A DNA stretch of 64,000 bases, taken from contig QHVE01000011.1 in the NCBI GenBank assembly GCA_003223455.1, positions 1 through 64,000 of the forward strand, written 5' to 3'. Origin of the DNA: Gemmatimonadota bacterium (GTDB lineage Bacteria; Gemmatimonadota; Gemmatimonadetes; Gemmatimonadales; Gemmatimonadaceae). How positions within the stretch are numbered: position 1 is the stretch's first letter; every line of letters starts with the position of its first letter. The position numbers were made by a program, and so were the translations under genes. Below the pieces are notes generated by a model. The model made no database searches. It was not told where the DNA came from and was given only the letters and a program-made list of their open reading frames with translations. Positions 1 through 64,000 of this stretch are shown piece by piece.

Positions 1-1202
1 TCGCCGGCCGCACGGAGCGCCGCGCGCGCGCGCGAGAGATCGCCGGCGCGCACCCACGCGCTCGCGAGCAATCGCGTCATCTGCGCGTGCTGTCCCGGCG
101 GCAGGAGCTTGTCGTACTTGGCGACGAGCGCCTCGGCCTCGGCCCCGCGCCCGAGCGCGGCGAGCGCCTCGACGTGCAGCGGCAGATAGCCGCCCGTCGC
201 ACGGGCCGGATCGGACTCCCAGTCGCTCATCGGGATGAGCTTGAACACGTCGGCGGGAGCGCCGGCGCGCAGCGACGCCGTGGCCGCGCGCAGCGCGAGT
301 GCCGGCGTGCGCCGAACACGTACCGCCGCGCCGAGCGCGTCACGCGCGAGTCCGTACCGCTCCTCGGTCATCGCGCGCTCGCCGAAGTCCTCCCACACGC
401 TCGCGGACGCCGTGTCGGGAGGCAGTCCTCGCAGTGCCTCCCACGCCGCCTGCGGCTGGCCCCACACGATCTCCAGGTCGGCGAGCGCGCGCCGTGCGCC
501 GCGTTCGGGTGGGTCCATGGCGAGGATGCGCCGCAGCGCCGGACGCACGCCAGCGGGCGCGGGTGCGAGTGCGTACGACGCCGCCGACGAGAGGTGTGGA
601 TCGTTGGCGAGCGCGCGCCTCCACGCGCTCGCGCTCGGCTCCCACTCCCCCATCGCCGCGCGGAGCTGTGCCGTCTCGTATTGCAGGTCGCGCGTCGAGC
701 CCAGCGCCGTCTTCGCGCGCTCGATGATGCTGTCGGCCGAGGCGGGCCGCCCGAGCTGGATCAGCACGCGGGCGTATTCGCCGTACGGCGCCGAGCTGGT
801 GGGATCGTCGTGCACCCACCGCTCGAACGCGCCACGGAGCGCGTCGTAGCGCCGCAGGATCTGAAACGTGCGCAGATGCACGACGTGGTAGAGCGGCTCG
901 CGCGGAAACCTCGTGAGCACCGTGTCGAGTGGCGCGAGCAGCGAGTCGCTCATCCCGAGCTCGGCATAGGAGCGCTCGAGGCCCAGCACGACGATCGGCG
1001 TCGGGTGCGTGCGCATCGCCTCGCGATAGATCGGCACCGCCTCGCGATACTTCCCCGCGTTTTCCAGCTCGATGGCGCGCAGCACTTCGGGCGACTCGGT
1101 CTGCGCCCGCGCCTCCCGCGCGCCGCCGACGACGAGCGGGACGAGCACCATCCACCGCAGCAGGCGTCGCCGAGTGTGCGCCCCGCTACGGCGCCGTTGC
1201 AC
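1..1202 (-). CDS. Secreted TPR-repeat protein (3' part beyond window)
   Basis: The frame is open from 1202 to the left edge, giving about 400 codons without a stop. I chose the GTG at 1202, which overlaps the end of the DUF4175 gene by 17 bp, because it gives a good signal peptide: an Arg-rich start (QRRRSGAHTRRRLL), a hydrophobic stretch and an A-x-A-Q cleavage site. A start at the ATG at 1151 would lose the positive region. The mature part is helical and Ala/Leu/Glu-rich, with TPR-like pairs such as ENAGKYREAVPIYREAM, as in periplasmic assembly or scaffold proteins. It is the last visible gene of the DUF4159/DUF4175 operon and is probably translationally coupled to it. TPR proteins are common in Bat-type operons, so a related role is likely, but no specific function can be given. 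Confidence 0.75.
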   Translation of the reverse strand, partial: MQRRRSGAHTRRRLLRWMVLVPLVVGGAREARAQTESPEVLRAIELENAGKYREAVPIYREAMRTHPTPIVVLGLERSYAELGMSDSLLAPLDTVLTRFPREPLYHVVHLRTFQILRRYDALRGAFERWVHDDPTSSAPYGEYARVLIQLGRPASADSIIERAKTALGSTRDLQYETAQLRAAMGEWEPSASAWRRALANDPHLSSAASYALAPAPAGVRPALRRILAMDPPERGARRALADLEIVWGQPQAAWEALRGLPPDTASASVWEDFGERAMTEERYGLARDALGAAVRVRRTPALALRAATASLRAGAPADVFKLIPMSDWESDPARATGGYLPLHVEALAALGRGAEAEALVAKYDKLLPPGQHAQMTRLLASAWVRAGDLSRARAALRAAG

Positions 1203-4200
1203 TGTTGATGCGCGTGAAGTAGTCGAGGATCGCGCGCCGCTCGTCGGGCGAAAGCCCGCGCATCTCCTGCCACGTCGGCGGCTGGAACTTGATCGCCGCC
1301 TTCGCGTCGATGGCACCGGTTGGCGTGAACGTCTCGTCCCCCTTCGCCGCCGTCGCTTCGCGCTTGCCGGAATCGTCGCGTTCGTCCTTCTCGAGCGAGC
1401 GCCCCGCGTCGAGCAGACGGCGGAAGAGCTGCTGCTGCCGCGCGAGCGTGCCGGCGTCGAGACGACCATTGTCGAGCGCATCGGCCAGCTGCCGCGCCTC
1501 GCGTGCGAGCTGCGCGGCGCGGTCGCCCCCTGCGGCGTCGCCGGCCTCCTCGAGCTGATCGGCGATGTTCCGCTGCTGCCGCGCGAGCTGCCGCGCCAGC
1601 GCCTGTCCCGGCCCGGCGCCCGGGCCGCCGGGCATCGTCAGCATCCCCTGCGCCTGCGCGTTGAGCTGACCCTGCTTCTGCGCCATCTCCTGCATCTGCT
1701 GGAGCATCTCGCTGAAGCCGGACGCGCTCTTCGCGCTGTTCGCGCGTTCGCGGTCGCGCGCCAGTGCCGCCGCCGCCTTGGTGAGCGCGCTCGCGGCCTC
1801 GCTCAACGCGCCCGCCTGCTGCGAAGGCTGACTGTTGTTCTGGCCGACGCTCTGCGTCGCCTGCGAGACCTTCGCCTGCGCCTCCGACACGGCGCGCTGC
1901 GAGCGAGGCGAGAGGAGCGCGCTCTTGCGCGCCGCGCCCTGGACCCGCTCGCTCGCCTTGTCGACCCCCTGCTCGACCGCGCTCTGCGCCGCTCGGCGAT
2001 CCTCGCCCTTCCCGCCCGACCGCGCCTGCTGCTCCAACGCGCTCTCCTGATGCGCGAGCTGCATCATCTCCTGCACTGCCTGATCCAGCTCGGAGGTCAG
2101 CTCCTTCTTCCAATCGTTCACCTGCGCCTCGCGCGCGTCCTGCATCGATTGCGCGGCTTGCTGCATCTCCGACGCAGCGTCACGGGCCTCGCTCTCGCCC
2201 TTCTCGCCGGCCTTCTCGCCGGCCTTCTCGCCGGCGCTCTGGCTCTGTCCTTCCTCGCCCGACTTCATCGCGCTCGACGCGCGACGCATCCCCTCTCCCG
2301 ACTTCTGCGCGTGCTCCTGCGCCTCGCCGGTCTTCGACGCGCCCGCCGCGGCGTCGTCCTTCGCGAGACGCTCCTTCAGCTCCTGCATCGCATCGCGCAG
2401 CCGCTGCGCACGCTCGGCCAGCTTCGCCGCTTCCTTCGAGCGCTCGCCCTTGGCGTCCTGCCCCTTCGTCTCCTGGCCCTTCGCGTCCTGGCTCTTCGGT
2501 TTCTGCTCCTTCGATTCCTGGGGCTTCGCTGCGTCCTGTCCCGCCGAGCGATCGCCCTTCGGCGAAGCACCGCGCGCCGAGTCGGCGAGTGCCTTCTGCT
2601 TCTCCGCCAGCTCGCGCGCTTCGTCGGACAGCGTCTGCATCGCACCCTCGTGCGCCGCGCGCTTGAGCATTTCCGCGCTGCGCGCGAGCTGTTCCTTGAG
2701 CCGCTGCTGCATCTGCGCGAGGTCGCGCAGCGCATCGCGCGACTGCTCGCCGTTCATCTCCTTCGCGGCATTCTCGAGCTTCTGCATCTGCGCCATCAGC
2801 TCGGGGGTCAGCGCCTGGCGGAGCAGCGCCTGCGCTTCGCTGAGCTGTCGCGCGAGCGACGAGTCGAGCGCACCGGCGGCCTTGAGCTGCTGCTCGAGCT
2901 GCTGCGTCGCCTGTCGGAGCTTCTGCACGCGATCCGTCATGCCGCGCTGCTCCTGGGCGAGCGAGCGCGCCCGCTCGGCGCTCTCGTAGTTCATCGACTT
3001 CTGGGCATCCGACGACGCGCTCGAGCGCTGCGCCGAGCTCTGGCTGCCCTGCGAGCCGCCCTCACGCGTCTGGGCGCGCGACGCCTCGTCGGTGCGCTGC
3101 GCGAGCGCCTTCTGCGCCGCGGCCGCGGCGCGCGCTTCCTTCGCCGCCGAATCGCCGAGCACGCGTGCTTCCGTGCGGCTTTCCTCGATCGTCGGGCGCT
3201 TGATGATCAGGTCGCGGCTCACGCCGCGCTGCGCCCACGGCGATGCATCCACGACTTCGGCACGGACGCGCACCGCGTCGCCCGGCTGGAGTTGCAGCGC
3301 GGCGACGTCGAGCGAGGCGGTGCCCACCCACGACGTGCCCACCGCGCTCGCCACCGGTTGCCCGATTCCCGGCCCGTCACCGCTCGCACCCAGGCGCGAG
3401 ATGCGCAGCGTCAGCGCAGCGATCCCGTGGTCGTCCGATGCCGTGAGTCCCAATCCGACGCGCTCCGCCGGCGCGAGCACGGTGTCTCCCTGGGGAGCCG
3501 TGATCTCGACGCGCGGCGCCGAGTCGACGAGCACCTCGAGCTCGAGCGGCGCGGGCAGGTCGATGACGGGCCCGCTCGTCGCCGACGCCAGCCACCGAAG
3601 ACGTGTCGACGTCTCCGCCACCACGTGTCCGCTGAATGCGTGACCACTCGGCGTCAGAGCCACCGACGCTCCCGTTTCTCCGACGAGTGCGACCGACGCG
3701 AGCGGAACCGACGCGCGGCCGCTGATGCCGAGCGACGTCCCGCGGGGCAGTCGCATCGGCTCGCCCACGGGAAGATTCTCCGCTGGCCGCCCGAGGTACG
3801 CCGGATACGTCGCGCGCAGCACCACCGCGCCGAGGAACGGCCGGTCCGCCGCATGGATCACGACGCTGTCGCTCGACGCGCGGCCATCGGTCGCCACGAG
3901 CCGCAGGTCGCCGCGGAGCGCATCCAGATTCCAGCGCGCCTCGCCCGTGCGCGCGTCGACCGCGAGCGTATCGGTCCGCCACGCTTCTCCCGTCTGACGT
4001 ACGCCCAGCATGATGCGCTGTCTGCCCGGTGCACGAATCATGAGCCGCACGGGTGCGCCGCGGATGACGTAGGCCGGCGCGGAGTCGATCACCGGGCGAG
4101 CGAGCAATGCGCCGCGCCAGGCATCGACCGGTCGCAGCACGGCGCGCAGTCCGTCGCCGAACAGGGGTGATGCCGACGCGAGCACCAGCGAGGCGACCAG

Positions 4201-4647
4201 CGCGCCTCCGGCGGCGATCGCCGCACGCCGGTGTCCGCGCTGCTTCAGTGCCGGCGCGAGCGCGCCGTCGCGCGGCAGCGTGCCCCGCGCCGTCGTGGCG
4301 GCGCGCGCCGCGAGCGCACCACGACCTTCGAGCTCGAGCGCGCCGAGCAGTGCGCCGCGCCGCAGCCGCTGCTCCGCTTCGATCGCATGTGCCACCTGGG
4401 ACCGCGTCGCATCGCGACGCAGCCGCTCGCGCGTGTGCCACGCGAGCGCGACGCCCGCTCCGAGAACGACGAGCCACACGAGGAACGGCACGATGCGCGG
4501 CAGCGCCAGCCAGCGGGCATCGCCCAGCACGCCCGCGCCAACGGCGACGATCAGTACCGCCGCAGCCGTTCCGAGCATCAGCCCGGCGATGACTTCGCGG
4601 CGCCGGACGTGGCGCCGCTCTCGTTCGATCAGCTCGTGTAGCGTCAT
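1186..4647 (-). CDS. DUF4175-family membrane protein with long coiled-coil tail
   Basis: This 1153-aa protein has two hydrophobic segments near residues 18-42 and 50-70 and a third near 143-163. A beta-rich extracytoplasmic region follows (about 180-480). The last 600 residues are low-complexity, Gln/Glu/Lys/Ala-rich and strongly helical, probably coiled coil, with AGEK repeats. That layout matches the DUF4175 family, which in many bacteria lies beside MoxR, BatA and DUF4159 genes and is thought to act in cell-envelope biogenesis; the biochemical role is unknown. The ATG at 4647 overlaps the DUF4159 stop as ATGA, so the two genes are coupled. A 12-bp tandem repeat lies inside the gene. Confidence 0.8.
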   Translation of the reverse strand: MTLHELIERERRHVRRREVIAGLMLGTAAAVLIVAVGAGVLGDARWLALPRIVPFLVWLVVLGAGVALAWHTRERLRRDATRSQVAHAIEAEQRLRRGALLGALELEGRGALAARAATTARGTLPRDGALAPALKQRGHRRAAIAAGGALVASLVLASASPLFGDGLRAVLRPVDAWRGALLARPVIDSAPAYVIRGAPVRLMIRAPGRQRIMLGVRQTGEAWRTDTLAVDARTGEARWNLDALRGDLRLVATDGRASSDSVVIHAADRPFLGAVVLRATYPAYLGRPAENLPVGEPMRLPRGTSLGISGRASVPLASVALVGETGASVALTPSGHAFSGHVVAETSTRLRWLASATSGPVIDLPAPLELEVLVDSAPRVEITAPQGDTVLAPAERVGLGLTASDDHGIAALTLRISRLGASGDGPGIGQPVASAVGTSWVGTASLDVAALQLQPGDAVRVRAEVVDASPWAQRGVSRDLIIKRPTIEESRTEARVLGDSAAKEARAAAAAQKALAQRTDEASRAQTREGGSQGSQSSAQRSSASSDAQKSMNYESAERARSLAQEQRGMTDRVQKLRQATQQLEQQLKAAGALDSSLARQLSEAQALLRQALTPELMAQMQKLENAAKEMNGEQSRDALRDLAQMQQRLKEQLARSAEMLKRAAHEGAMQTLSDEARELAEKQKALADSARGASPKGDRSAGQDAAKPQESKEQKPKSQDAKGQETKGQDAKGERSKEAAKLAERAQRLRDAMQELKERLAKDDAAAGASKTGEAQEHAQKSGEGMRRASSAMKSGEEGQSQSAGEKAGEKAGEKGESEARDAASEMQQAAQSMQDAREAQVNDWKKELTSELDQAVQEMMQLAHQESALEQQARSGGKGEDRRAAQSAVEQGVDKASERVQGAARKSALLSPRSQRAVSEAQAKVSQATQSVGQNNSQPSQQAGALSEAASALTKAAAALARDRERANSAKSASGFSEMLQQMQEMAQKQGQLNAQAQGMLTMPGGPGAGPGQALARQLARQQRNIADQLEEAGDAAGGDRAAQLAREARQLADALDNGRLDAGTLARQQQLFRRLLDAGRSLEKDERDDSGKREATAAKGDETFTPTGAIDAKAAIKFQPPTWQEMRGLSPDERRAILDYFTRINSATAP
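2201..2236. repeat. 12-bp tandem repeat, three copies, in DUF4175 gene
   Basis: Three consecutive near-perfect copies of ttctcgccggcc, the last ending in g. On the minus strand they encode the tetrapeptide AGEK repeated in the coiled-coil tail. The unit is a multiple of three, so copy-number changes would keep the frame. Confidence 0.8.
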
Positions 4648-5330
4648 GGGAGGGGCCGACTCGTCACGGCGTAGACGAAGAGGTTGATCCCCATCCGCAG
4701 CGCCGCCTCGTGCAGCGCAGGCGGATCATGATACGTCTCGGGATCTTCCCATCCATTCCCGAGATCGCTCGAGTAGGAGTAGTACACCGCGAGACGATCG
4801 CCAAGGAAGATGCCGAATCCGCGCGCGGGCTTTCCGTCGTGCTCGTGGATCTTCGGGATTCCCTTCGGGAAGTCGTAGACTGCGTGGTAGATCGGATGCG
4901 ACAGAGGCACGTCGACGAGCTCGCGGTCGGGGAACACCCGCTTGATCTCGCGGCGGAAGCTCTCGTCGAGACCATAGTTGTCGTCGGCGTGGAGAAAGCC
5001 GCCGCGCTGCAGGTACTCACGCAGGCGCACGACCTCGGCGTCCGTGAGCTTCACGTTCCCGTGCCCGGTCATGTGCAGAAACGGGTAGTCCCAAAGCTTG
5101 TCGTCCATCAGCGTGACGCGCGCCTCGGTGCGCTCCACGGGCAGCGACGTCCGCTCGCGGATGGCCGCGAGCAGATTCGGAATGCTCGAGGGATTCGCGT
5201 ACCAGTCGCCGCCGCCGTCGTACTGCAGGCGCGCCACGGTCAGCCGCGGCGCGTTACCAGCGGCCGAGAGCGGCAGGGTCAGCGCCGTGGCGAGTGCGAC
5301 GGCGCGCAGGGTCGGTGTACCGATCCTCAC
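4644..5330 (-). CDS. DUF4159 domain protein, secreted
   Basis: A 228-aa protein with an N-terminal signal peptide (hydrophobic residues about 9-24, then A-G-N-A). The rest is a single domain with features typical of DUF4159: DYPFLHMTGHG, LREYLQRGGFLHADDN, HPIYHAVYDF and a C-terminal GINLFVYAVT. The fold resembles glutamine-amidotransferase-like domains, but the nucleophile is not conserved in the family, so enzymatic activity is not claimed. The start overlaps the rsmI stop (ATGA) and the stop overlaps the DUF4175 start (ATGA), so the three are one translation-coupled unit. DUF4159 and DUF4175 commonly travel together. Confidence 0.88.
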   Translation of the reverse strand: MRIGTPTLRAVALATALTLPLSAAGNAPRLTVARLQYDGGGDWYANPSSIPNLLAAIRERTSLPVERTEARVTLMDDKLWDYPFLHMTGHGNVKLTDAEVVRLREYLQRGGFLHADDNYGLDESFRREIKRVFPDRELVDVPLSHPIYHAVYDFPKGIPKIHEHDGKPARGFGIFLGDRLAVYYSYSSDLGNGWEDPETYHDPPALHEAALRMGINLFVYAVTSRPLP

Positions 5331-6166
5331 TCGTGTGCGACCCGGTAGGCGAGGTTGCGTGGTGCGCCGAACTCGGCCGCGAGGACGGCGGCGACGTCGC
5401 GGGCGCTGCGGCCTTCCGCGCGGAGCGCGTTGGCGCGAGCGCGCAATTCGTCCTCGCTGGTTGCTCGAGGGGTGCGTCCGGCAATCAGGATCACGACTTC
5501 TCCACGGGGCGGCGTCTGCCCGTAATACGCCGCGAGCTCGGCTACCGTTCCCCGCCGGAGCTCCTCATACTGTTTTGTCAATTCGCGGGCCACGACCGTT
5601 GCCCGTTCGGCCGCGCCCGCTTGGGCGAGCTCGACCAGTGTATCGGCGACACGATTCGCCGCTTCGTATAGTACGACGACGTGCACGGCCGCCGCTATCT
5701 CTTCGAGCGCACTTCGCCGCTCCGCTCCCTTGCGGGCGAGGAACCCGAAGAAGGTGAAGCGCCCGACGTCGAGCCCGGATGCGACGAGCGCCGCCAGAAG
5801 TGCCGAGGCGCCGGGAATCGGCGAGATGCGGATGCCGGCCTCCGCCGCCGCGTGGACGAGGCGCGCCCCCGGATCGGAGAGCAGCGGCGTCCCGGCGTCG
5901 GACACGAGCGCGAGGCTCTCCCCCGCCAGGAGCCGCTCGACGATCCGTGGCGTGGTCTTCGCCTCGTTGTGCTCGTGGTAGGCGATCAACGGAACGTCGA
6001 TGGCGTAGCGGTCGAGCAGATGCCGCGTGTGGCGCGTGTCCTCGGCGAGCACGGCCGCCACCAGACGCAGCGTCTCCACCGCCCTGAACGAAAAATCCCC
6101 CATGTTGCCGATGGGGGTGCTCACGACGTACAGGGTTCCGCCGGTCTCGGTCACGTCACGTTCCAC
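5327..6166 (-). CDS. rsmI: 16S rRNA (cytidine1402-2'-O)-methyltransferase
   Basis: A 279-aa RsmI (YraL), the usual size. It uses SAM to 2'-O-methylate C1402 in the decoding centre of 16S rRNA. Diagnostic tetrapyrrole-methylase-fold motifs are visible: LYVVSTPIGNMGD at the N-terminus, AEDTRHTRHLLDRY, YHEHNE, ALVSDAGTPLLSDPGARLV and PIPGASALLAALVASGL. The C-terminal helical domain found in bacterial RsmI is present. The start overlaps the end of the upstream 326-aa gene by 16 bp and the stop is coupled to DUF4159. Confidence 0.96.
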   Translation of the reverse strand: MERDVTETGGTLYVVSTPIGNMGDFSFRAVETLRLVAAVLAEDTRHTRHLLDRYAIDVPLIAYHEHNEAKTTPRIVERLLAGESLALVSDAGTPLLSDPGARLVHAAAEAGIRISPIPGASALLAALVASGLDVGRFTFFGFLARKGAERRSALEEIAAAVHVVVLYEAANRVADTLVELAQAGAAERATVVARELTKQYEELRRGTVAELAAYYGQTPPRGEVVILIAGRTPRATSEDELRARANALRAEGRSARDVAAVLAAEFGAPRNLAYRVAHE

Positions 6167-7131
6167 GACACCCGTTCGAAGAGGCCGGCGGACTGAAAGA
6201 GATGCCGCCGCTCATGCGTCAGTTCGCGCAGGATGTCGGCCGGACCTCCTCCTGACCCCTGGTCTCCTGCCGTCCAGAGCAGCTCGTTGATGAGCGCGGC
6301 GACCGCCGCCGTCAGCCCGTCGGAGTCGGCCACGACCGCCTTCGGCGGTCGGCCATTGAAAGAGAACCCCTCCAGCGCCGGATGGGCGCCGACGAGCATC
6401 GTGCGCGCGTGCTCGGCGATCGCGGGCGCGGTCTCACGTCCGTCGGCCACCAGCCGAAGTACGAGCGAGGTGGTGAGGTCGCGATAAGCCCGCACCAGAC
6501 CGGTGGGCGCTTGAACGGGGAGCGGCGACGGCACGGCCCAGCGCCGCACCTGCACGTGCAGCGCGAGCCGCTCGCGATCGAACAGCCGCGCCACCCGCTC
6601 GACCATCGTGCCCCTCCCGGAATCGGCGATGTATCCGCCTGAGACCTGCCCCATGCCGAACAGGAGGTAGTTCACCGCTCCCTCGGCCACGATCTCCACC
6701 ATCCCGTCGAACGAACACGAGATCAGGTACGGGAAGAGCGCCGACGGATCGCTCGACCGCAGCTCCGGCGGCCATGGCTCGGGTGACGCCGTCTGCGAGT
6801 GGTACATGCAGGCGAGCTGCTCGTCCTCGGCCTCGCAGAAGGTGATCTCGCCGTACTCCGGCTCGGCGGGCACCATGTCCACGGCCGCGCCGATGGCCAT
6901 CGGCTGGAAGCCCTTTCCATCGTTGTGACAGGCATTCACCAGCTCTCCGCGCTGCAAATAGAGGACGACGAACTCCTCCGGGAGCCAGATCGCGACGTAG
7001 CCGGACACGCGCGCCGATCGGTCGCGCTTCGCGTCACCGAGCAGGTTCTTGAGGTGCACGTACGCGAGCTTCGTGCGTGGCAACAGCACGCGAAGGCTCG
7101 GGTAGTGCAGGTCGGTGGCGGCGGCAGGCAT
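6151..7131 (-). CDS. Conserved hypothetical protein, 326 aa
   Basis: I do not recognise this protein. It is a soluble 326-aa sequence without signal peptide or membrane segment. The N-terminal third contains VSGYVAIWLPEEFVVLYLQRGELVNA, which reads like a beta-rich small domain of the kind found in DUF4388/PilZ-like regulators; the middle contains LISCSFDGMVEIVAEGAVNYLLFGMGQ; the C-terminal 100 residues are mostly helical. It is the first gene of the rsmI-DUF4159-DUF4175 run and overlaps rsmI. The ATG lies two bases after the T-run of the trxA terminator, so expression may depend on read-through or on initiation very near the start codon. Confidence 0.7.
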   Translation of the reverse strand: MPAAATDLHYPSLRVLLPRTKLAYVHLKNLLGDAKRDRSARVSGYVAIWLPEEFVVLYLQRGELVNACHNDGKGFQPMAIGAAVDMVPAEPEYGEITFCEAEDEQLACMYHSQTASPEPWPPELRSSDPSALFPYLISCSFDGMVEIVAEGAVNYLLFGMGQVSGGYIADSGRGTMVERVARLFDRERLALHVQVRRWAVPSPLPVQAPTGLVRAYRDLTTSLVLRLVADGRETAPAIAEHARTMLVGAHPALEGFSFNGRPPKAVVADSDGLTAAVAALINELLWTAGDQGSGGGPADILRELTHERRHLFQSAGLFERVSWNVT

Positions 7132-7133
7132 CG

Positions 7134-7173
7134 AAAAAGAGGCGGGCTGGCACGACGTCGATCGTGCCAGCCC
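7134..7173 (-). terminator. Intrinsic terminator downstream of trxA
   Basis: A perfect 12-bp stem, GGGCTGGCACGA (7144-7155) with TCGTGCCAGCCC (7162-7173), loop of 6. Read on the minus strand it is followed by CCTCTTTTT. It lies 63 bp after the trxA stop. The T-run ends two bases before the ATG of the next gene. A second perfect 9-bp hairpin (7202-7224) precedes it. Confidence 0.85.
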
Positions 7174-7236
7174 AATGTGCGCTGCGCCGTCGGCCCGTGC
7201 AACGACGAGGACGCGCCTCGTCGTCGCGGGGCAACG

Positions 7237-7563
7237 TCAGGCGACGTGCTGCTTCAGCTTCGCCTCGATCGTCTGCCGCGGCACCGCGCCGACGATCTGA
7301 TCGACCACCTTGCCACCCTTGAAGAACAGCAGCATCGGGATCGAGCGCACGTTGAAGCGCGTCGCCGTCTTGATGTTCGCGTCGACGTCGAGCTTCGTCA
7401 CCTTCACCTGATCCTTGTAGTCCACCGCGAGCTGGTCGAGGATCGGTGCGATCATGCGGCACGGGCCGCACCATGTCGCCCAGAAGTCCACGACCGTGAG
7501 CTTTTCGTTCTGCTCGACCTGCTGCTCGAAGTCCGCGTCCGTCACCGCCACTGCATTCGACAT
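7237..7563 (-). CDS. trxA: Thioredoxin
   Basis: A 108-aa cytoplasmic thioredoxin, the standard length. The active site WCGPC is at residues 31-35, in the usual context VVDFWATWCGPCRMIAPIL. The cis-Pro loop (RSIPMLLFFKGG) and the KLDVDAN strand are also present. No signal peptide. It is transcribed alone: it diverges from the epimerase gene and ends at an intrinsic terminator. A purine-rich region (gggggagcg) lies a few bases before the ATG. Confidence 0.97.
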   Translation of the reverse strand: MSNAVAVTDADFEQQVEQNEKLTVVDFWATWCGPCRMIAPILDQLAVDYKDQVKVTKLDVDANIKTATRFNVRSIPMLLFFKGGKVVDQIVGAVPRQTIEAKLKQHVA

Positions 7564-7650
7564 CGCTTGCGCTCCCCCCGGCGGGCCTGCCCGGCTCCGC
7601 CCCCAGAATTAGAATTCAGCGCCGGCGCCTCTCTTCACCAGCGCACTGAC

Positions 7651-8061
7651 ATGACCGACATCCCTCGCCGTGCCACGCGCATTGCCCACATCGGGATCGC
7701 CGTGCCCGCACTCGACGAGATCCTGCCCTTCTACCGTGATCTGCTTGGCCTCCCTGAAGTCCCGCTGGACAACGCAGACGGTGCCGACATCGCCGGCCTC
7801 GCCGCCGACGGCACCCTCGTCGAACTGCTCGAGGCCCAGCACCCGGACACCCCCATCGGCAAGTTCGTCGCCAAACGAGGCCCTGGCATCCATCACATCT
7901 GCTTCGCGGTGGACGACCTCGACGGTACGCTCACGCGATGCCGCGACGCCGGCCTTCGGCTGATCGACGAAACGCCTCGGCTCGGTGCCGAGGGAAAACG
8001 TATCGCGTTCCTTCACCCGAGCGCTACCGCCGGGGTGCTCGTGGAGCTCACTGAGCTGTGA
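7651..8061 (+). CDS. mce: Methylmalonyl-CoA epimerase (VOC family)
   Basis: A 136-aa single-domain vicinal-oxygen-chelate protein. Metal-ligand regions match MCE: RIAHIGIAVPALDE at the N-terminus, GTLVELLEA, GPGIHHICFAVDDLD, and a C-terminal IAFLHPSATAGVLVELTE. The enzyme interconverts (R)- and (S)-methylmalonyl-CoA in propionyl-CoA metabolism. I took the ATG at 7651, not an upstream start of the much longer open frame, because it gives the family length and similarity begins there. The methylmalonyl-CoA mutase genes are not in the window. Another VOC lyase is possible but less likely given the C-terminal motif. Confidence 0.88.
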   Translation: MTDIPRRATRIAHIGIAVPALDEILPFYRDLLGLPEVPLDNADGADIAGLAADGTLVELLEAQHPDTPIGKFVAKRGPGIHHICFAVDDLDGTLTRCRDAGLRLIDETPRLGAEGKRIAFLHPSATAGVLVELTEL

Positions 8062-8078
8062 AGGATCGACCGCCAGCC

Positions 8079-8522
8079 CTACTTCCTGGAGCAGAGATCT
8101 CGGACGGGTTCCACGTTGCCACTGCGAACGTACCAGCGGTCTGGCCCGCTCGCGAGCAAAAAGTCGGTGGTGCGGTTGAGAGTTCCCTTCGTCAACCGAA
8201 CGGTCATCTTCCGCTCGCCGCCGGCTGCGGCCTCGTCGTTGAGGACGGCGTAGCTGTCGTGGTTGAAATAGCACATCAGCAGGAGCTCACGCTTCTCCAG
8301 CTCGTCCCGCGAGATGCGCTTGCTGTCACGGATCGCTCCGTCCTTGTCCCCCCAGTTGGCGCCGAGCGCCTGGAGGTCTTTGGAACGGATCGCGGAGAGG
8401 AAGGCGTCCAACGCGGGACGTGCGCCGCTCGAGACCACGCTGCTGCCCGTCCGTACCGGGACCTCCTTCGAGCGCGTCGTGCACGCCGTCAGCAGCAGAA
8501 AACCGATCAGCAGCTTTTTCAC
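8079..8522 (-). CDS. Putative lipoprotein, NTF2-like size
   Basis: A 147-aa protein starting at the GTG at 8522. An AGGAG element 8 bases upstream decides this start over a longer frame. The N-terminus KKLLIGFLLLTACT is a lipoprotein signal with lipobox LTAC. The mature part (LDAFLSAIRSKDLQALGANWGDKDG, then alternating strands) is consistent with a small SnoaL/NTF2-like domain, but I cannot assign a function. It is convergent with mce (17 bp between stops) and diverges from pdxJ. Confidence 0.75.
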   Translation of the reverse strand: MKKLLIGFLLLTACTTRSKEVPVRTGSSVVSSGARPALDAFLSAIRSKDLQALGANWGDKDGAIRDSKRISRDELEKRELLLMCYFNHDSYAVLNDEAAAGGERKMTVRLTKGTLNRTTDFLLASGPDRWYVRSGNVEPVRDLCSRK

Positions 8523-8587
8523 TTCGTCGTCTCCTGGGACAGTGGTGCGAACGTAACGCGCGGTAGCTTCGCAGGGCAACCAACTAC

Positions 8588-9316
8588 ATGACGCATCAGC
8601 GCCTCTACATCAACATCGATCACATCGCGACGGTCAGGCAGGCACGACGTGGCGACGAACCGGTGCCGGCTCAGGCGGTCGCCATCTGCGAGCGCGCCGG
8701 CGCCGACGGGATCACCGCGCATCTGCGTGAGGACCGCCGACACATCCAGGATTCGGACATCGACGCCATCGCGTCGGCCGTCACGACCGTGTTCAATCTC
8801 GAGATGGCGTGCACGGCCGAGATGCTCGCGCTGGCCGAGCGCTTGCGCCCGCACCAGGTGACGCTCGTTCCGGAGCGTCGGGAAGAAGTGACGACGGAGG
8901 GCGGCCTGGCGCTCGCGTCTGCCACCCGTGGGCTGAGCGACGCAATCGTCCGACTGCGGCGGACGGGAATCCGGACCAGCTTGTTCATCGATCCGGATCG
9001 GGACGCGGTGACCCGCTCACGCGAGCTCGGTGCGGACGCGGTCGAGCTTCACACGGGACGGTACGCACACGCGCCCGGAGCGGGGCATGCGCTCGATGCA
9101 CTTCGTGACGCCGCGACGCTCGGCGCGTCGCTTGGATTGGCGGTTCATGCCGGACACGGCCTTACCACCGGGAACGTCGGACCCGTTGCGTCCATCCCGG
9201 AGATCGAGGAGCTCAACATCGGACATCACGTGATCTCACGCGCGATCTTCGTCGGCCTCGACACGGCCGTACGCGAGCTGCGCGCGGCGATGGACGCCGC
9301 CCGCCGCGCGGCCTAA
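8588..9316 (+). CDS. pdxJ: Pyridoxine 5'-phosphate synthase
   Basis: A 242-aa TIM-barrel enzyme. PdxJ condenses 1-deoxy-D-xylulose 5-phosphate with 3-amino-2-oxopropyl phosphate to make pyridoxine phosphate in the DXP-dependent vitamin B6 pathway. Clear signatures: LYINIDHIATVRQARR near the N-terminus, DGITAHLREDRRHIQD, VTLVPERREEVTTEGG, ELHTGRYAHAPG and HAGHGLTTGNVGPVASIPEI. Length is normal. The ATG at 8588 follows a TAGCTT element by about 18 bases. Confidence 0.97.
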   Translation: MTHQRLYINIDHIATVRQARRGDEPVPAQAVAICERAGADGITAHLREDRRHIQDSDIDAIASAVTTVFNLEMACTAEMLALAERLRPHQVTLVPERREEVTTEGGLALASATRGLSDAIVRLRRTGIRTSLFIDPDRDAVTRSRELGADAVELHTGRYAHAPGAGHALDALRDAATLGASLGLAVHAGHGLTTGNVGPVASIPEIEELNIGHHVISRAIFVGLDTAVRELRAAMDAARRAA

Positions 9317-9358
9317 CTTCGTGAGCTGCCCACTCTTGCACACCAGATCGGAGCCGGC

Positions 9359-10924
9359 ATGACGGCCCCTGCGGGATTTCTCGACTTCTTCGTCCTGGAG
9401 GCCGGCGAGTACGTCGAGCAGCTCGACGCGCTGCTGCTCGCCGCCGGCACCGGTGGACCCGACCTCGAAGGTCTCCAGCGCGCCGCGCGGGCCCTTCGCG
9501 GCAGCGCCACCATGGCCAAGCTGCCCGCCTTCGCCGAAATGGCGGCCGGCGTGGAGCGCGTCGGTCGCGGCCTCCGCAGCGGAGAGACGCGCTGGGAGCC
9601 CGCTTTGGCCGGCGCGCTCGTGGCCACGGTGGACGACTGCAAGCTACTCCTCCGCAACGTCCGCTCGTGGGGCGCCGCCGACGACGCGCGCTCACGCGCG
9701 CGCATCGACGAGCTGAGTCGCTACGCACCACTGCGCACCGCCACACCGGTCGCCAGTCAGCCGGCGGCGCCCGACGGCGGCTTCCTCGCGACCGAGGTCG
9801 CCAACATCGGCGCGGGCGCCGAGCTTCTCGCGACGCGGCCGTCGGACCGCGATGCCGCGGCGAATGTCCTGCGCCGCGTACGCGCGATGCGTGGCATCGC
9901 GGGGGTGAAGGACCACCCGTCGCTCGCCGACGTGCTCGAGGCGACGGAGTACGCCGCGCATGCACTCGAGCGCGGCGAGGCCGAGATCAGCCCGGAGCGA
10001 CTCGCCGTGCTCGGCGCTGCGGCAACCGTGCTGCGCGGCATCTCCGCCGCGATGCGCATCGGGAGCACGCTCGATCCCGCGAGTCCCGAGCTCGCGCGCT
10101 TCGCGTCGGCGCTCGACGCGATGCAGGCCAAGGAGACCGAGCAGGAGCGAGTCGTCCCGATCAGTGAGCTCTTCTATCAGGACGGCGGACCGACGGTCGT
10201 GCAGCCGGCACCGAATCCGCCGACGTCTCCCGCCGAGCGCTTCCGCCTCGAGGTCGTGAGCCAGGGCGAGCACCTGCGCCGGCTCGTCGCCGACGCTCGC
10301 GGCGCGCGCGACGATCTCGCGCGCGACCGTGTGCGGCGCTCGCTTCGCCAGGCACTGCGCGGGCTTCGCCAGGCGGCCGAGAGCTACGGTGAGCGCGACG
10401 TCGCCGAGTTCGTCGCATCGCACAACGACGACGTCGTGCGACTCGATGCTCGGGCCCTCGATTCGCTCGACGAGATCGCCGCCATGCTCGCACAGCCGGC
10501 TACGTCGCCCGCATCGCTCGTCGCGCGGCTTCGGGCACTGCAGGAGCAGCCGGCGCAGATGACCCCGACGCGCCCCTCGATCGTCGCGCCGCCTTCGCCG
10601 ACACCGCAGAAGCGTGACCATCCCGCAGCCGTCGCCGTAGGTCAGATAGCGGCGAGCGGCACGCGCGCGCCCACGCCGGCGCAGGGATCGCTGCTCGATG
10701 CCGGCATCGCGAAGCTCGGTACGCTTGCCAGTGCGCCACTCGTCGCGCCGGCGCCGCTGCCCGAGCAACCAGTCGTGCCCATCGACGTGCTGCTCTATCG
10801 TGGGCGCGCCGCGATCGAGCGCTGCCTGGAGATCCGCGAGCAGGTGCGGAGTATGGGCGGCCCGATCGACGAAGAGACTCTCGGCGAGCTGTTCGACCTG
10901 CTCGACCTCGCGCTCACGGACTGA
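9359..10924 (+). CDS. HPt-like helical protein lacking the phospho-histidine
   Basis: A 521-aa mostly helical protein. Residues about 5-105 resemble the CheA/HPt P1 domain (FLDFFVLEAGEYVEQLDALL, then RAARALRGSATMAKL). The HPt motif HxxKG is replaced by R44-A-L-R47-G, so the phospho-accepting histidine is absent. Two further helical segments (about 135-250 and 290-390) look like repeated HPt-like bundles. The C-terminal part has a Pro/Ala-rich linker, a VVPIDVLLYRGRAAIERCLEIRE helix and an acidic end. No kinase or receiver domain. It may be a phosphorelay adaptor turned structural. It lies between pdxJ and the flippase-like gene, all on the plus strand. Confidence 0.6.
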   Translation: MTAPAGFLDFFVLEAGEYVEQLDALLLAAGTGGPDLEGLQRAARALRGSATMAKLPAFAEMAAGVERVGRGLRSGETRWEPALAGALVATVDDCKLLLRNVRSWGAADDARSRARIDELSRYAPLRTATPVASQPAAPDGGFLATEVANIGAGAELLATRPSDRDAAANVLRRVRAMRGIAGVKDHPSLADVLEATEYAAHALERGEAEISPERLAVLGAAATVLRGISAAMRIGSTLDPASPELARFASALDAMQAKETEQERVVPISELFYQDGGPTVVQPAPNPPTSPAERFRLEVVSQGEHLRRLVADARGARDDLARDRVRRSLRQALRGLRQAAESYGERDVAEFVASHNDDVVRLDARALDSLDEIAAMLAQPATSPASLVARLRALQEQPAQMTPTRPSIVAPPSPTPQKRDHPAAVAVGQIAASGTRAPTPAQGSLLDAGIAKLGTLASAPLVAPAPLPEQPVVPIDVLLYRGRAAIERCLEIREQVRSMGGPIDEETLGELFDLLDLALTD

Positions 10925-10936
10925 GCTCTCAGACAC

Positions 10937-12001
10937 ATGAAAATCGGCTGGCGCGGGGTCTTCGGGATCCTGCTGAGTGCAGGATTCCTGTATTTCGCCT
11001 TCCGCGGCATCAGGGTCGACGAGGTCATGACCCACATGCGCCGGACGAACGTCGGGCTCATGGTCCTCGCCGCGGTCCTCGCCACCGGGGTGTTTCCCCT
11101 GCGCGCGATCCGCTGGCGTCCCATCCTCGATCCCGTCGCACCCAGACTGCCCTACGGGAAGCTGTGGCGCGCCACCGCGATCGGGATGATGATCAACAAC
11201 GTCGTGCCCGCGCGCGTCGGAGAGATCGCGCGCGCGTTCGCCCTCTCGCGGTCGGCGCCCGAGGTGCCGTTCACCGCTTCGCTCGCGTCGCTCGTCGTCG
11301 ATCGGTTGCTCGACGCGATCCTGTTGTTCGGCCTCATGTTCGCCGCGATGCTCTCCCCGGCGTTTCCGCAGGGCGCGGAGATCAGCGGGCGTCCCGTCGC
11401 GAGCTACGCGATCTTCGGCGTGACGGTCACACTGATCGGGCTGGCGGCGATGTACGTGTTCATCCTGTTCCCGACGCCGGTCCTCCGGATGTGGGACGCC
11501 GCGACGCGGCGGCTCTCGCCAAGGCTCGCGGCGAAGGGGCGCGAGGCGCTCGTCTCGCTGAGCAAGGGGCTGAGCGTGCTGCGCTCGCCTCGGCGCTTCG
11601 CGGTAGTGCTGTGGTGGACGCTCGCGCACTGGCTGCTCAACGCCCTCGCCTTCTGGGTTGGCTTCCGCGCAGCGGGGATGAATCTGCCCTTCAGCGCCGC
11701 GCTCTTTCTGCAGGGGATCATCGCGATCGGCGTCGCCGTGCCGCAGGCGCCGGGCTTCTTCGGTGTGTTCGAGCACTTTGCGCGCATCGGGTTGGTCGGG
11801 ATCTACGGGGTGCCCGCCGATGCCGCAGTGAGCTGGGCGATCGGCTACCACCTCCTGAGCTACATCCCGATCACGCTCATCGGTGCCTGGTATTTCCTCC
11901 GCGCCGGACTGTCGATGGGAGAGATCAGCGGCGCGCAGCGCTCGGCCGCCGAGCCGACCGTCGATCGGAGGGCCTCGGCACCCGCCGCGCCGGGCACGTG
12001 A
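10937..12001 (+). CDS. YbhN/LPG synthase-type integral membrane protein
   Basis: A 354-aa polytopic membrane protein with about eight hydrophobic segments, from FGILLSAGFLYFAF at the N-terminus to SYIPITLIGAWYF near the end. Family signatures of the UPF0104 / lysylphosphatidylglycerol synthetase transmembrane region are present: NNVVPARVGEIARAFALS, SLVVDRLLDAILL and QAPGFFGVFEHFA. These proteins lack the soluble MprF synthase domain and are believed to act in lipid or polyprenyl-sugar transport or modification; the substrate here is unknown. The stop overlaps the ispE GTG start (GTGA), so ispE is translationally coupled. Confidence 0.85.
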   Translation: MKIGWRGVFGILLSAGFLYFAFRGIRVDEVMTHMRRTNVGLMVLAAVLATGVFPLRAIRWRPILDPVAPRLPYGKLWRATAIGMMINNVVPARVGEIARAFALSRSAPEVPFTASLASLVVDRLLDAILLFGLMFAAMLSPAFPQGAEISGRPVASYAIFGVTVTLIGLAAMYVFILFPTPVLRMWDAATRRLSPRLAAKGREALVSLSKGLSVLRSPRRFAVVLWWTLAHWLLNALAFWVGFRAAGMNLPFSAALFLQGIIAIGVAVPQAPGFFGVFEHFARIGLVGIYGVPADAAVSWAIGYHLLSYIPITLIGAWYFLRAGLSMGEISGAQRSAAEPTVDRRASAPAAPGT

Positions 12002-12930
12002 CGACGCGCGCCGTGTCGCGCGCGGACACCGCACGCGTCGCTGCGCAGGCCAAGATCAACCTCCGCCTGCGCATCCTCGCGCGGGAGACGTCGGGCTATC
12101 ACCAGCTCGAGACGCTTTTCCTTCGCCTCACGCTCGCCGACGAGCTTCTCGTCCGCGTCACGGACGGCGCGCGATCGCTCGACGTCGCTGGCGACGTCGA
12201 TGCGCGCCTGCTCGGAGCCGTCGAGCGCAACCTCGCGTGGCGCGCCGCGGAATCGTATGCGTCGGCGACCGGGTGGCCGGCCGGATTCGCGATCGAGCTC
12301 ACGAAGTACATTCCCGTCGGCGGAGGTCTCGGCGGCGGCAGCGCCGACGCGGGCGCCGTGCTCCGCGCCCTCGACGCGATGGCCCCCGCACCGGTCGGTG
12401 AGTCCGCCCTGCTCGTCATCGCCGCGGCGCTCGGAGCGGACGCCCCGTTCCTGACCTGCACTCGCCCGTTCGCGCTCGCGTGGGGTCGTGGGGAGCGTCT
12501 CCTCGCCCTGTCCGCGCCCGAGGAGCGAGAGGTGCTGCTCGTGCTGCCTCCGTTCGCCGTGAACACGGCGGATGCGTACGGCTGGCTCGCCGCCGCGCGT
12601 GACGTCGGACACCGCGATGACGACGCGTCGGATGTGCTCGACCCGACCACGCTCGGCGAGTGGGCGACGATCGCACGTCTCGCCGCAAACGACTTCGAGC
12701 CCGTCGTCTCGGCGCGCCATCCGATGATCGAGGACGTGATCGCGCGGCTGCGCGACCTCGGGTGCTCGCCGGCGATGCTGAGCGGGTCCGGCTCGAGCCT
12801 GTTCGGCGTGCTGCCGAGCGGTGTGGGTGTGGAAGTGCCGCGGTTCGAAGGCACCCACGGAGGGCCGGCACCGCAGGTGCTGCTCACTCGCACCGCCGTG
12901 GACGTCGCACCGGTGGTTCCGGTGGCGTGA
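11998..12930 (+). CDS. ispE: 4-diphosphocytidyl-2-C-methyl-D-erythritol kinase
   Basis: A 310-aa GHMP kinase of the MEP isoprenoid pathway, phosphorylating CDP-ME. Seen: AQAKINLRLRILARETSGYHQLETLF at the N-terminus, the ATP loop PVGGGLGGGSADAGAVLRAL, and the C-terminal GHMP motif MLSGSGSSLFGV. The GTG at 11998 overlaps the previous stop and gives full family length. The open frame extends far upstream but that part is antisense-like noise within the membrane-protein gene. The order ispE, tRNA, prs, rplY, pth is widely conserved in bacteria. Confidence 0.96.
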   Translation: MTTRAVSRADTARVAAQAKINLRLRILARETSGYHQLETLFLRLTLADELLVRVTDGARSLDVAGDVDARLLGAVERNLAWRAAESYASATGWPAGFAIELTKYIPVGGGLGGGSADAGAVLRALDAMAPAPVGESALLVIAAALGADAPFLTCTRPFALAWGRGERLLALSAPEEREVLLVLPPFAVNTADAYGWLAAARDVGHRDDDASDVLDPTTLGEWATIARLAANDFEPVVSARHPMIEDVIARLRDLGCSPAMLSGSGSSLFGVLPSGVGVEVPRFEGTHGGPAPQVLLTRTAVDVAPVVPVA

Positions 12931-12993
12931 GCGTGAGGGAGATCATGCTGTCGAAGCGAATCCGCACGAACTTCCAGCCCGGGCGGATCGCGC

Positions 12994-13000
12994 TAGATTG
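12994..13000 (+). promoter_or_regulatory. Probable -10 element of tRNA-Gln (TAGATTG)
   Basis: TAGATTG ends nine bases before the mature tRNA 5' end, the right place for a -10. A weak -35 candidate (cttcca, 12971-12976) lies 17 bases upstream. It belongs to the TAnnTT(T)G class seen repeatedly in this window. Confidence 0.5.
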
Positions 13001-13008
13001 CCAGCACT

Positions 13009-13079
13009 TCCCCCGTCGTCCAATGGCAGGACACGACACTTTGGATGTCGGAATCGTGGTTCGAATCCACGCGGGGGAA
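13009..13079 (+). tRNA. tRNA-Gln (anticodon TTG)
   Basis: A 71-nt cloverleaf. Acceptor TCCCCCG (13009-13015) pairs with CGGGGGA (13072-13078), discriminator A. U8 is at 13016. The D-stem is GTCC/GGAC. The anticodon stem is CGACA/TGTCG with loop CTTTGGA, anticodon TTG. The T-arm is CGTGG TTCGAAT CCACG. The CCA end is not encoded, so it must be added by tRNA nucleotidyltransferase. It lies between ispE and prs. Confidence 0.96.
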
Positions 13080-13101
13080 TGCGGCGGTCGCTCGGTCTGA
13101 A

Positions 13102-13130
13102 TTGACCAAGCACTTATCCCACCTTACTTT
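13102..13130 (+). promoter_or_regulatory. Promoter of prs: TTGACC-N17-TACTTT
   Basis: A -35-like TTGACC (13102-13107), a 17-bp spacer and TACTTT (13125-13130) lie between the tRNA and prs. The ATG is 12 bases after the -10, so the mRNA leader would be only a few nucleotides long. This is one of the best promoter matches in the window. Confidence 0.65.
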
Positions 13131-13142
13131 ACAAGGCTCTGA

Positions 13143-14096
13143 ATGGACGGGCTTGCCGTACCGGCTCACGGGTTCAAGCTGTTGTCGGGCACGGGGAATC
13201 GTCCGCTGGCGGAAGAGATTGGCCGGCAGCTGGGGATCCCGCTCACGAAAGTGACGTGCAACCGGTTCGCCGACGGTGAGATCTTCGTCCGCATCGATGA
13301 GAACGTCCGCGGCAACGACGTGTTCATCGTGCAGAGCACCAACGCGCCGGCGGAGAACATCATGGAGCTGCTGCTCCTGATCGATGCCAGTCGGCGGGCC
13401 AGTGCGGCGCGCATCACCGTTGTGATGCCGTACTACGGCTACTCGCGCCAGGACCGCAAGGACCAGCCGCGTGTGGCCATCGGCGCCAAGCTGGTGGCGA
13501 ACATGATCATGAGTGCGGGAGCCGATCGCCTGCTCGGGATCGACTTCCACCAGCATCAGCTTCAGGGGTTCTTCGACATCCCCGTCGATCACCTCTACGC
13601 GATGCCGGTACTCACGGCGCACTTCCGCAAGAAGCAGTTGAAGGACACGGTCATCGTGGCGCCCGACGTGGGCTCGGCCAAGATGGCACGTGGGTTCGCG
13701 AAGCGGCTCGACGCCTCGCTGGCGATCATCGACAAGCGACGGCCGCGTGCGAACGTGAGCGAGGTGGTGAACGTGGTCGGCGATGTGGAGGGTCGTGATT
13801 GCATCCTCGCCGACGACATGATCGATACGGCCGGCACGGTGACGGAAGCGGCGCGCGCGCTCAAGCGGCTCGGCGCCAACGACGTCTACGTCTGCGCCAC
13901 GCACGCGATTTTCAGCGGCCCTGCCGTCGAACGTCTGAAGTCGGCACCGATCGTCGAAGTGGTCGTCACCGACACGATCGACCTCGCACCGGACCGTCGG
14001 TTCGAGCGGCTCACGGTTCTCTCGGTCGGAGAGCTGTTGAGCAAGGCGATCCGGTATACGCATGCTGAACAGAGTGTGAGTTCCTTGTTCGATTAG
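13143..14096 (+). CDS. prs: Ribose-phosphate pyrophosphokinase
   Basis: A 317-aa PRPP synthase, the normal class I length. It makes PRPP from ribose 5-phosphate and ATP for nucleotide, His and Trp synthesis. Seen: FKLLSGTGNRPLAEEI, NRFADGEIFVRI, VMPYYGYSRQDRKDQPRV, DFHQHQLQGFFDIPVDHLYA, the flexible loop IDKRRPRANVSEV and the PRPP-binding loop ILADDMIDTAGTV. The ATG at 13143 is used; there is no good ribosome-binding site, which fits the near-leaderless promoter just upstream. Confidence 0.98.
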   Translation: MDGLAVPAHGFKLLSGTGNRPLAEEIGRQLGIPLTKVTCNRFADGEIFVRIDENVRGNDVFIVQSTNAPAENIMELLLLIDASRRASAARITVVMPYYGYSRQDRKDQPRVAIGAKLVANMIMSAGADRLLGIDFHQHQLQGFFDIPVDHLYAMPVLTAHFRKKQLKDTVIVAPDVGSAKMARGFAKRLDASLAIIDKRRPRANVSEVVNVVGDVEGRDCILADDMIDTAGTVTEAARALKRLGANDVYVCATHAIFSGPAVERLKSAPIVEVVVTDTIDLAPDRRFERLTVLSVGELLSKAIRYTHAEQSVSSLFD

Positions 14097-14101
14097 AAAC
14101 C

Positions 14102-14177
14102 GGTGGGGAGTGGAGGGTGGGGGTGACGGCGAACGCATTCGCAACGAAGTCACTCCGAACCCCGCACTCCCCACTCC
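14102..14177. repeat. G/C-rich inverted repeat (GGGGAGTGG type) after prs
   Basis: The left arm 14102-14126 is G-rich (ggtggggagtggagggtggg, then ggtga). The right arm 14150-14177 is its C-rich counterpart (tcactccgaaccccgcactc, then cccactcc). Only 23 bases separate them. The same vocabulary (ggggagt / actcccc) brackets the decayed four-helix-bundle gene near 53.7 kb. It could serve as a terminator for prs, but the length and low complexity suggest a repeat element or the scar of one. Confidence 0.55.
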
Positions 14178-14308
14178 GAACAGATTTCACCCGCGATCGG
14201 GCTCCTTCCCGGAGCCACCGGCATGGTAGGGCGGACGCAGCCGCCTGAGAGTAGCACCGGGATCGTGGTTCGCTGCAGTCGAAGACGTATCAGGAAGGAT
14301 CATCATCA
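14178..14308 (+). other. Structured leader of rplY (candidate)
   Basis: Non-coding stretch before rplY. It contains hairpins GGCTCC/GGAGCC (14200-14216) and GGCGG/CCGCC (14230-14245), and CGATC (14194-14198) can pair with GATCG (14261-14265) to enclose both. A strong AGGAAGGA ribosome-binding site follows at about 14292. Ribosomal-protein leaders are often autoregulatory; I cannot match this one to a known family. Confidence 0.35.
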
Positions 14309-14956
14309 ATGGCAACCGCATCACTGAACGCCGAAGCGCGCACCGAGACCGGCAAGGGCGTTGCGCGAAAGCTGCGCGCCGCCGGCCGCGTTCCCGCCGT
14401 TATCTATGGCCACGCCCGCGAGGCCCAGGCGCTATCGCTCCCGACGCGTGAGCTCGAGAAGCTCCTGTCGTCGATCGCCACCGGCAGCACCGTCGTCGAG
14501 CTCTCGGTCGGCAGCGCGACCACGAAGACGCTGATCCGCGAAGTCCAGCGGCATCCGTTCAAGAAGCAGATCCTCCACGTCGACTTCCAGGAGCTGGTGG
14601 CCGGCGAGAAGGTCACCGTCGAGATCCCGCTCGTCTTCGTCGGAGTCCCCGAAGGCGTGCGCCTCAGCGGAGCGCTGCTCGAGCAGATCCTCCACAGCAT
14701 CGAGGTCCTCGTCGATCCGTCGAGCATTCCGAACCACATCGACGTCGACGTCACCAACCTGGCGATGGGCCACTCGCTGCACGTGCGGGAGCTGCCACTG
14801 CCGGCGGGACTCGAGGTGCTGACGGACGAGGATGCGACCGTGTGTGCCGTCGTCGCGCCGCGCGCCGTCGTCGAGGAGACGCCGGCCGAGGGCGCGGAAG
14901 CGCCGGTCGAACCGGAGCTCATCCGCAAGCCGAAGGAAGAGGAGGAGGCGAAGTAA
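14309..14956 (+). CDS. rplY: 50S ribosomal protein L25/Ctc (bL25)
   Basis: A 215-aa long form of bL25, which binds 5S rRNA. The N-terminal domain has TGKGVARKLRAAGRVPAVIYGH; the C-terminal beta domain has VEIPLVFVGVPEGVRLSGALL and IDVDVTNLAMGHSLHVRELPLP. The tail is acidic and Lys-rich (RKPKEEEEAK), typical of the long general-stress form. It is upstream of pth, a conserved pairing. It is preceded by a good AGGAAGGA site. Confidence 0.96.
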   Translation: MATASLNAEARTETGKGVARKLRAAGRVPAVIYGHAREAQALSLPTRELEKLLSSIATGSTVVELSVGSATTKTLIREVQRHPFKKQILHVDFQELVAGEKVTVEIPLVFVGVPEGVRLSGALLEQILHSIEVLVDPSSIPNHIDVDVTNLAMGHSLHVRELPLPAGLEVLTDEDATVCAVVAPRAVVEETPAEGAEAPVEPELIRKPKEEEEAK

Positions 14957-14983
14957 TTCGCGCCTTCCTCGCCGCACTCGCGC

Positions 14984-15014
14984 GACGGCTCCGTCCATCC
15001 GGGACGGAGCCGTC
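14984..15014. terminator. 13-bp GC hairpin between rplY and pth
   Basis: GACGGCTCCGTCC (14984-14996) pairs perfectly with GGACGGAGCCGTC (15002-15014), loop ATCCG. No T-run follows, so it is either a weak terminator or an attenuating or processing hairpin. Its 3' end is 26 bases before the pth start codon. Confidence 0.55.
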
Positions 15015-15039
15015 GTCGCATCACGCCGACGACGGACCG

Positions 15040-15630
15040 ATGAAGGTCATCCTGGGCCTCGGAAATCCGGGGAAAGAATACGAGCACACACGCCACAACG
15101 TCGGTTGGTGGCTCATCGATCACGTCGCCGAACGTTGGGGCTTCGACGGCTGGAAGAAGGACGGGCAGGCGAAGGTCATGCAGGGTCATCTGACCGGTCT
15201 GCGCGAGACCGTGCGGCTGGTGAAGCCGCAGACGTACATGAACCTGTCGGGCGGCGTGCTCGTGCAATACGCGCGGCGCCCGTTCTGGGCGGCAGCGAAC
15301 GACCTGCTCGTGCTCGTCGACGACGCGGCGATCCCCGTCGGCACCTGGCGGCTGCGCGCCGAAGGTGGCGCGGGAGGCCACAACGGCCTCAAGTCGATTC
15401 AGCAGTCGCTCGGCACGCAGCAATACGCGCGGCTGCGCATCGGCGTCGGCGACCCGGACCGACCGCCCGGCGGCCCGCTGAAGGACTTCGTGCTCGGCGC
15501 GCTCGGCAAGCGCGACACGGAAGCCGTGCGCGAACTCCTTCCGATCATGACCGACGCGGTCGAGGCGTGGATCCGCGGCGGGATCAAGTCGGCCCTCGAC
15601 GTCCAGAGCCGCGCGCCCAGCAAGTCGTAA
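15040..15630 (+). CDS. pth: Peptidyl-tRNA hydrolase
   Basis: A 196-aa Pth that releases peptides from prematurely dissociated peptidyl-tRNA. Signatures: MKVILGLGNPGKEYEHTRHN with the catalytic His in the HNVG motif, VKPQTYMNLSGG, LVLVDDAAIPVG, and GGAGGHNGLKSI. I use the ATG at 15040; the frame is open further upstream, but the family begins with this methionine. Order rplY-pth-ychF is conserved. Confidence 0.97.
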   Translation: MKVILGLGNPGKEYEHTRHNVGWWLIDHVAERWGFDGWKKDGQAKVMQGHLTGLRETVRLVKPQTYMNLSGGVLVQYARRPFWAAANDLLVLVDDAAIPVGTWRLRAEGGAGGHNGLKSIQQSLGTQQYARLRIGVGDPDRPPGGPLKDFVLGALGKRDTEAVRELLPIMTDAVEAWIRGGIKSALDVQSRAPSKS

Positions 15631-15699
15631 CCGCAGCGCGCCGATCGGGCCGATTACCTTTCGAGCTTCCCGTCGCGCCTCAACTCATAGTCGTACGCA

Positions 15700-16800
15700 A
15701 TGCTCAGACTCGGCATCGTCGGACTTCCGAACGTCGGCAAGTCCACGCTCTTCAACGCGCTCACCTCGGCGGGCGTGCTCGCCGCGAACTATCCGTTCGC
15801 CACGAAGGATCCGAACATCGGGCGCGTCAGCGTCCCCGACGATCGGCTCGACGAGCTCGCGCGCATCGTGCAGCCGCAACGCACCGTCCCCGCCGCGGTG
15901 GAGTTCGTCGACATCGCCGGCCTCGTCGCCGGCGCATCGAAGGGGGAAGGGCTCGGCAACCAGTTCCTCGCCACCATCCGTGAGACCGACGCCATCGTGC
16001 ACGTGGTGCGCTGCTTCGACGACGACGACGTGCTGCACGTGATGGGCTCCGTCGATCCCGTGCGTGATCGTGAGGTCATTGAGTTCGAGCTCGCCCTCGC
16101 CGATCTCGCGACGGTCGAGAAGCGACTGGACCGGGTGAAGCGATCGGCGAAGACCGGCGACAAGGAGGCACTCGCCGAGTTGCCGGTCGTCGAGAAGGCA
16201 TACGAGTTCGTCAAGGAAGGCCGTGGCCTGTGGGAGGCGAAGCTGAACGCAGACCAGTTGGCGGTGCTCAAGCCGCTTTCGCTCCTCACGACGAAGCCCA
16301 TCCTCTACGCGGCCAACGTCACCGACGCCGAGCTGGCGGGTGAGGAAGGCGCGCACGTGAAGGCGCTCCGCGCGGCCGTCGCGTCGAGCGGCGAGCAGGC
16401 GGAGGTCGTTCCCTTCTCCGCCAAGATCGAGAGCGAGCTCGCCGAGCTACCCCCCGAGGACCGCACGGATTTCCTCGCCTCGCTCGGCCTCGAGTCGGCT
16501 GGGCTCGACCGCCTCATTCGCGCCGGATTTCATCTGCTCGGGCTCCAGACGTACTTCACCGCCGGCGAGCAGGAAGTGCGCGCCTGGACGATCCACCGCG
16601 GCGATACGGCGCCGCAGGCTGCGGGCGTCATCCACACCGACTTCGAGCGCGGCTTCATCAAGGCCGAGACGGCGAGCTACGCCGACTTCGTCGCCAATGG
16701 GGGGTGGAAGGGCGTGAAGGAGAAGGGCGTCATGCGACAGGAGGGCAAGGAGTACGTCGTGGACGATGGCGACGTGCTGTTGTTTCGCTTCAACGTGTGA
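15700..16800 (+). CDS. ychF: Ribosome-binding ATPase YchF
   Basis: A 366-aa Obg-family P-loop protein (YchF/OLA1), normal length. Walker A is GLPNVGKST (residues 8-16). The switch region has VEFVDIAGLVAGASKGEGLGNQFL. The G4 position is ANVTDAEL rather than NKxD, consistent with the ATP preference of the family. A C-terminal TGS domain follows, with a HTDFERGFIKAE motif and the YVVDDGDVLLFRFNV end. A TACCTTT element (15655) may be its -10. The stop overlaps the GTG alternative start of the MOSC gene. Confidence 0.97.
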   Translation: MLRLGIVGLPNVGKSTLFNALTSAGVLAANYPFATKDPNIGRVSVPDDRLDELARIVQPQRTVPAAVEFVDIAGLVAGASKGEGLGNQFLATIRETDAIVHVVRCFDDDDVLHVMGSVDPVRDREVIEFELALADLATVEKRLDRVKRSAKTGDKEALAELPVVEKAYEFVKEGRGLWEAKLNADQLAVLKPLSLLTTKPILYAANVTDAELAGEEGAHVKALRAAVASSGEQAEVVPFSAKIESELAELPPEDRTDFLASLGLESAGLDRLIRAGFHLLGLQTYFTAGEQEVRAWTIHRGDTAPQAAGVIHTDFERGFIKAETASYADFVANGGWKGVKEKGVMRQEGKEYVVDDGDVLLFRFNV

Positions 16801-16805
16801 CCCTG

Positions 16806-17417
16806 ATGCGCGTGCTCTCCGTCAACGTCGGCGCGATCCGCGAAGTGCATTGGCGAGAGGAGATCGTCACCACGGCGATCTGGAAGCACCCGGTCGAGGG
16901 ACGTGTAGCAATCCGCGGCGTCAATCTCGACGGGGACGATCAGGCCGATCGCGAGGTGCACGGTGGGCCTGACAAGGCGGTGTACGCCTACGCGCGCGAG
17001 GACTACGACGTGTGGCGCGATCGACACGCGGTGGACACCGCGCCCGGACTGTTCGGCGAGAACCTGACGGTCGAAGGCATCGATCTCGTCCACGCGCTGG
17101 TCGGCGAGCGCTGGGAGGTCGGGTCGACGCTGCTGGAAGTCGCGCAACCGCGCCTTCCCTGCTTCAAGCTCGGCATCCGCATGGGGGACCCACGTTTTCC
17201 GAAGCGGTTTCAGGCCGAGGGTCGCATGGGTGCGTATCTGCGCATCGTCCGTGAAGGCGACGTCGGTGCGGGCGACGCCATCGACATCGTCTCACGACCG
17301 GCGCACGGCGTCACGCTCGCCGACATGGTCGGCGCGCTGCACGATCGGTCGAAGGCACACGCGCTCGCGCGGGTGCGGGGACTACCCGCGTTCTGGCGCC
17401 GCGTCGCCGCGAGGTGA
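16806..17417 (+). CDS. MOSC domain protein (YiiM-like)
   Basis: A 203-aa protein with a central MOSC beta-barrel: REVHGGPDKAVYAYAREDY, GLFGENLTVEGID, VGSTLLEVAQPRLPCFKLG with the conserved Cys, then a C-terminal helical extension as in YiiM. Such proteins handle molybdenum cofactor or sulfur; YiiM reduces N-hydroxylated compounds. The ATG at 16806 starts the MRVLSVNVG strand; a GTG at 16797 overlapping the ychF stop is also possible. Confidence 0.88.
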   Translation: MRVLSVNVGAIREVHWREEIVTTAIWKHPVEGRVAIRGVNLDGDDQADREVHGGPDKAVYAYAREDYDVWRDRHAVDTAPGLFGENLTVEGIDLVHALVGERWEVGSTLLEVAQPRLPCFKLGIRMGDPRFPKRFQAEGRMGAYLRIVREGDVGAGDAIDIVSRPAHGVTLADMVGALHDRSKAHALARVRGLPAFWRRVAAR

Positions 17418-17452
17418 TGGGCCGACTTCGCGCGGTTGCAACCGAGTTCCCA

Positions 17453-19147
17453 TCATCTGCTGCGCTCCGGCGAGACGACGAGCCTCGCCTGCTCCCCCCG
17501 CCGCAGCTCGACTGACAGACCTTTCACGAGCTCCGAACCGGCGACGACCTGGCTTCTCCCGGTTCGTGCGTCTAGCACGCGGTATCGCGCCGACGAGTCC
17601 ACCGTGTACCACTCCGGATACGAGTTGATTCGCGGCCAGTCGCCCGGTAGTCCGAGTATCGTGCGATGTCTCGGCACGTCGAACCGCAGCACTCCCGACC
17701 ATGTGGAGTCGGCGTCGAGCGTAATCGCGACGGCATCGCCGTCGCGCACGGCACCGAAGCGCACGTCGGCGCGCCACGGACGAACGCTCGTCCCCAGGGT
17801 CTTCCAGAGGGCGTACATCAGCGACGTGCGATTGAAGTTCCCGTCCGCGTATCCTCCCTCCACGATTCCGCGACCGCGCCAGCGCTCGAGGCCCGGGCGA
17901 TGCGCGGAGTCCTGCTTGCTCCACATCCACCGAATCTGATAATCCATCCACGCGGCGGCCGACGGCACGGGCTCGCGGTTGAACAGGTACAGCGCTCCTT
18001 CGATGGCGTCGGCATCGCCGTCCTGTCCGAGGTTCTCCCAGTCGAAGCCGCGGTACTTGCCGTCGAGCGCGCCGAGCGCCTTGCGCACCGCGTCGCGGTA
18101 GGCCGTCGTGCCGTCGAGCTGATAGATCGTGTAATAGCCGTTCAGCACGTAGCCAAAGTTGTCCGCGATGTGCGCATCGACGGCCTTGCCCGCGCGCGGA
18201 TCGATGACGTTGTAGAACAGGCCGTCCTCGTTCCGGCCGACCGCCAGGATGCGGTCGAGCATCTCGTGGATGGGCGCGCGATACGCCGCGGCCTTCTGCG
18301 GCTGGACCTTCAGCAGGGTCGCATACAGCTCGGTGAGCCCGGAGACGACCTCGTTGCCATGGTCGCGCAGTCGGAGCGTCGCGAAGTCGCGTGTCGGATG
18401 ATGTGCGTCCAGCAGGTAGTAGTCACCGAGGCGAGTCGCGTACTCGAGGTAGCGCGCATCGTGCGTCATCCAGTAGAGTCGCGACAGCACGAGCAGCATG
18501 TCGCCATTGACCTCGGGATCCAACGACACGATCCGCCCGTAGCGCGTGTCGACCGGCGCATACCGCCACAGGTCGTCGACGATGCCCAGCATGCGCGCGC
18601 GCCACGGCGTGACGCCGAGCAGCTCGGTGATCGGCATCAGACCGTCCTTCACGTACTCCGAGCCGCCGAACATGATCGCCGCGGTGTCGATCTTCGACTC
18701 TGCGAAACCGCGCCTGGAGAAGGAGTACGTGTCGGGGAGTCGTCCGATGCGCGACGTGAGCGCGGTCTCCGTCAGCAGCATCTCCTGCATCCGTCCCGCG
18801 TACAGCTCCGGACGCGTGTACCACGCCGTCAGCACGAGGAACGGGTAGAGATCCGCCGCACAGTCCTTCGCGTTCCAGATGTCGCGGTCGTTCGTCGTGT
18901 TGCGCGGCAGAAGTCCGGTGATGGAATCGGCGAGCGTGAGCCAGTCCATCATCAGGCGATCCGAGCGGACGAACGCTTCGTTCGCGAGACGTGCGTTCGC
19001 GGCCGCCGCCGTGAAGGCGGAGCCGGCGGTTCGCACGGCATGTTGGCCACTCACGGGTGAGGCGAGGGCGACGAGAAGGGCGAGCGCGAGCACGGAACGG
19101 TGCGTGCCGGCTGGCGTCGGCCGGTTGACGGGTCGACTCGATCTCAT
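17453..19147 (-). CDS. Large secreted protein, alpha-barrel hydrolase-like
   Basis: A 564-aa protein starting at the ATG at 19147, which gives a clean signal peptide (hydrophobic VLALALLVALAS, cleavage after SGQ). The mature protein is helical with many Tyr/Trp/Asp clusters (AADLYPFLVLTAWY, LSRLYWMTHDARYLEYATRLGDYYL, GNEVVSGLTELYATLL, DNFGYVLNGYYTIYQLDGT). This suggests an (alpha/alpha)-barrel like those of glycoside hydrolases or polysaccharide lyases, then a beta-rich C-terminal domain with ALWKTLGTSVRPWR. I cannot name a family. No partner enzyme lies nearby. A longer N-terminus (to 19222) is possible but spoils the signal peptide. Confidence 0.65.
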   Translation of the reverse strand: MRSSRPVNRPTPAGTHRSVLALALLVALASPVSGQHAVRTAGSAFTAAAANARLANEAFVRSDRLMMDWLTLADSITGLLPRNTTNDRDIWNAKDCAADLYPFLVLTAWYTRPELYAGRMQEMLLTETALTSRIGRLPDTYSFSRRGFAESKIDTAAIMFGGSEYVKDGLMPITELLGVTPWRARMLGIVDDLWRYAPVDTRYGRIVSLDPEVNGDMLLVLSRLYWMTHDARYLEYATRLGDYYLLDAHHPTRDFATLRLRDHGNEVVSGLTELYATLLKVQPQKAAAYRAPIHEMLDRILAVGRNEDGLFYNVIDPRAGKAVDAHIADNFGYVLNGYYTIYQLDGTTAYRDAVRKALGALDGKYRGFDWENLGQDGDADAIEGALYLFNREPVPSAAAWMDYQIRWMWSKQDSAHRPGLERWRGRGIVEGGYADGNFNRTSLMYALWKTLGTSVRPWRADVRFGAVRDGDAVAITLDADSTWSGVLRFDVPRHRTILGLPGDWPRINSYPEWYTVDSSARYRVLDARTGRSQVVAGSELVKGLSVELRRGEQARLVVSPERSR

Positions 19148-19190
19148 GAGTGTCGGGTGTCCGCGGCAGGCACACAGAATACGAACGCAC

Positions 19191-19217
19191 GACGGCCGGG
19201 CGACAGGCCCGGCCGTC
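19191..19217 (-). terminator. 11-bp perfect hairpin downstream of small membrane proteins
   Basis: GACGGCCGGGC (19191-19201) pairs with GCCCGGCCGTC (19207-19217), loop of 5. It lies between the 73-aa gene and the large secreted protein gene, both on the minus strand. No clear T-run, so termination strength is uncertain. Confidence 0.55.
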
Positions 19218-19252
19218 GGCACGATGGTCCGAGGTCGGGCCCCAGACCGCGA

Positions 19253-19474
19253 TCAGTCGTTCGCGAACTTTATGAAGCTGTAGGCCAGGATACCCAACCC
19301 CATCAGCGCGAGTCCGCTCGTTCCCACGAGCCCGTGGCGCAGTGGCACACCGAAGCTGCGTTCCGCGAGCACTGCGCTCCCTGCCACGCCACCCACGACG
19401 GCGCCGTACATCGCGCCCAGAAATGCCAGAAAGTCCCGCACGTCCGCACCTGCCGTTGAGTCCACCGACTTCAT
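19253..19474 (-). CDS. Small membrane protein, 73 aa
   Basis: Starts at the ATG at 19474 (MKSVDSTAG). It has two hydrophobic, Gly-rich helices (LGAMYGAVVGGVAGSAVLA and GTSGLALMGLGILAYSFI), so a two-pass inner-membrane protein is likely. A GTG at 19510, overlapping the preceding stop as GTGA, would add 12 residues and couple it to the 36-aa gene. Function unknown. Confidence 0.55.
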   Translation of the reverse strand: MKSVDSTAGADVRDFLAFLGAMYGAVVGGVAGSAVLAERSFGVPLRHGLVGTSGLALMGLGILAYSFIKFAND

Positions 19475-19506
19475 TGATGAAGCAGCATTCGCGCCAGAGC
19501 GGCGCG

Positions 19507-19617
19507 TCACGGCAGCCACGGAATGCTGAGATGCTTGAACGCCCAGATGAGCAGCGCGAAGAGCAGCACGCAGTAGAACGCGACCTCGAAGAGACCCGTC
19601 GATTGCCGGTCGGACAT
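19507..19617 (-). CDS. Tiny single-pass membrane protein, 36 aa
   Basis: Starts at the ATG at 19617 immediately after a strong GGAGGTGGGG ribosome-binding site, which is the main evidence for it. It has one transmembrane helix (VAFYCVLLFALLIWAF). It resembles small subunits of respiratory or transport complexes in size and shape, but no such complex is nearby. Probably cotranscribed with the 73-aa protein. Confidence 0.6.
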   Translation of the reverse strand: MSDRQSTGLFEVAFYCVLLFALLIWAFKHLSIPWLP

Positions 19618-19823
19618 CCCCACCTCCAGCCCGATGGATGGTCGGATGCAGTTCTCGGTTAACGTACCGCACGCTGACGACATCGCTAGCCATCGCTCGT
19701 AGCACCTCGCCGGGGTCGGCATCCGTCACGCGGTGCCAGTCGGCCGACTCATGCGCCCATGGCGCCCGGGCCTCACGCGCGGCAGAGATGACGCGGGGGC
19801 TTCTCGGCGCACCTCAAGCACTG

Positions 19824-19830
19824 TACCTTG
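19824..19830 (+). promoter_or_regulatory. Probable -10 of the rpsF operon (TACCTTG)
   Basis: TACCTTG lies about 107 bases before the rpsF ATG, leaving room for the leader hairpin. A weak -35 candidate (ttctcg, 19801-19806) is 17 bp upstream. Confidence 0.4.
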
Positions 19831-19879
19831 CGAGGCTACCGGCGCGCGCCTTACTCGCGTTGCGCCAACAACTTCCCCT

Positions 19880-19906
19880 CCCCCCGCTCCGGCAACCAGC
19901 GGGGGG
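19880..19906 (+). promoter_or_regulatory. rpsF leader hairpin, possible S6:S18 autoregulatory site
   Basis: CCCCCCGCT (19880-19888) pairs perfectly with AGCGGGGGG (19898-19906). The loop CCGGCAACC begins with CCG. S6:S18 is known to bind a leader motif with a conserved CCG in many bacteria to repress its own operon. The position, just ahead of rpsF-rpsR, fits; the exact consensus was not tested. Confidence 0.5.
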
Positions 19907-19937
19907 CGGCTACGTCCAAAGGGAGGATTGCCGGGAC

Positions 19938-20303
19938 ATGCCACGTCCATACGAGGCGGTCTACGTCTTCGACTCGACGCTCGAAGACGCCACCGTCACC
20001 GAGAAGCTCGATCGATTCCATCAGCTCGTCGGCGCGTCCGGCGAGATGAAGGTCGATCACTGGGGTCGACGTCAGCTCGCTTACCCCATCGGCCCGCGAG
20101 AGAACGGCTACTACGTCGTCGCGCGCTTCGATGCCGAGACCGCGGGAATTCCCGAGTACGAGCGCGCACTGAAGCTCGACCCGAGCGTGATCCGCTACCT
20201 GCTGACCATCCACGACCACGAAGTCGGCGCCCCGCCGATGACCGAGGAAGAGCTCGCGCTCGCCAAGAAGCGCGCCGAGGAAGACGACGAGGATGAGGAG
20301 TAG
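19938..20303 (+). CDS. rpsF: 30S ribosomal protein S6 (bS6)
   Basis: A 121-aa bS6 that forms a heterodimer with S18 on the 30S platform. MPRPYEAVYVFDSTLEDATV, HWGRRQLAYPIGPRENGYYV and LKLDPSVIRYLLTI are typical. The C-terminus ends in an acidic run (EEDDEDEE), like the glutamylated tail of E. coli S6. GGGAGG lies a little upstream of the ATG at 19938. Coupled to rpsR (3 bp apart). Confidence 0.97.
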   Translation: MPRPYEAVYVFDSTLEDATVTEKLDRFHQLVGASGEMKVDHWGRRQLAYPIGPRENGYYVVARFDAETAGIPEYERALKLDPSVIRYLLTIHDHEVGAPPMTEEELALAKKRAEEDDEDEE

Positions 20304-20306
20304 ACC

Positions 20307-20528
20307 ATGAGACGCCCAACCAAGGCCTGCCCCTTCTGCGAGAGCCGCGTGCGGTTCGTCGACTACAAGGACGAGCGTACCCTCGGCCGCTTCATCACTG
20401 ACCACGGCAAGATCCTGCCGAGCCGGCTCAGCGGCGTCTGCGCGCGCCATCAGCGTCAGCTGAGCACCGCGATCAAACGCGCACGCTACCTGGCGCTGCT
20501 CCCCTACACGCGGGGTTTGCAGGGCTGA
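20307..20528 (+). CDS. rpsR: 30S ribosomal protein S18 (bS18)
   Basis: A 73-aa bS18. It carries the cysteine-containing (C+) form at the N-terminus (KACPFCES, then SGVCARHQ), suggesting a zinc site. The core [22 protein letters not shown] and the C-terminal [13 protein letters not shown] match the family. Next to rpsF, as usual. Confidence 0.97.
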
Positions 20529-20529
20529 G

Positions 20530-21570
20530 ATGGAAGACGCTCCGGCTCCGGCGCCGTCCGAGCGTGGGTGGGGGAAGCTCCTCCTCGCGCTCGCGGCGTT
20601 CCTGATCATCCCCCCGTACACGCCGCTGCGCGCCTTGCTGCCGGTGGAGGACACGCTCCTCCTCCTGCTGCCGGCGCTCGCCGCGTGCTGTCTCGTGGGG
20701 TGGTGGGCAGGAGGACGGCTGCTACTGGCCGTCACCTGGATCGGACTGTCGGTGTGGATGCTGATGCAGCCCGCGCACGCCGGACCGTTCTTCAACCTCG
20801 TGCGCGGCTGGAGCCTGCTGCTCGCCGGTTCGTTCGGATTGATCTGTCTGTTCGGGACAGGGCGGCCATTCTTTGCCCGTGCTCTCTCGGCCGTGTCGCT
20901 CGCGCTCACGATCGTCGTGCTGATGAGCAGCCGTGGGCCGCTCACGCCGTCGCGCGCGCGGCTCGCCGTGCAGGCGGAGTTCGCGCGACGGAACACAGAG
21001 ACGCTCGCCATGTTCCGTGCTGCGCTCCAGCAGCATCCGGAAGTCGTCAAGTCGATGCCGCAGGTCGCATCGCTTCCGAACGAGGTGGAGACGCAGTTGC
21101 ACACCATGGCGGCGACCGGAACGGGACTCTTCCCCTCCCTGTTGCTCCTCGAGTCGCTGGTGGCGCTCGCGCTCGCGTGGGGGACGTACCACCGCATCTC
21201 CCGAACGCGGCTCGGCGCGCCACTCGGCTTCCTGAAGGACTTCCGTTTCAACGACCAGTTCGTCTGGGGGCTGATCGCGGGGCTCACGATCGTGTTCGTG
21301 CCCGCGCTCGACTTCCTCGGCGCCACCGGTCGCAATCTCCTCGTCTTCTTCGGTGCGCTCTACGCCATTCGTGGCTTCGGCGTGCTCTCCTGGTTCCTCG
21401 CACCGGGAGCGCTCGCGGCCGCGCTGCTCGTGGGGTTCGCCATGTTGTGGTGGCCGGTGCTGAACGCGGTCGCCGTGCTCGGGTTCATGCTCCTGGCGCT
21501 CGCCGCTTTCGGGCTTGGCCTGGGCGACACCTGGGCTGACTGGCGCAGCCGTGCGCGCCCTACCACGTAA
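20530..21570 (+). CDS. DUF2232 (YybS-like) membrane protein
   Basis: A 346-aa protein with about eight hydrophobic segments and a soluble loop near residues 150-195. Placement between rpsR and rplI and the C-terminal segments (FGALYAIRGFGVLSWFLAPG, ALAAFGLGLGDTWADWR) match the DUF2232/YybS family, which sits beside rplI in many bacteria. The function is not known; it is sometimes suggested to be a substrate-binding membrane component. The ATG at 20530 follows the rpsR stop by one base. Confidence 0.82.
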   Translation: MEDAPAPAPSERGWGKLLLALAAFLIIPPYTPLRALLPVEDTLLLLLPALAACCLVGWWAGGRLLLAVTWIGLSVWMLMQPAHAGPFFNLVRGWSLLLAGSFGLICLFGTGRPFFARALSAVSLALTIVVLMSSRGPLTPSRARLAVQAEFARRNTETLAMFRAALQQHPEVVKSMPQVASLPNEVETQLHTMAATGTGLFPSLLLLESLVALALAWGTYHRISRTRLGAPLGFLKDFRFNDQFVWGLIAGLTIVFVPALDFLGATGRNLLVFFGALYAIRGFGVLSWFLAPGALAAALLVGFAMLWWPVLNAVAVLGFMLLALAAFGLGLGDTWADWRSRARPTT

Positions 21571-21585
21571 TCAGAGGCTCAACTC

Positions 21586-22029
21586 ATGGAAATCATTCTC
21601 CGCCAGGCGGTCGAGAACCTGGGCAAGCCAGGCGACGTCGTCACGGTCAAGAACGGCTACGCTCGCAACTTCCTCCTTCCGCGCGGCTTCGCCTACGAGG
21701 CGACCCCGGGCAACCTGAAGCGCATCGCGCAGGAGCGCGGTCGCCTCGAGGCGGCCGAAAACGAGCGTGTCGGTTCCGCGCAGGAGCTCGCGAAGCGCCT
21801 CGAGGAGGTGCAGCTCACCTTCTCGGCGCGCGTCGGCGAGGAGGGCAAGCTGTTCGGTTCCGTCACGTCGGCCGACATCGCCGAGCAGCTGAACGCCCAG
21901 GGCTTTCACATCGAGAAGCGCCTGATCGACCTGCACGATCCGATCAAGGCACTCGGCGTGTACCGCGTGCCGATCAAGCTGCACGCGGACGTGAAGCCCG
22001 AAGTCCGCGTCTGGGTCATCAAGCAGTAG
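21586..22029 (+). CDS. rplI: 50S ribosomal protein L9 (bL9)
   Basis: A 147-aa bL9, standard length. N-domain signature MEIILRQAVENLGKPGDVVTVKNGYARNFLLPRGFA, linker helix rich in Glu/Arg, and C-domain (GKLFGSVTSADIAEQL, GVYRVPIKLHADV). Follows DUF2232 by 15 bp and ends at an intrinsic hairpin. Confidence 0.98.
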   Translation: MEIILRQAVENLGKPGDVVTVKNGYARNFLLPRGFAYEATPGNLKRIAQERGRLEAAENERVGSAQELAKRLEEVQLTFSARVGEEGKLFGSVTSADIAEQLNAQGFHIEKRLIDLHDPIKALGVYRVPIKLHADVKPEVRVWVIKQ

Positions 22030-22045
22030 CGCGTCGCGACGGCCG

Positions 22046-22074
22046 GGAGGGGGCTCCGTCGCGGAGCCCCCTCC
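22046..22074 (+). terminator. 13-bp hairpin after rplI
   Basis: GGAGGGGGCTCCG (22046-22058) pairs perfectly with CGGAGCCCCCTCC (22062-22074), loop TCG. It lies 17 bp after the stop. Only a short T-rich stretch (atttcg) follows, so termination may need Rho or NusA. Confidence 0.7.
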
Positions 22075-22149
22075 GCGCATTTCGACACTCGTGCGCGGCC
22101 GCGCATCGCACTTGCCAGACACGAGCATCGACCCACGAACCCTGATCCC

Positions 22150-22530
22150 ATGGCTGCCTCCCTTCCACATCCGGCCCAGACGTCGCTCGAAGTCGCGCAA
22201 CGCGCCGCGTCGATCCTGCTGGAGCACAAGGCGAACGACGTCGTGCTGCTCAGCCTGGAAGGCGTTTCGGACATGACCGACTTCTTTCTCATCGCGAGTG
22301 GCACGTCCGATACGCACGTGCGCTCGCTCGGCAACTCCGTGCTGGAGGAGATGAAGCGCGACAGCGGCCAGATGGCGCACCATGTCGAAGGTCTGTCACA
22401 GGGTCGCTGGGTGCTGCTCGACTACGTCGACGTGGTCGTGCACATCTTCCATCCGACGTTGCGTAGCTTCTATCAGATCGAGCGACTCTGGGCCGACGCC
22501 GAAACGGTGCCGCTGCAGTCGACCCGCTAG
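22150..22530 (+). CDS. rsfS: Ribosomal silencing factor RsfS
   Basis: A 126-aa RsfS (YbeB/Iojap family), which binds uL14 and blocks subunit joining under starvation. Signatures: ANDVVLLSLEGVSDMTDFFLIASGTSD, GQMAHHVEGLSQGRWVLLDYVDVVVHIFH and a terminal FYQIERLWADAE. Follows rplI after a terminator. Confidence 0.96.
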   Translation: MAASLPHPAQTSLEVAQRAASILLEHKANDVVLLSLEGVSDMTDFFLIASGTSDTHVRSLGNSVLEEMKRDSGQMAHHVEGLSQGRWVLLDYVDVVVHIFHPTLRSFYQIERLWADAETVPLQSTR

Positions 22531-22639
22531 CGATTCAGGACGCTCGTCGCCAGGCGCACCAACGCACGCGACGTCACGCGCCGCAGAGCGCCGCGCGCCG
22601 TGCGTCCGCCTATTCCTGATGGGTCCGGGAGACTAACTT

Positions 22640-24151
22640 TTGCCCGTGCGTTCACCCCTGCTCGCGATGGCGCTCGTGCTCGCTGCCTGCGGCCCCGCCG
22701 ATCGCGGGAGCGCCCATTCGGCGCGCGAGACCGCGTCGGCGATGAGTGCCGTCGCGCGAGGGCCGGACAACCTCGTGCTGCGCATCCCGCGCACGGGCGG
22801 CGAGGTTCGCGTGTTCGCCTATCCGCGTCTCGACACGATCGTGTGGAATGGAGCCGAAGCACCGGCGCCGGCGCGTGTGCTCGCCTTCGATGAGGAAGAA
22901 GGCGTCATCTCCATCGTCGACGCGCGGGGGCAAGCGGCGCGGATCGACTTCCGTCAGGGCGCCGGGAGCACGGTCACCAAGTCGAAGCTGACAGGGCTCA
23001 CGTCGAACGACGGCTCGACGATCTACGGAATCACCGCGGACGGCGTGGTCGAGCGCTACGCCAGGAGCGGCGGCTGGAAGTGGAAGCCCCCCGTCGCGGC
23101 GCGCGCCGTCTTCCCGCAGCCCGACGCCTCCCTGCTCGTCCTCGGCGAGCGTGCCGGCAGCTCGGTCGTGTGGAAGGTGCGGCCGCCGAGTACCCGCGTC
23201 GTCGACTCCGTGGTGTTGCCGCGCGTCGATCGCGCCCTCCGCACCCAGGTCGGTGATCTCCTCTACCTCGCCACGGAGCGCGAGCTGACGGGCGTGCGGA
23301 CCCGCAGCATGCAGCGTACGGCGAGCGTCGCGTTCGACGAGCCAGTCGAGCTGCTGTCCGCGACGCCAAGCGGCGATCGCGTGTTCGTCGTCACGAGCAC
23401 GGGAAAGTCCGTGCAGATCGTCGACCGGTATCGGGAGGCCGTGAGCGGATCGATCGAGCTGGGCCGACATCCCTCGGATCTGCGGATGGACCCACTGGGC
23501 CGCTATCTCCTGGCGCGGCTCGACGGCGTGGACTCGACGGTCGTCATCGCGCTCGGGACCAACCGCGTCGTCGGAACGCTCGCCACGGGTTGGCGCGCCG
23601 ACCTGCCATTCGTCGCGCCCGACGGAGGGATCGCGTTTGCCGACGGGAAAGACGTGATCGTCACCGACGGCACGACGCTGCGGCCGACGGCGCGCGTCTC
23701 CGGCGGAGCGGCGGACTTCTGGTATCCGTTCCGATGGACGGGCTTCCGCCCGCGCGCCGAAGGGCTGGACCAGCCGGTGGACTTCGCGGGCCCCCCTGTG
23801 GACTCGATGGGGGCACCGACCGATTCGGCCGCGCCGCGCGACTCCGCCGCCCCGTCCAAGGAACCGAGTCCGCCGCCGGCGCAGCCCGTGCCGCCGCCGC
23901 GCGACAGTGCCGTCCGTCGCCCGGCGGCGGGCTACACGGTATCGTTCGCCGCGCTGCTCGTCGCCGACAAGGCGCGCGATCTTGCGGCGTCGATTCGCGT
24001 CGGCAGCGAGAACGCGCGCGTCGTCACGGCGGTACGCGACGGCTCGACGATCTACCGCGTCGTGCTGGGCCCGTACACCACGCGCGAGGAAGCCGAGCGC
24101 ATCGGACGCGAGTCCAAGCAGTCCTACTGGATCTACGAGGGCGGCCCGTGA
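22640..24151 (+). CDS. SPOR-domain lipoprotein with beta-propeller-like body
   Basis: A 503-aa protein. I use the TTG at 22640 because GGGAG lies 8 bases upstream; a GTG at 22646 is the alternative. The signal ends in lipobox LAAC. Residues about 40-370 are repetitive short beta strands with Gly/Asp turns, including VGSIELGRHPSDLRMDPLGRYLLARL-like repeats, resembling a beta-propeller. A Pro/Ser-rich linker (about 385-430) precedes a C-terminal SPOR domain (YTVSFAALLVADKARDLAASI, then VVLGPYTTREEAERI). SPOR domains bind denuded septal glycan. The stop is coupled (GTGA) to the next SPOR protein and then to smc. Confidence 0.75.
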   Translation: MPVRSPLLAMALVLAACGPADRGSAHSARETASAMSAVARGPDNLVLRIPRTGGEVRVFAYPRLDTIVWNGAEAPAPARVLAFDEEEGVISIVDARGQAARIDFRQGAGSTVTKSKLTGLTSNDGSTIYGITADGVVERYARSGGWKWKPPVAARAVFPQPDASLLVLGERAGSSVVWKVRPPSTRVVDSVVLPRVDRALRTQVGDLLYLATERELTGVRTRSMQRTASVAFDEPVELLSATPSGDRVFVVTSTGKSVQIVDRYREAVSGSIELGRHPSDLRMDPLGRYLLARLDGVDSTVVIALGTNRVVGTLATGWRADLPFVAPDGGIAFADGKDVIVTDGTTLRPTARVSGGAADFWYPFRWTGFRPRAEGLDQPVDFAGPPVDSMGAPTDSAAPRDSAAPSKEPSPPPAQPVPPPRDSAVRRPAAGYTVSFAALLVADKARDLAASIRVGSENARVVTAVRDGSTIYRVVLGPYTTREEAERIGRESKQSYWIYEGGP

Positions 24152-25518
24152 GCGCGACACGCACGATCGACTGGAACGAGGAGGGCCGGCGCATCGGCGT
24201 CACGCTCGACGCGTTCCACGCGATCGTCGTCGTCGGCACGGATCCGACCGCCGCGGCCGAGACAGCGCTCGGCATCGCGCGCGTGCAGGCGGTGCATCGT
24301 CGCGTCGCGGTCGGGGACTTGCTCGGTGAGGCGCCGCCCATCCAGGCGCTCGTGAGCGGCGACGATCCCCACGGCATCGTCGACAGCTTCGTGTACGGCG
24401 TGTCGCTGTCGAAGATCGCGCAGCAGGTGCCCGACGCGGGCGAGCTGTTCGTGATGCCCACGGGCATCGGCCCGGTGGACTACGAGGAGCTCTTCGGGAG
24501 CAACCGCTGGCGGCGACTGATCGCGGGGTTTCGCGAGGTGGGGGCGCTGCTCGTCCTGGTCGCACCGACCGATGCGCCGATGGTGCACGCGCTGGTGGAC
24601 GTGAGCGACGGTGCGGTCATCGTGGGTGAGAAGGTGCCGGCGGAAGTCTCGGTCGCACAGTCGCTCGCATGGGTGCGCCCGCGTCGCGGCGCCGTCGCAC
24701 CCGCCGCCAGCGACGCATCGGCGGGGCCGGTGCCCGACGCAACCCCGACCTCCGGGGCGGCGGTCCCGTCGGGCGCCAGCGGTCCGCAGCGCTGGATCGG
24801 TGGCGTGCTCGCGCTGCTCGTGCTCCTCGCACTCGTGTACTGGGGCGCAAGCGCGTACTCGCAGCGACGCGCCGTGCAGCAGGCGGTGGCCGATTCGGCG
24901 GCGCGCGTAGCGGCGAATCGCGTGCGCGTGACCGACAGCATCGCCCGCCTGCGGCGTGACAGCATCGTGCGCGACAGCCTGGCGCTCCTCGAGGGCGCCG
25001 TGACGGACTCTTTCCCGGTGTACCGGCCTGCCAATCCAATCGATTCGGCGGCCGCCGTCGGCTACTCGATCCTGCTCTCCAAGTACAACACGAAATCGGG
25101 CGCGATCCTCGATCTGTTCGGTCGCTTCGCGCGGCTTCCCGCCTCGACGTACGGGATGGAGACGCCGTCGCGCTTCTATCTGCTGCTCGCTGGCGCCTTC
25201 CCGTCGCGAGCCTCCGCCGAGTCGCTGCTCGTCCGCCTGCGCGTGCAGGGCACGCTCGCGCGCGACTTCGGCAGCGTCGATCGCTATCCGCTCGCGTTCC
25301 TCGTGGATTCCGGCGTTGCACCGCGTGAAGCGCTCGGCCGCCTCAATCGTTACCATGCGCGTGGACTGCCGGTGTACGGGCTGCGTCAGCCGAACGGCAC
25401 CCTGCGACTGTACTTCGGCGCGTATGCCAACCCGGAGCAAGCGTCGCTCGCCGTGCCACAGGTGCGGGACGCAGGAATGCGCCCGCTGCTGGTCTATCGA
25501 ATCGGGAGAGTCTTCTAG
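24148..25518 (+). CDS. Membrane protein, P-loop-like N-domain and periplasmic SPOR-like tail
   Basis: A 456-aa protein from the GTG at 24148, overlapping the previous stop. Residues 1-170 form an alpha/beta domain (FHAIVVVGTDPTAAAETALGIARV, VGALLVLVAPTDAP) that looks like a BY-kinase/CpsD or ParA-type fold, but the Walker A Lys (GKS/T) is missing. One transmembrane helix lies near 215-235 (GGVLALLVLLALVYWGASAY). The external part has two SPOR-like repeats (YSILLSKYNTKSGAI, FYLLLAGAFPSRASAESLLVRLR, and LRLYFGAYANPEQASLAVPQ). It shares one base of its stop with the smc start. A role in division or chromosome segregation is inferred from context. Confidence 0.72.
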   Translation: MSATRTIDWNEEGRRIGVTLDAFHAIVVVGTDPTAAAETALGIARVQAVHRRVAVGDLLGEAPPIQALVSGDDPHGIVDSFVYGVSLSKIAQQVPDAGELFVMPTGIGPVDYEELFGSNRWRRLIAGFREVGALLVLVAPTDAPMVHALVDVSDGAVIVGEKVPAEVSVAQSLAWVRPRRGAVAPAASDASAGPVPDATPTSGAAVPSGASGPQRWIGGVLALLVLLALVYWGASAYSQRRAVQQAVADSAARVAANRVRVTDSIARLRRDSIVRDSLALLEGAVTDSFPVYRPANPIDSAAAVGYSILLSKYNTKSGAILDLFGRFARLPASTYGMETPSRFYLLLAGAFPSRASAESLLVRLRVQGTLARDFGSVDRYPLAFLVDSGVAPREALGRLNRYHARGLPVYGLRQPNGTLRLYFGAYANPEQASLAVPQVRDAGMRPLLVYRIGRVF

Positions 25519-28500
25519 TGCGTCTCACCAAGCTCGAGCTCCACGGATTCAAGTCGTTCGCCGATGCCACGAACCTCGTGTTCGAGCCCGGCGTGACGGC
25601 AATCGTGGGTCCGAACGGCTGTGGCAAGTCCAACGTCTCGGACGCCGTCCGCTGGGTGCTGGGTGAGCAGCGCGCCCGCCTGATGCGCGGTGCGAAGATG
25701 GACGAAGTGATCTTCCAGGGCTCGTCGGCGCGGCGGCCCGTGAACGTGGCCGAGGTCTCGCTGCACTTCTCGAACGAGGACGGGATCCTCCCCGTGCCGT
25801 TCCGCGAAGTGGTGATCACGCGCCGGCTTTCACGGTCGGGCGACAGCGATTACTTCCTGAATCGCGCCCCGTGCCGGCTGCGCGACATCGCCGATCTGCT
25901 GCGAGGCACGGGGCTGGGCGCGGGCACTGGCGTCGTCATCGAGAGCCGGATGATCGATGCGCTGCTCTCCGACCGCCCCGACGACCGCCGCGAGCTGTTC
26001 GAGGAGGCGGCGGGCGTCGGGCTCTACCGCGACCGACGACGCACGACGGAGCGTCGGCTCGAGGAGACGACGGGCGATCTGCAGCGGCTGGACGATCTGA
26101 TCAACGAAGTCGCGAGCCAGGTGCGGAGTCTCGCGCGTCAACGGAAGCGCGCCGAGCGCCACGCCGAGATCATGACGCGTCGCTTCACCGTCGAGCTCGC
26201 GCTCGCCGCGCGAGAGATGGAGGCATGGCGCGAGGAGTTGGGCCGCCTCGAGACCCGCCTGGTTGACCTGCGGGCGCAGCTGCCGGCCGCCGAGTCCGCG
26301 GCGCTCGATGCCGAGGCGGCGCGCGACCAGGCGCACGGAGGCCGGGCCGCCGCGGAGGCTCAGCGCAACGAGCTTTCGCGTCTCGTCAGTGCGCAGCGCG
26401 AGCAGGTGCAGCGCATCCGGGGCGAGATGGCGGTGGCGGAGGAGCGTCAGCGCAACGCGTCGGCGCGACGGCAGCGCGCGGAGGCCGAAGCGACGGCTGG
26501 TGAGCAGACGGGAGTGCAGATCGCCGCCGAGCGGGAGAATGCGGCGGCGGAGCGCGCGCGCGAAGAGTCGGAGCTCGCGTCGGCGGAAGCAGAGCTGGCG
26601 CGACACCAGGAGGCCGAGAACGAAGTGCGTCGCGTCGTCGCCGAGGCGCGCAACGCCGTGGAAGGTGCCGAACGCGAGCTGCGCGAGCTGCAGGATCGCG
26701 TCCGGCGCGTGGAGCACGAGCGCGAACGTGCCGTTCGCGAGCTCGACGAGGTGCGTCAGCGCGCCGACGCACTCGCGCAGGAGCAGGCCCGGCTCGACGA
26801 CGCGCTGGCCATGACGCGGCGCGAGCACGAGGAGCTGCAGGTGGAGGTCGACGCCGCGCAGGCGGCCGCCGCGGCCGCCGCGAGCGAGATGGAGGAGGCA
26901 CGCGCAGCGGATCGCGACGTGCGCGAGCGCGAGGCAGTCGCGCGCGCCGAGCTGTTTCGCGCCGACGAGGCGCTCACCGCGCTCCAGGGTCGAGTCAATG
27001 CGCTGGAGCAGCTCGAACGCGATCGCGTCGGCCTCGCGCCGGCCGCTTCGCGCCTGCTCCGCGAACGCGACCGCTTCGGGGAGGGCGCGGTACTCGGGCC
27101 GGTGTCGGACTTCATCGCGGCGGACCAGCAGTCGGCATTGCTCGTCGAGAAGTTCCTCGGCAACTCGGTGCACGCGGTGCTCGTGCGCGACCGCGACGTC
27201 GCCGACGCGATTCGCGTCTGGCACGGCGAAGCCAATCCCGGGCCGCTCCTGCTCCTTCCGCTCGATGCGGCCGCCGAGCCGAGCGAGAGTGGGCGCGAGG
27301 ACGGGCTGGAGTCCGTCGTCGACGCTGTCGGTCTCGGCCGCGCCTGGGTGCGCACGCTCCTCGGCCGCGTGCACGCGCTCGAGGGCGGCAGCGCGTTCGT
27401 CGATGCCCGTGGCGCGGTGTGGCTCCCCGGCACTGCGACTGGCCCCGGACCGCTGCGTCGGCGCGCCGAGCTGACCGAGCTGCGACGCGACCTCACGACG
27501 CTCGAAGCGCAACGGCAGGCAGCGTCGCGCACGGCCGACGCGATGCGCGAGTCTCTGCTCGCGAGCGAGCGGCGGGTGCTCGAGGCGACCGAGGCGGCAT
27601 CGGTCGCACAGCTTCAGGCACGGCAGACGCTGGAGCGTCAGGCGGAGTCGTCGCGGCGCGTCGCGCGGGCGACACGTGAGGCGCAGGAAGCGGCGACGCT
27701 CGCCGAACGTCTGGCGGCGCGAGCCGCCGAACTGGGTGACCGCCATCGCGCGCTCGACGCCGACACGGCGGCGCTCACCGAGCAGCTGGGGGCCCGCCAG
27801 CAGGCGATCGCCGACGCGCGCGAGCGGGCTAGCGTCGCCGAGCGAAGCCAGGAGGAGGCGCGAGAGCTTCGTGGCCGCTGGCAGGTGCGCCAGGCGGAGA
27901 CGCGAGCGCGTGTGCAGATGGCCGTCGATCGGGAGCGCCGCCTCGCGCAGGAAGTGTCGACCGCCACGCAGCGCCTCGCACAGCTCCGCGAGGAGCTCAG
28001 CGAGCTCGCGCTGTCCGACAGTGCGCTCGCCGAGCAGATGGCGTCGTGGACACTCGACCTGGAGACACGCGAAGCGACGCTCTCGGATGGCGAGGCGAGT
28101 CTCGCTGCCGCAGAAGCGGCAGTGCGAACCGCGGACACCGCGCTCGCCGATGCCGACCACGCCGTGAGCGAGCATCACCGTCGCCTCGCCGCCGCGAGCG
28201 ACGAGCTGCATCACGCCGAGCTGCGGTTCACCGAACTGTCGGGTCGTCGAGCCGCAATCCGCGAGCGGCTCGAGACCGAGTGGAAACGCCCGCTGGAGGA
28301 GATGATCGCCGAGGTGCCGCCGGTCGACCTCGACGACGACGCGCTGCGCATGGAGGCGGCCGAGCTTCGCCGCCAGATCGAGCAGCTCGGACCGGTCAAC
28401 GCGCTCGCCATCGAGGAGCACGACGAGACGATGAAGCGCCACGACTTCCTCGTCGCCCAGCGGGCCGACCTCGCCGAGGCCAAGGCGTCGCTGCTCCAGG

Positions 28501-29045
28501 CGATCAAGGAGATCGACGCCACGGCACGCGAGCTGTTCCTGGCCACCTTCGAGCAGGTCCGTGTCAACTTCCGCGAGATCTTCATGTCGCTGTTCGGCGG
28601 CGGCGAGTGCGACCTGCGGCTCGAGAATCCGGACGCACCGCTCGACTGCGACATCGAGATTCACGCGTCCCCGCGCGGCAAGAAGACGCAACGCATTCAT
28701 CTGCTGTCCAGCGGCGAGCGCGCACTCGTCGCCCTCTCCCTGCTGTTCGGCATCTTTCTCACGAAACCGAGTCCGTTCTGCCTTCTCGACGAGGTGGACG
28801 CGCCGCTCGACGACGCGAACGTCGGCCGCTTCGTGCGCATGTTGAACCAGTTCAAGAGTCGCACGCAGTTCATCGTCATCACGCACAATCCGCGGACGAC
28901 CACGGAAGCGGGCGACGCCGTCTACGGTGTGACGATGCAGGAGCCGGGTGTCTCGTCGCTGGTGAGCGTGCGCATGCGCGGGGCCTCGACCGAGGCGTCG
29001 CTTCCGCTGGAGCCGGTGGCCGAGGAGGCCGCCGTCACGTCGTGA
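25518..29045 (+). CDS. smc: Chromosome segregation protein SMC
   Basis: An 1175-aa SMC ATPase, the standard length. Walker A GPNGCGKSN is at residues 31-39. Coiled coil runs to about 510, then the hinge (GAVLGPVSDFIAADQQSALLVEKFL region, about 515-660), then the returning coiled coil. The C-terminal head has signature LLSSGERALVALSLLFGIF and Walker B FCLLDEVDAPLDDAN. The start is GTG, overlapping the preceding TAG by one base. SMC with ScpA/B organises the chromosome; scpA/scpB are not in the window. Antisense frames spanning this gene are composition artefacts. Confidence 0.98.
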   Translation: MRLTKLELHGFKSFADATNLVFEPGVTAIVGPNGCGKSNVSDAVRWVLGEQRARLMRGAKMDEVIFQGSSARRPVNVAEVSLHFSNEDGILPVPFREVVITRRLSRSGDSDYFLNRAPCRLRDIADLLRGTGLGAGTGVVIESRMIDALLSDRPDDRRELFEEAAGVGLYRDRRRTTERRLEETTGDLQRLDDLINEVASQVRSLARQRKRAERHAEIMTRRFTVELALAAREMEAWREELGRLETRLVDLRAQLPAAESAALDAEAARDQAHGGRAAAEAQRNELSRLVSAQREQVQRIRGEMAVAEERQRNASARRQRAEAEATAGEQTGVQIAAERENAAAERAREESELASAEAELARHQEAENEVRRVVAEARNAVEGAERELRELQDRVRRVEHERERAVRELDEVRQRADALAQEQARLDDALAMTRREHEELQVEVDAAQAAAAAAASEMEEARAADRDVREREAVARAELFRADEALTALQGRVNALEQLERDRVGLAPAASRLLRERDRFGEGAVLGPVSDFIAADQQSALLVEKFLGNSVHAVLVRDRDVADAIRVWHGEANPGPLLLLPLDAAAEPSESGREDGLESVVDAVGLGRAWVRTLLGRVHALEGGSAFVDARGAVWLPGTATGPGPLRRRAELTELRRDLTTLEAQRQAASRTADAMRESLLASERRVLEATEAASVAQLQARQTLERQAESSRRVARATREAQEAATLAERLAARAAELGDRHRALDADTAALTEQLGARQQAIADARERASVAERSQEEARELRGRWQVRQAETRARVQMAVDRERRLAQEVSTATQRLAQLREELSELALSDSALAEQMASWTLDLETREATLSDGEASLAAAEAAVRTADTALADADHAVSEHHRRLAAASDELHHAELRFTELSGRRAAIRERLETEWKRPLEEMIAEVPPVDLDDDALRMEAAELRRQIEQLGPVNALAIEEHDETMKRHDFLVAQRADLAEAKASLLQAIKEIDATARELFLATFEQVRVNFREIFMSLFGGGECDLRLENPDAPLDCDIEIHASPRGKKTQRIHLLSSGERALVALSLLFGIFLTKPSPFCLLDEVDAPLDDANVGRFVRMLNQFKSRTQFIVITHNPRTTTEAGDAVYGVTMQEPGVSSLVSVRMRGASTEASLPLEPVAEEAAVTS

Positions 29046-29105
29046 GATGCGGATCGCTCTCTGGCGCGGCACTCCTGTGAAGGAGATGCGCAACGGGGGG
29101 CGCTG

Positions 29106-29873
29106 ATGCGTCTCGTCACGCTCGGCACTGGCACCGTCGCGCTCTCGGGCGCTCGGGTGTGCGCCGGACATTACGTGGAAGCAGGTGCGACGCGTCTGCT
29201 GCTCGACTGCGGGAGCGGGATCACGCACCGACTCGCCGAGCTCGGCCTGCCGTGGCGCGACATCACGCATGTCGCCATCACGCACTTCCACACCGATCAC
29301 ATCTCCGACCTGGCGACGCTGGCGTTCGCGTGGAAGTATGGAGATCTGCCCGGACGGAGCGCGCCACTCGTGCTCGTCGGCCCGGCGGGAATCGCGGCGC
29401 TCCTCGACCGGCTGATCGGCGCGTTCGGCGACTGGTTGCGCGAGCCGGGCTTCCCGCTCGTGGTACGCGAGATCGCGCCGGGCGAGGCCATCGCGCTGGA
29501 CGACGGCACCACATTGCGCGCGACGAAGGTGCCGCACACCGAGGAAAGTATCGCGTACTCCATCGAGCGGCGCGGACGACGAGTCGTCTATACGGGCGAC
29601 CTGGGGTACGATCCCATGTTCGCCGAATGGGCGCGTGGCGCCGACGTGCTGCTGTGCGAGTGCTCGCTGCCGATCGAGATGGCCATTCCGCTGCACCTCA
29701 CTCCCGAGCAGTGCGGCGCGCTCGCTGCCGCGGCGCTGCCGAAGCATCTCGTGCTGACGCACTTCTACCCGCCGGTCGAGCGCGTCGACATCCGCGCGAT
29801 CGTCGCGGCGCACTACGCCGGCCCGGTCACCCTGGCCGACGACGGGTCCACGTTCGAGATCGAGGAAGACTGA
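29106..29873 (+). CDS. MBL-fold metallo-hydrolase, RNase Z-like
   Basis: A 255-aa metallo-beta-lactamase-fold protein. The zinc motif HFHTDH is present (ITHFHTDHISDLATLAFAWKYGDL), with RVVYTGDLGYDP supplying the bridging Asp and KHLVLTHFYPP the last His. The layout is that of RNase Z/ElaC or arylsulfatase-like members, but the flexible arm of tRNase Z is not visible, so I keep the call general. The TGA overlaps the aroF ATG (TGATG). Confidence 0.85.
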   Translation: MRLVTLGTGTVALSGARVCAGHYVEAGATRLLLDCGSGITHRLAELGLPWRDITHVAITHFHTDHISDLATLAFAWKYGDLPGRSAPLVLVGPAGIAALLDRLIGAFGDWLREPGFPLVVREIAPGEAIALDDGTTLRATKVPHTEESIAYSIERRGRRVVYTGDLGYDPMFAEWARGADVLLCECSLPIEMAIPLHLTPEQCGALAAAALPKHLVLTHFYPPVERVDIRAIVAAHYAGPVTLADDGSTFEIEED

Positions 29874-30925
29874 TGCTGGTCGTGATGGAGCATGGTGCGA
29901 CGGACGCGCAGATCGCGCGCGTCGCCGAGGTCATTCGCGAGATGGGGTACCAGGCGCGGCCGATGCCCGGTGCGCAGCGCACGACAGTGGGGCTCGTCGG
30001 CAACGACGGTCGCGTCGACGGCTCGCAGCTCGAGGCGCTCGACGGCGTGGCCGAGGTGATTCACGTCTCGAAGCCGTACAAGCAGGTCTCGCGCGAGTGG
30101 AAGCCGGACGACACGCTCGTCACGATCGCGCCGGGTGTCACCTTCGGCGGCCCGACCATTCCGATCATCGCCGGCCCCTGCTCCGTGGAGAGCGAAGAGC
30201 AGATCGTGCTCGCGGCGCGCCAGGTGCGCGACGCGGGCGGCGCCGCGCTTCGCGGGGGCGCCTTCAAGCCGCGCAGCTCGCCGTACTCGTTCCAGGGACT
30301 CGGCCGCGAAGGGCTCGCGCTCCTGGCGCTCGCGCGGCGGGAAACGGGGCTTCCGATCGTCACCGAAGCGCTCGACGAGGACGGCGCACACCGCGTCGCC
30401 GAAGTCGCCGACTGCATCCAGATCGGCGCGCGCAACATGCAGAACTACTCGCTCCTTCGCACGATCGGCCGGCTCGGCAAGCCCGTGCTCCTCAAGCGCG
30501 GCATGGCGGCGACGACCACCGATCTGCTGATGAGCGCCGAGTATCTGCTCGCCGAGGGAAACACGCAGGTGATCCTCTGCGAGCGCGGCATTCGCAGCTT
30601 CGACCCCGCGACGCGCAACCTGTTCGATCTTACCGCGATCCCGCTCGTGCAGAAGCTGTCGCACCTGCCCATGGTCGCCGATCCGAGCCACGGCACCGGA
30701 CTGCGCGACAAGGTCATCCCGATGGGGCGCGCGGCCATCGCGGCGGGAGCCGATGGACTGCTGGTCGAGATGCATCCCAACCCCGAGAAGGCGATGTCCG
30801 ACGGCGGCCAGTCGCTGTTCCCCGATCAGTTCGCGCGACTCGTGCGCGAGACGCGTGCGATCGCCGAGGCAATCGGCCGGTCGCTCGCGGCACCCCCCGG
30901 AACCGCCCCCTCGGCGCGCGGGTAG
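29873..30925 (+). CDS. aroF: 3-deoxy-7-phosphoheptulonate (DAHP) synthase, type I-beta
   Basis: A 350-aa enzyme for the first step of the shikimate pathway (PEP + erythrose 4-phosphate). An N-terminal regulatory ferredoxin-like domain of about 70 residues (MLVVMEHGATDAQIARVAEV) precedes the TIM barrel, as in Thermotoga DAHP synthase, where Tyr/Phe bind. Barrel motifs: IIAGPCSVESEEQI, RGGAFKPRSSPYSFQG, CIQIGARNMQNYSLL, VLLKRGMAAT, ILCERGIRSFDP, VADPSHGTGLRDKV and LLVEMHPNPEKAMSD. Confidence 0.97.
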   Translation: MLVVMEHGATDAQIARVAEVIREMGYQARPMPGAQRTTVGLVGNDGRVDGSQLEALDGVAEVIHVSKPYKQVSREWKPDDTLVTIAPGVTFGGPTIPIIAGPCSVESEEQIVLAARQVRDAGGAALRGGAFKPRSSPYSFQGLGREGLALLALARRETGLPIVTEALDEDGAHRVAEVADCIQIGARNMQNYSLLRTIGRLGKPVLLKRGMAATTTDLLMSAEYLLAEGNTQVILCERGIRSFDPATRNLFDLTAIPLVQKLSHLPMVADPSHGTGLRDKVIPMGRAAIAAGADGLLVEMHPNPEKAMSDGGQSLFPDQFARLVRETRAIAEAIGRSLAAPPGTAPSARG

Positions 30926-30967
30926 CACTCACGGACGGCGCACGCCGCGCCCCACAACGGAGTTCGC

Positions 30968-31639
30968 ATGCAACTCGCACGACTTCGCGCGCTGGCCCTC
31001 GCCGGCGCGCTGCTCGCCCCTCTGTCGCTCGGTGCCGCGCGTCCCCGCACGCAGGGCGACCTCCTCGACCGCGCCGTCGCCGCGTGGGCCAAGGTGAAGA
31101 CGGCACGCGCGACGTTCGAGCAGACGATCACCAACCCGCTCACGGGCCGCACACTCACCGCTTCCGGCGACTATCAGCAGCAGCGCCCGGGCAAGCTGTC
31201 GGTGCGTTTCTCCCAGCCAGCCAACGAGCGCATCGTCGCCGACGGCTCGCACCTCTGGCTGTACCTGCCGAGCACGACCCCTGGACAGGTGATTCGCACC
31301 TCCCTCAAAGAGGGCGGCAGTGGCACGGTCGACCTCAGCGCACAGTTTCTCATCGCGCCGCGCTCCCGTTACACGGTCACGCCGAACGGCACGGCCGAGG
31401 TGTCTGGTCGTGCGACGCACGCCTTCAACCTCGTGCCGAAGCAGAAGGAAGGTGCGGCGTTCCAGACCGCGACCGTGTGGATCGACGATGCCGACGCCAC
31501 GATTCGGCAGTTCGAGGTCACCGAGCCGTCGGGAACGGTTCGCCGCGTCCGACTGACGTCGTTCCGTCCCAACGCTCCCGTGGATGCGTCCGCGTTCACC
31601 TTCACCGTGCCCGACGGGGTTCGCATCGTCGATCGCTGA
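30968..31639 (+). CDS. lolA: Outer-membrane lipoprotein carrier protein LolA
   Basis: A 223-aa periplasmic chaperone that carries lipoproteins from LolCDE to the outer membrane. It has a signal peptide (hydrophobic residues 8-22). The LolA domain shows VKTARATFEQTI, the strand pattern GDYQQQRPGKLSVRFSQPA, DGSHLWLYLP, and a C-terminal FTFTVPDGVRIVD. It implies an outer membrane with sorted lipoproteins. Follows aroF by 42 bp. Confidence 0.92.
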   Translation: MQLARLRALALAGALLAPLSLGAARPRTQGDLLDRAVAAWAKVKTARATFEQTITNPLTGRTLTASGDYQQQRPGKLSVRFSQPANERIVADGSHLWLYLPSTTPGQVIRTSLKEGGSGTVDLSAQFLIAPRSRYTVTPNGTAEVSGRATHAFNLVPKQKEGAAFQTATVWIDDADATIRQFEVTEPSGTVRRVRLTSFRPNAPVDASAFTFTVPDGVRIVDR

Positions 31640-31662
31640 CGGATCGACGCATCGAAGCTCTG

Positions 31663-31691
31663 GTCGAGGCCGCGCACTGCGCGGCCTCGAC
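31663..31691 (+). terminator. 13-bp hairpin after lolA
   Basis: GTCGAGGCCGCGC (31663-31675) pairs perfectly with GCGCGGCCTCGAC (31679-31691), loop ACT. It is 23 bp after the lolA stop. A short cttctgg follows, with no long T-run. Confidence 0.7.
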
Positions 31692-31756
31692 TCGCTTCTG
31701 GAGGAGTCACATCGCGGATCAGCTGAACCGCTGGTCGCAGCGCGAGCGGTGCGCCA

Positions 31757-31763
31757 TACTTTG
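31757..31763 (+). promoter_or_regulatory. Probable -10 of the DUF3500 gene (TACTTTG)
   Basis: TACTTTG ends 11 bases before the first in-frame ATG (31775). No convincing -35 is seen. It belongs to the recurrent TAnnTT(T)G class. Confidence 0.4.
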
Positions 31764-31801
31764 CCCGCTTCGCCATGGCGACTCTCACCCTCGTTTCCGC
31801 G

Positions 31802-32884
31802 ATGACTCGTCCGTTCGTCGTGCGCCGCGTCGGCGCCGTCATGTTCGTCCTGACCGCCCTCGCACCCACACGCCGAGTCGTCGCCCAGGCGGCGACCGAG
31901 CGCGGCGCGACGACGGCGGCGGTCGTCGCCGCCCGCGCGGCGCTGCGCGCGCTTCCCGATTCGACGCGTGCCGACGCGGTGTTCTCCTTCGATAGTACCG
32001 AGCGCTCGAACTGGTACTACGTCCCGCTCGACCGGAAGGGCGTCACGCTGGCACGAATGACTGCTGAGGCGCGCGCCCGCGTCGACTCCCTGCTCGCCAC
32101 CGGACTCAGTCCGCGCGGCTTCGCGACGGCCAAGAGCATCATGCGCCACGAAGCGATCCTGCATGACATCGAGGCGACGGGACCGCCCGCAGGGCGTCGC
32201 AACGTGCGCGATTCCAGCAAGTATTACCTCAGTGTGTTCGGAGCGCCCGACGAATCGGCCGCGTGGGGATGGCGCGTGGAAGGCCACCACCTCTCGGTGA
32301 ACTACACCGGCATCGGCCGCTCGACCCAGGTAGTGTCACCGGTGTTCTTCGGCGCCAATCCGGCAAAGGTGCTTTCCGGGCCGCATGCAGGCCTGCGCAT
32401 CCTCGCCGCGGAGGAGGATCTCGCGCGCGAGCTCGTCGAGATGCTCGACGCGAAGCAGCGCGCGGTCGCGATCTTCTCCGACACGGCGCTGGTCGAGATG
32501 GAGACGCGCAACGATCCGAAAGCGCGCGCGCTCAAGACCGAAGGACTGCGCGCCGCGGACATGACCGAACCGCAGCGCACCCAGCTCCGCCGACTCGTCG
32601 AGCACTACGCCGGACGCGTGTCGGCCACCGCGCGCGCGCACGCGCTCCGCGACGTCGCGGATGGCGGGTTCGGTGAGCTGCGCTTCGCGTGGGCGGGTGG
32701 CACGGAGGTCGGGCAGGCGCACTACTATCGCATCCACGGCCCGACGATCCTCATCGAGTACGACAACCAGCAGACCAACGCGAACCACATCCACACCGTC
32801 TGGCGAGACCTCCGCCACGACTTCGGCGGCGACCTCCTCGCCGAACACTACCGGACGCACAAGCACGCCAACCCCGCCCGCTGA
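31802..32884 (+). CDS. DUF3500 family secreted protein
   Basis: A 360-aa protein with a signal peptide (RRVGAVMFVLTALAP, cleavage after VVAQA). Hallmarks of DUF3500: SNWYYVPLDRKGVTLARMTAEAR, YYLSVFGAPDESAAWGWRVEGHHLSVNYT, VSPVFFGANPAKV and a C-terminal HIHTVWRDLRHDFGGDLLAEHY. The function of the family is unknown. The ATG at 31775 would add nine residues; I prefer 31802 because the signal peptide is then compact. Five bases separate it from the next gene. Confidence 0.85.
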   Translation: MTRPFVVRRVGAVMFVLTALAPTRRVVAQAATERGATTAAVVAARAALRALPDSTRADAVFSFDSTERSNWYYVPLDRKGVTLARMTAEARARVDSLLATGLSPRGFATAKSIMRHEAILHDIEATGPPAGRRNVRDSSKYYLSVFGAPDESAAWGWRVEGHHLSVNYTGIGRSTQVVSPVFFGANPAKVLSGPHAGLRILAAEEDLARELVEMLDAKQRAVAIFSDTALVEMETRNDPKARALKTEGLRAADMTEPQRTQLRRLVEHYAGRVSATARAHALRDVADGGFGELRFAWAGGTEVGQAHYYRIHGPTILIEYDNQQTNANHIHTVWRDLRHDFGGDLLAEHYRTHKHANPAR

Positions 32885-32888
32885 GGCC

Positions 32889-34259
32889 ATGGTGCACTCC
32901 GTCCCCTCTCGTCGCTGGCCGACCCGCCACGTGCGCCGCACGAGTGTGGCGGCCGCCGTCTTCGCGCTCGGTGCTCTGGCGCCGTCGCTCCTCGCGCAAC
33001 CCTCCCGCGCGTCGTCCGCGACGTCCGCGCCTCGTGCGCCGAACGGCTTCTCCGCCGAACGGCTGGCTCGCGTCGATCGCTTCCTCCAACAGTCTGTCGA
33101 CTCGAACCGGATCGGCGGTGCCGTCGCATTGGTGATGCGCGACGGGCAGGTCGCCTATCAGAAGTCCGTTGGCTGGATCGACCGCGAATCACACCGCTCG
33201 ATGACGGCGGACGCGATGTTTCGCATCGCCTCGCAATCCAAGGCCATCACGAGCACGGCGATCCTCACGCTCGTCGAGGAGGGAAAGATCGCGCTCGGCG
33301 ATCCCGTGAGTCGCTTCATCCCCGCCTACGCGCACACGATCGTTGCGTCCCGCACCGACAGCGGTCGCACCGTCGGGCCGGCACGCCGACAGATCACGAT
33401 CCAGGATCTGCTCACCCACACCGCCGGCATCTCGTACGGTGGCGAGCGCTGGGTCGCCGATCAATACGCCGCGAAGGGCCTCGGTCCCGCGGCGGGCAAC
33501 GGCTGGTACACCGCCGACAAGACCGAACCGGTCTGCGAGACGATGGAGCGGCTCGCCTCGCTCCCCTTCGTCGCACAGCCGGGCGAGGCATTCGTGTACG
33601 GTTACAACACGGACATCCTCGGATGCGTCGTCGAGCGCGCGTCGGGAGTTCCGCTGGACGAGTTCATCCGCACACGCATCACCGGTCCGCTCGGCATGAC
33701 GGACACGTACTTCTTCGTGCCCCCGGCGAAGGCGTCCCGACTCGTCACGCTCTACATGAACGACAGCACTGGACACATCGCACGCGCGCCCGAAGGCTCG
33801 CGCGGGCAGGGGCACTATGTCGAAGGACCGCGACGCAGCTTCTCGGGCGGCGCTGGCATCGTCTCCACCGCGCGCGATTACGCCCGCTTTCTGCAGATGA
33901 TCCTCAATCATGGCGAGATCGACGGAGTGCGCATCCTCTCGCCACGCTCGGTGGATCTCATGACGTCGAATCAGATCGGCACGATCTACGGGCAGAACGG
34001 CCGCGGCTTCGGCCTCGGCTTCGAGACAGTCGAGCGCATCGGAGGGAACGGCTACTACTCCGTCGGCAGCTTCGGTTGGGGCGGCGCCTACGGCAGCAGC
34101 TACATGGTCGATCCCGCCGAGCGCATGGTCGTCGTCTTCATGATCAACCAGATGCCGAACCGCAGCGACGTCGCAGCCAAGTTCCCAACGCTCGTCTATC
34201 AGGCGCTCACCGACGTGGCGCCTCGTGCGGGCTGGCCGACCAAAGCGGCGTCGCGCTGA
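32889..34259 (+). CDS. Serine hydrolase, beta-lactamase class C / esterase family
   Basis: A 456-aa secreted protein. The signal peptide spans about residues 15-37. The SxxK nucleophile motif is S115-Q-S-K118 (FRIASQSKAI). The YxN motif is at YGYNTD and the third box is a Gly-rich stretch near SFGWGGAYG. HTAGISYG and GPLGMTDTYF are typical of the EstB/AmpC-like family. These enzymes include esterases and peptidases, so it is not called a resistance gene. Start chosen at 32889; the open frame upstream is a shadow of DUF3500. Confidence 0.88.
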   Translation: MVHSVPSRRWPTRHVRRTSVAAAVFALGALAPSLLAQPSRASSATSAPRAPNGFSAERLARVDRFLQQSVDSNRIGGAVALVMRDGQVAYQKSVGWIDRESHRSMTADAMFRIASQSKAITSTAILTLVEEGKIALGDPVSRFIPAYAHTIVASRTDSGRTVGPARRQITIQDLLTHTAGISYGGERWVADQYAAKGLGPAAGNGWYTADKTEPVCETMERLASLPFVAQPGEAFVYGYNTDILGCVVERASGVPLDEFIRTRITGPLGMTDTYFFVPPAKASRLVTLYMNDSTGHIARAPEGSRGQGHYVEGPRRSFSGGAGIVSTARDYARFLQMILNHGEIDGVRILSPRSVDLMTSNQIGTIYGQNGRGFGLGFETVERIGGNGYYSVGSFGWGGAYGSSYMVDPAERMVVVFMINQMPNRSDVAAKFPTLVYQALTDVAPRAGWPTKAASR

Positions 34260-34296
34260 CCCCTCGGGCGCGAGCCTCGCGCGCAGCGTCTCACGT

Positions 34297-34311
34297 GGGC
34301 GCAATGCGCCC
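34297..34311 (+). terminator. Short GC hairpin after the serine hydrolase gene
   Basis: GGGCGC-AAT-GCGCCC, 38 bp after the stop. It is small and lacks a T-run. The rest of the 211-bp gap to the next gene has a TACTAT element at 34394 that could be a -10, and nothing else I can identify. Confidence 0.35.
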
Positions 34312-34470
34312 CCGACGCCGACTGGTTCGGGACTGACAGCAGGCTCGGGCGCGGTAGCGGCACGACGTGCTCGCCCTCTCCCGAGCCGCGGGGTACTATA
34401 CGGAGTCGTCCGCGACGACCGCCGGCGCCAGGTGCGCGGCGGTGGTCGTCTCGCCTCACGCACTGCCGCC

Positions 34471-35538
34471 ATGTCGCCATCCCGATCGCTGATTCGCGCG
34501 TCCAGGCTCGCCAGCTCGCTCGCGCTCGTCCTCGGCACGGCACGTCTCTCGGACGCACAGACGCTGGGCGGACAGGTCGTCCAGCTCGACACGAAGAAAC
34601 CCCTCGCGGGCGCCGGCGTCGCACTGGTGGACGACAGCGCTCTCGTCGTCGCGTCCGCCTCGGCCAGCTCCGAAGGCTCCTTCTACCTCGACGCCCCGAA
34701 GCCAGGCGCGTACCGGCTGGTCCTCCTGGTGTCGGGCGGCTCGTTCGTGAGCCCGAGCGTGCAGCTCGATGCCGGCAAGACGATCGAACGGCTCTTCTCC
34801 GTTCCGGACATCCCGTCGACGTTCGCGGCGGCGCGTTTCGCCCGCGACGTGACGAAGCCGGCCGTCCCGGTCCCCGGCAGCCGCGGACCCGTGTACCCGG
34901 CCGGCCTCGCCGAGCAGGGGATGCGCGCGACGATCAGCACGATGTTCGTCGTCGACGAAACGGGCCAGCCCGACCTCTCGACCTTCCGCGTGCTCAACAC
35001 CGCGCCGAACGAGCGCTTCGTGGAGTCCATTCGCGAGGCGTTGCAGCGAACGCGCTTCGTGCCGGCGAGGAAGGACGATGACTGGGTCTCACAAGTCGTG
35101 CAATACACCTACGATTTCGGCCTCGCCGGGGATCCCGAACGCGGCGACGTCGTGGTCCGGGCGGGGGCGTCGAACGGGGGCACGCCGTCGGTCGCGCGAG
35201 CAGCTCGCGTCGACGCGCGAACGCCCGTCAAGACGATGTACGTCATCACGGCCGACGAGCTCTCGAAGCCGGACATCGAGCAGATGAATCTTTCGGAGGC
35301 CCTGCACCACCTCCGTCCGAAACTGTTCGGCCCCTCGCGGAACGCCACGGTGACCACCCAGTACGAGCCGCCCGTCTTCGTGAACGACGTGCGCGTCGAA
35401 GGCATGGCCTCTCTGCGGAACATCACCGCTGGACACGTCGAGGAAGTCCGGTACTGGAAGCGCGAGGAAGCCGCGATGCGGTTCGGGATGGACTATCCCT
35501 TCGCGGTCACCGTGAAGCTGCGTCCGGATCGTTCCTGA
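34471..35538 (+). CDS. TonB C-terminal-like protein with regulatory beta domain
   Basis: A 355-aa secreted protein from the ATG at 34471, with a signal peptide (SLALVLGTARLSDAQ). Residues about 31-100 form a carboxypeptidase-regulatory-like beta sandwich (LGGQVVQLDTKKPLAGAGVAL). Residues about 125-225 resemble the TonB C-terminal domain (YPAGLAEQGMRATISTMFVVDETGQPD, FVESIREALQRTRFVPA). The last 100 residues (MYVITADELSKPDIEQMNLSEALHHLRP, FVNDVRVEGMASLRNI) resemble the plug region of TonB receptors. There is no N-terminal anchor helix of a classical TonB, so it probably does not itself transduce energy. Confidence 0.7.
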   Translation: MSPSRSLIRASRLASSLALVLGTARLSDAQTLGGQVVQLDTKKPLAGAGVALVDDSALVVASASASSEGSFYLDAPKPGAYRLVLLVSGGSFVSPSVQLDAGKTIERLFSVPDIPSTFAAARFARDVTKPAVPVPGSRGPVYPAGLAEQGMRATISTMFVVDETGQPDLSTFRVLNTAPNERFVESIREALQRTRFVPARKDDDWVSQVVQYTYDFGLAGDPERGDVVVRAGASNGGTPSVARAARVDARTPVKTMYVITADELSKPDIEQMNLSEALHHLRPKLFGPSRNATVTTQYEPPVFVNDVRVEGMASLRNITAGHVEEVRYWKREEAAMRFGMDYPFAVTVKLRPDRS

Positions 35539-35550
35539 TCATTCCGATGC

Positions 35551-35574
35551 GGCGCGGCGATCCGTCGCCGCGCC
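35551..35574. terminator. Bidirectional hairpin between convergent genes
   Basis: GGCGCGGCGA (35551-35560) pairs perfectly with TCGCCGCGCC (35565-35574), loop TCCG. It sits in the 41-bp gap between the stops of the TonB-like gene and ctpA. Confidence 0.65.
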
Positions 35575-35579
35575 GTAGC

Positions 35580-37157
35580 TCAGCGCCGCGTGCGCTGAAC
35601 GAGCTCGGCCGGCGTCGTCGCGCCACGCAGGAGCTCACGCGCCTTCGCCAGCGCTGTGTCCTCGCGCAGCGTTCGCGCGTACTCTGCCTGGGTGCCGAAG
35701 ACGAACCGCGTGATCTGTCTACCGAGTGCACGGTTCACCGGCGCCTGCGCGGAGTCGTAGGCCGCACGGTCGACCACGATCCCGCGCGCCTGCAGTCGGC
35801 GATACAGCTCGTCGCGCATTTCCGGCGTCACCTGGAACTCCGGACTCGTTACGCTGCGCGACGACTTGAGCGCGATGGCATAGTCGACCATCGCGTCGCG
35901 GAACTTGGGCACGTTCGCGCCGAGCGCTTCCTGCAACGCCTTCTCCTGCTTCGATGCCACACGGTTCGGCACCAGGACGTCCGGCACGATTCCGCCGCCG
36001 CCGAACACGGTGCGCCCCGCATCGGTCTTGAACGCGGGTCGCGGCTTCGTGCTGTCCGCCGGCGCGACGTCGTCGTCGTCCGAAGCCTCTGCCGTGCGCG
36101 GTCGATTGATGCTTCGCCCGTTCGGTGTGTACCATAGCGCCGTCGTCAGCTTCACCGCGCCGTCTCGGATGCGGAACACCCGCTGCGCGCTCCCCTTCCC
36201 GTAGGTCGAGGTGCCGACGACGAGCGCCCGATCGTGGTCCTGTAGTGCGCCGGCGACGATCTCGCTCGCCGAAGCCGTGCCGCTGTCGGCGAGCACCACG
36301 AGCGGCATCGAGCCCCAGCGCTGCGGTGCGCGGTCGGCGAACGCGCGGTTCTCGTCCGCGCTGCGGCCGCGTGTGGACACGATCGACTGACCCGCGTCGA
36401 GGAAGAGGTCGGCCACGCCGATCCCCTGGTCGAGCAGCCCACCGGGGTTGCCCCGAAGATCGAGCACGAGCGAACGGGCGCCCGCAGAACGCAGTGAGTC
36501 GATCGCATGTCCGAGATCGGATGCCGCCTCGCTGCTGAACACCGTCAGGTCCACATAGGCGACGCCCTCGGGGAGCAGGAGGGCATGCTGCACCGGGTTC
36601 ACCTGGATGTCGCGACGCGTCAGCGTGAACGTCAGCGGAGACGTCACCCCCGGACGCTCGACCACGACCCGTACGTTGCTGCCGGCCGGTCCACGCAGCG
36701 TCTTCAGTGCTTCCTCGGCCGTGAGCCCGCGCGCGGACTTCCCGTCGATCTCCACGATGCGGTCGCCCGAGGCGATTCCGGCCTGGTCGGCCGGAGTGCC
36801 GTGCAGCGTCGCGACGACGGTGATGCCGCTGTCGCGCACATCCATCTGTATGCCGACGCCGGCGTAGTGACCGCTCGTGCTCTCGTCCAGACGGCTGAGC
36901 CGGCGCTGGTCGAGGAAGACGGTGTGCGGATCGTGGAGCTCGCCGAGCACTCCGGTCACGGCCTTGCGATACAGCAGTGAATCGGGAAGCGTGTCGACGT
37001 AATCGCGCCGCACGTGCGCGAGCACCTCGTCGAACAGGTGTGCGCCCGCGTTCGCGTCGAGTGGCGCCCGCGCGGCCCCCTCGTGCTCCATCAGCCACCC
37101 GCCAGACACCAGCGCGCTCGACAACACCGCTGCGGCGACTACGCCCCGTGATCGCAT
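35580..37157 (-). CDS. S41 family carboxyl-terminal processing peptidase
   Basis: A 525-aa CtpA-like protease. N-terminal membrane anchor or signal (VVAAAVLSSALVSGGWL), a helical region, a PDZ domain (GVGIQMDVRDSGITVVATLHGTPADQAGIASGDRI), then the S41 core. Catalytic Ser lies in LADSGTASASEIVAGAL and catalytic Lys in GTSTYGKGSAQRV. The C-terminal helical extension is about 100 residues. Such enzymes trim envelope or regulatory proteins at their C-termini. It is the last gene of the rpmE-prfA-prmC-ylbF-tmk run (45 bp after tmk). Confidence 0.95.
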   Translation of the reverse strand: MRSRGVVAAAVLSSALVSGGWLMEHEGAARAPLDANAGAHLFDEVLAHVRRDYVDTLPDSLLYRKAVTGVLGELHDPHTVFLDQRRLSRLDESTSGHYAGVGIQMDVRDSGITVVATLHGTPADQAGIASGDRIVEIDGKSARGLTAEEALKTLRGPAGSNVRVVVERPGVTSPLTFTLTRRDIQVNPVQHALLLPEGVAYVDLTVFSSEAASDLGHAIDSLRSAGARSLVLDLRGNPGGLLDQGIGVADLFLDAGQSIVSTRGRSADENRAFADRAPQRWGSMPLVVLADSGTASASEIVAGALQDHDRALVVGTSTYGKGSAQRVFRIRDGAVKLTTALWYTPNGRSINRPRTAEASDDDDVAPADSTKPRPAFKTDAGRTVFGGGGIVPDVLVPNRVASKQEKALQEALGANVPKFRDAMVDYAIALKSSRSVTSPEFQVTPEMRDELYRRLQARGIVVDRAAYDSAQAPVNRALGRQITRFVFGTQAEYARTLREDTALAKARELLRGATTPAELVQRTRR

Positions 37158-37202
37158 TCCGCTCCCGCGTCCAGTGCTCGACCGCGAGTGCGACCGCGGC
37201 CC

Positions 37203-37883
37203 TCAATCATCAGATGCTTGGATGTCCGGGAAAGTTCCGGGCCATCGCGCCGCGACCGCCCGCCGCACGCGCCCAGCGACGTCCCGTTCGCTTCCCACCG
37301 CCTCAATGGAGACGATCGGACCGCACTCAGGATGCGCCCGCTGCCAATCAGGGCTCGCGAAGGCCTCGAACGCTCGCGCCACGCGCTCGTGGAACGCATT
37401 GCCCTCGCGCTCCATGCGGTCGTGGGACGCCGAGCGCTCGGCCGCCCGGGCCAGGCCCTCGGCCACAGGGAAGGTCAACAGGAGCGTGAGATCGGGTACG
37501 AGGCCATTCGTCGCCAGCGCATTGGCGGCGCGGACGTCTGATTCGGGGAGCCCACGTCCACCCATCTGATAGGCGTACGTACTGAGGAAGAACCGGTCGA
37601 GGAGGACATGCTCGCCGGCCGCAAGCGCGGGACGGAGCTCACCCGCGACCATCTGCGCGCGAGACGCCATGAAGAGGAGCGCCTCCGCGCGCGGGTGCAT
37701 CTCCCATTCCCGCTCGAGCAGGAGTCGCCGCACCTCGATGCCCAGGGCAGTCCCGCCGGGCTCCCGCAGACACCGGTGCGCGCTCCCTGCCTTGGCAAGC
37801 GCCTCGGAGAGCAAGCGAAGCTGGGTCGACTTCCCCGAGCCCTCCCCTCCCTCGAACACGATCAGGCGGCCGACGCTCGCCAT
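37203..37883 (-). CDS. tmk: Thymidylate kinase
   Basis: A 226-aa dTMP kinase. P-loop GGEGSGKST, the TMP-binding TREPGGT-type motif here as LREPGGTALGIEVR, the DR-F pair LLDRFFLSTYAYQ and the LID-region DRMEREGNAFHERV are present. It makes dTDP for DNA synthesis. It begins 3 bp after the ylbF stop. Confidence 0.97.
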   Translation of the reverse strand: MASVGRLIVFEGGEGSGKSTQLRLLSEALAKAGSAHRCLREPGGTALGIEVRRLLLEREWEMHPRAEALLFMASRAQMVAGELRPALAAGEHVLLDRFFLSTYAYQMGGRGLPESDVRAANALATNGLVPDLTLLLTFPVAEGLARAAERSASHDRMEREGNAFHERVARAFEAFASPDWQRAHPECGPIVSIEAVGSERDVAGRVRRAVAARWPGTFPDIQASDD

Positions 37884-37886
37884 GAG

Positions 37887-38240
37887 CTATCCCAGCGTGA
37901 TGATGGAGCTCGTTGCGCCCTTCTCGATGCCGTCGACGATCCAGTCGTTCACGCGCGACATGAGCTTGTCGAAGTTCTCCTGCGCGGAGACGAGCCGCTG
38001 ATATGCCGTCTGGCTCTGCACTTGGCCGAGAAGCGTGTCGAGATCCTTCTCCATCTGCTCCGTGGGACGCTCGCCGCGCTGGATCATCTGCTGCGCGTCG
38101 AGGCGCAGCTGCTCCATCTGCTTGAGGAGCGCCACCGCTGCGGTGTCCTGTCCCAGCGCGTCGTTGGCGCGCTTCACAGCCTGATACTCGGGACTCTGGC
38201 CGATCAGTCGCCCGAGATCCTTGGCCTTCGTTTCGATCAT
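37887..38240 (-). CDS. YlbF/YmcA family regulator (DUF964)
   Basis: A 117-aa all-helical protein. The ATG at 38240 overlaps the prmC stop (ATGA). It matches the YlbF/YmcA family in size and pattern: AKDLGRLIGQSPEYQAVKRANDAL, LLKQMEQLRLDAQQM and YQRLVSAQENFDKLMSRVNDWI. In Bacillus these proteins adjust RNase Y mRNA processing; the role in this lineage is unknown. Some relatives are described as secretion chaperones of the cell-envelope type. Confidence 0.85.
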   Translation of the reverse strand: MIETKAKDLGRLIGQSPEYQAVKRANDALGQDTAAVALLKQMEQLRLDAQQMIQRGERPTEQMEKDLDTLLGQVQSQTAYQRLVSAQENFDKLMSRVNDWIVDGIEKGATSSIITLG

Positions 38241-39145
38241 TCCGCCCCCCGTCGTCTGGCGACCACGAATCGCTCGCGGCCGGTGAGATCCAGTACCACC
38301 TGCACCTGCTCGTATGCGCCGTCCGTCGCGACGAGCTCCGCGGCCACCGATGCGCGCCGCACATCCACTTCGAACGCCAGCAGGCCACCGGGTTCGAGCG
38401 CGGCTCCCGCGTCGCGCACGAGGCGCGCCGTGATCGCCATTCCGTCGGCAGCACTGAACAGCGCCACCGCCGGCTCCCAATCGCGCACGCTCGGCGGCAG
38501 CACGTCGCGCTCGTCCCACGAAATGTACGGTGGGTTCGAGACGACGGCGCGGAGCGGCCGCTCGTGCACCGCGCCGAGCAGCGAGCCCGCCCGCAGCTCC
38601 ACCGGCGTTCGAAGCACCGGCGCGCAGCGCACGGCGTTCGCGCGGGCGACCTCCAGCGCGTCGAGCGAGACGTCGGTTCCGATGATCCTGTCGGCGCGGC
38701 CTTCGTTCGCCAGCGCCAGGGCGATCGCCCCCGAGCCGGTGCCGACGTCCACGAGAATGCCGCCAGGCGTCTCGCCGAGCCCCTCCAGAACGAGATCGAC
38801 GAGCCGTTCCGTCTCGGGACGCGGGATCAGCACGCGCTCGTCGACGTCGAGCGTGAGATGCCGGAACGCGGCCTGCCCTGCCGCATACTGCATCGGCGCT
38901 CCCTTCGCGCGACGCTCCGCCGCTCGGAGGGCGCGTGTCCACTCCGCGGCGCTGAGCTCGTGCGCCTGCTCGAGCGAGGTCCAGTGTCGCGGCATGTCGT
39001 GCAACGCCGCGAGCAGCTCCCGCGCTTCGCGGTGGGCCTCGGCTCCGAGGGACCGCTCCAGCAGCGCGGACATCTCGCTCACCAGCGCGCCCACCGTCCG
39101 TGCACGCGTCGCCGCGCTTGCGATCGCGCCGTCGTCAGGCACCAA
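38237..39145 (-). CDS. prmC: Peptide chain release factor N5-glutamine methyltransferase
   Basis: A 302-aa PrmC/HemK that methylates the GGQ glutamine of RF1/RF2 with SAM. N-terminal helical domain (about 1-90), then the methyltransferase core: VLIPRPETERLVDLVLE, the SAM-binding VDVGTGSGAIALALA and the catalytic NPPY motif (VVSNPPYISWDE). It overlaps prfA by 11 bp, so substrate and modifying enzyme are made together, as in many bacteria. Confidence 0.97.
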   Translation of the reverse strand: MVPDDGAIASAATRARTVGALVSEMSALLERSLGAEAHREARELLAALHDMPRHWTSLEQAHELSAAEWTRALRAAERRAKGAPMQYAAGQAAFRHLTLDVDERVLIPRPETERLVDLVLEGLGETPGGILVDVGTGSGAIALALANEGRADRIIGTDVSLDALEVARANAVRCAPVLRTPVELRAGSLLGAVHERPLRAVVSNPPYISWDERDVLPPSVRDWEPAVALFSAADGMAITARLVRDAGAALEPGGLLAFEVDVRRASVAAELVATDGAYEQVQVVLDLTGRERFVVARRRGAE

Positions 39146-40199
39146 GCTGCTCCTCTACGTCGGCGAGCTTCAGCGCCTCGATGATCGGCTCGAGGTGGCC
39201 ATCCATCACGCCCGAGAGATCGTGCGTCGTGAATCCGATGCGATGATCGGTGATGCGACTCTGCGGGTAGTTGTAGGTGCGGATCTTCGCCGAGCGGTCG
39301 CCGGTGCCGACCTGCGACTTGCGCAGCTTGGATCGCTCCGCCTCCTGCTCGCTCACCCGGAGATCGAGCAGTCGCGCGCGAAGGACTTCCATCGCCTTGA
39401 GCTTGTTCTGCAGCTGCGACTTCTGATCCTGCTGCGAGACGACCAGCCCCGACGGGAGGTGCGTGATGCGCACCGCGGAATCGGTGGTGTTGACGCTCTG
39501 TCCTCCCGGACCGCTGGAGCGGAAGACGTCGATCCGCAGGTCCTTGTCCTCGATCCTGACGTCGACCTCTTCCGCTTCAGGCAGCACGGCGACGGTCGCC
39601 GCCGAGGTGTGAATTCGTCCCTGGGTCTCCGTGGCCGGCACGCGCTGCACGCGGTGTACCCCGCTCTCCCAGCGCATGGCTCCAAAGGCACCATCGCCGG
39701 ACACCTTGAAGATGGCTTCCTTGACGCCGCCGAGCGCGCCCTCGGAGTGCGAGATCGTCTCGCGCCGCCACCCCGCGCGCTCGATGAACCGCGTATACAT
39801 GCGGTAGAGATCGGCCGCGAACAGCGCGGCTTCGTCGCCGCCCGTGCCGGCGCGGATCTCGATGATGGCGTTGCGGTCGTCCAGGGGATCGTGCGGGAGG
39901 AGCGCGGGCTTGAGTCGCGCCTCGAGCGCCGCCACCGTCGTCTCCAGCTGCTCGACCTCGCGAGCGGCCTCGGCGGCCATCTCGGGGTCGTCAACGAGAA
40001 CGAGCTCGCGCGCGTCGGCGAGCTCGTTCTCGGTCTTCTGAAGCTGCGCCGCCAACTCGGTGACCGGCTGGAGTCGTCGGTGCTCCCGTCCCAGATCCGC
40101 GACCTTGCTGCCGTCGCCGAAGGTGTCCGGATTGGAGAGCAGCCGCTCGACCTCCGCCGCCCGGGCGAGCGCGTCGCCCAGCAGGTCGCGGAGGCTCAG
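39135..40199 (-). CDS. prfA: Peptide chain release factor 1 (CTG start)
   Basis: RF1 recognises UAA/UAG. Domain 2 has the tripeptide region QRVPATETQGRIHTSAATV (PAT, RF1-type) and domain 3 the GGQ motif SSGPGGQSVNTTDSAVRITH. The coding frame clearly extends upstream of any ATG/GTG/TTG that could start a full protein: LSLRDLLGDALARAAEVERLL, NPDTFGDGSKVADLGREH and so on align with the RF1 N-terminus. The first non-standard candidate is a CTG at 40199, with AAGGAG ten bases upstream, giving 354 aa, the normal RF1 length. A TTG at 40055 would remove about 48 conserved residues. The start falls 4 bases after the rpmE stop. Confidence 0.9.
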   Translation of the reverse strand: MSLRDLLGDALARAAEVERLLSNPDTFGDGSKVADLGREHRRLQPVTELAAQLQKTENELADARELVLVDDPEMAAEAAREVEQLETTVAALEARLKPALLPHDPLDDRNAIIEIRAGTGGDEAALFAADLYRMYTRFIERAGWRRETISHSEGALGGVKEAIFKVSGDGAFGAMRWESGVHRVQRVPATETQGRIHTSAATVAVLPEAEEVDVRIEDKDLRIDVFRSSGPGGQSVNTTDSAVRITHLPSGLVVSQQDQKSQLQNKLKAMEVLRARLLDLRVSEQEAERSKLRKSQVGTGDRSAKIRTYNYPQSRITDHRIGFTTHDLSGVMDGHLEPIIEALKLADVEEQLGA

Positions 40200-40203
40200 A
40201 GGC

Positions 40204-40425
40204 TCAGCTCTCCTTGGCGGTGTCCGACGGCTTCTGGTACTTCTGGCGGAAGCGCTCGACGCGGCCCGCGGTATCGACCAGACGCTGCTTGCCCGTGTAG
40301 AACGGGTGGCACTCCGAGCACACGTCGGTGTGGATCTCGGCGATCGTGGAGCGCGTCTCGAACGTGTTGCCGCACGCGCACTTTACGGTCGCGGTGGCGT
40401 ACTCGGGATGGATATCGGTCTTCAT
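40204..40425 (-). CDS. rpmE: 50S ribosomal protein L31 (bL31), zinc type
   Basis: A 73-aa bL31 with the zinc-binding cysteines (VKCACGNTF and [14 protein letters not shown]), i.e. the C+ form, not the zinc-independent paralogue. MKTDIHPEY at the start and RVERFRQKY near the end are typical. It heads the operon with prfA and prmC. Confidence 0.97.
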
Positions 40426-40472
40426 TGGGAAGCCCTGCCTGGCGATATGTACAGTTTCGAAAACAGCTTGTG

Positions 40473-40502
40473 AATATACCCGGAACGGAGGCTAAAAGAC
40501 AA
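40473..40502 (-). promoter_or_regulatory. Promoter of rpmE-prfA operon: TTGTCT-N18-TATATT
   Basis: Read on the minus strand, TTGTCT (40502-40497), an 18-bp spacer and TATATT (40478-40473) lie in an unusually AT-rich stretch before rpmE. The leader would be about 40 nt. The divergent gene has TTGACA at 40523-40528 but no good -10. Confidence 0.6.
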
Positions 40503-40581
40503 GCCGACAACAGCTTGCTCGTTTGACACCCCGATACGTTAGCCGGATTGCCCCGTGTGGGTTCCCCACGACCCAACGCTC

Positions 40582-41262
40582 ATGACCGCTCAGACCGCAG
40601 ATTTCCTCGCCAGCGTTCCCATGTTCAGCGGGCTGCAGCGCGACGAGCTGCTCAAGTTCGCCGAGCTCACGCGCGAGCGCACCTACCCCAAGGGTAGCGT
40701 CATCCTCTTTCAGGGCGATCCGGGTGACTCGCTCTACGTCCTGAGACAGGGGCGAGCGAAGGTCGTGCTGATCGGCGAGGATGGCCGAGAGGTGATCCTC
40801 GGCGTGTTGGAGCCGGGCGCGCATTTCGGCGAGCTCTCCCTGATCGACGATCAGCCGCGCTCCGCTCACGTGATCGCCATGGAGGACTCACAGCTCCTGA
40901 TCCTGCGCCGCGAGGACTTCCGCCGGCGCGTCGAGAGCAATCCCTCCGTCGCGTGGGCCCTCTTGATCGAGCTGTCGCGGCGCCTGCGACGCGCCGACCA
41001 GAAGATCGGCGGGCTGGTGCTTCTGGACGTGCCGGGGCGTATCTCGCGTCTGTTGCTCGACCTCTCGTCGGAGACGAGCAATGGCACGATCGAGAAGCCG
41101 CTCACGCATCAGACGATCGCGCAGATGATCGGAGCGAGTCGCGAGACCGTGTCGCGCGCGATGAAAGAGTTCCAGCAGGAGGGCCTCATCCGCGTCGAAC
41201 GGCGACGTATTGCCGTCGCCAACCGGGACGCGCTGGAGAAGCGAGCCCAGGTCCGAATGTGA
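40582..41262 (+). CDS. Crp/Fnr family transcriptional regulator
   Basis: A 226-aa regulator. The cyclic-nucleotide-binding domain is residues about 10-130 (YPKGSVILFQGDPGDSLYVLRQGRAKV, GAHFGELSLIDDQPRSAHVIA). The C-terminal winged helix has recognition region TIAQMIGASRETVSRAMKEF. No Fe-S cysteine cluster of Fnr is present. FGELSLID with R(S)A matches Crp-like cAMP-binding pockets only partly. I use the ATG at 40582; a GTG at 40555 is possible. It is followed 10 bp later by an MBL hydrolase. Confidence 0.92.
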   Translation: MTAQTADFLASVPMFSGLQRDELLKFAELTRERTYPKGSVILFQGDPGDSLYVLRQGRAKVVLIGEDGREVILGVLEPGAHFGELSLIDDQPRSAHVIAMEDSQLLILRREDFRRRVESNPSVAWALLIELSRRLRRADQKIGGLVLLDVPGRISRLLLDLSSETSNGTIEKPLTHQTIAQMIGASRETVSRAMKEFQQEGLIRVERRRIAVANRDALEKRAQVRM

Positions 41263-41272
41263 TCGCAGGCCG

Positions 41273-42145
41273 ATGAGCCTGACGCTCACTTTCTGGGGCA
41301 CGCGCGGCTCCATACCGACCCCCGGGCCGACGACGGTCCGATACGGTGGAAACACCCCATGCGTGGAGCTTCGCACGGGCGAGGGATGGCTCATCATCCT
41401 CGACGCGGGCACTGGAATTCGCGAGCTGGGGCGTGCCCTCCTCGCGCGCGGGAATGGCGAGCCGATCGCGGGGGACATCTTTCTCACCCACGCACACTGG
41501 GACCACATCCAGGGGATTCCCTTCTTCGCGCCCCTCTTTCGAAAGGGCAACCGGTTCACCATCTGGGGTTCCCGCTCGCTCCAGATGAGCATCGGCCGCG
41601 TCGTACGGGACCAGATGTCCCCGGTCGTGTTCCCGGTATCGTTCGAGGAGCTTCAGGCGCGCATCGAGTTCCAGGAGCTAGCCGAGGAGCGGCGGGCCGG
41701 TCATGGGTACGAGGTGTCCGCCGTCGCCGTCCGGCACCCGGGAGGGGCGCTGGGGTACCGCTTCTCGACCGGAAACGCGGGGGGTCGGGCGCTCGTCTAT
41801 GTTTCGGACAACGAGCTGAGCGCCGAGGCTCGATACGACGACGCGCCCGGGTGGCGCGAGAAGCTCGTCGAGTTCGTCCGCGGCGCCAGCGTGCTCGTGC
41901 ACGACACGATGTACACTTCGAGCGAGTACGGCTCGTTCGTGGGGTGGGGCCATTCGACCCATGACCAGGCCGTCGAGCTCGCGCTCGATGCCGATGTCGA
42001 ACGTCTCGTGCTCTTCCATCATCGACCCGAGCGGACCGACGAGGAAGTCGATCGCTGCGTGGAGCGGTGTCGGGCCATGGTGGCTCGGCGCGGGCGCGCC
42101 CTCGAGGTGATCGCCGCCGCAGAGGGCATGTCTTTGCACGTGTGA
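41273..42145 (+). CDS. MBL-fold hydrolase (cyclic phosphodiesterase-like)
   Basis: A 290-aa protein. It opens with TFWGTRGSIPTPGPTTVRYGGNTPCVEL, carries zinc motif HAHWDHIQGIPFF, bridging Asp in VLVHDTMYTSSEYGSFVGWGHST and final His in VLFHHRPERTD. The GTRGS-like start and GGNT motif are typical of the PhnP/cAMP phosphodiesterase-like MBL group. Downstream of a cNMP-binding regulator, a cyclic-nucleotide or related substrate is a reasonable inference, not shown. Confidence 0.85.
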   Translation: MSLTLTFWGTRGSIPTPGPTTVRYGGNTPCVELRTGEGWLIILDAGTGIRELGRALLARGNGEPIAGDIFLTHAHWDHIQGIPFFAPLFRKGNRFTIWGSRSLQMSIGRVVRDQMSPVVFPVSFEELQARIEFQELAEERRAGHGYEVSAVAVRHPGGALGYRFSTGNAGGRALVYVSDNELSAEARYDDAPGWREKLVEFVRGASVLVHDTMYTSSEYGSFVGWGHSTHDQAVELALDADVERLVLFHHRPERTDEEVDRCVERCRAMVARRGRALEVIAAAEGMSLHV

Positions 42146-42161
42146 CGTCTCGGAGGAGACC

Positions 42162-42902
42162 ATGACCCGACTTATCCGCACCGCCATCCTGGTCGTCACC
42201 GTGTCCGGCATCGTCGCGCCGCTCGGCTCGGCCGCCGCGCAGGCCGTCAGGCCGACGGTCGCGATCATGTACTTCAACAACAACGTCTTCACGAAGGACG
42301 CCCGGGACTACGACGGACTGTCGAAGGGCGTGCCCGACTTCCTGATCACGGAGATGTCATCCAATACCGCGATCCGCGTGATCGAGCGTGACCAGGTGCA
42401 GAAGCTCATCGACGAGCAGAAGCTCGTTGGCGCGGGTCAGGTCGATCGCGAGACGGCGGTGAAGGTCGGAAAGCTGCTCGGCGCACAGCACATGATCTTC
42501 GGAGGCTTCATGGCCGACCCGAAGGGCAATTTCCGCATCGACGCGCGTGCGGTGAACGTGGAGACCGGCGCCGTCGAGTTCACCGATCGCGTGCAGGACC
42601 GGTCGGACAACGTCCTCGGGCTGATCGGTCAGCTCGCGACGCGGCTGAACTCGGGACTCAGGCTGCCGGCTTCGTCGACGCGCACCGGAGACGCGAGCGC
42701 ACCCGCCGGGGCGCAGCAGGCCGGATCGCCCACGCCGACGAGACTCCCGATGCGCGTGGCGGTACTCTACGGCAAGGCGCTCGACATGGCGGACAGGGGC
42801 GACAAGGCCCGCGCCGTCGAGCTGTTCGGCGCGGTCCTGAAGGAGTTCCCCGACTACACGCCAGCCCGCAGGGGCATGGCGAAGGTGAACTCGCGCCCGT
42901 GA
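42162..42902 (+). CDS. CsgG/FlgO-like secreted protein
   Basis: A 246-aa protein with a signal peptide (AILVVTVSGIVAPLGSAAAQ). Residues about 30-165 match the CsgG/curli-assembly-like fold: VAIMYFNNNVFTKDARDYDGLSKGVPDFLITEM, IRVIERDQVQKLIDEQKL, KLLGAQHMIFGGFM and DARAVNVETGAVEF. A C-terminal helical pair (VLYGKALDMADRGDKARAVELFGAVL) looks like one TPR. It has no lipobox, unlike CsgG itself. Ends at a strong hairpin. Confidence 0.8.
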   Translation: MTRLIRTAILVVTVSGIVAPLGSAAAQAVRPTVAIMYFNNNVFTKDARDYDGLSKGVPDFLITEMSSNTAIRVIERDQVQKLIDEQKLVGAGQVDRETAVKVGKLLGAQHMIFGGFMADPKGNFRIDARAVNVETGAVEFTDRVQDRSDNVLGLIGQLATRLNSGLRLPASSTRTGDASAPAGAQQAGSPTPTRLPMRVAVLYGKALDMADRGDKARAVELFGAVLKEFPDYTPARRGMAKVNSRP

Positions 42903-42921
42903 TCGTGCTCTCGTAACACCA

Positions 42922-42957
42922 CCCGCCGACGCTCGTCATTCGAGCGTCGGCGGGTTC
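42922..42957 (+). terminator. Intrinsic terminator after the CsgG-like gene
   Basis: CCCGCCGACGCTCG (42922-42935) pairs perfectly with CGAGCGTCGGCGGG (42941-42954), loop TCATT, followed by ttcgtcg. It closes the Crp-MBL-CsgG unit. Confidence 0.8.
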
Positions 42958-42989
42958 GTCGTCTCCCGCCTCGTCGTCCGTCGTCCCCG

Positions 42990-44957
42990 ATGAAACCCCT
43001 TCTCCTCATCGCGCTCGGGAGCTCGCTCTCGGACGCGCCGCTTGGTCGCCGCAGCGACGACGTGGAAGTGCGAGCGATTCCCGCGCTCCCCGTTCCGCAC
43101 GCGCTCGATCTCGAGCGCCCCACGGTGCTGGCGCTGGATCGCGCGCTCCTCGCGAGCGCGGGGGACGGTGCGTGCGCGCAGTTGCGCGCACTCGCGGCGC
43201 TGATCGCCATCGTCGGTATCGGGGAGCGGGGCGACGACGAGCCGGGTGACGATTTTCCCATCGACCTGCTCTCGAGCTTCGTGCCCGGCGATGCATCGCC
43301 GGGCACGAAGCTCGCCGCATTCCGGGGTGCCTTCCGGCACGCCGCGGCGCTCGCCGCCGTGCGCCGTGCCCGCAACGCGGCCGTGGAACGCGGACGCGAG
43401 CTGGCCGAACTGGGCGCGATCGGGGTGGCACTGACCGCCGAGCGCGATCTCGGAAAGCTGCTCGCTCTCATTCTCTCGCACGCCCGACGCGTCACCGAGA
43501 GCGATGCCGGCTCGCTCTACCTCGTGGAGCGCGATGAGAGCGGCGCCCCGGTGCGACTGCGGTTCGCCCACTCGCAGAACCACTCGCTGCCGTCGATTCC
43601 ATTCGCGTCGTACGCGGTACCGATCGACTCGTCCAGCCTCGCTGGCTACGCGGCGTGCACCGGCGAGCCGCTCGTGATCGGTGATGTCCATCTCCTGCCC
43701 GACGGCGCGACGTACCGCCAGAACCGGAGCTTCGACGACGCGTTCGGCTACCGCACCAAGTCGATGCTCGTGCTCCCGATGAAGACTCACCGCAACGAGA
43801 TCATCGGCGTGCTGCAGCTCATCAACCGCAAGCGTGATCCCGAGGCCCGGCTCAGCACCGCCGAACACGTCGCCTGCACGGTCGTGCCCTTCGATGCGCG
43901 CTGCGTCGAGATCGCCAGCGCGCTCGCGTCGCAGGCGGCGGTCGCGATCGACAATGGCCGGCTCTACGAGGACATCGAGCGACTGTTCGAAGGATTCGTC
44001 ACCGCCGCCGTTACGGCGATCGAGTCACGTGATCCCGCGACGTCGGGGCACTCGGGGCGTGTCGCCACGATGACCGTAGCACTCGCCGAGGCAGTCGACG
44101 GCCTGGGCAGCGGGCCGTATCGCGACGTGTCCTTCACCCGCGAGCAGCTACGGGAGCTGCGCTACGCCGGTCTGCTGCACGACTTCGGGAAGGTCGGTGT
44201 CCGCGAGCAGGTACTCGTGAAGGAAAAGAAGCTCTACCCGCACGACCTCGACCTGATCAGGCATCGCTTCGCGTACCTCGACCAGCGAACGGAGCTCGAG
44301 TTCGAGCGCGCGCGCGCCGAGCTGCTGCTGACGGGCGGGCGCGCGTCGTACGAGGCGGGGCTCGCGCGGCTCGAGTGTGATCGGCGCACGCGCCGCGAAG
44401 AGCTCGCCCGATTCCTCGACACGATCGTCCAGGCCAACGAGCCCACCGTGCTCGCCGAGGGGAGCTTCGAGGCCCTCGAGGCAATCGGGCAGCGCACCTT
44501 CGTCGACTTCGACGGGCGCGTGCGAGCGCTCCTCGAGGATCACGAGCTGCAGTTCCTGATGATCCGGCGCGGCAATCTCGACGAGCAGGAGCGGCGTGAG
44601 ATCGAATCGCACGTCACCCACACCTACCGCTTCCTCGAGCAGATTCCGTGGACGCGCGAGCTGCGCGCCATCCCGCACATCGCGTATGCGCACCACGAAA
44701 AGCTCAACGGACGCGGCTACCCGAACCGCGTGACGGGAATCGAGATTCCCGTGCAGGCGCGCATCATGACCATCGCGGACATCTACGACGCGCTGACCGC
44801 GACGGACCGTCCGTACAAGCGCGCCGTGCCGCGCGACCGCGCGCTCGACATCCTCGCGATGGAGGCGAAGGAAGGCACGATCGATCCGGCGCTGCTCGAG
44901 ACCTTCATCGGCGCGCGCGTGTTCGACACCACCGCCGGTCTCTCGAGCGGAGACTAG
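42990..44957 (+). CDS. GAF / HD-GYP domain phosphodiesterase
   Basis: A 655-aa protein. Residues 1-130 look like a degenerate receiver domain interrupted at 95-108 by a palindrome-encoded peptide. A GAF domain follows (about 150-315: ESDAGSLYLVERDE, SMLVLPMKTHRNEIIGVLQLINRK). The HD-GYP domain has H-D in GLLHDFGKVGVREQVL (near 393) and the GYP motif in AHHEKLNGRGYPNRV (near 567). The two halves are separated by about 170 residues, roughly 100 more than usual, due to a charged helical insertion. HD-GYP enzymes hydrolyse cyclic di-GMP. The stop overlaps the convergent DUF4105 gene by 4 bp. Confidence 0.9.
   Translation: MKPLLLIALGSSLSDAPLGRRSDDVEVRAIPALPVPHALDLERPTVLALDRALLASAGDGACAQLRALAALIAIVGIGERGDDEPGDDFPIDLLSSFVPGDASPGTKLAAFRGAFRHAAALAAVRRARNAAVERGRELAELGAIGVALTAERDLGKLLALILSHARRVTESDAGSLYLVERDESGAPVRLRFAHSQNHSLPSIPFASYAVPIDSSSLAGYAACTGEPLVIGDVHLLPDGATYRQNRSFDDAFGYRTKSMLVLPMKTHRNEIIGVLQLINRKRDPEARLSTAEHVACTVVPFDARCVEIASALASQAAVAIDNGRLYEDIERLFEGFVTAAVTAIESRDPATSGHSGRVATMTVALAEAVDGLGSGPYRDVSFTREQLRELRYAGLLHDFGKVGVREQVLVKEKKLYPHDLDLIRHRFAYLDQRTELEFERARAELLLTGGRASYEAGLARLECDRRTRREELARFLDTIVQANEPTVLAEGSFEALEAIGQRTFVDFDGRVRALLEDHELQFLMIRRGNLDEQERREIESHVTHTYRFLEQIPWTRELRAIPHIAYAHHEKLNGRGYPNRVTGIEIPVQARIMTIADIYDALTATDRPYKRAVPRDRALDILAMEAKEGTIDPALLETFIGARVFDTTAGLSSGD
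43273..43314. repeat. Perfect 42-bp palindrome inside the HD-GYP gene
   Basis: The 21-base half CGAGCTTCGTGCCCGGCGAT (plus G) is followed directly by its exact reverse complement, centred on ATGCAT. The element is 42 bp, 14 codons, in frame. It encodes SFVPGDASPGTKLA between the receiver-like and GAF parts. It resembles palindromic elements that insert in genes. Confidence 0.85.
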
Positions 44958-46282
44958 GGCGCCCGGGGCGCCGGGCGCGCCCGAGGCGCGCCCGGCGGGG
45001 CGAGGGCCGGTCGCAGCACGGCCCATGCGATGGCCAGATGCACCGGCAGGAACAGCGCGACGATCGCGCGATTGTCCTGCCCGCCGGGGATCAGCGCCAG
45101 CACGAGAGCGAGGATCGAGAGCGCGACCACGCCGCGCGCCACCGCCCGCGTCGCGCCCGTCGCGCGCCCGCGCAGAAATGTCATCGGCAGCAGCACCACC
45201 AGCAGCAGCGAAAACGGAGAGGCGAGGAACAGATTCTCGTTCCACGACCAGAACACGTGCCGCGTGGCCGTCCACGCGAGCACCAGGATGACGCCGATCA
45301 GGCCGCAGAGCAGCGACCACGTGGCCCCGACGAGCGCGAGCCCCCATACCGCACCCCGCCGACTCACCGCCATGATGCGGATTCCTGCCACGAGCGTGGC
45401 CAGCACCAGCCCGACGACCAGCAGCCGCCATTCGAGATGCGGTGCGGTCCCCAGCTCGACGATGTGCGGCGTCCCCGGATAGGGCTCGATGATCCGCTCC
45501 GATTCGACGAGTGGGATGCGTCCACCGCTGGTTCCGGCGACGCTGACCCCCCGCACCGCGTCCCGCAGCCGCATCGGAATGAAGAACGTCTTCCAGGCGG
45601 TCAGTCGCTCATCCGCCGGGCGCCCGAGCGCGATGTCGATGCCGGTCTGGATCGGCCGGTCGCCGTCGGTGAGACGGACGCTCTCGCTGCGATAGCTGAG
45701 CGGAGTGCGGATCGAGTCCGTCGCGGCGCGCAGCGCGCCGCCGAGCACGCGATCCAGCGCGTCGCGAAGCCGTGTCGAGCAGTTGTCGACGAAGTAGTCG
45801 TACCGGTAGTACTTGTTCTCCTCGAGCGCATTTCGACGCAGGTCGTCTCGGAGACGCTGCTTCTGCTCAGGGGTGAGATTCAACCGCTGCAGGGTGATCG
45901 GGCGGCCCAGCTGACGGTAGAGGTCCACCATCGCATTGGCGTCCTTCGCCTCCATCGAGTACCGGTTGTCGCCGGTGAGGAAGCGGCGCAGAAAGGCCGG
46001 CTGCCGGAAGCTGAAGTTGCCCCAGTCGTACGTGATGTCCGTGCCGGCCGCGACATCGTGCACCCAGATCGCGTTGTGACCGAACCGCTCGAACACCTGC
46101 TCGCCCTGTCCGAATGTCACGAGCAGGATGTCGAGGTCGTACATGCCGGCCGGCGCGGCCTCCGGGCGCGCTGGCGTCACGGCGCCCGTCGCCTGCGCGC
46201 GCAGCGCCCCGACCGCCGTGGACCACAGCAGCGCTGCGGCCGCGGTCTGCCACACGCGGCGCGCGCCCCACCGCCACGTCAC
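44954..46282 (-). CDS. DUF4105 membrane protein (possible lipoprotein N-acyltransferase)
   Basis: A 442-aa protein starting at the GTG at 46282, overlapping the previous stop (GTGA). N-terminal signal (VWQTAAAALLWSTAVGAL, cleavage near RAQA). The DUF4105 domain (about 45-300) holds a conserved His (ERFGHNAIWVHD) and Cys (YFVDNCSTRLRDAL), a papain-like pair. The C-terminal 140 residues have about five transmembrane helices. From memory, DUF4105 proteins of Bacteroidota were reported as Lnb, which N-acylates lipoproteins; that role here is an inference. The C-terminus is a GC-rich Pro/Ala/Arg tail. Confidence 0.8.
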   Translation of the reverse strand: MTWRWGARRVWQTAAAALLWSTAVGALRAQATGAVTPARPEAAPAGMYDLDILLVTFGQGEQVFERFGHNAIWVHDVAAGTDITYDWGNFSFRQPAFLRRFLTGDNRYSMEAKDANAMVDLYRQLGRPITLQRLNLTPEQKQRLRDDLRRNALEENKYYRYDYFVDNCSTRLRDALDRVLGGALRAATDSIRTPLSYRSESVRLTDGDRPIQTGIDIALGRPADERLTAWKTFFIPMRLRDAVRGVSVAGTSGGRIPLVESERIIEPYPGTPHIVELGTAPHLEWRLLVVGLVLATLVAGIRIMAVSRRGAVWGLALVGATWSLLCGLIGVILVLAWTATRHVFWSWNENLFLASPFSLLLVVLLPMTFLRGRATGATRAVARGVVALSILALVLALIPGGQDNRAIVALFLPVHLAIAWAVLRPALAPPGAPRARPAPRAP

Positions 46283-47286
46283 AGCCGGATCTCCTTCTCC
46301 TCTTCGGCCGACTTGTAGATCCCTTCGACGACCCGGTGCAGCAGGACCTGATCGGCCGGTGCCTCGTATTCCGCATCGCCCGCGATCACCGCGGCGAAAT
46401 GCGCCAGCTCGGCGCGGTAGGACTGGATGAATGCACTCTCGCGCGCGGCCGCACCGCGCGGCGACACGTCGGTCGGCCGGCCGTGGAGCTCCTTGACGAC
46501 TCGCAGCGGGGCGAGCCGAGTGCTCCCGCGCGTCGAGAGCGTCTCGAACCACCAGCGCTCGTCCTCGCCGATGTACGCGCCGACGACGTCGAAGTTGAAG
46601 ACGGCGCCGTTCGCGCACCCGACGTGCACGAGCATCGATTCCTCGACCGCGTTCTTCCCTGCTGCGCGATCCATGTGCGCCACGACGCGCTCCGGCTCAG
46701 GCCAGTCCGCGAGCCACAGCGCGAGGTCGAGCAGTGGGAGTCCGTAGTCGAAGAAGGCGCCGCCGCCCGACTCCGCGCGCCGCTGGCGCCACCCCTGATC
46801 GGCGCGCCGATGGTGATAGGCGCCAGCGCGGATCCCCGTGAGCTTCCCCAGCTCGTTGCCGCGCAGAAATCCCGACAGCGCCTGCACGTCGCTTCGGAAT
46901 CGGTGGTTGTTGGCTACGAGCACCTTCCGCTCGCTCCGGGCGGCCGCGTTGAGAATGCGCTCCGCGCCGCGCGCCGTCATGGCCATCGGCCGCTCGCACA
47001 GGACGTCCATTCCCGCCGCGATCGCGCTCAGCACGTGCGGCTCGTGCAGATGATTCGGCGTCGCGATCACGACGGCCTCGAGCCCGTCCGCCTCGAGCAG
47101 ATCCTCGATGTCGGTGTACGCGTCGGGGATGCCGAACCGGTCGGCGAGCGCACGCGCCTTGGGACGATCGTTGTCGCACAGCGCGATCAGCTCCACGCCG
47201 CGCATCTTCGACAGCACGGGCAGATGGGCGATCTGCGCGATCGCACCCGCGCCCACGACGCCGATGCGCAACGGCGCGGCGCCCAT
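46279..47286 (-). CDS. Gfo/Idh/MocA family protein with altered catalytic residues
   Basis: A 335-aa protein from the ATG at 47286. The Rossmann domain has RIGVVGAGAIAQIAHLPVL and VVIATPNHLHEPHVL. The family EKP motif is here E98-R99-P100 (CERPMAMT), so the catalytic Lys is Arg. The DxxxH motif is D180-Y-G-L-P184, so the catalytic His is Pro. Length and fold are normal. The protein may bind NAD(P) without oxidoreductase activity, or use another mechanism. It lies 7 bp after the SpoIID gene and is coupled to the DUF4105 gene. Confidence 0.85.
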   Translation of the reverse strand: MGAAPLRIGVVGAGAIAQIAHLPVLSKMRGVELIALCDNDRPKARALADRFGIPDAYTDIEDLLEADGLEAVVIATPNHLHEPHVLSAIAAGMDVLCERPMAMTARGAERILNAAARSERKVLVANNHRFRSDVQALSGFLRGNELGKLTGIRAGAYHHRRADQGWRQRRAESGGGAFFDYGLPLLDLALWLADWPEPERVVAHMDRAAGKNAVEESMLVHVGCANGAVFNFDVVGAYIGEDERWWFETLSTRGSTRLAPLRVVKELHGRPTDVSPRGAAARESAFIQSYRAELAHFAAVIAGDAEYEAPADQVLLHRVVEGIYKSAEEEKEIRL

Positions 47287-47293
47287 CTGCGGA

Positions 47294-48613
47294 TCACTGG
47301 ATCGTGCCAATCGTGGTGCCGGGATAGTAGGTGCGAAGGATCGTTCGGAAGTCCTGCCCTGCGCGAGCTCGACCGATCGCGCCGCTCTGGCACATGCCCA
47401 CACCGTGTCCGTTGCCGCCGCCGTTCAGGATCAGCCGCTCGACACCGCCGCGGCCGGAGACGACGTCGACGGAAAAATAGGTGCTGTACAGCAACTCGCC
47501 AGCAGGTGAGCGCAGTGCCGCACGAATCTCGTTGCCGCGCAGCGACCAGCGTCCGCGATCGGTGTCCACCGTGAGCGTGCCGACACGTCCGGCCGGCGTC
47601 ACCGCGGCGACGGCCACGTTCGTCACCACACCGATCCCGCCCGCGCCTCCGGGCAGCGCGCGCACGTATCGTGCGACTGCGTCGCGCAGCTCGTCGGCGC
47701 CGAAGGTGCGCGTCCACCGAAAGTGCGGCGCCTGATCGCAGTAGTAGCGATTCGTCCCCGGAATCTGGTCGCTCACACGCTGGAGATACGGTTCGGCGGA
47801 GGCACGCCAGGAGTCCTGCGGCGCCGCCGTGCTGCCGCCGCAGTTCGCGTGGTACGGTGCGTTGACGACGGCGCCGCCGTACAGGAGCACGAGTCCCTGT
47901 GTCGCGTCGACCGATGCGTTTCCCACCTGCGTCTCGGCGTCCGCTCCGCCGTAGACCTGATCCTGCGTCGTCGCCGTCAGGTCGAAGCCGCGACGCGAGT
48001 CGCCCAGGCGAGTGACCGCGTAGCTGCGGGCCGTCACCGCCTGGGCTTCCACCGCCGCCGCATCGCCCGGCGACGTCGTGCCGATCTCCAGCGGCACGAC
48101 CCCGCGTACGTAGTCGTCCATGCGCAGACGATTGACGACGACCACTCCGTCGTCGCCCGTGGCGACGAGCAGCTCGCCGCGCCAATGTCGGCCGTTGAAC
48201 GTGAGCGTCCCTCCCGGATCGCTCGGACGAACGACGATCGGCGCGTCGCGCAGCGGCACGGGGCGCGAGTCCTCGCGCCTGGCGCTCACGAGCCGGCCAT
48301 CCTGTTCGAGGATCCAGCGCTCGCCCGGGTTGGGCACGGCGAGCGGAGTGACGCCATCGGATGCGAACATCCGCCATCCGCCGGCGGCGGACAGGTGGAC
48401 CGACGACTGCCTCGAGGCGAGCAGGATGCGCACGGTGCGCTCCGAGGCATCTCGCGGGCTGCGGACCGGCCGATCGACATCCCCTGCGGACGCGACCGTC
48501 GTCGTGCCGACGCGACGTCTCGCCGTTGCGCACGCAGCCGCGAGCGCGGCTACCGCCAACGCGAGCGCTGCGCCGCGGCGGAGGCTATGCGCGCGCCTCG
48601 GCCAGCGCGGCAT
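47294..48613 (-). CDS. SpoIID/LytB domain lipoprotein
   Basis: A 439-aa protein from the ATG at 48613, with a lipoprotein signal ending AALAAAC. N-terminal beta region (about 45-155), then the SpoIID domain: [14 protein letters not shown] with the family Glu, [12 protein letters not shown], and [16 protein letters not shown]-terminal [17 protein letters not shown] is a family hallmark. SpoIID homologues cleave denuded peptidoglycan glycans. Non-sporulating bacteria use them in envelope remodelling. It overlaps the hemL end by 29 bp. Confidence 0.9.
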
Positions 48614-49892
48614 CCAACCTCTCGAGCGTGAGCGTGATCTCCGCGTCGCCGTGTGCGGCCGAGGTGAATCCCGCCTCGTAGGGCGACGGCGCCAGATACA
48701 CGCCTCGTGCGAGCGCCGCGTGGAAGAACCGCTTGAACAGTTCGACGTCCGACGTGCGCGCATCCGCGAACGAGCGAACCGGCTCGGTGCGGAAGAAGAA
48801 TCCGAACATCGAGCCGGCGCAGTCCGCGGTGAACGGCACCCCCTGGCGGGCCGCGATCCCGCGCAGGCCTTCGACGAGCGCGCGTGTGCGCTGCGCGATG
48901 CGGTCGTGCAGCGTCAGCGTCAATGCCGTGAGCGTGGCGATTCCCGCCGCCATGGCGAGCGGGTTCCCGGACAGCGTCCCCGCCTGATAGACCGGCCCGT
49001 CGGGTGCGACCTGCGACATCAGGTCGCGCCGGCCGCCGTACGCCGCGACCGGCAGACCTCCGCCGATCACCTTGCCGAGCGTCGTCAGATCCGCCGTGAC
49101 GCCGAACGCCTCCGCCGCGCCGCCGAACGCGATGCGGAAGCCGGTCATCACCTCGTCGAAGATCAGCAGCGTGCCGTGCTCGTCGGCGATGCGGCGCAGC
49201 GCCGGAAGGAATGCCGGATCGGGCGGGATGAATCCAGCATTGCCGATCACCGGCTCGACGATGATCGCCGCGACGCGATCGGCGTGCTGGCGCATGAGCG
49301 CCTCCACTGCGGCCACGTCGTTGAACGGCGCCGTGAGCGTCAGCGCGGCGAGTGCCGCCGGCACCCCCGGTGAGTTGGGGAGGCCGAGCGTCGCGACCCC
49401 CGAGCCGGCACGCACGAGGAAGCTGTCGGCGTGGCCGTGATAGCAGCCGTCGAACTTGAGCAGGAGGTCGCGCCCGGTGTGTGCGCGCGCGACGCGCAGC
49501 GCACTCATCGTCGCCTCGGTGCCACTCGAGACGAACCGCAGCATCTCGACGTGCGGCATGCGCGCGCGAACCATCTCGGCAAGCCTGACCTCCAGTCCGG
49601 TCGGGATGCCGAAGCTCGTGCCGCGCTCCATTGTCTCGCGCAGTGCATCGAGCACCATGGCCGGCGCATGACCGAGCACGAGCGGCCCCCACGAGAGCAC
49701 GTAGTCGAGATACTCGTTGCCGTCGACGTCCCAGATGCGCGCCCCTGCCCCGCGCTCCACGACGAAGGGCTCTCCGCCGACGCCGCGAAACGCTCGCACG
49801 GGTGAGCTGACGCCTCCCGGAAACAGCTCTCTCGCGCGCGCCATCAACGCCCGTGACGCCGCGGCAGGGCGCCCCGCGACGACATCGGTCAC
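48585..49892 (-). CDS. hemL: Glutamate-1-semialdehyde 2,1-aminomutase
   Basis: A 435-aa PLP enzyme of the C5 pathway to 5-aminolevulinate. The GTG at 49892 overlaps the rimO stop (GTGA) and gives the family length. Signatures: [76 protein letters not shown] and the PLP lysine in [18 protein letters not shown]. Other heme genes are not in the window. Confidence 0.97.
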
Positions 49893-51274
49893 CGACCGAA
49901 GCTCCCGATGCTCGCGCCGACCACCGGCAGCGCGCGCACGCGCGGCGCGACCGTCGTGACGGCGCGGTCGACGACGCGCAGCAGCGTCGCCCGGAAGTCG
50001 ACGTCGTCCTCGATCCCCTCGATCACGGCGTCGACGATCGTGCCCGGCGCGAGTGCCTCCGCACCGTCGAGCAACGTCACGCCGTCGACGTCGTCGGCCT
50101 GCCACACCGTGCGCGCCTGCGCTTCGCCGTCCACGATGCGGTCCACCATGGCGCGCGCCGTCCGTCCGACGAACCGCTCGTACCGCTCGGCGGTCACCTG
50201 CCGCTGGAGCTCCATCAATCGCTCCAGCCGCTCGCGCTTCACCGACTCGGGTACGTCGTCGGGCATCTCCGCGGCGCGCGTCCCCTCCTGCGGCGAGTAC
50301 GTGAACGCGCCGACGCGCTCGAACTGGATCTCCTCGAGGAAGCCCATGAGCTGCTGGAAATCCTCGTCGCTCTCGCCGGGAAATCCGACGATGCACGTCG
50401 TCCGGATCGCGATGTCGGGGACCACATCGCGAATCGTGCGCACACGATCGCGGATCGTCCGCTGGCGCTCGGGGCGCCGCATGCGCGCGAGCACGGAGTC
50501 CGACGCGTGCTGCATCGGCATGTCGAGGTACGGGAGAATGCGGGACTCGCGCGCCACCACCTCGAGCAACCGGGGGGTAATTCCCGAGCTGTAGAGATAG
50601 AGCATGCGCAGCCACGGAATTCCGGTCTCGCGCACGAGCGATTCGAGGAGCTCCGGCAGCGTGAACCCGTCCCGCCGATCGCGACCGTAGTGCGCCAGGT
50701 CCTGCGCCACGAGGTTCACCTCGCGCGCTCCCTGCGCCTCGAGCAGCTGTGCCTCGCGTACCACTTCGTCGAGCGCGAACGAGCGATGCTTGCCGCGCAT
50801 CAGCGGAATGGCGCAGAAGGCGCATCCATGATCACACCCCTCGCTCACCTTCAGGTAGCGAATGTGCCGGACGTCGCCGGTGAACAACCGCACACCCGGG
50901 TGTGCCACCGGCTGATCCTCGATCAATCCGCGCGCCTCGAGCTCGGGCAGCAGCCGATCCATCTCCGAGGAGCCGAGGAAGAGGTCCACCTCGGGAAGCG
51001 CCTCGGCGAGCTCCTCCTTGTGGCGTTGCACCATGCATCCCACGGCCACGACCGCCTGACAGCGGCCGTCATCCTTCATTCGGCCCGCCTCGACGATTGC
51101 GTCGAGCGATTCCTTCTTCGCCGCGTCGATGAAGCCGCAGGTGTTGATGACGATCACTTCGGCGTCGGCCAGATCGTCGGTGTACTCGGCGCCGCGATCC
51201 GCCAGCTGCGCGAGATAGCGCTCGCTGTCGACCGTATTCTTGTCGCAGCCGAGTGTGATGAATCCGACTTTCAT
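49889..51274 (-). CDS. rimO: Ribosomal protein S12 methylthiotransferase RimO
   Basis: A 461-aa radical-SAM enzyme that methylthiolates Asp in uS12. The N-terminal UPF0004 domain has [21 protein letters not shown] and [15 protein letters not shown]. The radical SAM cluster is [32 protein letters not shown] and [14 protein letters not shown] are RimO-type. A TRAM domain ends the protein. The ATG at 51274 is the family start; the longer open frame upstream is not supported. It heads the rimO-hemL-spoIID-Gfo/Idh-DUF4105 unit. Confidence 0.97.
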
Positions 51275-51350
51275 GTGGACCGACCAGGGCGGGCAGGCAG
51301 CGCGTCCGGCGGGCGACGCACACGGGACGCGAGCGAGGTAGAGCGTCTCA

Positions 51351-51357
51351 CAAGATA
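51351..51357 (-). promoter_or_regulatory. Probable -10 of rimO (TATCTTG)
   Basis: On the minus strand TATCTTG reads from 51357 to 51351, about 77 bases before the rimO ATG, with a weak TTCAGG 17 bases further upstream. It is one of the TAnnTT(T)G set. Confidence 0.35.
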
Positions 51358-51473
51358 GTTTGCGCCGCGACTCCCCTGAAGCTGTTCGCGCGATGCGCGC
51401 GGGGGACCACTCGGGATCGGTACGGTCGCGCACGCCGCTCAGTGACGGCGCGCGGCCAGGGCACAACCGGGCC

Positions 51474-51502
51474 TTGCGCGAACTTACTTTGTGTTGTAAA
51501 GT
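51474..51502 (+). promoter_or_regulatory. Promoter and palindrome before DUF4173 gene
   Basis: TTGCGC (51474-51479), 17 bp, TAAAGT (51497-51502), ending seven bases before the ATG, which would make a leaderless mRNA. An alternative -10, TACTTTG, is at 51485. The two overlap an imperfect palindrome, ACTTT (51486-51490) and AAAGT (51498-51502), that could be an operator. The stretch is clearly AT-rich against its surroundings. No ribosome-binding site is seen. Confidence 0.5.
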
Positions 51503-51509
51503 GCTTTTC

Positions 51510-53150
51510 ATGACGACTCCCGCTGACCCCGGCCTCGCGACGAAGGACCGCGAGCACGTTCCGGCCGCGACGCGCAGTGCCCGCACCCGGCCCGATCACC
51601 CGCCGGTGCAGACGCTGCTCTGGCAGGCAGCGCTGCTCGGGCTCTCCGGCGACGCCCTTCTTCGCGACGGGCCCCCCGGGCCCGGCCTCGCGATCTGGGT
51701 CGCCGTGCTCTCCCTGGCCGCGCTGTCGCTGGTGTGGAGCGCTGGCCGCCGTGTGTCGACCGAGGCGGTCATCTGGCTCGCGATCGCCGTTCTTCTCGCC
51801 TCCTGCCTCGCCTGGCGCGACGCGGGCGCGCTCCGCTTCCTCGATCTCGTCGCGACCATGGGGGCGCTCGGCCTCGCGGGAATCGCCCTGCGCGACCCCG
51901 CCCAGGCCATCACCGCGCCCCGTCTTCGTGACACACTGTGGGCCGGCCTGGCGATCGTGCTGGCGACGGCGCGCGGGATCGTGCCACTCGCGCTGCGCGA
52001 GCTGTTCTCCGGCGACCGTCGCGCCGGCGCGATCGGACGCGCGCGGACCACGCTTCGCCTCACGCTCATCGTCACGGCGCTTTTGCTCGTCTTCGGCTCG
52101 CTGCTGCGCAGCGCCGACCCGATCTTCGCGAGTCTCGTCTCGCTTCCCGATCTCGACGTCGCGACGATCGTCTCGCACGTCTTCCTGATCGGCTTCTGTG
52201 CGTGGATCGCCGGCGGGTGGGCGTACGGCGCCCTCGTCGAATCGCCGACCTTGCGACGCGCGCCAGACCGGTTCCCCATCGCGCTCGGCATGCTCGATCT
52301 CACCGCCGCGCTCGTCACGTTGACGGTGCTGTTCGCGGCGTACGTGCTCACGCAGCTCGGCTGGTTCTTCGGCGGAGAGCGGTTCCTGCATGCGACGACG
52401 GGCCTCACCGCCGCGCAGTACGCACGACAGGGCTTCTTCCAGATGGTGTGGGTCGTCGCGCTCGTCGTCCCGCTGCTGCTCGCGACGCGTGCCTCGCTGG
52501 CCCCCGAGCCCGCGCTCGCGCGACGGCACACGGTGCTGTCGCTCCCGATCGTCGGGCTGCTCGCTGCGATGATCGCGTCCGCGGCGCTCCGCATGCGGCT
52601 GTACGTGCAGTACTACGGACTCACCACCGAGCGGCTGTACGCCCTGGTCTTCATGGGCTGGCTCGCAATCGTGCTGGCGCTGCTCGCCGCGACTGTGCTG
52701 CGAGGCCGAGGACGGCCATTCGTCGCGGGAAGCGTCGTGGCCGGGCTCACGCTTCTGATCGGACTGCACGTCGCCGTGCCCGATCTGATCGTCGCCCGCC
52801 TCAACATCGCGCGTGTCGACACGGCGACGTACCACCTCGACCTGCCATACCTCGCCAGCCTGAGCGGCGACGCGGTCCCACTCGCAGTTCGTGCGACGCT
52901 GGCGCCGCCGAGCGAGCGCGAGCGACGCGATCCGTTCGACGCCGATGCGCGGTGCGCCGCCGCGTCGCTCCTGCTCCGTGAATGGGGGCCCGCATCGAGG
53001 ACGCTGGCACGGCGGCAGGAGCTCGGGGCGTGGCGTTCGTGGAACTCGGGCGAGGCCCGTGCGCTGACCGCCGTGGGTGAGCGCTCCGCCGAGCTACGAC
53101 GGCTGCGTCACGCCACCTGCAAGCCAGGACGCAACGACGACTCTCACTAG
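51510..53150 (+). CDS. DUF4173 polytopic membrane protein
   Basis: A 546-aa protein with about 11-12 hydrophobic segments in its first 440 residues, and a soluble C-terminal part with a Cys-containing end. DUF4173 features: VPLALRELFSGDRR, LLRSADPIFASLV, LGMLDLTAALVTLTVLFAAYVLTQLGWFFGG, TYAQYARQGFFQ-like (AAQYARQGFFQMVWVVAL) and RLYVQYYGLTTERLYALVFM. Function unknown. Convergent with yajQ, with a 4-bp overlap of stops. Confidence 0.88.
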   Translation: MTTPADPGLATKDREHVPAATRSARTRPDHPPVQTLLWQAALLGLSGDALLRDGPPGPGLAIWVAVLSLAALSLVWSAGRRVSTEAVIWLAIAVLLASCLAWRDAGALRFLDLVATMGALGLAGIALRDPAQAITAPRLRDTLWAGLAIVLATARGIVPLALRELFSGDRRAGAIGRARTTLRLTLIVTALLLVFGSLLRSADPIFASLVSLPDLDVATIVSHVFLIGFCAWIAGGWAYGALVESPTLRRAPDRFPIALGMLDLTAALVTLTVLFAAYVLTQLGWFFGGERFLHATTGLTAAQYARQGFFQMVWVVALVVPLLLATRASLAPEPALARRHTVLSLPIVGLLAAMIASAALRMRLYVQYYGLTTERLYALVFMGWLAIVLALLAATVLRGRGRPFVAGSVVAGLTLLIGLHVAVPDLIVARLNIARVDTATYHLDLPYLASLSGDAVPLAVRATLAPPSERERRDPFDADARCAAASLLLREWGPASRTLARRQELGAWRSWNSGEARALTAVGERSAELRRLRHATCKPGRNDDSH

Positions 53151-53638
53151 CCGAACTTGAGCTCGACGCCGAAGTCCTTGCTGCGCAGGAGGGCGATCGC
53201 CTCCTGCAGATCATCGCGCGACGGGCCGCTCACACGCACCTGCTCGCCCTGAATCGCGGCCTGCACCTTCTTGAGCTTCGCCTCCTTGATCGCCGCCGCG
53301 ACCTTCTTCGCCGTCTCGGCGTCGAGCTCCATCTTGAGCTTCACCTCGCGCCGCACCGTGTCGCCAGCAGCCTGCTTCAGCTCTCCCACGTCGAGATTCT
53401 TCACCGACACCCCACGCTTGATGAGCTTCGTCTGCACGACGTCGAACAGCGCCGTCATCTGAAAGTCGCTGTCCGCCACGAGCGCCAGGATCCCCTCGGC
53501 GCGCTTGAACTCGATCGACGCCTTCGACCCCTTGAAGTCGTATCGCTGCGCGATCTCCTTCTGCGCCTGGTTGACGGCGTTGTCGACTTCCTGGAGGTCG
53601 ACGCCCGTTGTTACATCGAACGAAGCCGGTTGCGGCAT
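53147..53638 (-). CDS. yajQ: YajQ family nucleotide-binding protein
   Basis: A 163-aa protein of the YajQ (UPF0234) family, known to bind cyclic di-GMP in Xanthomonas/Pseudomonas and to bind nucleotides or tRNA. Motifs: PASFDVTTGVDLQEVDNAVNQAQKEI, QRYDFKGSKASIEF, LIKRGVSVKNLDVG, IQGEQVRVSGPSRDDLQEAI and a terminal DFGVELKFG. The family starts at this ATG (53638). No ribosome-binding site is visible because the G/C-rich repeat (53641-53670) abuts the start codon. Confidence 0.95.
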   Translation of the reverse strand: MPQPASFDVTTGVDLQEVDNAVNQAQKEIAQRYDFKGSKASIEFKRAEGILALVADSDFQMTALFDVVQTKLIKRGVSVKNLDVGELKQAAGDTVRREVKLKMELDAETAKKVAAAIKEAKLKKVQAAIQGEQVRVSGPSRDDLQEAIALLRSKDFGVELKFG

Positions 53639-53640
53639 CT

Positions 53641-53670
53641 GGGTGGTGAGTAGGGAGTGGGGGAGTGAAG
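53641..53670. repeat. G-rich repeat, left side of decayed four-helix-bundle gene
   Basis: gggtggtgagtagggagtgg followed by gggagtgaag. It is the counterpart of the C-rich repeat at 53924 and resembles the arms of the inverted repeat at 14102-14177. It lies directly upstream of the yajQ start on the other strand. Confidence 0.6.
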
Positions 53671-53732
53671 TCGATCCGCCCAGCCGAGCTTCGATGACTG
53701 CGCACGGTGAATCCGGCGACACCTTCTCCGCC

Positions 53733-53964
53733 ATGCAGGATGCCCGGAAGCTAGCGGTCTATGCCGAGGCTCGGGAGTTGGCTGTGGCGGTGTATCGCCT
53801 CAGGAACTCGAGTTCCAAACCGAGCTCGCGGTGACGCTCGACTATCGTGTCTTGCGAACTCGCCGAATGCTCATCGGCTTGGACGCCGCGATTCGACGGC
53901 GCTTGCAAGGCGGGAAGTCGTCACCCCCCACTCCCCACTCCCCACCCCGTCAGCCGAGATAGCT
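53733..53964 (+). pseudogene. Four-helix-bundle (S23/IVP-type) protein, decayed
   Basis: The frame beginning at the ATG at 53733 gives MQDARKLAVYAEARELAVAV (then YRL), the typical start of four-helix-bundle proteins. It soon turns into non-family sequence and stops at 53834. A different frame from about 53804 reads ELEFQTELAVTLDYRVLRTR and then RMLIGLDAAIRRRLQGGK, like the family C-terminus, running to TAG at 53962. The middle (about 40-50 residues) is missing and there is a frameshift. The last codons run through the C-rich repeat, and the end overlaps the sigA stop. Intact relatives are about 115-130 aa. Confidence 0.65.
53924..53950. repeat. C-rich repeat, right side of decayed four-helix-bundle gene
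   Basis: caccccccactccccactcc then ccacccc; the ACTCCCC unit recurs. It ends at the sigA stop codon. Together with 53641-53670 it forms an imperfect inverted pair around the pseudogene. Confidence 0.6.
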
Positions 53965-54810
53965 CTCCAAGGCGCGCGCGCGCGATACATGGCGGAGTCT
54001 GCTCAACGCCTTCTCCTTGATCTGCCTCACTCGCTCCCGCGTGATCCCCAGCAGGCTCCCGATCTGCTCGAGCGTCATCGGCTCCTCGCCGTCGAGGCCG
54101 AAGTACAGGCGCAGGATCTTCGATTCGCGCTCCTTCAGATGCGCCAGGGCTTCCTCGATGCTCTCGGTGAGTGCCTTCTCGAACGTCTGCTCGTCCGGCG
54201 TCGGGTTCAGGTTGTCGGGGAGATAGTCGAGAAGCTTGTTGTCCTCGCCGGGTGTGAGCGGAGCGTCGAGGGAGAGATGGGTCTGCGAGATCGACATCGT
54301 CTTCGCGACCTCTTCCTCGGTAATGTCCATCCCCTCGGCGATCTCGGCGTGCGTCGCTTCGCGGCCGAGCTCCTGGAGCAGCATGCTCGCTCGCTTGCCG
54401 ATGCGATGCAGCGTCCCGGCGCGGTTGAGGGGCACGCGCACGATGCGGCTCTGCTCGGCGAGCGCCTGCAGGATCGCCTGGCGGATCCACCACACAGCGT
54501 AGGAGATGAACTTGATCCCCTTCGTCTCGTCGAACTTGTGCGCCGCGCGGATCAGGCCGAGGTTGCCTTCGTTGATCAGATCCGAGAGCGACACGCCCTG
54601 GTTCTGATATTTCTTCGCGACGCTGACGACGAACCGCAGGTTCGACCGCACGAGCTTGTCGAGCGCTTCCTGATCACCCTGGCGAATGCGCTGCGCGAGC
54701 GCGACCTCGTCTTCCCGCGTGATGAGCGGATAGATGCTGATGTCGCGCAGGTACTGATCCAGCGAGCCCTCTTCGAACGACGACTTCTTGTGGTTCGGAG
54801 TGGTGGCCAT
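53950..54810 (-). CDS. RNA polymerase sigma factor RpoD/SigA, short form
   Basis: A 286-aa sigma-70 protein. It lacks region 1.1 and the large non-conserved region, starting almost at region 1.2 (SLDQYLRDISIYPLITREDEV). Region 2: LRFVVSVAKKYQNQGVSLSD, LINEGNLGLIRAAHKFD, FISYAVWWIRQAILQALAEQ. Region 3 follows, then region 4.2 TLEQIGSLLGITRERVRQIKEKALSRL. Length and sequence closely recall the Bacteroidota primary sigma (about 287 aa). It is probably the housekeeping or a group-2 factor. It lies 90 bp after lepB on the same strand. Confidence 0.93.
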   Translation of the reverse strand: MATTPNHKKSSFEEGSLDQYLRDISIYPLITREDEVALAQRIRQGDQEALDKLVRSNLRFVVSVAKKYQNQGVSLSDLINEGNLGLIRAAHKFDETKGIKFISYAVWWIRQAILQALAEQSRIVRVPLNRAGTLHRIGKRASMLLQELGREATHAEIAEGMDITEEEVAKTMSISQTHLSLDAPLTPGEDNKLLDYLPDNLNPTPDEQTFEKALTESIEEALAHLKERESKILRLYFGLDGEEPMTLEQIGSLLGITRERVRQIKEKALSRLRHVSRARALESYLG

Positions 54811-54900
54811 GCGGGTGGTTCCAGGGCTGCAGCGGCTCCGCGACCGATCACCGTCGAGGCGGAGTGGGAGTATCGACCCGTCGGGTCGGGTGAACCGGTC

Positions 54901-55683
54901 CTAGTGCACGCGCTCGCCGAGCCGCGTCCATCGGACGTGGGTCAGCCATGCGAAATCGTTGGAGGAATCCGGCGCGAAACTGAAGTACACCACCTCCGGC
55001 CGGCCGCGCAGCAGCGAGTCGGGGACGAAGCCCCAGTAGCGGCTGTCGAGCGAGTTGTCCCGGTTGTCACCGAGGACGAAGTACTGTGCTTGAGGGACGA
55101 CCAACGGTCCCCAGTTGTTTCGTGACGGATGATACGCGACGGCGGCCCCGGCGGTCTTCACGAGGAAGTTGCTCTGCCACCGAAACTCCTCCCAGACGGG
55201 ATCGGCCTCTGGGTCGGAATGCGACACGTACGGCTCGGCCAGCGCGAGGCCGTTGCGGATGAGGATGCCGTCACGCATGGCCAGTGTGTCACCCGGCAAT
55301 CCGACGAGCCGCTTCACGAAGTTCTTGCTCCGATCCTTCGGCCACTCGAAGACGATCACGTCGCCGCGCGTCGGGCGCCGCAGCCCTGGGAGCCGCTTGC
55401 TGACGAGCGGCAGCTCGGCGCCGTACACGACCTTGTTCACGAGGAGGAAGTCGCCGACCAGCAGCGTCCGCTCCATGCTGCCGCTCGGGATCTTGAACGC
55501 CTCGACGAGGAACGTCTTGATGCCGAAGAAGAGCACGACGGAGATCGTGAAGATCTTCGCCCAGTCCCAGAGAAAGCCGACACCCGCGCGGCCGCGATTG
55601 ACGTGCTGCAGCGCCTCGAGCTTCCGCTCGGGGGTGATCAGACGCTGCAGCGACGGCTGTATCGGCTCCGGTAATCCAAGCAT
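54901..55683 (-). CDS. lepB: Signal peptidase I
   Basis: A 260-aa type I signal peptidase. N-terminal membrane helix (IFTISVVLFFGIKTFLVEAF), catalytic Ser in FKIPSGSMERTLLVGDFLLV, catalytic Lys in KNFVKRLVGLPGDTLAM and box E GDNRDNSLDSRYWGFVP. The ATG at 55683 follows a TAATTG element and an AGGTGG site; a longer frame to 55737 is less likely. Confidence 0.96.
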   Translation of the reverse strand: MLGLPEPIQPSLQRLITPERKLEALQHVNRGRAGVGFLWDWAKIFTISVVLFFGIKTFLVEAFKIPSGSMERTLLVGDFLLVNKVVYGAELPLVSKRLPGLRRPTRGDVIVFEWPKDRSKNFVKRLVGLPGDTLAMRDGILIRNGLALAEPYVSHSDPEADPVWEEFRWQSNFLVKTAGAAVAYHPSRNNWGPLVVPQAQYFVLGDNRDNSLDSRYWGFVPDSLLRGRPEVVYFSFAPDSSNDFAWLTHVRWTRLGERVH

Positions 55684-55694
55684 GGCCACCTGCA

Positions 55695-55724
55695 CAATTA
55701 ATCCGAGACCCCAGGGCGCAGCAA
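55695..55724 (-). promoter_or_regulatory. Candidate promoter of lepB: TTGCTG-N18-TAATTG
   Basis: On the minus strand, TTGCTG (55724-55719), 18 bp, TAATTG (55700-55695), with the ATG 11 bases later. TAATTGTG is close to the TAnnTTTG form. Confidence 0.4.
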
Positions 55725-55755
55725 GCACGCCCCGCACTCCCTGGTCGGCAGTCCC

Positions 55756-57258
55756 TCAGTCGGGGGTGCCGAGGTAGTTGTCGATCTGCGCCCGCTGCAG
55801 CGCGCCCGAGAAGTCGCAGTAGCCGACCTTGGTTTCCGAGTAGAACTCGTAGACCTCCCAGCCGCCTTCACGGTGCCCGTTCCCGGTCTGTTTTACCCCG
55901 CCGAACGGCAGATGCGCCTCGGCGCCGATCGTGGGTGCGTTGATGTACGTGATCCCGTTGTCCAGCTCGTTGAATGCCCGGAAAGCCAGGTTCACGTCCC
56001 TCGTATAGAGAGACGACGAGAGACCGTAGGCGACACCGTTGTTCACGCGAAAGGCTTCGTCGGCATCGGCGACGCGGATCACGCTCAGCACTGGACCGAA
56101 GATCTCCTCCTGCTCGATCCGCATTCCCTGCTCCACTCGGGCGAAAATCGTCGGCTCGAAGAAGAATCCATGCTCGAGTCGCTTCCCCTCGGGCCGACGG
56201 CCTCCACAGACGAGGTCCGCCCCGTCCTCCTGGCCGATGTCGACGTACCGCTCGACCTTGGTGCGCGCGCTCTCGTGCACGAGCGGACCGACGTCCGTTC
56301 CCTTCTTTCGGCCGTCGCCGAGGGTCATCCCCCGCGCACGATCGATGAGCCGGCTGAGAAAGTCGTCGTGAATCCCCGACTGCAGGATCAATCGGCTCGT
56401 CGCGGTGCAGCGCTGGCCCGTCGTTCCGAACGCTCCCCAGAGCACGCCATCCAGCGCGAGATCGAGGTCCGCGTCGTCCATCACGATCATCGCGTTCTTG
56501 CCCCCCATCTCCAGCGACAGCCGCTTGTGCAACCGACCGCACGTCTCGCCGACCAGTCGACCCGTTTCCGTGGACCCGGTGAACGAGATCACCGGCACGT
56601 CGGGGTGCGACACGACGGCGGCGCCCACGTCCTCGCCCAACCCGTGCACCAGCTGAATCACCTCGGGAGGCAGTCCCGCCTCGAGCATGATCTCGACGAG
56701 CACGTGGCCGGTGTGCGGTACATCCTCCGCCGGCTTGAAGACACAGGCATTTCCGCAGACGAGTGCGGGGAACATCTTCCAGGTCGGGATCGCGAGCGGA
56801 AAATTGAACGGCGTGATGATTCCCGTCACGCCGATCGGTCGGCGGAAGCTCATCGCCCACTTGTTCGGCATCTCGCTCGGCACGGTGCGTCCCGCGAGCT
56901 GGCGGCCCATCGTCGCCGCGTAGTACGCGGTGTCGATTCCCTCCTGGACGTCGCCTCGCGTCTCCGTGAGCGGTTTTCCCATCTCACGCGTCATGAGGTC
57001 CGCGAGCTCCTCCTTGCGTTGCACGAGGAGGTCGCCAATTCGCCGCAGGACGTCGCCACGTGCAGGAGCGGGTGTGCGCCGCCACACTTCGAACCCGCGT
57101 TTCGCCGACGCGACGGCGCGATCCACGTCGGCTAGGCTCGACAGCGGAAAGCGGCCGATGACGTCGCGTGTGTCGGCTGGATTCTGGTTCTCGAAATGCT
57201 CGCCGCTCTCCGGCGCGCACCAGCTGCCCGCGATGAAATCCTGAAAGGTCTTGGTCAT
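55756..57258 (-). CDS. NAD(P)-dependent aldehyde dehydrogenase
   Basis: A 500-aa ALDH-superfamily enzyme oxidising an aldehyde to acid. Seen: PIGVTGIITPFNFPLAIPTWKM, ISFTGSTETGRLVG, the general base Glu in LSLEMGGKNAMIV, the nucleophile Cys in TTGQRCTATSRLIL and EEIFGPVLSVIRV. The C-terminus INAPTIGAEAHLPFGGVKQTGNGHREGG resembles the lysine-degradation/aminoadipate-semialdehyde group, but the substrate cannot be set. Probably transcribed alone from a promoter just before the ATG. Confidence 0.93.
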   Translation of the reverse strand: MTKTFQDFIAGSWCAPESGEHFENQNPADTRDVIGRFPLSSLADVDRAVASAKRGFEVWRRTPAPARGDVLRRIGDLLVQRKEELADLMTREMGKPLTETRGDVQEGIDTAYYAATMGRQLAGRTVPSEMPNKWAMSFRRPIGVTGIITPFNFPLAIPTWKMFPALVCGNACVFKPAEDVPHTGHVLVEIMLEAGLPPEVIQLVHGLGEDVGAAVVSHPDVPVISFTGSTETGRLVGETCGRLHKRLSLEMGGKNAMIVMDDADLDLALDGVLWGAFGTTGQRCTATSRLILQSGIHDDFLSRLIDRARGMTLGDGRKKGTDVGPLVHESARTKVERYVDIGQEDGADLVCGGRRPEGKRLEHGFFFEPTIFARVEQGMRIEQEEIFGPVLSVIRVADADEAFRVNNGVAYGLSSSLYTRDVNLAFRAFNELDNGITYINAPTIGAEAHLPFGGVKQTGNGHREGGWEVYEFYSETKVGYCDFSGALQRAQIDNYLGTPD

Positions 57259-57264
57259 CGGCGG

Positions 57265-57293
57265 AATCTAGCCGCGCGTCTCCACACCGACAC
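57265..57293 (-). promoter_or_regulatory. Candidate promoter of the aldehyde dehydrogenase gene
   Basis: On the minus strand GTGTCG (57293-57288), 17 bp, TAGATT (57270-57265), which ends six bases before the ATG at 57258; transcription would start at or next to the A of the start codon. Confidence 0.45.
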
Positions 57294-57320
57294 TTCGGCG
57301 CGTATCGTATTCGCGCGTTC

Positions 57321-57878
57321 TCAGTGAGCGGCAGGCGCGGGTGCGGTCTGCACTGGCGTCGGCTGCGCTGGTGCAGGCTGTGCCGGTGCAGACTGCGCCG
57401 GCGACGGCTGTACGGTTGCGGGCTGGGCGGGTGCGCTCGCGGCGCAGGTCCAGCCGGTGGGTCGCATCGGGTCGGCCTTCGCGTAGCCCGTCCTCGGCAG
57501 CAGCTCGATCGATCCCAGCACCAGTCCCCACAGCACCAGCAGCAGCGACAGCACGTGCGCGCGCGCCGTGCGATGGCGCCAGGTCCACAGACTGCTCCAC
57601 AGCCCGCCCGCGACGATCGCCGCCACGGCGGCGAGATAGCCGGCGACGGAGATGCCACAGCGATGCGAATACGGCCAGAACAGAATCCCGACGCCAAGCG
57701 CCGTCGCGAGCGCGAGGCGAAGGAACGCGCCCCACGTCCGTGTGGCCGCCCGCTCGGCCGCGACCTGCGCCTTGGCCGCGGGGGGCGCCCCCTTTGGCGG
57801 CGCGGGAATGAGCGCCGAGTCCGACATGGACTCGAGCTGTCGATCGATCTTCTTCAGCTCCGCATCCCAGTCGCTCAT
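57321..57878 (-). CDS. Small polytopic membrane protein with Pro/Ala/Gln tail
   Basis: A 185-aa protein from the ATG at 57878, overlapping the regulator stop (ATGA). An N-terminal cytoplasmic helix (MSDWDAELKKIDRQLESM), then about three to four membrane helices (LRLALATALGVGILFWPY, VAGYLAAVAAIVAGGLW, HVLSLLLVLWGLVLGSIELL). The C-terminal 40 residues are a repeat of (A/S)PAQ-type units, encoded by imperfect short DNA repeats. No family recognised. Confidence 0.7.
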   Translation of the reverse strand: MSDWDAELKKIDRQLESMSDSALIPAPPKGAPPAAKAQVAAERAATRTWGAFLRLALATALGVGILFWPYSHRCGISVAGYLAAVAAIVAGGLWSSLWTWRHRTARAHVLSLLLVLWGLVLGSIELLPRTGYAKADPMRPTGWTCAASAPAQPATVQPSPAQSAPAQPAPAQPTPVQTAPAPAAH

Positions 57879-59290
57879 ACCTCGTCGTCCTCGTCCGACC
57901 CGCTCACGGGCGCGGGGACCCCGCCGCCTTCGCGGCTCAGGGCGTAGCGCTCGATCTTCTTGTAGAGGTTGGAGCGCGGCATGTCCAGCGCGCGCGCCGT
58001 CTCGCTCACGTTCCAGTCGTAGGCGCGCAGCTTCGCGACGAGATACGCGCGCTCCGCGGCGTGCTTGAATTCCTCGAACGTCGGTACGTCGAGCAGGCTT
58101 CCCAGCCCGCCCTCGCTCGCGTCGGCGCGACGGCCGACGAGGCGGTCGACGTCCTCCGCCGTGATGCGCGGACCGCTCGAGAGGATCAACAACCGTTCGA
58201 TCGTGTTGCGGAGCTCGCGCACGTTCCCGGGCCACTCCAGCTGAGAGAGGCGCGTTACCGCATCGTCCGACATCGCACGCGCGGCGAGACCACTCGGACC
58301 GGCGAGCTGCGAGAGGAAATGGCCGATGAGCAGCGGGATGTCTTCGCGCCGCTCGCGCAGCGGCGGCACGTGGATCGGGACGACGTTGAGTCGATAGTAG
58401 AGATCTTCGCGGAAGCGGCCCGCCGCGATCTCCGCCTCGACCTCCTTGTTCGTCGCCGCCAGCACCCGGACATCCACCTGGATCGGCTTCGATCCGCCGA
58501 TGCGCGTCACCACTCCGTCCTGGAGCACGCGCAGCACCTTCGCCTGCGCGGCGAGGCTCATGTCGCCGATCTCGTCGAGGAAGAGCGTTCCGCCATGGGC
58601 CTGCTCGAACTTGCCGGCGCGATCCGCCACGGCACCGGTGAACGAGCCTTTCATGTGCCCGAACAGCTCACTCTCGATCAGCTCCGACGGGATCGCGGCG
58701 CAGTTCACCTCCACGAAGGGCGCCTGTGCGCGCGTGCTCTGCGCATGGATCGCCCGCGCCACGAGCTCCTTGCCGGTGCCGTTCTCCCCCGTGATGAGCA
58801 CCCGCGCGGGGGTCTTCCCCACGCGCTCGATCTTCTCGATCACCGCGCGGATCGCGTAGGACTTGCCGACGATCTCGAACCGCGAGCGGACCGCGTCGCG
58901 CAATCGCGTGTTCTCCTCGTGCAGATCGAGATGCGCGAGCGCGTTTCGCAGCGTGACGAGGATGCGATCGGTGTCGAGCGGCTTCTCGAGGATGTCGTAG
59001 GCACCGTGCTGCGTGGCCTCGACCGCGGTCTGGATCGTCGCGTGGCCGCTGATCATCACGACGATCGCCCCCGGATCCTGCTCGCGGAGCTTCTTGAGCG
59101 CTTCGAGCCCATCGATGCCCGCCATCTTCACATCCATGAAGACGAGATGCGGCTTGAAGCGCGCATACTCGGCGAGACCATCGACGGCGTTGGCGACCGT
59201 GCGCACCTCGTAGCCTTCGAACTCGAGCAGCTGACCGAGCGCGGCGCGGATGCCCTGCTCGTCGTCGACGATGAGAATTCGGCGGCTCAT
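57875..59290 (-). CDS. Sigma-54-dependent response regulator (NtrC family)
   Basis: A 471-aa protein. The receiver domain (1-120) has phospho-acceptor D53 (HLVFMDVKMAGIDGL). AAA+ domain: Walker A GENGTGKE, sigma-54 contact loop as GSFTGA (FGHMKGSFTGAVADRAGKF) instead of GAFTGA, Walker B GGTLFLDEIGDMSL. The C-terminal Fis-type HTH is NVSETARALDMPRSNLYKKI. No partner histidine kinase or rpoN lies in the window. The start is coupled to the upstream 221-aa gene (ATGA). Confidence 0.95.
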   Translation of the reverse strand: MSRRILIVDDEQGIRAALGQLLEFEGYEVRTVANAVDGLAEYARFKPHLVFMDVKMAGIDGLEALKKLREQDPGAIVVMISGHATIQTAVEATQHGAYDILEKPLDTDRILVTLRNALAHLDLHEENTRLRDAVRSRFEIVGKSYAIRAVIEKIERVGKTPARVLITGENGTGKELVARAIHAQSTRAQAPFVEVNCAAIPSELIESELFGHMKGSFTGAVADRAGKFEQAHGGTLFLDEIGDMSLAAQAKVLRVLQDGVVTRIGGSKPIQVDVRVLAATNKEVEAEIAAGRFREDLYYRLNVVPIHVPPLRERREDIPLLIGHFLSQLAGPSGLAARAMSDDAVTRLSQLEWPGNVRELRNTIERLLILSSGPRITAEDVDRLVGRRADASEGGLGSLLDVPTFEEFKHAAERAYLVAKLRAYDWNVSETARALDMPRSNLYKKIERYALSREGGGVPAPVSGSDEDDEV

Positions 59291-59952
59291 GGCGCGGCGG
59301 CTCCTGTGGTCTTGTAGAGCGTGACGCGACCGTTCGCGATGCGCACGTCGGCCAGGCTGCGGGGTGTCGTCACCGCGAGCGCGTTCGGCGCCACGCCCTC
59401 CGGGCGGTTGCCGCGCGAGATCTGGTGCAGCAGCCTCGGGATGGCACCCGACGGCACCTTGAAGTCGCGCAGCTTGATCTCGCGAACCTCGAACTCGCTC
59501 AGTCCGGGACGGAGCACGCGGAAGCTGCCGCCGAGCTGCAGCCGCTCCCGATCGTTGAGCAAGCCGCCGAGCGGACCGAGCACGCCGGTGCCGGCGATGT
59601 CGCGCACGGGGACCACCGCGCGCACGTAGAGGGCGTCGCCGATCACCGCTGCCTCCGCGCTGTCCGCCGACGCCGGAATCGTCCGTGCCACGGTTTGAAA
59701 CACGTACGACGCGACTTCGCTCGCCGTGAGGTTCGTGAAGACTGGCCCGCTCGGGTTCGAGAGGTCGTCGATCTTTCGCATCCCGCGCGCGCCAGCCTCG
59801 GGACTCAATGCCTGCCACGTGGACTCCGCACGAGCGGTAGTCGTGGCGCCCCGACCGGTGAGCCTGGGAAGCCACTGATCACGCGTGAGCCAGCCGCAGA
59901 CGGCCAGCACTGCGAGCATGACGAGGCAACCCAGGCGAGCGATGCAACCCAT
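59287..59952 (-). CDS. Membrane-anchored hypothetical protein, 221 aa
   Basis: An N-terminal membrane helix (LGCLVMLAVLAVCGWL) anchors an external domain of about 180 residues. It contains LTASEVASYVFQTV, VIGDALYVRAVVPVRDI and IKLRDFKVPSGAIPRLLHQI, a mix of strands and helices suggesting a lipid- or ligand-binding beta domain. I do not recognise a family. It lies between thpR (3 bp away) and the sigma-54 regulator (ATGA overlap). Confidence 0.65.
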   Translation of the reverse strand: MGCIARLGCLVMLAVLAVCGWLTRDQWLPRLTGRGATTTARAESTWQALSPEAGARGMRKIDDLSNPSGPVFTNLTASEVASYVFQTVARTIPASADSAEAAVIGDALYVRAVVPVRDIAGTGVLGPLGGLLNDRERLQLGGSFRVLRPGLSEFEVREIKLRDFKVPSGAIPRLLHQISRGNRPEGVAPNALAVTTPRSLADVRIANGRVTLYKTTGAAAP

Positions 59953-59955
59953 CGG

Positions 59956-60519
59956 TCAGCGTCCTCCGAGTGGCGCCGCGTGGAGGCGGCGATATCGTGC
60001 GCCCGTCGGCGCGAGAGTGCTCTCGAACAGCGTGATCCGCTCTACCGGGGCGGTCGCTTGCACTCGCACTGTCCGCGCCATCCGCGCCAGCGCTCGCAGC
60101 CGGTCGACGGCAAGCGGCGCGCGCACGCGCCCCAGCGTGATGTGCGGGCGAAACGGTCGCCCCTCGACTTCGACTCCCTCTCCTTCGCACGCCAGCTCGA
60201 GATCGTGATGCAGCAGCTCGAGTCGCGGCTCCTGCTCTACCCCGATCCATACGACGCGTGCCCGACGAAAGTTCGGGAAGGCGCCGACCTCCCGCACGGT
60301 GAGCGCCATCGGCGCATGGCGCGCCGCCGCACGATCGGCTGCCGCCGTCAGCTTTGGAACGACCGACTCAGCCACCTCTCCGAGAAACTTCAACGTCAGG
60401 TGGCGCCGTTCGCGAGGGAGCCACGCCAGTTCAGGTGCTTCTGCGCGCAGTGGCGCCGTCGTCTCGTCCAGCAGGTCGTGCAGGGCGTCGTCCAGCTCAA
60501 TCGCGAAGAAGAGTCGCAT
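59956..60519 (-). CDS. thpR: RNA 2',3'-cyclic phosphodiesterase (ThpR/LigT)
   Basis: A 187-aa 2H phosphoesterase. The two catalytic motifs HxTL are present as HLTLKFLGEV and HITLGRVRAP. MRLFFAIELDDALHDLL starts the protein at the ATG at 60519. In vitro these enzymes open 2',3'-cyclic phosphates and ligate tRNA halves. It overlaps the 93-aa gene by 23 bp. Confidence 0.95.
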   Translation of the reverse strand: MRLFFAIELDDALHDLLDETTAPLRAEAPELAWLPRERRHLTLKFLGEVAESVVPKLTAAADRAAARHAPMALTVREVGAFPNFRRARVVWIGVEQEPRLELLHHDLELACEGEGVEVEGRPFRPHITLGRVRAPLAVDRLRALARMARTVRVQATAPVERITLFESTLAPTGARYRRLHAAPLGGR

Positions 60520-60778
60520 CGTTCTCTCGGCTCCCGGCGCCGCGACGCTCGCTGGGCAGCTCGATCGCGACGTGCGTGAAGCCGTGCTCCCGCGCGAGCG
60601 AGAGCACGGCACGTCGCGTCTCCGGCGCTCGGAGCGCAGCCACGCTTTCCAGCACCGGCATCACCACGGCGAGACCGCCGCGCGCCTCCAGTGAGCACGG
60701 CACGCCCAGCTCGGCGATGGCCGTGGCGAGCGCCTCTGCGTTACGCCCGGTCGGATCGCCTCGCTCGGGCTGCGTCAC
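60497..60778 (-). CDS. Small hypothetical protein, 93 aa
   Basis: Starts at the GTG at 60778, overlapping the larE stop (GTGA). It is soluble, alpha/beta, with GGLAVVMPVLESVAALRAPE and REHGFTHVAIELPS. The overlapping starts and stops on both sides support that it is translated. I do not recognise it; it might be a partner of LarE. Confidence 0.6.
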   Translation of the reverse strand: MTQPERGDPTGRNAEALATAIAELGVPCSLEARGGLAVVMPVLESVAALRAPETRRAVLSLAREHGFTHVAIELPSERRGAGSRENDATLLRD

Positions 60779-61626
60779 GCGCTCACGCCATGGAGAACGT
60801 TCAGCGATCCCGAGCGGAATCCGCGAAGATCCAGCGCGACGCGCCGGAACCCCGTGGCAACGAGCGCGTCGCGCAGGTCGGCGAAACGCGGCGGCTCCAG
60901 CCACCGGGGAAGCTCATCGGCGGACAGCTCGACGCGGGCGAGATCCTCGTGGTATCGCACACGGAGGTCCCCCGCGATGCCGAGCGCGCGGAGCGCCGCC
61001 TCGGCACGTTCGATCTGCTTCAGCCGCTCCGACGTGACTTCGACGCCGTACGGCAGGCGAGACGACAGACAGGGAGACGACGGCTGTCGCCAGGTCGGCA
61101 ACCCGAGGCGCCGTGAGGAGTCCCGAATCTGCTGCTTGGTGAACCCGAGCTCGGCGAGTGGACTGGCGATCCCGTGCTCGCGTGCCGCCTGCGCTCCCGG
61201 CCGCCAATCGGAGAGATCATCGGCGTTCGTACCATCAGCAACGGCACGGAAGCCTCGCGCGTGCGCGACCGGTACGAGCCTGCTCCACAGCTCCGTCTTA
61301 CAGTAGTAGCAACGATTGCTCGGGTTCGCCGCGTAGCGCGGGTCCTGCAACTCCGCCGTGTCGAGCTCGAGAACGGGAACTTCGAACGAGCGCGCGACGT
61401 CACGGGCCGCGACCCACTGCGATTCGGGATAGGAAGGGCTACGCCCGATGATCGCGAGCACCCGGCCGGCCCCGAGGGCGAGGCGAGCCGTCACCGCCAG
61501 GTACGTGGAGTCCACGCCGCCGCTGAATCCGATGGCGATCGGCGCACGCGCCTCGAGCCAGGCGGCGAGTTCAGCCTCCATGCGGATGAGCGTCGGCTCC
61601 GGCGGAGCGATCGTATCGGCATCCAT
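60775..61626 (-). CDS. larE: ATP-dependent sacrificial sulfur transferase LarE
   Basis: A 283-aa PP-loop protein. The PP-loop is GFSGGVDSTYLA. RCYYCKTELWSRLVPVA and SSPCLSSRLPYGVEV match LarE, with the cysteine of the sulfur-donating region. LarE converts its own Cys to dehydroalanine while supplying sulfur to the nickel-pincer cofactor of lactate racemase-type enzymes; no larB/larC are in the window. It heads a six-gene coupled unit ending at 57321. Confidence 0.92.
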   Translation of the reverse strand: MDADTIAPPEPTLIRMEAELAAWLEARAPIAIGFSGGVDSTYLAVTARLALGAGRVLAIIGRSPSYPESQWVAARDVARSFEVPVLELDTAELQDPRYAANPSNRCYYCKTELWSRLVPVAHARGFRAVADGTNADDLSDWRPGAQAAREHGIASPLAELGFTKQQIRDSSRRLGLPTWRQPSSPCLSSRLPYGVEVTSERLKQIERAEAALRALGIAGDLRVRYHEDLARVELSADELPRWLEPPRFADLRDALVATGFRRVALDLRGFRSGSLNVLHGVSA

Positions 61627-61634
61627 CGTCCGGG

Positions 61635-61641
61635 CAAGTTA
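61635..61641 (-). promoter_or_regulatory. Probable -10 of larE operon (TAACTTG)
   Basis: Minus-strand TAACTTG ends eight bases before the larE ATG at 61626, so the leader would be very short. No strong -35 is seen. Confidence 0.4.
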
Positions 61642-61719
61642 TCGGGCGGGACCGCCCTCAGGCAGGGCGTGAAGCTGCCTCCGAGAGCGTGCGACAACGC
61701 GTGAGCGGGGCGACAGCGC

Positions 61720-61749
61720 TTGACTCGTCAACCATGTTCTCATAGGTTG
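61720..61749 (+). promoter_or_regulatory. Strong promoter of leader RNA: TTGACT-N17-TAGGTTG
   Basis: TTGACT (61720-61725), a 17-bp spacer, TAGGTTG (61743-61749). Expected transcription start near 61755. It is the best -35/-10 match in the window and directs transcription into the non-coding leader. Confidence 0.7.
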
Positions 61750-61754
61750 CGGGA

Positions 61755-61854
61755 ACAAATTGAAGACCGTGGTGATTTGCCGCCTATTGCCGCCACGTTA
61801 AAGAAAGAGCTAAAACGCGAACGTGCCCGGCGGCCTCACGCTCGGGCATTTTTT
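61755..61854 (+). ncRNA. Candidate small RNA or first attenuator unit, about 100 nt
   Basis: Bounded by the promoter at 61720-61749 and a terminator: TGCCCG (61824-61829) with CGGGCA (61843-61848) then six T. CGTGG/CCACG (near 61768 and 61793) closes a loop holding two copies of TTGCCGCC. GCCGCC (61779 and 61789) is complementary to GGCGGC (61829-61834) in the terminator loop. It is distinctly less GC-rich than the flanks. No protein is supported. Confidence 0.6.
61824..61854 (+). terminator. First intrinsic terminator in osmC-cysN leader
   Basis: A 6-bp GC stem plus a G-T pair with loop of about 11, followed by TTTTTTGTAT. The same TTTTTTGTAT tail follows the second terminator. Confidence 0.75.
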
Positions 61855-62029
61855 GTATACACCGTAGCACAGCTCGTACACCCACTTCGTTTCCTCGTGA
61901 CCTGCATGCCGCTCACGCTCGCCTCCCGCTGCCACGATTGCGCCAACCGCGCGCTCGGCCGCGCGTGCGCATGTATGTGTCCGGCGATTATCGCCTGTTG
62001 TTGTGTGGCGAAGCGCCCATACACACGTC

Positions 62030-62115
62030 GCGGCCGGGAACGGAGTAGCTGAGCACCACGCACTCCACCCACACGGGATAACGAACCCGGCCGCTTCGAC
62101 AAGCGGCCGTTTTTT
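62030..62115 (+). promoter_or_regulatory. Attenuator / riboswitch-like leader before osmC-cysN
   Basis: Terminator: CGGCCGCTT (62088-62096) with AAGCGGCCG (62101-62109), then six T. Anti-terminator: GCGGCCGGG (62030-62038) pairs perfectly with CCCGGCCGC (62086-62094), which includes most of the terminator 5' arm, so only one can form. The anti-terminator encloses a junction with GGAGT/ACTCC (62042/62062), a CCC/GGG hairpin (62068-62077) and a single-stranded ATAACGAA. I could not match it to a known riboswitch class. Confidence 0.65.
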
Positions 62116-62196
62116 GTATCGCGCACCGAAGTCGTCGCACGCTCACCACTCAAGCAGTTCACGCATGTCCATGTCGTACCTCCACCGAGTCGCCCG

Positions 62197-62703
62197 ATGA
62201 CGATCACCGAGACCGGACACGCCTCCGACGCGCCCGAGCTGGACGAGTCGCGTCCGACGTCCACGACGGTGCACGCCACCTGGCGCGGCGATCGACGGTT
62301 CGAGATCGGCCGGCCCGGTGGACCCGCGGTCACGATCGACGCGGCCGGCCAGGAGGGTCTGGGTCCGGTCGACACGATGCTGGGGGCGCTCGCGGCGTGC
62401 TCGGCGATCGACGTGGTAGCCTATCTCACGAAGCGACGCACCCCGGCGACGCGCGTAGACGTCCGCGTCGACGCACAGCGGCGGGCTACGGCGCCGCGCC
62501 GTGTCGTCCATGCCCGACTCGAATTCGCGATCGACGGCGAAGGTATCGACGTGGCCCACGCCGAGCGTGCGATCGCGCTCTCGTTCCAGACCTATTGCTC
62601 GATCACGCACACGCTGGCGCCCGACGTGCGGCTGGAGTCGCGCCTCGTCCTGAACGGCCGAGAGCTGCCGGCGATCGCGCAGCGCGGGGAATCGCGCGCA
62701 TGA
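62197..62703 (+). CDS. OsmC/Ohr family protein
   Basis: A 168-aa protein from the ATG at 62197. The two family cysteines are in [13 protein letters not shown] and [11 protein letters not shown]. Central beta part: [31 protein letters not shown]. Such proteins reduce organic hydroperoxides or act in redox/sulfur handling. The ATG of cysN overlaps its TGA (ATGA), so the two are coupled. The leader and terminator just upstream suggest that expression is controlled by attenuation. Confidence 0.9.
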
Positions 62704-64000
62704 GCGTCCTTTCGGGATCCGTGACCACGACCCGGCCGCGCCGACTCGACGAGGAAGGGCTGCCGTTCGACGACGAAACGGCACCCAACCCGTTCCGCGC
62801 CATCGCCGATCCGGCCGAGGTCGAGGCGCGAATGGGGATCGTCATCGTGGGGCACGTCGACCACGGCAAGAGCACGATCATCGGCCGGTTGCTCGCCGAT
62901 ACGGGCACGCTGCCGGAGGGCCGCCTCGAACAGATCAAGGATCTCTGCGCCCGCACGTCGAAGCCGTTCGAGTATGCGTTTCTGCTCGACGCGCTGAAGG
63001 ACGAGCGCGCGCAGGGAATCACGATCGACGCGGCGCGCGTGTTCTTCCGCACGCCCAAGCGGCGGTACCTCATTCTGGACGCGCCGGGACACGTCGAGTT
63101 CCTCAAGAACATGGTCACGGGAGCGGCGCGCGCCGAAGCGGCGCTCCTGGTGCTCGACGCGGGCGAAGGGATCCAGGAGAACACGCGTCGGCACGCCTAT
63201 CTGCTCTCGATGCTCGGCGTGCGGCAGATCGCGGTCGTCGTCAACAAGATGGACCTCGTTGGATGCCGCCAGGAGGCATTCGACGAGTTCGCGCGCGAGC
63301 TCGGCGCCTTCCTGGCCACGATCGACATGACGCCGGCGGCGATCATTCCCGTGATCGGCCGAGACGGCGACAATCTCGCCATGCGCTCGACCACGATGTC
63401 GTGGTACACCGGCCCGACGGTGCTCGAGGCACTCGACGCCTTCCGCAGTCAGGGCGAAGGTGTAGAGGGTCCCTTCCGGATGCCGGTGCAGGCCGTGTTC
63501 AAGTTCACGAACGACGGTGACGACCGTCGCATCGTGGCCGGCACGATCGACAGCGGCCGGTTGCGCGTGGGCGACGAGGTCGTGTTCTACCCGTCCGGCA
63601 AGCGCACGCGGGTGAAGTCGCTCGAGGCGTTCAACCGCGTGGCGCCGTCGGTGGCCGGTGCCGGCGAGTCGACAGGATTCACGCTCGCGCAGCAGATCTA
63701 CGTCACGCGCGGCGAGTTGGCGACGCTGGCGCACGAGCCGCAGCCGGTCACGGCGACGCGGATTCGCGCCAGCATCTTCTGGCTCGGCGCGCGGCCACTG
63801 CAACTCGGACGGAACTACACCCTCAAGCTGGGCACCGCGCGCGTGTCCGCGCACCTCGAGCACATCGAACGGGTGCTCGACGCGTCGACGCTCGAGTCGG
63901 TGACCGGCCGCACCGCCGTGGTGCGCAACGAGGTCGCCGATTGCGTGATCAAGCTGCGGCACCCGATCGCGTTCGACCGGGCGTCGGAGCTGGCGGCGAC
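62700..64000 (+). CDS. cysN: Sulfate adenylyltransferase subunit 1-like GTPase (CysN), partial
   Basis: 433 codons are visible before the right edge. A leader of about 45 residues is followed by the GTPase domain: [19 protein letters not shown] (P-loop), [39 protein letters not shown]. Beta-barrel domains 2 and 3 follow, e.g. [24 protein letters not shown]. CysN couples GTP hydrolysis to APS formation by CysD. The DHGKS spelling is nearer EF-Tu than the usual DDGKS of CysN; a C-terminal APS kinase (CysNC) cannot be excluded because the gene is cut. Confidence 0.85.

Follow-up and report, generated by a model that had tools for sequence, protein, structure and literature searches.

Bitopic SPOR proteins of the FtsN and DamX type have a cytoplasmic N-terminus, one transmembrane (TM) helix, a linker and a periplasmic SPOR domain; DamX of some γ-proteobacteria has an AAA version. 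Folds of the ParA superfamily serve as docking sites for partners in division and segregation, MinD is anchored to the membrane by a reversible amphipathic helix, and in the BY-kinase Wzc the membrane-spanning part comes before the kinase domain. Most of what is known about the timing of septum closure relative to chromosome segregation comes from the FtsK, Noc/SlmA and Min systems. PMC7822825 describes the SPOR domain of RgsS as binding amidase-processed peptidoglycan. CpsD, a BY-kinase in Streptococcus pneumoniae, binds ParB according to PMC4574921, which places a BY-kinase fold in contact with chromosome partitioning at the division site, as we tentatively propose below for a different protein.

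The locus described here lies in a 64,000-nucleotide stretch of DNA (the window; positions 1 to 64,000 of contig QHVE01000011.1, assembly GCA_003223455.1) from a Gemmatimonadota bacterium, and encodes two SPOR proteins, P1 and P2, directly before smc. P2 has the predicted build of FtsN, DamX and RgsS, with a cytoplasmic N-terminus, a TM helix, a linker and C-terminal periplasmic SPOR, but differs from them in that its SPOR domain is doubled, its cytoplasmic part is folded as a predicted pseudo-BY-kinase, and its gene accompanies smc. SPOR domains and BY-kinases are each known singly; the layout of P2 joins both. In a searched literature that is thin in subscription papers, no paper was found for ‘SPOR domain’ together with ‘BY-kinase’ or with Gemmatimonadota, and ‘SPOR domain’ with Gemmatimonadetes gave nothing related by title. 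Judged likewise by title, Gemmatimonas with cell division and smc returned nothing on P1 or P2, and SPOR with β-propeller and lipoprotein nothing on such a protein.

Two SPOR genes run into smc

The sequence-only reading had described the three frames as overlapping by 1–4 bp. That description holds, with 4 bp shared by P1 and P2 and 1 bp by P2 and smc (Table 1). Such overlaps suggest that P1, P2 and smc are translationally coupled. Chance overlap of open frames is ruled out because P1 and P2 are both conserved across the phylum.

Table 1. Positions in the window of P1, P2, their predicted domains and the neighbouring genes
Feature	Position	Strand	Description and basis
P1 gene	22640..24151	+	β-propeller lipoprotein (predicted), C-terminal SPOR; start TTG, stop TGA
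P1 signal peptide, lipobox-like LAAC (Cys17)	22640..22693	+	Sequence by eye and alignment
P1 β-propeller, residues 43–366	22766..23737	+	AlphaFold model; structural match to NirF/NirN/AztD
P1 SPOR domain, residues 429–487	23924..24100	+	PF05036
P1 stop/P2 start overlap, 4 bp (GTGA)	24148..24151	+	Sequence
P2 gene	24148..25518	+	Pseudo-BY-kinase domain (predicted), TM helix, tandem SPOR; start GTG, stop TAG
P2 degenerate BY-kinase (ParA/MinD-like) domain, about residues 20–180, without Walker A/B	24205..24687	+	Profiles, model; predicted cytoplasmic
P2 TM helix, about residues 216–235	24793..24852	+	Sequence; model helix from 219; homologues
P2 tandem SPOR-like folds, residues 305–450	25060..25497	+	PF05036, two stretches; model
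P2 stop (TAG)/smc start (GTG) overlap, 1 bp (TAGTG)	25518	+	Sequence
smc, chromosome segregation ATPase	25518..29045	+	GTG start; TIGR02168, 884 bits
rsfS, upstream neighbour, used as control	22150..22530	+	PF02410
rplI, upstream neighbour, used as control	21586..22029	+	PF01281 and PF03948

P1 is a probable propeller lipoprotein with a SPOR domain

P1 had been read from its letters as a propeller-like SPOR lipoprotein, and each part of that reading found support. The SPOR family PF05036 (curated cut-off 21 bits) matches the whole protein with 32.7 bits (E 9.7e-8), and with 36.1 bits in the genome-wide search. A lipobox-like LAAC, identified by eye, occupies residues 14–17, and in an alignment of 37 sequences A16 and C17 are kept in 90% or more. 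The AlphaFold model built from these 37 sequences (pLDDT 83.7) consists of a β-propeller, a low-confidence linker and a SPOR-like fold at residues 432–500. In comparisons with PDB structures, which covered the P1 propeller and the P2 N-domain, the propeller came nearest to NirF, NirN, cd1 nitrite reductase and AztD (Z 21–23; root mean square deviation about 4 Å over about 318 residues). P1 thus has its propeller fold in common with NirF, NirN and AztD; it shares only 12–14% identity with them, and its propeller is fused to SPOR and probably lipid-anchored.

P2 joins a TM helix to tandem SPOR domains

P2, taken earlier for a membrane SPOR protein, matches PF05036 over two stretches, with 27.0 bits (E 5.9e-6) for the whole protein; scored apart, the stretches reach 16.7 and 15.6 bits, both below the cut-off. 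Its AlphaFold model, from 40 sequences (pLDDT 86.1), starts with an α/β domain, which is followed in turn by a Pro/Ala-rich linker, the TM helix (within a long helix of the model), a second, helical linker and finally a pair of SPOR-like folds. Read by eye, the order of elements in these folds and in that of P1 is the β-α-β-β-α-β of SPOR. A hydrophobic segment lies downstream of the N-domain in 60 of 74 homologues, and the TM region also gives a weak Pfam Tad match (18.8 bits, below cut-off). P2 would be bitopic, with its N-domain in the cytoplasm and its SPOR domains in the periplasm. The division septum is where both proteins would be expected to localize, and wall glycan is their probable ligand there.

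The P2 N-domain is a predicted pseudo-BY-kinase

The sequence-only reading had called the cytoplasmic domain P-loop-like but Walker-less. This was right, and the domain can be named more precisely as a degenerate BY-kinase domain of the ParA/MinD superfamily. Pfam gave no N-domain match on the single P2 sequence; a family alignment was needed. A 38-member profile of the domain matched PDB sequences of BceF (8.3e-12), Wzc (1e-9) and VpsO (6.2e-9), and the NCBIfam tyrosine-autokinase models TIGR03018 and EpsG were each matched by 33 of the 38 members (best 2.8e-10), the first member scoring far under both curated cut-offs, as expected for a degenerate relative. Aligned by hhalign to BY-kinases of the same phylum, the family scored 98.7% (E 1.7e-15) against a template of four sequences, these being the 4 of 20 scanned same-phylum loci in which the strict BY-kinase motif was present. 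By structure the best match was VpsO (Z 17.8; 180 residues, 3.9 Å), followed by Wzc, CapB, Etk and BceF (Z 13–16) and then by MinD (Z 12.4) and Soj/ParA (about 12). The domain therefore shows both the fold and the sequence kinship of BY-kinases.

The kinship with Wzc, CapB, CpsD, VpsO and BceF lies mainly past the P-loop: for 11 of 15 BY-kinase rows the profile match begins at position 40–42, which we read as just past the Walker A Lys. Columns of the Walker and A′ motifs were assigned from the hhalign pairing and our reading of it. On that assignment, the presumed Walker A Lys column of the 76-member family alignment holds Ala in 53 members and Lys in none, the column to its left holds Trp in 46, and most members have Leu, Val, Ala or Ile where the Walker B Asp would be expected; 70 retain the Asp presumed to be the first of the A′ motif. 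No member has a Walker A motif (GK[ST]) at the P-loop position (0 of 76), and the two GKS found elsewhere fall near residues 147–150. The C-terminal tyrosine cluster is absent as well, with a mean of 0.47 and a maximum of 3 Tyr after the domain in the 76 rows.

P2 thus differs from BY-kinases in having lost Walker A and B and in lacking a Tyr cluster. Its kinase-like domain also precedes the TM helix, reversing the order in Wzc, and SPOR stands in the place of the chain-length domain. An active P-loop ATPase is ruled out by the lack of Walker A at the P-loop in the homologues read. On profiles and model, then, the N-domain is a pseudo-BY-kinase, and this fold identity is much firmer than any function assigned to P2. 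The two halves of the protein can part company: genome G129 has the SPOR half but no matching N-domain, and a single-protein search gave the same picture for G024.

P1 and P2 accompany smc across much of the phylum

Among 200 genomes of the phylum, P2 matched in full or in part in 127, P1 in 133, and smc was found in 195. From the matches listed, 100 loci were sampled by smc position, comprising 20 of the listed genomes of family f1 and most, not all, of those listed for other families (f1 to f10 being family labels within the phylum sample). The sequence-only reading would have given way to a trio confined to this species. The trio is in fact widespread: P1–P2–smc occurs in 39 of the 100 loci, distributed over f1 (20), f2 (15), f7 (3) and f3 (1), and in 3 f9 loci that were chosen by P1/P2 position. 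P2 is full in 38 of the 39 and matches only in its SPOR half in one.

Taken together, P1, P2 or both stand directly before smc in 87 of the 100 loci. Beside the trios, these are P1–smc without P2 (24 loci, all f2, a family in which P2 is missing from 24 of 39 loci), P2 with both halves and no P1 (11), the N-domain of P2 with a TM segment but no visible SPOR half (11, f5 throughout) and the SPOR half only, again without P1 (2, on short contigs). Neither gene is present while smc stays in 13 loci, all of them f5 (13 of 30), and P1 was not found at smc in the sampled f4, f5, f6 and f8 loci. P2 ends at most 200 bp from smc in 63 loci; the two genes overlap by 4 bp in 36 of these and by 1 bp in 6, abut in 10, and are separated by 1–159 bp in 11.

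Beyond these 100, twenty loci were picked for the position of P1/P2; P2 immediately precedes smc in 14 of them (f4, f5, f6, f7 and f9), and no smc start was read in the other six (five f10, one f9). A contig scan with a single peptide pattern, the alignment led by the P2 of the window, gave 43 named loci, and P2 directly precedes smc in all 38 in which smc was read. The names are of Gemmatimonadota type in 41 (for example Gemmatimonadaceae, Gemmatimonas and Roseisolibacter), with one ‘bacterium’ and one Kuenenia, the last probably a naming error. These names place the window in a Gemmatimonadaceae-like genome.

P1 and P2 diverge fast and are missing over parts of the phylum. Within f1, median identity to the window is 43% for P1, 44% for the P2 N-domain and 35% for the P2 SPOR half; for the neighbours it is 86% (SMC N-terminus), 75% (rplI) and 65% (rsfS). 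Relocation of P2 was considered for 37 genomes in which it is absent from smc. A profile search (E ≤ 1e-6) gave 21 matches in 19 of them, 20 in frames of 563–922 aa, the size of BY-kinases, and one in a 323-aa frame (G050), so that relocation was rejected; in many of these genomes just 83 of the candidates were scored, and a miss is possible. The idea that P1 and P2 are the only SPOR proteins of the phylum was dropped, as relatives carry additional ones. In this assembly P1 alone exceeded the SPOR cut-off in the genome search, with three other frames matching weakly (E 0.29–1.03), and no SPOR protein reached the threshold in 15 of 101 genomes.

Ribosomal neighbours are equally stable beside smc

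The two genes upstream of P1 served as controls. Of the 100 loci sampled by smc position, 94 have rsfS and 91 have rplI upstream of smc; contig ends may account for some of the absences. Where P1 and P2 are both lacking in f5, rsfS itself overlaps smc by 4 bp in 8 of 13 loci. We know of no function that rsfS or rplI shares with smc. The rplI–rsfS–smc backbone is at least as stable as P1 and P2 beside smc, and since these ribosomal neighbours are as conserved as P1 and P2, gene order alone shows no partnership with SMC; as evidence of SMC contact it is weak.

The conserved order of the cluster is rpsF–DUF2232–rplI–rsfS–[peptidase]–P1–P2–smc. The bracketed gene, which encodes a HExxH/PD40 peptidase of about 1060 aa (HExxH read by eye), separates rsfS from P1 in each of five relatives read, and its best match in the genome of the window is on another contig. 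Two points go beyond the backbone. P1–P2–smc stayed together here although the best match to the peptidase lies on another contig. In f5 the N-domain stands before smc without a visible SPOR half, and in the 37 genomes that have no P2 at smc the profile matches, among the candidates scored, were frames of BY-kinase size apart from the one of 323 aa.

An outgroup carries a different cytoplasmic domain

In f10, which belongs to another class by its kinship label, P2 matches cover the TM–SPOR half. Four of the five proteins were read (L168, L169, L171 and L172); their TM and tandem SPOR half is related to that of P2, whereas the N-terminal domain is an AAA_22 (ExeA-like) AAA+ ATPase with an intact P-loop, in contrast to the Walker-less domain of P2. 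L168, for instance, matches TIGR03015 with 9.4e-87 (below the curated cut-off) and SPOR with 1.6e-10. In L172 the gene starts where a secretin gene ends, overlapping it, and PilM/PilN-like genes belong to the same cluster. No smc start was found in the five f10 loci. Judged by sequence, the layout of a P-loop-type domain, a TM helix and SPOR thus occurs in the phylum with two different cytoplasmic parts.

A candidate septal pair with a docking domain

We tentatively propose, at somewhat less than even weight, that P1 and P2 are a septal, FtsN/DamX-like pair co-expressed with smc, in which the dead kinase domain docks a cytoplasmic partner, the segregation machinery being favoured. Against this weigh the equally stable ribosomal neighbours, the loci that lack P2 or both genes, the fast divergence of both proteins, the genomes with no SPOR protein at threshold and the missing N-domain of G129 and G024. 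Within a cell-cycle gene cluster the two would supply the envelope part, P1 as an envelope lipoprotein with propeller and SPOR, P2 as a single-pass inner-membrane protein of FtsN/DamX-like build with two periplasmic SPOR domains. Both would bind amidase-processed (denuded) septal glycan and hence collect at constriction. As SPOR domains bind such peptidoglycan (PMC7822825), P2 should be septal, with its dead kinase fold on the cytoplasmic side. There, because its ATP site is lost, the domain should not cycle, and may instead offer a fixed docking surface that draws a partner to the septum. The genome of the window holds two Amidase_3 genes, which could make the SPOR ligand, along with ScpA and five AAA_31 matches, the best of them a 280-aa frame taken as ParA-like.

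Membership in the ParA/MinD superfamily makes a chromosome- or division-related partner of P2 more plausible. The overlap of P2 with smc and the binding of ParB by the BY-kinase CpsD (PMC4574921) are our reasons for favouring SMC–ScpAB or ParB; SMC or ParB is an attractive candidate. CpsD differs in being an active kinase of capsule synthesis, while P2 is inactive by sequence. The most specific version of the proposal, with P2 as a wall-to-chromosome tether whose SPOR pair rests on denuded septal glycan and whose dead ParA/BY-kinase fold holds SMC–ScpAB or ParB, we regard as unlikely.

The same observations can be read with no contact to SMC at all. P1 and P2 may be ordinary septal envelope proteins in a housekeeping cluster, co-expressed with smc and never touching SMC, with the pseudo-kinase bound to a divisome or cell-wall partner. 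The equal conservation of rsfS and rplI speaks for this, as do the fast divergence of P1 and P2 and the way in which they come and go while the block stays. Against it, P2 adjoins smc in the loci of the class read in which both are present, P1–P2–smc is intact here although the best peptidase match is on another contig, and an N-domain stands before smc even without SPOR. We place this explanation just short of even, in effect a tie with a segregation partner.

Two further readings carry less weight. The kinship of the N-domain to kinases of exopolysaccharide systems, together with the f10 relatives, their intact-P-loop AAA_22 domain and the secretin and PilM/PilN-like genes around L172, points to export or polysaccharide assembly, in which P2, as a BY-kinase relic or ExeA-like module, would make an opening in the wall for a secretin or polymer while its SPOR domains bind the wall. 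We find this improbable: within the class the gene partners are rsfS and smc, a Pfam scan of 17 proteins of the window revealed no secretin or polymerase, and P2 has neither catalytic site nor Tyr cluster. It is more doubtful still, to the point of being very improbable, that P2 binds nucleotide non-canonically and acts like MinD in placing the division site. The fold match to MinD and the retained A′ Asp would fit, but every homologue read lacks Walker A at the P-loop, and P2 has a fixed TM anchor rather than a reversible amphipathic helix.

P2 clearly exemplifies a BY-kinase relative that has become a probable scaffold. The septum-binding part predicted outside the cell and the ParA/BY-kinase-type docking fold inside make this smc neighbour a concrete candidate for a direct link between wall and nucleoid in a little-studied phylum. 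If the tether reading were true, a single membrane protein, encoded by a gene that overlaps smc, would in much of the phylum tie constriction to the clearing of the chromosome.

Variation around the P1–P2–smc locus

In all five relatives read at this position (L063, L067, L080, L082 and L104), a large HExxH protein with a PD40 propeller, 1,061–1,090 aa long in the copies read whole, is encoded between rsfS and P1, the SPOR lipoprotein gene. The best match to this protein in the genome of the window lies on a different contig, C60 (see table).

The interval between rsfS and P1 and the HExxH/PD40 match
Feature	Contig	Coordinates	Length
rsfS–P1 gap	QHVE01000011.1	22531-22639	109 bp
Best match to HExxH/PD40 protein	C60	5792-8842	

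In locus L069 (genome G129) and in genome G024, only the SPOR half of P2 was matched, and its pseudo-kinase domain is lost or unrecognisable; adjacency to smc is nonetheless retained. At L139 and L143–L148 (genus g54, family f5) and at L149, P1 and P2 are missing and rsfS overlaps smc directly by 4 bp; no SPOR match reached threshold in 6 of the 8 g54 genomes searched. The whole trio occurs at L217, labelled Candidatus Kuenenia stuttgartiensis, with Gemmatimonadaceae-like sequence; this record is probably a misnamed bin.

ATPase–SPOR proteins in the outgroup

Within outgroup family f10 (L168–L172), a TM helix connects an AAA_22/ExeA-like ATPase to tandem SPOR domains in the four loci read out of five. 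At L172, the end of a secretin gene coincides with the start of the AAA_22/ExeA-like–TM–SPOR gene, which suggests that secretins are assembled here in the ExeA manner, but with SPOR as part of the system.
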